Below, one piece after another: positions 1 to 18,392 of a stretch of 18,392 bases of DNA; within the stretch, counting starts at the first letter, position 1; every line of letters starts with the position of its first letter. The DNA comes from Bacteroidota bacterium. GTDB lineage: Bacteria > Bacteroidota > Bacteroidia > Chitinophagales > Chitinophagaceae. The notes under the pieces were generated by a model. That model made no database searches. It saw only the letters and a program-made list of their open reading frames with translations, and was not told where the DNA came from. Location: the NCBI GenBank assembly GCA_023396345.1, contig JAEWWO010000043.1, forward strand, positions 1-18,392, in the 5' to 3' direction. Both the position numbers and the translations under genes were made by a program.

Positions 1-250
1 AGCCCAAACACACGCCCAGTATAGGTTTGCTGATGAGAATGCTTTGTAATAAATTTTTTACCTGTGGATAATCCTGCGGTAATCCCGGACCCGGAGATAA
101 CACAATTCCGTCGAAATCTTCAACAGATTTGGTATCCAGATTATCTGTACTTATTATTTCCCACGCAACATTTTCCATCTGCTCAAACAATTGAACAAGA
201 TTATATGTAAACGAGTCGTTGTGATCAATAATTAATATTTTTGTCGGCAT
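1..250 (-). CDS. pabA: Glutamine amidotransferase subunit of aminodeoxychorismate/anthranilate synthase, N-terminal part (runs off window)
   Basis: The first 83 codons are present and the rest lies beyond position 1. The protein begins MPTKILIIDHNDSFTYNLVQ, the usual opening of class I glutamine amidotransferases of the PabA/TrpG family. The oxyanion-hole region reads LSPGPGLP, and the window ends just after the nucleophile motif GVCLG, with the catalytic Cys at codon 81 (bases 8-10). The enzyme splits glutamine and channels ammonia to the chorismate-binding partner. That partner is probably the divergent pabB, since pabB and pabC start only 13 bp away. In many bacteria one such subunit serves both folate and tryptophan synthesis, so trpG is an equally valid name. 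The start at 250 is the first Met of the conserved N-terminus. Confidence 0.9.
   Translation of the reverse strand, partial: MPTKILIIDHNDSFTYNLVQLFEQMENVAWEIISTDNLDTKSVEDFDGIVLSPGPGLPQDYPQVKNLLQSILISKPILGVCLG
236..243 (+). promoter_or_regulatory. Candidate -7 element (TATTTTTG) for pabB-pabC
   Basis: TATTTTTG matches the Bacteroidota -7 consensus TAnnTTTG. It lies 20 bp before the pabB start, inside the first codons of the divergent pabA gene. A TTG at 219-221 could be the upstream element, but its 14-bp spacing is short. Initiation here would give a leader of roughly 15 nt. The match is by eye in AT-rich DNA, so chance occurrence is possible. Confidence 0.35.
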
Positions 251-263
251 AAATTTAATTTAC

Positions 264-1235
264 ATGGCAAAGGAACTCATTTTTAATAAAATGAATATAT
301 TTTTTCAGCAAAAAATACCTTTTCTTTTTATCATAACTTATGATAAAAAAGAAGGAGAAGTGATTCCTCTGTCAGCACTTGAAGGAAAGAATATATTTTT
401 TAAAACACCGCAACATCAGTACCTGCCTGATGTTGATAAAATGAAGTCTCTTGAAAAATGGCAGTTCCGGAGTATTTCGAAAGAAGAGTATCATAAACAG
501 TTTAATGAGGTGATGAAAGAAATACAAAATGGAAATACTTATCTGTTGAATCTTACTGCTGAATCAGAAGTGTTTACTTCAGACAGTTTGCAGGATATGT
601 TTGCGACCGGAGAAGCCAAATACAAGTTGTATTACAAGGATACATTCATACATTTTTCACCCGAGCCTTTTGTAATTATTGAGCAGGATAAAATATCCTC
701 TTATCCTATGAAAGGTACAATTGATGCGGATTTGGAGGATGCTGAGAATAAAATTTTACAGGATGAAAAAGAGTTGAATGAGCAGTATACAATTGTAGAT
801 TTAATAAGAAATGATTTAAGTATAGTAGCAGAAAATGTGAAGGTGAATGATTTCAGGTACATTGAAAAACTCTCTACCAACAACAAGAATTTATTGACCA
901 TCAGTTCAAAGATATCAGGCAAGCTTAGAAACGTATATAGAAATAATTTAGGAGATATTTTTAATACTGTTTTACCTGCCGGTTCTGTAACCGGGGCACC
1001 TAAACAAAAAACCACTGAAATTATTAATCGTACAGAAACTCACGTACGCAAATTTTATACGGGCGTTTGGGGTATCTTTGATGGCGACAGAACGGATAGC
1101 TGTGTTATTATTCGTTATCTTGAAAAAAGAAATGGGAAATATTTTTATAAAAGTGGCGGAGGTATTACAGCAAACAGTAATTTTGAAAAAGAATATCAGG
1201 AACTAAAAGATAAAATTTATGCTCCGATTTATTGA
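264..1235 (+). CDS. pabB: Aminodeoxychorismate synthase component I
   Basis: This chorismate-binding enzyme makes 4-amino-4-deoxychorismate from chorismate and ammonia for p-aminobenzoate and folate synthesis. At 323 aa it is the short form, a chorismate-binding domain with little of the N-terminal TrpE-like region. Visible motifs are MKGTIDAD with Lys150, DEKELNEQYTIVDLIRNDL (about 167-185), PAGSVTGAPK (238-247), FYTGVWGIFDGD, and the C-terminal YKSGGGITANS. In the PabB family the Lys of the (P)xKGT motif forms a covalent adduct with chorismate. Anthranilate synthase has Ala there, so the Lys argues for PabB over TrpE. The Met at 264 keeps the stretch before KIPFLFI that homologues usually have. 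Met10 (291) is the alternative start. The 3' end overlaps pabC by 17 bp, suggesting translational coupling. Confidence 0.92.
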   Translation: MAKELIFNKMNIFFQQKIPFLFIITYDKKEGEVIPLSALEGKNIFFKTPQHQYLPDVDKMKSLEKWQFRSISKEEYHKQFNEVMKEIQNGNTYLLNLTAESEVFTSDSLQDMFATGEAKYKLYYKDTFIHFSPEPFVIIEQDKISSYPMKGTIDADLEDAENKILQDEKELNEQYTIVDLIRNDLSIVAENVKVNDFRYIEKLSTNNKNLLTISSKISGKLRNVYRNNLGDIFNTVLPAGSVTGAPKQKTTEIINRTETHVRKFYTGVWGIFDGDRTDSCVIIRYLEKRNGKYFYKSGGGITANSNFEKEYQELKDKIYAPIY

Positions 1236-1830
1236 ATCTGTTAGTTATGAAAATGGCGTGATGCCTTTGATTGAGCTTCATCAGGAACGTTTTGCACAAA
1301 CGCAGATGGCTGCATTTGGTAAAATTATTTTTGATGACCTGTCGGTGATTATCAGTAACAATACAAAATATTTTTCTTTGCAGAATGATGTAAAGTATAA
1401 AAGCAGAATTGTATACGATGCAGAAAACTATGAGGTAAGTTTTCATCCTCACAGTAAGAAAGTAATAAAAAGATTGAAAATAAAAATTGACAATACGATT
1501 GACTATGCTTATAAATATGAGAACCGTGTACAGATAAATTACTTAACGCAGAATCTTGATAGTGATACAGATATTATTATTTTGAAAAATAATTTGCTTA
1601 CAGATGCATCCATCGCTAATATAGCTTTGTTTGACGGAGTGCGTTGGTACACGCCCTCAAAGCCTTTGCTGAGAGGCGTACAAAGAAAAAATTTACTTTT
1701 ACAAAAAAAAATTCATCCCAGAGATATATCCATTGCAGACTTGCGTAACTTCAGCAAAATAAGATTATTCAATGCAATGGTTAGCTGGGACGAAGCCTGG
1801 GAGCTGGATACAAAAGATATAAGTTTATAA
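1219..1830 (+). CDS. pabC: Class IV aminotransferase-like protein, probable aminodeoxychorismate lyase
   Basis: This 203-aa PLP fold-type IV protein starts inside the end of pabB. By family and context it should remove pyruvate from aminodeoxychorismate to give p-aminobenzoate. The N-terminus has the class IV signature region ending LIELHQERFAQT. A central DYAYKYENR places the candidate PLP-binding Lys at residue 99. The C-terminal half has SIANIALFDGVRWYTPSKPLLRG-like sequence (contacts usual for the family) and ends with SKIRLFNAMVSWDEA. The protein is shorter than typical PabC or IlvE (about 270-300 aa), as is common for the Bacteroidota members beside pabB. Function is inferred mainly from the pabA-pabB-pabC neighbourhood. 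The fold assignment is more certain than the substrate. Confidence 0.8.
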   Translation: MLRFIESVSYENGVMPLIELHQERFAQTQMAAFGKIIFDDLSVIISNNTKYFSLQNDVKYKSRIVYDAENYEVSFHPHSKKVIKRLKIKIDNTIDYAYKYENRVQINYLTQNLDSDTDIIILKNNLLTDASIANIALFDGVRWYTPSKPLLRGVQRKNLLLQKKIHPRDISIADLRNFSKIRLFNAMVSWDEAWELDTKDISL

Positions 1831-1878
1831 ACATCTTAAATTATTAATCACACAACTATTTGAAAAGCAGATTAATTT

Positions 1879-3024
1879 ATGAAAAAAGAAAGATACTATT
1901 CACTTGATGTATTTCGCGGAATGACTGTAGCACTGATGATTCTGGTAAACAATCCGGGTTCGTGGTCGCATATGTATGCTCCGCTGAAACACGCGCCCTG
2001 GAACGGTTGGACACCAACAGATCTTGTGTTTCCGTTTTTTCTTTTTGCAGTAGGAAATGCGCTGGCGTTTGTTTTGCCGAGACTTAGAGCAGCAGGGCAG
2101 GCTGTTTTTCTGAAGAAAGTAACCAAACGTTTTTTATTGATTTTTATCATCGGACTATTGCTCAACTGGTATCCTTTTGTGAGATGGGAAGATAATCAGT
2201 TGGTTTTTAAAGAGTGGGAAAACATACGCATCATGGGCGTTTTGCAACGTATAGCTGTTGCCTATTTCTTTGCAGCACTCATTATTTATTATTTTAAAAA
2301 TAAAGGTGCAGCGGTAATCAGCTTATTGATATTGCTGGTGTATGCGGCTGTTTGTATGTATTACAATGCTGACAATCCGCCATATGTATTCGGAGTAGAA
2401 TTTGATAAATCTATTTTGGGAGCTTCTCATTTATACAGAGGAGATGTGGTGAAGCCATTTGATCCGGAAGGTCTGGCATCAGGATTTACGCCAATTGTGC
2501 AGGTTATATTCGGTTATTTTGTAGGATGGTATATACAGTTCAAAGGCAAAAATACTACCATGGTAAAACATCTGCTACTGGCAGGTATATACCTTGTGGG
2601 TGTTGCATACTTATGGGATATATTTACACCCATAAATAAAAAAATATGGACCAGCAGTTATGTGCTTCTTACAACAGGTCTGGCAACTTTTGTTATTGGA
2701 ATTATTATCTGGATGATAGAATTTAAAAACTGGCGTGGCGCATGGAGCAAATTCTTTAATGTATTTGGAAAAAACCCTTTGTTTATTTTTGTGTTCAGTG
2801 CTTTTCTGCCTAAAACATTAGCATTAATACGCATCCCCGATGGATTAAGAGATGATGGCACACAGAAATTTTTATCACCTCTATCTTGGTTTTATCAGAA
2901 TATATGTAAACCTTTATTTGAAAATGAAAAGAATTCATCGTTCCTGTATGCCTTGATATTTATCACTTTTATGTGGCTGATTGTTTACTGGATGGATAAG
3001 AAAAAGATATATGTAAAAGTGTAG
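1879..3024 (+). CDS. NagX/HGSNAT-like membrane acyltransferase (DUF5009/DUF1624 type)
   Basis: This 381-aa polytopic inner-membrane protein of about ten hydrophobic segments starts with YYSLDVFRGMTVALMILVNN. It continues with KHAPWNGWTPTDLVFPFFLF (about 37-56), the signature of the heparan-alpha-glucosaminide N-acetyltransferase/NagX family. The eukaryotic enzyme moves acetyl groups across a membrane to an amino sugar. His38 in KHAPWNG lines up with the His proposed as acetyl acceptor in human HGSNAT (from memory, not aligned by program). Bacterial members are often linked to N-acetylglucosamine use, but no chitin or GlcNAc genes are seen nearby, so the substrate is unknown. The gene lies 48 bp after pabC on the same strand. 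The start has no competing upstream Met in the conserved region. Confidence 0.85.
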   Translation: MKKERYYSLDVFRGMTVALMILVNNPGSWSHMYAPLKHAPWNGWTPTDLVFPFFLFAVGNALAFVLPRLRAAGQAVFLKKVTKRFLLIFIIGLLLNWYPFVRWEDNQLVFKEWENIRIMGVLQRIAVAYFFAALIIYYFKNKGAAVISLLILLVYAAVCMYYNADNPPYVFGVEFDKSILGASHLYRGDVVKPFDPEGLASGFTPIVQVIFGYFVGWYIQFKGKNTTMVKHLLLAGIYLVGVAYLWDIFTPINKKIWTSSYVLLTTGLATFVIGIIIWMIEFKNWRGAWSKFFNVFGKNPLFIFVFSAFLPKTLALIRIPDGLRDDGTQKFLSPLSWFYQNICKPLFENEKNSSFLYALIFITFMWLIVYWMDKKKIYVKV

Positions 3025-3122
3025 CGCAAACAAAGCTGTATTAGCATATGGTTAATTCTGACGGTGATTGTATTTATCTGACAATTATTGATTATATTTC
3101 AGTTTCATCAAAAATTAATATT

Positions 3123-3671
3123 ATGTATAAAATAATGTTATCCGGTTTAGTAATCGCAGGTTTGTTTTTCAGCAGTTGTAATTCAGCTTCAACTTCTGAT
3201 ACAGCAGATACGACTACTGCTAAACCAGAAACAGATAGCACGTCAGAAGTTGTGTTCAAGGATTATGGTGCAGAGCCAACAGTTTTGGATATAGATGCTT
3301 ATACCAAACAAAATGAAAGTTTTCGTCATGTATTGTGGACGGGAGAGAAAATGCAGGTGACACTTATGTCAATACCTGTAGGTGAGGAAATCGGGCTGGA
3401 AATGCACACAGGAATGGATCAGTTTTTAAGAGTAGAAGAAGGCTCGGGCAAGGTGTACATTGGTGATTCAAAAGATTCTTTAAACTATCAGCAGGACATT
3501 GAAGACGATGATGCCATAATGGTTCCGGGCGGTAAGTGGCATAATATTGTAAATATGGGAGCTGCACCTTTAAAATTATATTCTATTTATTCGCCTGTTG
3601 AGCATCCTAAAGGAGCGGTACATAAAACAAAAGCTGAAGCGGTTGCTGCTGAAGCAGAACATCATCATTAA
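3123..3671 (+). CDS. Cupin-domain lipoprotein
   Basis: A 182-aa predicted lipoprotein. The N-terminus MYKIMLSGLVIAGLFFSSC is a type II signal peptide with the lipid-bearing Cys at residue 19, which decides the start at 3123. The open frame reaches back to 3048, but that extension does not look like a signal. A Thr/Ser/Asp-rich linker (about 20-45) precedes a single cupin barrel, which has IGLEMHTGMDQFLRVEEG (His95) and PGGKWHNIVNMG (His140). These are the two conserved cupin blocks. The usual Glu between them appears as Gln100, so metal binding may be altered. The C-terminus has EHPKGAVHKTKAEA, seen in many small cupins, and ends in three His. The role is unknown. It ends 10 bp before the methyltransferase gene. 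Confidence 0.82.
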   Translation: MYKIMLSGLVIAGLFFSSCNSASTSDTADTTTAKPETDSTSEVVFKDYGAEPTVLDIDAYTKQNESFRHVLWTGEKMQVTLMSIPVGEEIGLEMHTGMDQFLRVEEGSGKVYIGDSKDSLNYQQDIEDDDAIMVPGGKWHNIVNMGAAPLKLYSIYSPVEHPKGAVHKTKAEAVAAEAEHHH

Positions 3672-3681
3672 AAATAAAATA

Positions 3682-4305
3682 ATGTCAGATAAATTCAGCA
3701 AACCTTGGGACGAAAGATACAGCAATGAAGAGTATGTATATGGCGTAGAACCCAATAAGTATCTACAACAGCAAATAAATAAATTTCCATCCGGAAAAAT
3801 TTTATTTGCAGCAGAAGGAGAGGGCAGAAATGCTGTATATGCCGCAACTTTAGGATGGGATGTACACGCTTTTGACATAAGTACGGAAGGCAGAAAAAAA
3901 GCTTTAGAACTGGCACGATGTAATAATGCAACTATCAATTATAGTGTAGGAGAATTGCCGGAGTTAGATTATTATCCTGAATCATTTGACGCAATAGCTT
4001 TAATATATGCACATTTTCCTGCGCAGATTAAATCTCAGTATCATCAATTGCTACATACTTATTTAAAGAAGGATGGATTAATTATTTTTGAAGGATTCAG
4101 TAAAAATCATCTTACTTATAAAAAAGAAAATCCAAAAGTAGGCGGACCAAATGATTTGGACATGCTGTTTTCTGTTGAAGAAATAAAAAATGATTTCAGT
4201 AATTACGCAATTATTGAACTGGAAGAAACGGCTATACAATTACACGAAGGTCTATTCCACAATGGAACAGGTTCCGTAATACGATTTACAGGTAAGAAAA
4301 AGTAA
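3682..4305 (+). CDS. Class I SAM-dependent methyltransferase
   Basis: A 207-aa Rossmann-fold methyltransferase. Near the N-terminus WDERYSNEEYVYGVEPNKYL is typical of small TehB-like or type 11/25 methyltransferases. The SAM motif I is KILFAAEGEGRNAVYAATLG (39-58), followed by the acidic ribose-binding turn HAFDIS (62-67). A later DAIALIYAHFP is motif IV-like. The substrate cannot be told from sequence. TehB-like tellurite or thiopurine methylation is a possibility only. The start at 3682 directly precedes the conserved region. The frame is open back to 3598, but that part overlaps the cupin gene and is not conserved-looking. The gene probably shares a transcript with the cupin gene and converges on guaA. 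Confidence 0.85.
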   Translation: MSDKFSKPWDERYSNEEYVYGVEPNKYLQQQINKFPSGKILFAAEGEGRNAVYAATLGWDVHAFDISTEGRKKALELARCNNATINYSVGELPELDYYPESFDAIALIYAHFPAQIKSQYHQLLHTYLKKDGLIIFEGFSKNHLTYKKENPKVGGPNDLDMLFSVEEIKNDFSNYAIIELEETAIQLHEGLFHNGTGSVIRFTGKKK

Positions 4306-4321
4306 TTGCAATAAATTTTAT

Positions 4322-4337
4322 TATCAGAAATCTGATA
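4322..4337. terminator. Hairpin between convergent genes
   Basis: TATCAGA-AA-TCTGATA is a perfect inverted repeat in the 35-bp gap between the methyltransferase stop and the guaA stop. It could end transcription from both sides. The stem is short and AT-rich and has no clear T tract, so strength is uncertain. Confidence 0.45.
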
Positions 4338-4340
4338 GCA

Positions 4341-5879
4341 TTATTCCCACTCAATCGTTGCCGGTGGTTTGCTGCTGATGTCGTACACCACGCGGTTAAT
4401 GCCTCTTACATTGTTGATAATTGCATTGGAGACTTTTGCCAGAAATTCGTAAGGTAAATGCGCCCAGTCTGCCGTCATGCCGTCAACAGAGGTTACAGCA
4501 CGCAAAGCTACTGTGTATTCATAGGTACGTTCATCGCCCATAACACCTACACTTTTCACAGGCAAAAGCATTACACCTGCTTGCCATACTTCTTTATACA
4601 ATCCTTCTTCTTTCAGAGCATTGATAAACTGATAATCAGCTTCCTGCAACAGTTTTACTTTCTCTTCCGTAATATCGCCAAGAATACGAATCGCTAATCC
4701 CGGTCCGGGGAATGGATGACGATTAATCATTTCTTCGGGTATGCCAAGCTCAAGCCCCACTTTTCTTACTTCATCTTTAAATAAAAAGCGCAAAGGCTCT
4801 ACCAGTTCAAGGTTCATTACATCGGGCAAGCCCCCAACGTTGTGATGCGATTTAATGGTAACAGAAGGCCCGTGAACACTCACGCTTTCAATTACATCAG
4901 GATAAATAGTTCCCTGACCAAGAAAAGCTGCTTCTTTTACTTTGAGAGCCTCGTCATGAAAAACATCAATAAATAGTCGACCTATTATTTTTCTTTTCTT
5001 TTCCGGCTCTGCTTCTCCTGCCAGTTCATCGTAAAATATTTTTTTAGCATCTATACCCTGCACGTTCAGTCCCAGCTTATCGTATGTTTGTAGTACACTT
5101 TCAAATTCATTTTTGCGCAAGACACCGTTGTCAACAAAAATACCGTGCAGTCTGTCGCCGATGGCTTTGCTTATCAAAGTTGCAGCAACAGTACTGTCTA
5201 CGCCTCCGCTCAAAGCCATGATTACGTGTTTGTCGCCGATTTGTTTTTTAAGTGCTTCAACAGTTTCTTCTACGAACGATGCCGGTGTCCATTCCTGTCT
5301 ACAACCGCAAATATGAACAAGAAAATTTTCGATAATTTTTTTTCCTTCGGTTGAATGATAAACTTCAGGATGAAACTGCAAACCATAAACCGGATTACTT
5401 TTCTCTTCCTGTTTTTTTCTGAAAGCCGCAACAGGAATACTTTCTGTATCGGCGAGTATTTCAAAATGCGATGGCACTTCTTTTATTGTATCGCTGTGGC
5501 TCATCCACACCTGAGATTTCTCTGAAACATTTTCAAACAAAGCATCCTGCTCTTTTATGTGCAATCTTGCTCTGCCGTATTCTCTCTTGTCTGATTTTTC
5601 TACTTTACCTCCAAACTCTTTGGCTGTCAACTGTGCGCCATAGCAAATACCGAGAACGGGCAATTGCTCTGAAAACGCAGGAATATCCACATTGGGAGCC
5701 TTTTCATCATTTACACTAAACGGCGAGCCGCTGAGAATAATACCTTTTAACGAAGGTTCAAAATTTATAGGTTTATGATAAGGTTGAATTTCGCAATAAA
5801 CGTTCGCATTTCTTACAGCACGGGCAATTAACTGTGTGTATTGGCTACCGAAGTCAAGAATGATGATTTTTTCTGTCAT
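4341..5879 (-). CDS. guaA: GMP synthase (glutamine-hydrolysing)
   Basis: It converts XMP, glutamine and ATP to GMP, the last step of guanine nucleotide synthesis in the cytoplasm. At 512 aa it is full length. The N-terminal class I amidotransferase domain (1 to about 190) has GICYGAQL with the nucleophile Cys79, and HPEV with His170 and Glu172. The ATP-pyrophosphatase domain starts with the P-loop SGGVDS (224-229). The C-terminal dimerization/XMP-binding part has [35 protein letters not shown] and the closing PPATIEWE (PPGTIEWE in most homologues). All catalytic residues are present. It is transcribed divergently from pfkA and stands alone on this strand, without guaB nearby. Confidence 0.98.
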
Positions 5880-5913
5880 AAAAAGGATTTTGGAGCGTAA
5901 TTTTATAGATGTG

Positions 5914-5921
5914 CAAATGTA
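5914..5921 (-). promoter_or_regulatory. Candidate -7 element (TACATTTG) for guaA
   Basis: On the minus strand TACATTTG matches TAnnTTTG and lies 35 bp before the guaA start. A TTTG at 5936-5939 (minus strand) is the nearest upstream element, with a short 14-bp spacer. No purine riboswitch was recognised in the leader, which would be only about 30 nt. Confidence 0.4.
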
Positions 5922-6007
5922 AATATTATTTTAAACAAATGCTAAAGAATGAGATTTCGTATTTAATTTTATGATATAAATCTTATTTTGGAGCTACGAT
6001 AAATTTT

Positions 6008-6015
6008 TATATTTG
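6008..6015 (+). promoter_or_regulatory. Candidate promoter for pfkA: TTG (5988-5990) and TATATTTG
   Basis: TATATTTG fits the Bacteroidota -7 consensus TAnnTTTG. A TTG at 5988-5990 lies 17 bp upstream, within the usual range for the -33 element. Transcription would start near 6021 and leave a leader of about 60 nt, which is AT-rich with no obvious Shine-Dalgarno. This is the best-spaced promoter seen in the window. Confidence 0.5.
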
Positions 6016-6081
6016 CAATTCATAAAATCTGTTTATAAAAACATAACTATCATTTGTAATAAATCTATAAAATAATAAAAA

Positions 6082-7179
6082 ATGAAACGTGTATTAGTTG
6101 CTACCGGCGGTGGTGATTGTCCGGGTTTAAATGCGGTTATCAGAGGCATTGTGTACAGAGCAGCCCGTGAAAAAGACTGGGAAGTGTTAGGAAGCATTCA
6201 ATCTTTTGATGGTATTCTTAAAGATGAAACCGAAGTAAAACTTCTCGATAAAAATGCTGTAAGAGGTATACACTATCAGGGAGGAACTATTATAGGTACA
6301 ACAACTAAGGGCGGACCTTTTGCCTGGCCTGTAAAAAAAGAAGACGGAACTTTTGACTTTGAAGATCGCTCGCAATATATGATTGATAAATTGAAAGACA
6401 TGGGAGTGGAAGCTGTGATTAGTATTGGTGGTGACGGCTCTCAGCGTATTTCTAAAAAATTGCATGACAGAGGATTGAATATAATCGGCGTGCCTAAAAC
6501 AATTGATAATGATTTAAAGGCTACTGATTTTACTTTTGGTTTTCAGACGGCAGTTGAGATTGCTACCGATGCCGTAGATAAATTGAATACTACTGCAGCA
6601 AGTCATAACAGAGTATTGATTCTGGAGGTGATGGGACGCGATGCAGGATGGATAGCCTTAAACGCAGCATTGGCGGGCGGTGCAGAGGTTTGTATCATTC
6701 CTGAAATTCCATACGATATAAAGAAAGTTGTAGAAAGAATACAAAGAAGATACGATAAAGACGGAAGAGGATTTGCCAATATCGTAATTGCAGAAGGCGC
6801 AATGCCAAAAGGCGGAAAAGCTTTGGCGGAAGAGTACGGAGAGTTGGGTAACGAAAATCTGAAACTATCGGGTGCAGCTAACAGACTGGCACACGAACTG
6901 AAAGATAATGGCATTACGGCTGACATTCGTACAACAGTTCTGGGTCATATTCAAAGAGGTGGTATTCCCTGTGCATTTGACAGAAATCTGGCTACTTCGT
7001 TTGGCGTAAAAGCTTTTGAAATGGTGCTTGAACAACAGTACGGACAAATGGTGGCTTACCGCAATTTTGAAGTTGTTTCTGTGCCATTGGAGGAAGCCAT
7101 TGGTTCGCAAAAACTTGTTGACCCCGATTCGCAGATGGTGCATACCGCAAAAGGTGTGGGCATTAGCTTCGGAGATTAG
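6082..7179 (+). CDS. pfkA: 6-phosphofructokinase, probably ATP-dependent (group III type)
   Basis: It phosphorylates fructose 6-phosphate to fructose 1,6-bisphosphate, the committed step of glycolysis. At 365 aa it is longer than E. coli PfkA (320), as usual for the group III enzymes that include PPi-dependent forms. Motifs are TGGGDCPGLNAVIRG (8-22), ISIGGDGSQ (113-121), PKTIDND (138-144, with the likely catalytic base Asp142), MGRDAGWIAL and GHIQRGG. Donor choice is read from two sites. Gly in GGDGS favours ATP, whereas PPi enzymes carry Asp. Lys139 before TIDND is usual in PPi enzymes and also in group III ATP enzymes. The prediction is ATP, with some doubt. The start Met directly opens the first beta strand. 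The gene is followed 10 bp later by the broken toxin fragment. Confidence 0.93.
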   Translation: MKRVLVATGGGDCPGLNAVIRGIVYRAAREKDWEVLGSIQSFDGILKDETEVKLLDKNAVRGIHYQGGTIIGTTTKGGPFAWPVKKEDGTFDFEDRSQYMIDKLKDMGVEAVISIGGDGSQRISKKLHDRGLNIIGVPKTIDNDLKATDFTFGFQTAVEIATDAVDKLNTTAASHNRVLILEVMGRDAGWIALNAALAGGAEVCIIPEIPYDIKKVVERIQRRYDKDGRGFANIVIAEGAMPKGGKALAEEYGELGNENLKLSGAANRLAHELKDNGITADIRTTVLGHIQRGGIPCAFDRNLATSFGVKAFEMVLEQQYGQMVAYRNFEVVSVPLEEAIGSQKLVDPDSQMVHTAKGVGISFGD

Positions 7180-7189
7180 TATTGATTAA

Positions 7190-7495
7190 GCCGCTAAGAC
7201 GAGTACTAGCGGTGGAGAGTTTTTATTTAACACTTGGCATAAAGGAACCTTTGCTAATAGAACTCAATCTGTAATGTACCACGTTGGGAAACATGGCAAT
7301 GGAAGAACTACAGTACAGTACACTCAAGATGCAATGAATTTTTTTTATAAGAACAAAGGGCTTGGTCAAAATGTGATTTTAAAAGAGGGTACTCAGTGAA
7401 TAAAAATTCAAACTAAGCAAATTATTAATGGTAAAACTCAGCGTGTCGGAGGGTATTGGACAAGCGATGGGAAATTTGTAACTTTTTGGGATTAG
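7190..7495 (+). pseudogene. Broken C-terminal tip of a probable polymorphic (Rhs-type) toxin
   Basis: No start codon or upstream domain exists: the frame opens after a TAA at 7187-7189, 10 bp past the pfkA stop. It encodes about 69 residues to an in-frame TGA at 7397-7399, then 31 more in the same frame to TAG at 7493-7495. Readable segments are GGEFLFNTWHKGTFANRTQS, MYHVGKHGNGRTTVQYTQDA, LGQNVILKEGTQ and, after the TGA, IKIQTKQIINGKTQRVGGYW and TSDGKFVTFWD. The block with HVGKHG, then QYTQDAMNFF and a final G-Y/W-DG-F strand, resembles small nuclease-like toxin tips at the ends of Rhs/contact-dependent effectors. This is from memory, and the fold and activity are not established. Position right before a small acidic gene fits a toxin-immunity pair. 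It is dead as written. Confidence 0.6.
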
Positions 7496-7497
7496 AT

Positions 7498-7812
7498 ATG
7501 AATGCAAAAGAAATTTTAGAAAAGCATAGAGGAGTAAAATTCCCGTCATTTCCAGATAATGATGATTTTGCTGAATGGGTTGAAGAACTTACAGATTTGG
7601 ATGGATATTATTATGGTTTGGCAACCTCTCTTTTAGCAGGAGAAAAGAAAACATATAATGTTAACCTATTTCAAGAAATGAGGCAAAGGCTATATGAGTT
7701 TAGAAATTTAGAAGATGATAAGGAAGTATATCAAGAATGTGAAGATTATCTTAACTCTTTAGAAATAATCATAAAACTGATTGAAATCAAAAGCCCTATT
7801 CGGGGCTTTTGA
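7498..7812 (+). CDS. Small acidic protein, probable immunity protein of the adjoining toxin remnant
   Basis: A 104-aa, Glu/Asp-rich cytoplasmic protein starting MNAKEILEKHRGVKFPSFPD, with no signal or membrane segment. The sequence looks mostly helical (NLFQEMRQRLYEFRNLED, then ECEDYLNSLEIIIKLIEI). I do not recognise a named family. The assignment as immunity protein is inferred from context: it begins 2 bp after the stop of the toxin-like fragment, is small and acidic, and stands apart from metabolic neighbours. The frame is open upstream to a TTG at 7456, but Met at 7498 is the natural start because the toxin frame ends just before it. The last codons and stop lie inside a terminator hairpin. 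It may persist as an orphan that protects against siblings carrying the intact toxin. Confidence 0.6.
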   Translation: MNAKEILEKHRGVKFPSFPDNDDFAEWVEELTDLDGYYYGLATSLLAGEKKTYNVNLFQEMRQRLYEFRNLEDDKEVYQECEDYLNSLEIIIKLIEIKSPIRGF

Positions 7813-7815
7813 TTT
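7784..7815 (+). terminator. Strong hairpin terminator overlapping the end of the probable immunity gene
   Basis: AAATCAAAAGCCC (7784-7796) and GGGCTTTTGATTT (7803-7815) form a perfect 13-bp stem around a TATTCG loop. The stem has A-rich and T-rich flanks on each side, so it can act in either direction. The gene's stop codon TGA (7810-7812) is part of the right arm. Confidence 0.8.
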
Positions 7816-7850
7816 ATATTAATCCAGTTCCAGGCTTCCCCGCCCCCGCT

Positions 7851-7896
7851 CTTCGGAATTTATAATTCCGAAGCTTTATCGTAGGATTTATAATCC
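7851..7896. repeat. Two adjacent palindromes sharing a TTTATAA core (REP-like)
   Basis: CTTCGGAATT-TAT-AATTCCGAAG (7851-7873) is a perfect 10-bp stem. GGATT-TAT-AATCC (7884-7896) is a second, shorter one with the same loop. A C-rich patch (about 7838-7849) precedes them, unusual for this AT-rich DNA. The set resembles the REP-like palindromes scattered between Bacteroidota genes. It sits in the convergent gap between the immunity gene and the phosphatase gene and could also help terminate transcription of the latter. Confidence 0.5.
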
Positions 7897-7921
7897 GTAA
7901 TAATTAATTTTGTATTCCTCC

Positions 7922-8407
7922 TTATCCCAACATCTTAGGATAAAAGAAGAAATTAAATTCTTTCTTTGCTTTTGCAAAATCAGCCCAGTGTTCTGTATCA
8001 ATAGAGAAGCCAACCGTACCGCAGGTTGGTACGTGTTCTATATCTTTATCGGTTAAATCGTTTACAAAATAAGTAAGTCCGTTATTGTGAGAGAATACAG
8101 CTACTGTATCATATTTATCGTCCAGCGCTGTTATCACCTCTGCAAAATCTTTTGGTGCTGCCATGTACAGATTGTCCTTCAATAAAATATTATTTGAATT
8201 AAACTCCTTCGCAAAAAGCTTACAGGTAGTTTGTGCGCGATTGGCTGTACTGCTTACAAATTGATCTATTTGTATATTTTGCTCAATCAATAGTTTTGCC
8301 ATTTTGGGCGCATCTTTCATTCCGCGCTTAGACAATGGTCTGTCAAAATCTTTTGTATTATTAGTCCAGTCACTTTTTGCGTGACGTATTACAATTAGTT
8401 TTTTCAT
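7922..8407 (-). CDS. SixA-like histidine phosphatase
   Basis: A 161-aa member of the histidine phosphatase (phosphoglycerate mutase-like) superfamily, in the short SixA branch. It begins MKKLIVIRHAKSDW with the RH pair (Arg8, His9) whose His takes the phosphate. DRPLSKRGMKDAP (about 22-34) and SSTANRAQTT (52-61, Arg57) follow, and VFSHNNGL holds the second active-site His107. E. coli SixA removes phosphate from phospho-His proteins of the PTS/ArcB type. The physiological substrate here is unknown, and no phosphorelay gene is next to it. Start and length are typical. It is the last gene before the convergent REP-like region. Confidence 0.88.
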   Translation of the reverse strand: MKKLIVIRHAKSDWTNNTKDFDRPLSKRGMKDAPKMAKLLIEQNIQIDQFVSSTANRAQTTCKLFAKEFNSNNILLKDNLYMAAPKDFAEVITALDDKYDTVAVFSHNNGLTYFVNDLTDKDIEHVPTCGTVGFSIDTEHWADFAKAKKEFNFFFYPKMLG

Positions 8408-8411
8408 AATG

Positions 8412-8419
8412 CAAAAGTA
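8412..8419 (-). promoter_or_regulatory. Candidate -7 element (TACTTTTG) for the SixA-like gene
   Basis: On the minus strand TACTTTTG fits TAnnTTTG and ends only 4 bp before the ATG (8407). If used, the transcript would start at or within a few bases of the start codon, a nearly leaderless mRNA. Confidence 0.35.
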
Positions 8420-8460
8420 AAGAATATACTTTCTGTAATCAAATGAAGAATCTTAAAAAA

Positions 8461-8715
8461 TTATTCATAAATATTTTTTCGATGACCCACATTTATTATG
8501 TCAATTAAAAGAATGTTATCGAAAATTTCATAAATGATTCTATAGTCAGCTACTCTAATTCTATAAGCTTCTCTTCCTTTAAGTTTTTTGTATCCAACAG
8601 GTCTCGGATTTTCTGCTAAATTGTATATGGCTTTTTTAATATTTGTATAATATGGTTCAGGAATATTTTCAAGGGCTTTTACAGCCCTTTTTCTTATAGT
8701 AATTCTGTAAGCCAT
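8461..8715 (-). CDS. RelE/ParE-superfamily toxin of a type II toxin-antitoxin pair
   Basis: An 84-aa basic protein. Features typical of the RelE/ParE fold are the N-terminal strand AYRITIRKRAVKALENIP, then a helix, then KKLKGREAYRIRVADYRIIY (about 43-62) and the closing INVGHRKNIYE. RelE members cut mRNA on the ribosome, while ParE members poison gyrase. The DYRIIYEI and GHRKNIY blocks are closer to RelE/StbE-like proteins, but activity cannot be fixed from sequence. The start codon overlaps the antitoxin stop by one base (TAATG), the usual antitoxin-first arrangement, which favours coupled translation. All expected segments are present, so it is probably functional. Confidence 0.87.
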   Translation of the reverse strand: MAYRITIRKRAVKALENIPEPYYTNIKKAIYNLAENPRPVGYKKLKGREAYRIRVADYRIIYEIFDNILLIDIINVGHRKNIYE

Positions 8716-8924
8716 TATTTTGCTTTACGCTTTTGTTCAATCATTTCAAAAGCTTCGTCAATAGGCAAAGAGGACTCTTTAAATTTGATGGTTTCGTCAT
8801 AGGTGCGAATATCCTCAAGCTCTTCTAATTCTTCAATTATTGCTTTATATTCTTTTAAAGAAAGTACAACAGAAATTTTTTTTCCGTTGTTATCAGTAAT
8901 GTATTGAGGATTTATTGTAAGCAT
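8715..8924 (-). CDS. Antitoxin partner of the RelE-like toxin (Phd/YefM- or RelB-like)
   Basis: A 69-aa acidic protein placed directly before the toxin. The N-terminal NPQYITDNNGKKISVVLSLK (about 4-23) is a short strand-rich part typical of small antitoxins that bind DNA as dimers. The Glu-rich EYKAIIEELEELEDIRTYDE is a helix, and the C-terminal third, ending EAFEMIEQKRKAK, probably wraps the toxin. The exact antitoxin family was not resolved. Such antitoxins usually repress their own promoter. A candidate TATTTTTG (-7) lies at 8945-8952 on the minus strand, giving a leader of about 15 nt. Confidence 0.82.
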   Translation of the reverse strand: MLTINPQYITDNNGKKISVVLSLKEYKAIIEELEELEDIRTYDETIKFKESSLPIDEAFEMIEQKRKAK

Positions 8925-8944
8925 ATATAAGCAATTGATTTTTA

Positions 8945-8952
8945 CAAAAATA
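8945..8952 (-). promoter_or_regulatory. Candidate -7 element (TATTTTTG) for the toxin-antitoxin operon
   Basis: It matches TAnnTTTG on the minus strand, 20 bp before the antitoxin ATG. No well-spaced TTG lies upstream, and no clear operator palindrome was found around it. Confidence 0.35.
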
Positions 8953-8989
8953 AAGAAATTTTTAATAAGGCTGCCTGCTTACAATAGAA

Positions 8990-9646
8990 TTACTCAACAG
9001 GTTCTCCGTTTAAATCTGTAGAAAGTACTTCGCTCATATAATCCAGAAATGGGCGCTCTGCTTTAAACACAGTCAGTACTTCCTTATTGAAATCAGGTGC
9101 TGCAACTTCTTTATCAGCATAATTTTTCATGAGAATAAATTCTTTTTTCCGGATAAGATCAGCAGCTTCGGCTTCTTTGTCAAAACCGTTGGGGACAGAT
9201 TTTAATTCGTCGCCTTTTATTTCACCAAAATGCTTTTTGAATGCGGCACCTTTGGTAATTTTTTTAATGTCGGTCGGGTTTAGTTCAAACTCTTTTCTGA
9301 TGCGGAATAATTCTTCTTTTTCCGGACGCCAGAAACCTCCTCCTGCAAAAGAATTGTCCGGTTGTATGTGCAGATAATATCCGCCTTTGCCCGGTTTCAT
9401 CCGCATAAAAAGTGCTCCGAAGTTTGTTTTAAAAGGTGTTTTATCCTTAGAGAAACGCATGTCTCTGTATAGTCTGAAAATCTTGGCAGGTTCTATCAGG
9501 TCACTTTTACTTATCTCCTGATGAACGCTTTGTACAAAGGATTTGAATTCTTCCAGAGCAGCTTCGTACAAATCTTTATTGGCATTGAACCATTCTCTGT
9601 TATTGTTTTTCTTTAACTGAGAAAGAAAATTTAAAACATTCTGCAT
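8990..9646 (-). CDS. DUF2461 family protein
   Basis: A 218-aa cytoplasmic protein of the DUF2461 (TIGR02453) family, whose biochemical function is unknown. Family marks are NVLNFLSQLKKNNNREWFNA near the N-terminus, KIFRLYRDMRFSKDKTPFKT (about 55-74), the Gly-rich GKGGYYLHIQPDN, and GGGFWRPEKEELFRIRKEFE. Length is usual for the family. The start at 9646 is the first Met and leads straight into the conserved WF motif. It is on the same strand as the ccm genes and the toxin-antitoxin pair, but separated from both by 65-107 bp, so it may be transcribed alone. Confidence 0.88.
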   Translation of the reverse strand: MQNVLNFLSQLKKNNNREWFNANKDLYEAALEEFKSFVQSVHQEISKSDLIEPAKIFRLYRDMRFSKDKTPFKTNFGALFMRMKPGKGGYYLHIQPDNSFAGGGFWRPEKEELFRIRKEFELNPTDIKKITKGAAFKKHFGEIKGDELKSVPNGFDKEAEAADLIRKKEFILMKNYADKEVAAPDFNKEVLTVFKAERPFLDYMSEVLSTDLNGEPVE

Positions 9647-9655
9647 ATTAAGTTT

Positions 9656-9718
9656 GATTACAAATTACAGATTAGAAATTGCAAATTACAGATTACAAAT
9701 TACAAATTGAAGATTGCA
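9656..9718. repeat. Nine degenerate 7-bp tandem repeats, consensus RATTACA
   Basis: Reading on the plus strand, consecutive heptads are GATTACA, AATTACA, GATTAGA, AATTGCA, AATTACA, GATTACA, AATTACA, AATTGAA and GATTGCA. They fill most of the gap between the DUF2461 start and the ccmF stop. Such heptad runs occur between genes in several Bacteroidota. No coding role is seen. Confidence 0.75.
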
Positions 9719-9726
9719 GAATTTAC

Positions 9727-9758
9727 TCATTATCACATTATCAGATTACTGCATTATC
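9727..9758. repeat. Four degenerate 8-bp repeats, NNATTATC
   Basis: TCATTATC, ACATTATC, AGATTACT and GCATTATC follow each other without gaps. The last unit contains the ccmF stop codon (9754-9756). The array therefore reaches into the end of the gene. Confidence 0.6.
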
Positions 9759-12189
9759 TGAATCTTTTAGATGCTCTTTGAAAAATGCTCATGACAAAAC
9801 CAATAGCCATAACCACAATTCCTAACCAAAGTACAGCAACAAATGGAAACTTAATCACTTTCAGAGTTAAGAAATCATTAATGGTCAAACTTTCTTTTAC
9901 ACCAATTTCCAGATTGCCTCTGTTGCTGTCGCTTACCTTATTGAATTTAATTACCAGTCCCTGAGAGTTTACTGTATCGTTCAGCGGTAATATTTCATTT
10001 CCGTTGCGCACGGTTACGCCCGGATTTACAGGATATTTTTCTCCGGTTTTGGCAATGGCAGTCATATCAAGCGTCATAGAAAGTTCGTCTGTTGATGCTG
10101 ATTGCTCAGGACTGTTTACTTTTACATCATTCAATACAATCATACCGCCTGAATAAAATGTGGTATCACCCACTTTCATTTCCACATTTCTGAATGCAGC
10201 AGTATCGGTGGTAGCTTTCTGAAATGCACTTACATACGCATATATATCGCTGTGCCAGTAATGTTTTGAATTGGGCGTAGCACCAAAGCCTTCATTACCT
10301 TTATTGTTTTTCAGTACATACGGATACAAATCGAATTCTTCCTTACCGTCTTTCGTTTTAAAGTTGATATGGAAATACATTTTTCTGTCGCGGGTATTGA
10401 TAGAGTCGTTCAGATACGTTACCATATATTTTCCCATATCTATGGGTATATTTCTGAACAGCGTAATGTTTTCAGCGGGGTCTTCATCTTTTGTTTTTTC
10501 AAAAACCTGAAACGTAGTATTGATGCTTAATATTTCTTTTTTGGATGAAGATAAAAGTACACCCAGCAATATCATTCCAAAGCCAACGTGTGCAACAGAT
10601 GCTCCCGAGATTTTTATCTTTCCTTTCAGTACAATAAAAATGTATCCGATGTTGGCTACAATAGCATATATAGAAGCAAAAATAGCGAGATGAATGGCCA
10701 TTAAAAATCCTGCTCCGTGTTCGGTATAATTTATATTGCCGAAAATGCTGATGAGTAAAGAACCTGCAACGGAAATAACAGTAGGTATAAGAATTTTCTT
10801 TCCGAAATAACTTTTTGGGGTGTCTTTGTACTTGAGATATTGCGTTACAGCAGTAAATATACCTACGAGTATACCAATGAATATTTGCACCTGATTATAG
10901 CTGAACAATACATCTTCCGGTTGGGCAATATTGGTTTTGAATATTTTATTGAAAACCGGCATAGACGTTTTTCCGATAATTATCAGTCCGGAAATAAATA
11001 AAATTAAAGAGCCTATAAACATCCAGAACTCACGGCTGTACATACTTTCCTCTTTCTTAATGCTGGGAATTACTTTCCATCTTTTTATCAGAAAATAACC
11101 GGCACTCAAAAGAAATGTAAATATAAAAGTGAGCAATTGCCAGTTCATATCATTTCCTGTAAAGGAGTGTACAGAAGTGTCTCCCAATATGCCGCTTCTG
11201 GTGAGATAAGTGGAATAAATAATGAATACAAAGCTTAGAATGTAAAATAAATAAGTACTTTTTAAAGAGTATTTTGCATGCACATAAATAAGATTGGTGT
11301 GCAATCCGGAAACAAGAATCAACCACGGAACCAGAGATGCATTTTCTACCGGATCCCATGCCCAGTAGCCACCAAAGTTCAGGCTCTCGTATGCCCACGC
11401 AGCGCCCATCATAATACCTACACCAAGAGAAGCGGCAGCAAAACTTGCCCAGGGCAGTACGGGTTTGGTCCAGCTATGGTCGTTATTGATAAGTCCAGTA
11501 AGTGCAAAGCCATAAGGGATAATAGTTGCGGCAAAGCCTAAGAATAACATCGGCGGATGTATAGTCATCCAGTAATTCTGTAATGTGGCGTTCAGTCCGC
11601 TGCCATCTAATATCATCGACAGATAATCCTGTCTCAATTGTCCTGTTGCATCAAAGAAAACAGGAGCTCCTTCCAGAAGACCGGAGTTTCTGATTAAAAT
11701 AAAAGGATTATGTCCAATTTGTGAATCACCGATATACAAACCAAGCACCATCGACATGATGATAATCTGCGCAATGCTGAGTGTGCCGGCAACTCCGGCA
11801 GACCAGTTGTTTCTTTTAAAAATAATAAACAGTCCTAATATAGCATGCCAGAAAGCCCATAGTAAAAAACTACCTTCCTGACCTTCCCAGAGAGAACTGA
11901 AAATATATTCGGGTTGCAGCGATCGGTCGCTGTGTTTCCATGCATATTCGTATTCAAACAGGTGATTGTATAAAATATAATACAAACAGCCTATAATCCC
12001 GATAATGCTTAATGATGAAGCTACATAGCTCCATTTTGCAAGTTTATACCAGCTGTTCTTTTCATCTTCTTGCGTTGCTGCATTGGATTTAAAAAAAGCA
12101 ATGGCAGCAACTATCGATCCGGTAAAAGCTAAAGTAATTAGAAAATAGCCAATTTGTCCCGGTAATAGATTTTCTCCAATAAAGTTCAT
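9754..12189 (-). CDS. ccmF: Cytochrome c maturation heme lyase CcmF/CcsA-type
   Basis: An 811-aa polytopic membrane protein that takes heme from CcmE and attaches it to apocytochrome c on the outer face of the inner membrane. The heme-handling WWD motif is GGYWAWDPVENASLVPW (273-289). Expected conserved His are seen at His211 (TIHPPMLFLG), His297 (SGLHTNL), His341 (DTSVHSF) and His534 (SVAHVGFG). They match the four described for E. coli CcmF. After about 13-14 membrane segments comes a large periplasmic domain (about 555-775) and a last membrane segment (about 783-803). At 811 aa it is longer than E. coli CcmF (647), as in other Bacteroidota. It lies 42 bp downstream of ccmE in one operon. 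CcmA-D, G and H are not in the window. Confidence 0.93.
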   Translation of the reverse strand: MNFIGENLLPGQIGYFLITLAFTGSIVAAIAFFKSNAATQEDEKNSWYKLAKWSYVASSLSIIGIIGCLYYILYNHLFEYEYAWKHSDRSLQPEYIFSSLWEGQEGSFLLWAFWHAILGLFIIFKRNNWSAGVAGTLSIAQIIIMSMVLGLYIGDSQIGHNPFILIRNSGLLEGAPVFFDATGQLRQDYLSMILDGSGLNATLQNYWMTIHPPMLFLGFAATIIPYGFALTGLINNDHSWTKPVLPWASFAAASLGVGIMMGAAWAYESLNFGGYWAWDPVENASLVPWLILVSGLHTNLIYVHAKYSLKSTYLFYILSFVFIIYSTYLTRSGILGDTSVHSFTGNDMNWQLLTFIFTFLLSAGYFLIKRWKVIPSIKKEESMYSREFWMFIGSLILFISGLIIIGKTSMPVFNKIFKTNIAQPEDVLFSYNQVQIFIGILVGIFTAVTQYLKYKDTPKSYFGKKILIPTVISVAGSLLISIFGNINYTEHGAGFLMAIHLAIFASIYAIVANIGYIFIVLKGKIKISGASVAHVGFGMILLGVLLSSSKKEILSINTTFQVFEKTKDEDPAENITLFRNIPIDMGKYMVTYLNDSINTRDRKMYFHINFKTKDGKEEFDLYPYVLKNNKGNEGFGATPNSKHYWHSDIYAYVSAFQKATTDTAAFRNVEMKVGDTTFYSGGMIVLNDVKVNSPEQSASTDELSMTLDMTAIAKTGEKYPVNPGVTVRNGNEILPLNDTVNSQGLVIKFNKVSDSNRGNLEIGVKESLTINDFLTLKVIKFPFVAVLWLGIVVMAIGFVMSIFQRASKRFR

Positions 12190-12231
12190 TCCGTTCTCTG
12201 CTAAAAGTTAGTGTATGGTAAAATATGCAAA

Positions 12232-12648
12232 TTATAAAGAAGCACTCATGTCTTCAGGAAGCGCATTAGGATCGTCTTTGTATTTAGAAGGGCATTTCAA
12301 TAAAATACCTCTTTGGTCTCTGATTTGAAAAGTTCCCTCATCATCCATCTGACCTTTTAAAACTATTCTCTCACTCTTTTCAATATCCTGTGGTTTTTCA
12401 AAATAATAAGCTACATTCATGGATGCACCTAATGTATCAATTGCAGTGAATGTGAGGTAGTTAGGATTTTTCACAGGATCGTAAACCAAAGATTCTTTAT
12501 CAAGTTTGGCAATTACAGTCACGATTTTACCTTGTTTCTCTTTAGCAGAAGCAATAGTTTCATAAGTAGAAACACTTCCCATTTGAGAAATAAGCAATGC
12601 TATTACAGCACCTATCACCACCAAAATAACTATATGCAATTTCTTCAT
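12232..12648 (-). CDS. ccmE: CcmE heme chaperone, Cys variant (CxxxY)
   Basis: A 138-aa membrane-anchored periplasmic heme chaperone. One N-terminal membrane segment (about 5-23) is followed by the OB-fold beta barrel (about 35-118) with the usual RIVLKGQMDDEGTFQI region. In classical CcmE a His in HxxxY binds heme covalently. Here the matching site is CPSKY (119-123), so Cys119 takes the place of that His, with Tyr123 kept. A CxxxY form is known from archaea and sulfate reducers (the variant Ccm system lacking the heme-binding His), and from memory it also occurs in Bacteroidota. The tail after the motif is short. The gene starts the ccmE-ccmF operon. Confidence 0.92.
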   Translation of the reverse strand: MKKLHIVILVVIGAVIALLISQMGSVSTYETIASAKEKQGKIVTVIAKLDKESLVYDPVKNPNYLTFTAIDTLGASMNVAYYFEKPQDIEKSERIVLKGQMDDEGTFQIRDQRGILLKCPSKYKDDPNALPEDMSASL

Positions 12649-12765
12649 TTCAGATATAAATTTTACTGTTTTGCGCCTGCAATTTACACTATAATTTTGA
12701 AATGAAACCCCTAATAAGTCTTTTATTTGTAAAGATTACAGAGGAAAAAACATATGTAGATAATT

Positions 12766-12803
12766 ATTAATTCATAAGTGATAATTATCAGTCATGAATT
12801 AAT
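12766..12803. promoter_or_regulatory. 38-bp dyad: nested palindrome between ccmE and the nitrilase-fusion gene
   Basis: Outer arms ATTAATTCAT (12766-12775) and ATGAATTAAT (12794-12803) are perfect reverse complements. Centred between them is a perfect 12-bp palindrome TGATAATTATCA (12779-12790), with 3-bp spacers on each side. The dyad begins 24 bp past the stop of the upstream fusion gene and about 120 bp before ccmE. It could be an AT-rich terminator of the fusion gene or an operator for ccmEF. Confidence 0.5.
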
Positions 12804-12826
12804 TGGAAAACGTATTTCGTCCGTTG

Positions 12827-14329
12827 TTACTTTTTTACATTCACGTTGTATAAATCAAGTCTTCTGTCTTTCATTGTTTGTACCGAACCAAAATGATGTA
12901 AATCTTTCAGGTGATTCAAATCAACGTCTACAATCAGCGTCATTTCTGTGTTTGGGGTTGCTTCAGCTTTAATGCCGTTGGTAGGAAAAGCGAAATCAGA
13001 GGGCGTGAAAACTGCTGCCTGACCAAACTGAATATCCATGTTGCTTACCTTAGGTAAATTGCCCACGCAACCTGCGATTGCCACATAGCATTCGTTTTCG
13101 ATAGCTCTTGCAGCCGCACAATTGCGCACGCGTGTGTAGGCATTTTGCGTATCGGTAAGATAGGGTACAAATAAAATCTTCATTCCCTGATCGGCTAAAA
13201 TTCGCGGAAGTTCCGGAAACTCAACATCGTAACAAATAACAATACCTATTGGTCCGCAGTCGGTTTCAATTACTTCAATTTTATCACCACCGGTCATGCC
13301 GTAATATTTTACTTCATTAGGCGTGATGTGAATTTTTCTGTATTCTGATATGCTTCCGTCGCGGTGCAGCAGGTAGCTTGTGTTGTAGAGCTTGCCGTCT
13401 TCTTCGGTAGGCATGCTGCCGGCAATAATATTTACGTTGTATGAAATGGCATACTCCGAAATTTTATTTTTTATTTCTTCTGATTTTTTTGCCAGTTCAC
13501 GCATGGCTTCGTGTTCTGCAAGGTGGTTTAAATCGGCAAGTAACGGTGTGTTGAAAAATTCGGGAAAGAGTACAAAATCAGATTTATAATCGCTGAGTAC
13601 ATCTACAAAATATTCAATCTGCTCGTAAAACGCATCGATATTAGCGAATTGACGCATTTGCCATTGCACCAGACCCAAACGAATAGTGCTGTCGGCTAAA
13701 GTATTTTTCTTTTGAGAATAGTAAATGTTGTTCCATTCCATTTGCAGAGCAAAGCCTTTGGATTCCTTGTCGTCTTTCAGATAGTTGGGAAGAATTTGCT
13801 TTACATGAAAATCGTTGGAGAACTGAAAGTTGAGTACCGGATCAAAAATCTCTTTATTGATCACTTTCTTTACATATTCTGTGGGCTTTATTTCCTCGGC
13901 ATGTTTATGATAATTGGGCATTCTGCCACCTATAACAATCGATTTAAGATTCAGTCTTTCGCATAGTTCTTTGCGTGCATCATACATTCTTCTTCCCAGG
14001 CGCAATCCTCTGTAATCGGGATGTACAAACACTTCTATGCCGTACAGTACATCACCCGAGTTGGTGTGGAAACTGAATTTTGCATTATCAAACACTTCTT
14101 CATAGGTATGCTTATCTCCAAGAAATTTATAGCGCAGAATAATGGAAAGTGCCACTGCCACAACTTTTCCGTCAACCTCAACACATATCTGACCTTTCGG
14201 GAAAATATTTAAAAGCCTCTCTATTGTTGCTTTTTTCCATACCTGTGTTTCATAATCATAGGCGCTAATCATGGAATCTATCAACTGGTCGTAGTCTTCT
14301 AATTTTAAATTTCTAACTTCTACTTGCAT
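12827..14329 (-). CDS. Fusion of GNAT acetyltransferase and carbon-nitrogen hydrolase (nitrilase superfamily)
   Basis: A 500-aa two-domain cytoplasmic protein. Residues 1 to about 190 form a GNAT domain: VEVRNLKLEDYDQLIDSMIS opens it, and YGIEVFVHPDYRGLRLGRRM (97-116) holds the acetyl-CoA-binding R-G-L-R-L-G-R turn. Residues about 214-498 form a carbon-nitrogen hydrolase domain with the full Glu-Lys-Cys triad: Glu257 in LFPEFFNTPL, Lys332 in YRKIHITPNE and Cys366 in IVICYDVEFPE. The second half should hydrolyse an amide (omega-amidase or N-carbamoyl type) and the first half acetylate an amine. The substrates are unknown. The same domain pairing is known from other bacteria, often without an assigned role. 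The frame is unbroken across the linker, so this is a true fusion. Confidence 0.9.
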   Translation of the reverse strand: MQVEVRNLKLEDYDQLIDSMISAYDYETQVWKKATIERLLNIFPKGQICVEVDGKVVAVALSIILRYKFLGDKHTYEEVFDNAKFSFHTNSGDVLYGIEVFVHPDYRGLRLGRRMYDARKELCERLNLKSIVIGGRMPNYHKHAEEIKPTEYVKKVINKEIFDPVLNFQFSNDFHVKQILPNYLKDDKESKGFALQMEWNNIYYSQKKNTLADSTIRLGLVQWQMRQFANIDAFYEQIEYFVDVLSDYKSDFVLFPEFFNTPLLADLNHLAEHEAMRELAKKSEEIKNKISEYAISYNVNIIAGSMPTEEDGKLYNTSYLLHRDGSISEYRKIHITPNEVKYYGMTGGDKIEVIETDCGPIGIVICYDVEFPELPRILADQGMKILFVPYLTDTQNAYTRVRNCAAARAIENECYVAIAGCVGNLPKVSNMDIQFGQAAVFTPSDFAFPTNGIKAEATPNTEMTLIVDVDLNHLKDLHHFGSVQTMKDRRLDLYNVNVKK

Positions 14330-14385
14330 ATAATTGTTTTTATAATCGATTTATAGTTTGATAAGAATGAAATATAAGAAAAAAA

Positions 14386-14754
14386 TTATTTTCCCGGCTT
14401 CATCCTCTTGTTAATTGTTTGCTCGTCTGCGAAATAATAAATGACAACACCTGCAAAATATAATAAAACATCTATATAATCAGCAGTGAATTTATTATTC
14501 CATTTAGGGAAAAAATATTCTGTTATTATACTGATTGATACAGTCCAAAGAATTATTTCCCAAAAGCGAAAAGTATATTTTCTTTTTAACAGCCATTGTC
14601 TTTCCATTTTAATCAGGTGCAACAATATGGGCATTAACAATAATGGATCTAAATAATTATCTGCAGGTTCAAAGTTAATGTTCATCAGCTTTTGAGCCAA
14701 TTGATGCAACAAAAATAAACTCACAGATAGTATGAAAACTGTTTTACTGCTCAT
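14386..14754 (-). CDS. Small four-helix membrane protein of unknown function
   Basis: A 122-aa protein with about four hydrophobic segments (roughly 4-22, 36-48, 65-83 and 92-108) and a basic C-terminus NKRMKPGK. Notable residues are NYLDPLLLMPILLHL in segment 2 and an acidic YIDVLLYF in segment 4. This pattern recalls small conserved Bacteroidota membrane proteins with no proven role. I cannot name a family with confidence. Its start codon overlaps the stop of the upstream small gene by one base (TAATG), so the two are translationally coupled. They follow mfd in one operon. Confidence 0.72.
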   Translation of the reverse strand: MSSKTVFILSVSLFLLHQLAQKLMNINFEPADNYLDPLLLMPILLHLIKMERQWLLKRKYTFRFWEIILWTVSISIITEYFFPKWNNKFTADYIDVLLYFAGVVIYYFADEQTINKRMKPGK

Positions 14755-14996
14755 TAAAAAGCGGCAATAAAAGTAAACAACAAAATTATCAATGCAACAG
14801 GAGAGAACAATATCACTAACAGCATTACAGGTGTTTTAAGCAGTGTGATTATTATTTTCTTAAATACAGAATCATCTTTGTGAGGCGTGTACCAGTTCCA
14901 CAAAGCTCTGAGCCTGTCAATAATCATGTGCCTTACTTCTTCTCCCGTAGTGTGATGTTCTGTATGTTCTTTTTCTCTATGGTCCTGATTGCTCAT
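14754..14996 (-). CDS. Small protein with hydrophilic head and C-terminal membrane hairpin
   Basis: An 80-aa protein of unknown function. The start MSNQDHREKEHTEHH (14996) is preferred over an upstream in-frame Met at 15026, because the longer form would begin inside the mfd coding end. The chosen start lies 5 bp after the mfd stop. The first half is charged and His-rich (DHREKEHTEHHTTGEEVRHM) and is followed by an amphipathic stretch with LRALWNWYTPHKDD. The last 35 residues (KKIIITLLKTPVMLLVILFS onward) are hydrophobic and could form one or two membrane helices, ending exactly at the C-terminus. No close family is recognised. It is coupled to the following membrane gene. Confidence 0.65.
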   Translation of the reverse strand: MSNQDHREKEHTEHHTTGEEVRHMIIDRLRALWNWYTPHKDDSVFKKIIITLLKTPVMLLVILFSPVALIILLFTFIAAF

Positions 14997-15001
14997 TCCG
15001 T

Positions 15002-18000
15002 TTATTTTGGTTTCACCGCATTCCACATTCTCTCAAGGAATAATTGCATGGAAAGCGCAGTTTTAGTATTGTCTACTATCATCATAAAGTTGTTGCCAAC
15101 CTGCTTTAAGCGGGCAATATTTGTGCCTGTTTGCACGAACTGAAGTATATTATTAAAGAGTTCACTTTCAAAATAAGGCGAATCATTTTTATTGATAAAG
15201 TAACACCGCATTTTTGAGTCTTTAAGTATAATCTTCTCAAAGCCAATGTTGGTGCCAGTTTTACGACTTCTGATTACCGCAAATAAATCATCAACCTGTT
15301 TTGGAGGAGGTCCGAATCTGTCTATAAGTTCCTGATAGAATTCTTTTAATTCCTGCTCTGTTTCCAGATTATCCAATCTTGTGTAGAGCGATAATCTTTC
15401 CGTTATACTTTCTACATATTCATCAGGTATTAAAATTTCCAGATCTGTATCTATGGTGCAGTCTGTAACATAATCGTCCTGCTTACTGATTTCTTCTTTA
15501 AAAAGTTCTTTAAAATTATTTCTTTTGAGTTCTCTTATTGCTTCTTCCAGAATTTTCTGATACATTTCAAATCCAATATCCGCCATGAATCCGCTTTGTT
15601 CTCCGCCCAAAAGATTGCCTGCACCGCGTATGTCCAGATCTCGCATTGCTATTTGAAATCCGCTACCCAAATCGCTGAACTGTTCCAGCGTTTGTAATCT
15701 TTTTCTTGAATCCGGCGGCAAGGTACTCATTGGCGGAGCTATGAGATAACAGAATGCTTTTTTGTTGCTCCTGCCTACACGTCCGCGTAATTGATGCAAA
15801 TCGCTCAAGCCAAAATGATGCGCATTGTTGATGATGATGGTGTTTACATTCGGTATATCCACGCCGCTTTCCACGATATTGGTGCACACAAGCACGTCAT
15901 ATTTTCGCTTGATGAAATCCATTATTTTTTCTTCCAGTTCTTTCCCGTCCATTTGCCCATGGGCATAGGAAATGCTCAGGTCGGGACAAAGCGTTTGCAA
16001 CAAAGCACTCATTTCTTTTACGCCTTGTATGCGATTGAAGATAACAAAAACCTGTCCGCCTCTTTCTATTTCAAAGTAAATAGCATCTCTTATAAAATCC
16101 TGATTAAAAGTTTGTACCTCTGTTTGTATTGGCTGCCTGTTTGGCGGAGGTGTGTTAATGATACTTAAATCTCTTGCGCCCATCAGACTAAACTGAAGTG
16201 TACGCGGTATGGGCGTTGCAGTAAGTGTAAGACTGTCAACAGTTGTTTTTATTGTCTTCAGTTTTTCTTTATGTCCCACGCCAAATTTCTGCTCTTCGTC
16301 AACAATCATTATTCCCAGATCTTTGAACTTTACATCCTTGCCTAATAATGCATGTGTGCCGATGATGATGTCTGTTTTACCTTCGGCAAGTTGCTGTAGT
16401 GTTTCTTTTTTTTCTTTGGATGATTTAAAACGATTCAGATAATCAACCTTTACCGGAAATTCTTACAGTCGTTCAGAAAATGTTTTGTAATGCTTATACG
16501 CCAGAATAGTTGTAGGAAACATAATGGCTGCCTGCTTCCCGTCTACTACAGATTTGAAAGCCGCACGAATAGCAATTTCTGTTTTACCAAAACCCACATC
16601 TCCGCAAATCAACCTGTCCATTGGTGCAGGACTTTCCATGTCGCGCTTAACATCAGCCGTTGCTTTGCTTTGATCGGGCGTATCTTCATAAATAAAACTC
16701 GCCTCCAGTTCGGTGTTCATGTAATTGTCCGGCGAAAATGCAAACCCTTTCTGGGCCTTGCGTTCAGCGTAAAGTTTTATAAGGTCAAAAGCAATTTCCT
16801 TTACTTTAGCTTTAGTCTTTTCTTTTAATTTATTCCACGAATCGCTGCCGAGTTTATTTATTTTAGGCACAGTGCCATCTTTGCCTGTGTATTTAGAAAT
16901 TTTATGCAGCGAGTTAATGTTCACGTATAAAATATCCTGATTCTGATAAATAATTCTCACCGCCTCCTGTACGTTTCCGTTTACTTCAAGCTTCTGCAAG
17001 CCGCTGTACACGCCAACTCCATGGTCAATATGGGTTACGTAATCTCCGGGTTGCAATTCTTTTAAAGCTTTTAATGTAAGCGCCTTGCTTTTATTGAAAG
17101 CCTGTTTTACTTTATATTTATGATAGCGCTGAAATATCTGATGATCGGTATAGCAAACTACTTTTAAATCATCATCAATAAATCCTTCGTGAATACTTTT
17201 AGCAATGGGAGTAAACTGAATTTCCGTATTCAGATCGGTGAAAATGCTGTTTAATCTTTCTAATTGTCTGGATTGTTCAGAGAAAATATAAATAGAGTAT
17301 TCTTTCTTTTCGTAAGATTTCAGATTGTCAATCAGCAACTCAAAGTTACGGTTGAAAGAAGGTTGTGATTTTGTATTAAATTCAATTTCAAAACTTGCAA
17401 AGTGAGGCTGGTAGCCAATTTCAATGGTATGACTATTTAGAAAGTGATTTTTTATTTCTGATGAATGGATAAAATCTTCTCTGTTTAAATCTTTCAGAAT
17501 TTTGCTTTCGTCAGGATCATCTTCAAACTCTGTATGCTCTGTTGAAGATTGTTGTTTTTTATTGATGAATGCATCAAGGTCTGCATTTTGTTTGTTTACT
17601 TCCTCTTCAATAATGTCCCAGTCTTTAAGCCAGAAAACTGTGTTTTCAGGAAGAAAGCTGAAGAGAGATATTTTTTCGTCCGACTGAAACTGACTTTCCA
17701 CATTTGGTATAATAGATACCTGCAAAAGTTTTCTTTCGCTAAGTTGTGTTTCCGGATCAAACAAACGAATACTGTCTACATCATTTCCAAATAATTCAAT
17801 TCTGTAGGGTTTCTCGTTTCCAAAAGAATAAATATCCAGTATTCCGCCACGAATGGCAAACTGTCCCGGTTCGTAAACAAAGTCTGTACGCACAAATCCT
17901 TTATCCACAAAGGCTTCGAGTATGCCATCAATATCCAAAGTGTCGTTAACTTTTATATGCAGAATATTTTTACTCAAGGATTGTGGCAAAACCACTTTCT

Positions 18001-18392
18001 CAAAAATAGCTTCCGGATAAGTAACAATTGCTCCTGCCCGGTTTCCGGAAGGACTCGAAAATTTCGTAAGCGTTTCTGTCCGCAACATTACATGAGAAGA
18101 ATTGAGCAGTTCAAAGTTTTTTCTGTTTTTAAAAGATGCGGGATAGTAAAAAATATTTAAGGCGTCAGTAAGACTCTCCAGCGTATTGTGAAAATAGGCG
18201 GCTTCTTCAGCATCATTTAAAATAAAAACATGATTGAAAGTATTCAGTTTTTCATTTTGAAAAACGGATGCAGCAATAAATTCTGTTGCACTTCCAAACA
18301 AGTTTTTCAGATAAATTTTTTCGTTTGAGGCAAAAGAAATCCTGTCTGCAAGCTGTTGCAGGTGGGGGGATGCGGAAAAAGCATTTAATAAA
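15002..18392 (-). pseudogene. mfd: Transcription-repair coupling factor Mfd, interrupted by one in-frame TAA; extreme N-terminus beyond window
   Basis: Mfd removes RNA polymerase stalled at DNA lesions and recruits UvrA. About 1129 codons are visible in one unbroken register, close to the usual ~1100-1150. The frame runs to the window edge (NAFSASPHLQQLADRISFAS opens it). Order: UvrB-like N-terminal domains, the RNA polymerase-interacting CarD-like domain (LQPGDYVTHIDHGVGVYSG), Walker A GDVGFGKTE (about 16577-16603), DEEQ Walker B (16289-16300), TATPIPRTLQFSLMGARDLS, motif VI RGRVGRSNKKAFCYL, GAGNLLGGEQSG and the C-terminal UvrA-gating domain. At 16463-16465 the register reads ...TFSERL-stop-EFPVKVDYLNRF..., where family members usually have Lys. 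The frame does not shift. Either this is a nonsense mutation (a single A-to-T change from AAA would suffice) or a sequence error. As written the motor is split between its ATP-binding motifs. Confidence 0.9.

Follow-up and report, generated by a model that had tools for sequence, protein, structure and literature searches.

Mfd, as represented by the TIGR00580 family and the solved chains 2eyq, 6x26, and 6xeo, comprises a UvrB-interaction domain, the RID, two translocase domains, and TRCF, and the mfd gene of the window (the whole 18,392-nt stretch of DNA analyzed here) encodes the same parts in the same order. A divided mfd has been described before: mfd of Vibrio fischeri ES114 (VF_A0460) was annotated as two ORFs in the first version of that genome, and the correction listed in PMC2330054 merges the two into a fusion. 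Regarding the consequences of Mfd loss, strains of several bacteria lacking the protein displayed 2- to 5-fold lower rates of mutation to rifampicin resistance, in contrast to the antimutagenic role of Mfd under UV, according to the portion of PMC6320318 available to us.

The mfd frame of the window spans 1129 codons on the minus strand (18391 to 15005) and is interrupted at codon 643, where the minus strand reads CTG TAA GAA (16468 to 16460). The frame is otherwise open, running from the window edge to its own TAA; alignment with the relative P0002 places the start such that the first five residues lie outside the window edge. No ambiguous bases occur at the stop site in the assembled sequence. 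The NCBIfam Mfd model is matched up to position 506 before the stop and again from position 508 after it (Table 1), revealing that a single residue was replaced and the register was kept. Scored separately, the N-terminal and C-terminal parts reached 386.7 and 573.4 bits, respectively, each alone below the 800-bit cut-off of TIGR00580. The Mfd domain set, i.e., UvrB-like, RID, and TRCF, is complete, and what the gene lacks is a single uninterrupted translocase chain. Specifically, Walker A (GDVGFGKTE, residues 597–605) lies on one side of the stop and DEEQ (698–701) on the other. The next ATG is codon 695, and a search for ATG, GTG, or TTG in the 51 codons directly after the stop found none, which led us to reject a restart close downstream. 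The original prediction had described an in-frame TAA in mfd, Mfd sequence on both sides in one register, about 50 codons before the next Met, and a cut between Walker A and Walker B; these points were all borne out, and the evidence also supports its view that neither half would function as a motor.

Table 1. Features of the interrupted mfd gene, in window coordinates.
Feature	Coordinates	Strand	Basis
In-frame TAA (mfd codon 643)	16463..16465	-	Sequence and frame reading
mfd N-terminal part, 642 codons	16466..18391	-	TIGR00580 3–506 of 907, E 2.8e-115
Domains of the N-terminal part: UvrB-interaction, CarD/RID, start of the DEAD translocase with Walker A	16466..18391	-	PF17757, PF02559, PF00270
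mfd C-terminal part, same frame, 486 codons and TAA	15002..16462	-	TIGR00580 508–906 of 907, E 1.1e-171
Domains of the C-terminal part: rest of DEAD, Helicase_C, TRCF	15002..16462	-	PF00270, PF00271, PF03461
Patch with F625, K633, and stop 643, all absent from 120 relatives	16463..16519	-	Alignment
Longest ORF with an ATG start after the stop, 435 aa, beginning just before DEEQ	15002..16309	-	Listed from this contig only

The original prediction further held that only the stop codon was wrong, and here the comparison with relatives disagreed. We aligned the read-through window protein, with X at the stop, with the best 120 of 8000 scored relatives, 116 of which exceed 1100 residues (P0018, P0032, P0067, and P0105 are shorter). 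Positions were testable where at least 100 of the 120 relatives had letters; this applied to 1123 of the 1129 positions, and six were skipped for want of letters. Across the testable positions, exactly three window residues have no counterpart among the 120 relatives, namely F625, K633, and the stop (codon 643). Column 625 holds Val and column 633 holds Gln in 120 of 120 relatives, compared with Phe and Lys in the window, 18 and 10 codons upstream of the stop, respectively. The 95 mfd loci retrieved by genome searches all have Val and Gln here as well, and the alignment places the same two residues at these positions in the 6xeo chain (E. coli Mfd). The family positions at which the window departs are the Val before PTT, presumably within motif Ia, and the Gln before His, both in the first translocase domain.

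Column 643 is variable, with Lys in 94, Ala in 12, Glu in 8, Arg in 3, Gln in 2, and Asn in 1 of the 120 relatives. The nearest kin carry Glu (P0002) and Gln (P0003), and among the five nearest there are four Glu and one Gln. As judged from the alignment, Lys is the residue of the broad family and not the local one; the earlier claim that the family usually has Lys is correct broadly and does not extend to the closest relatives.

The three private residues span 19 codons (625–643; 57 nt). With uniform placement assumed and calculated post hoc, the chance that three positions drawn at random from the 1129 would lie this close together is 0.00078, and the chance that both other residues fall within 18 codons of the given stop is ~0.001. 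At least three private residues were present in 63 of the 120 relatives, and in none of these 63 were all of them inside one 19-codon stretch. Two controls give the background: some three private residues fell within 19 codons in 17/120 relatives, whose totals of private residues ranged from 7 to 31, and two departures from invariant columns lay at most eight residues apart in 3/120, each with four to six departures. Compared with the 95 loci, the window departs additionally at 83 and 783, where its residues are common to 9 and 3 of the 120 relatives. Each of the three odd codons is one base away from a codon for a residue seen in relatives, and if single-base paths were followed, at least two of the three would be guanine-oxidation-type transversions. 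This type arises in living cells and, as stated in PMC12390751, also by DNA damage outside the cell, and for that reason it cannot separate an error from a real allele.

The nearest named relatives of the window belong to the Chitinophagaceae, for example, Haoranjiania flava and Arachidicoccus. P0002, an intact relative of 1134 residues, is 99% identical to the window protein over residues 450–1129. The two differ at 11 aligned positions, eight of them outside the patch, and the residue at each of these eight is seen in 1 to 116 relatives. Polarization by P0003 assigned seven residue changes and the stop to the window branch and one change to the P0002 branch, leaving two undecided; a search for the DNA of a nearer relative for polarizing the changes reached at best a protein identity not above 78%. 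Comparison with the nearest mfd genes, proposed earlier as a check, found the relatives intact and the stop absent, and additionally disclosed the two further private residues near the stop.

No stop was found inside mfd in the 150 listed matches of the family search or in any of the 95 relatives' loci read through stops (0/95); the 120 relative proteins, being predicted as uninterrupted, are no test of stop conservation. We also looked for the truncated allele elsewhere. A length-limited search with the N-terminal part, whose limit of 1.75 x 642 leaves out most full-length Mfd, returned nothing close among the best 120 of 7961 matches (73% identity for the best over the full query and 75% for one over part of it); this search did not return the N-terminal part of the window itself, so contig-edge fragments with a like allele may be missed. 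For the C-terminal part, after the window's own ORF (P0240, one member) nothing exceeded 83% among the best 120 of 8000. Mfd matches were obtained in 392 of 394 family genomes at 1e-50 or better and in 378 at 1e-178 or better. In the 16 genomes with no strong match, a TRCF domain was detected in one (a 155-codon frame) and in none of the other 15, with the control genome G117 matching, while guaA was matched in 15 of the 16, partially in some. High contig numbers suggest that these 16 genomes reflect draft gaps, or they represent real losses.

Internal stops were also checked in 16 other window frames, taken start to stop and leaving out a pabA-like piece at the left edge; none had one, which holds by construction for such ORFs. 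Family models cover guaA, pabB, the phosphofructokinase gene, and a DUF2461 gene nearly end to end, and relatives match guaA, the ccmF-like gene, and a GNAT-nitrilase gene over nearly the whole length; the remaining ORFs have partial matches or none. The GNAT-nitrilase gene (12827–14329, minus strand) fuses a GNAT domain to a carbon-nitrogen hydrolase domain; when 60 family genomes were sampled, 10 contained a match at 1e-80. The phosphofructokinase (6082–7179, plus strand) is closest to the PFK_mixed and PRK14071 models; no match at 1e-80 was found in 60 sampled family genomes in a search run without a positive control, and the gene may have come from a different lineage. The gene at 8461–8715 on the minus strand encodes a ParE-like toxin (PF05016), the toxin component of a type II toxin-antitoxin pair. 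The pabB gene overlaps an aminotransferase class IV ORF by 17 bases (1219–1235). In the relative G019, a ccmF-like match (C107:5449–7461, locus L140) contains one internal TAG, an example of an internal stop in a family gene other than mfd.

Two small ORFs with no Pfam match, apparently encoding membrane proteins, follow tightly behind mfd (14386–15026, minus strand). A possible ATG of the first lies five bases past the mfd stop, and the two ORFs overlap by one base (14754). This close spacing and the overlap make their co-transcription with mfd plausible. Small ORFs of this kind were not found behind mfd in the 95 relatives' loci, 87 of which had more than 600 bases of room.

We consider the mfd stop to be probably a local base-call or assembly error, absent from the DNA of the organism. 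This reading is the best supported because the stop sits among three private residues in 19 codons and the allele is listed in no other contig; the tight patch, the near-identical intact relative, and the listing of the allele from one contig together fit poor read support over a short stretch. The window would be a contig of a Chitinophagaceae-like bacterium with an otherwise normal mfd, in which three or more bases within one 57-nt stretch are probably wrong, one generating the TAA and two others generating residues absent from the 120 relatives. Such errors can arise where a stretch depends on one or a few poor reads and the assembler takes that path; we infer that the contig is of metagenome type and that coverage was low and the reads erroneous. 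Counting against an error, the site is ~1.9 kb from the contig end and not at it, and the comparisons of guaA, the ccmF-like gene, and the GNAT-nitrilase gene with their orthologues revealed no further patch of errors. Departures from invariant columns in these three genes numbered two (30 orthologues), five (29), and four (10), respectively, all of them scattered; these neither show nor exclude a second error patch, the orthologues being far more distant than P0002. The excess of changes on the window branch also counts against an error, in that selection mildly relaxed once a real stop had arisen could contribute to such an excess.

Alternatively, and with less likelihood, the TAA could be real and private to this strain, a natural mfd null that perhaps originated in one clustered event that also produced the two missense changes nearby. 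The strain would then be devoid of transcription-coupled repair and of Mfd-driven release of stalled RNA polymerase, and the N-terminal part may still be made, with no working motor. The otherwise open frame, the site free of ambiguous bases, and the seven changes plus the stop on the window branch, consistent with some relaxation, speak for a real null. However, residues with no counterpart in relatives occur only within the 19 codons, and the ordinary decay that follows a stop would scatter them, so that pseudogene decay as the sole cause is disfavored. The listing of the allele from no other contig and the strong Mfd match in nearly all family genomes also argue against a real null. Clustered substitutions can come from one event, which speaks for a real null. 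The specific scenario that at least three substitutions in 57 nt inactivated the mfd of a naturally occurring strain in a single event and that the lineage was caught early appears unlikely to us. Deletion of mfd is tolerated, with viable strains in several bacteria (PMC6320318, consulted in part). The original prediction expected mutator consequences from a recent loss, which is doubtful in light of the lower spontaneous mutation rates of Mfd-less strains in the same source. A real stop would make this strain a natural test of Mfd loss, with fewer, not more, spontaneous mutations predicted outside UV.

Among the three explanations offered originally, base error is thus the best supported and real loss is the less likely one described above, and readthrough has no specific support. 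Readthrough or recoding of the TAA into full-length Mfd would agree with the conserved Mfd sequence on both sides in one register, and we regard it as very improbable. In fact, TAA terminates 13 of the 17 named window frames, mfd included, and guaA and the ccmF-like gene end in TAA where the proteins of relatives end; recoding was rejected because TAA is the usual terminator here. Moreover, the relatives' loci have no stop in mfd, and readthrough leaves F625 and K633 unexplained. A two-chain Mfd, in which a separately started C-terminal part from the ATG at 16309 (a 435-residue ORF) joins the N-terminal part, is scarcely credible, since this ORF begins three residues before DEEQ and lacks a 51-residue portion of the first RecA-like domain, and no such split occurs in the 150 listed matches of the family search, every one of which is free of stops.

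Split genes in contigs are easily taken for gene loss. Looking for other residues with no counterpart in relatives near a stop is a simple check, which in this case favors a local error over biology. With respect to known systems, nothing here is categorically new: an error would leave no feature, and a real stop would add a nonsense allele to a gene that is already well known. The window mfd is unlike described Mfd in that an in-frame stop separates Walker A from DEEQ and in having F625 and K633 for the Val and Gln of relatives. The mfd of V. fischeri ES114 is a precedent for a sequence error in this gene (PMC2330054); that case was a single-nucleotide frameshift, whereas the assembled window presents a nonsense codon accompanied by two nearby missense codons.
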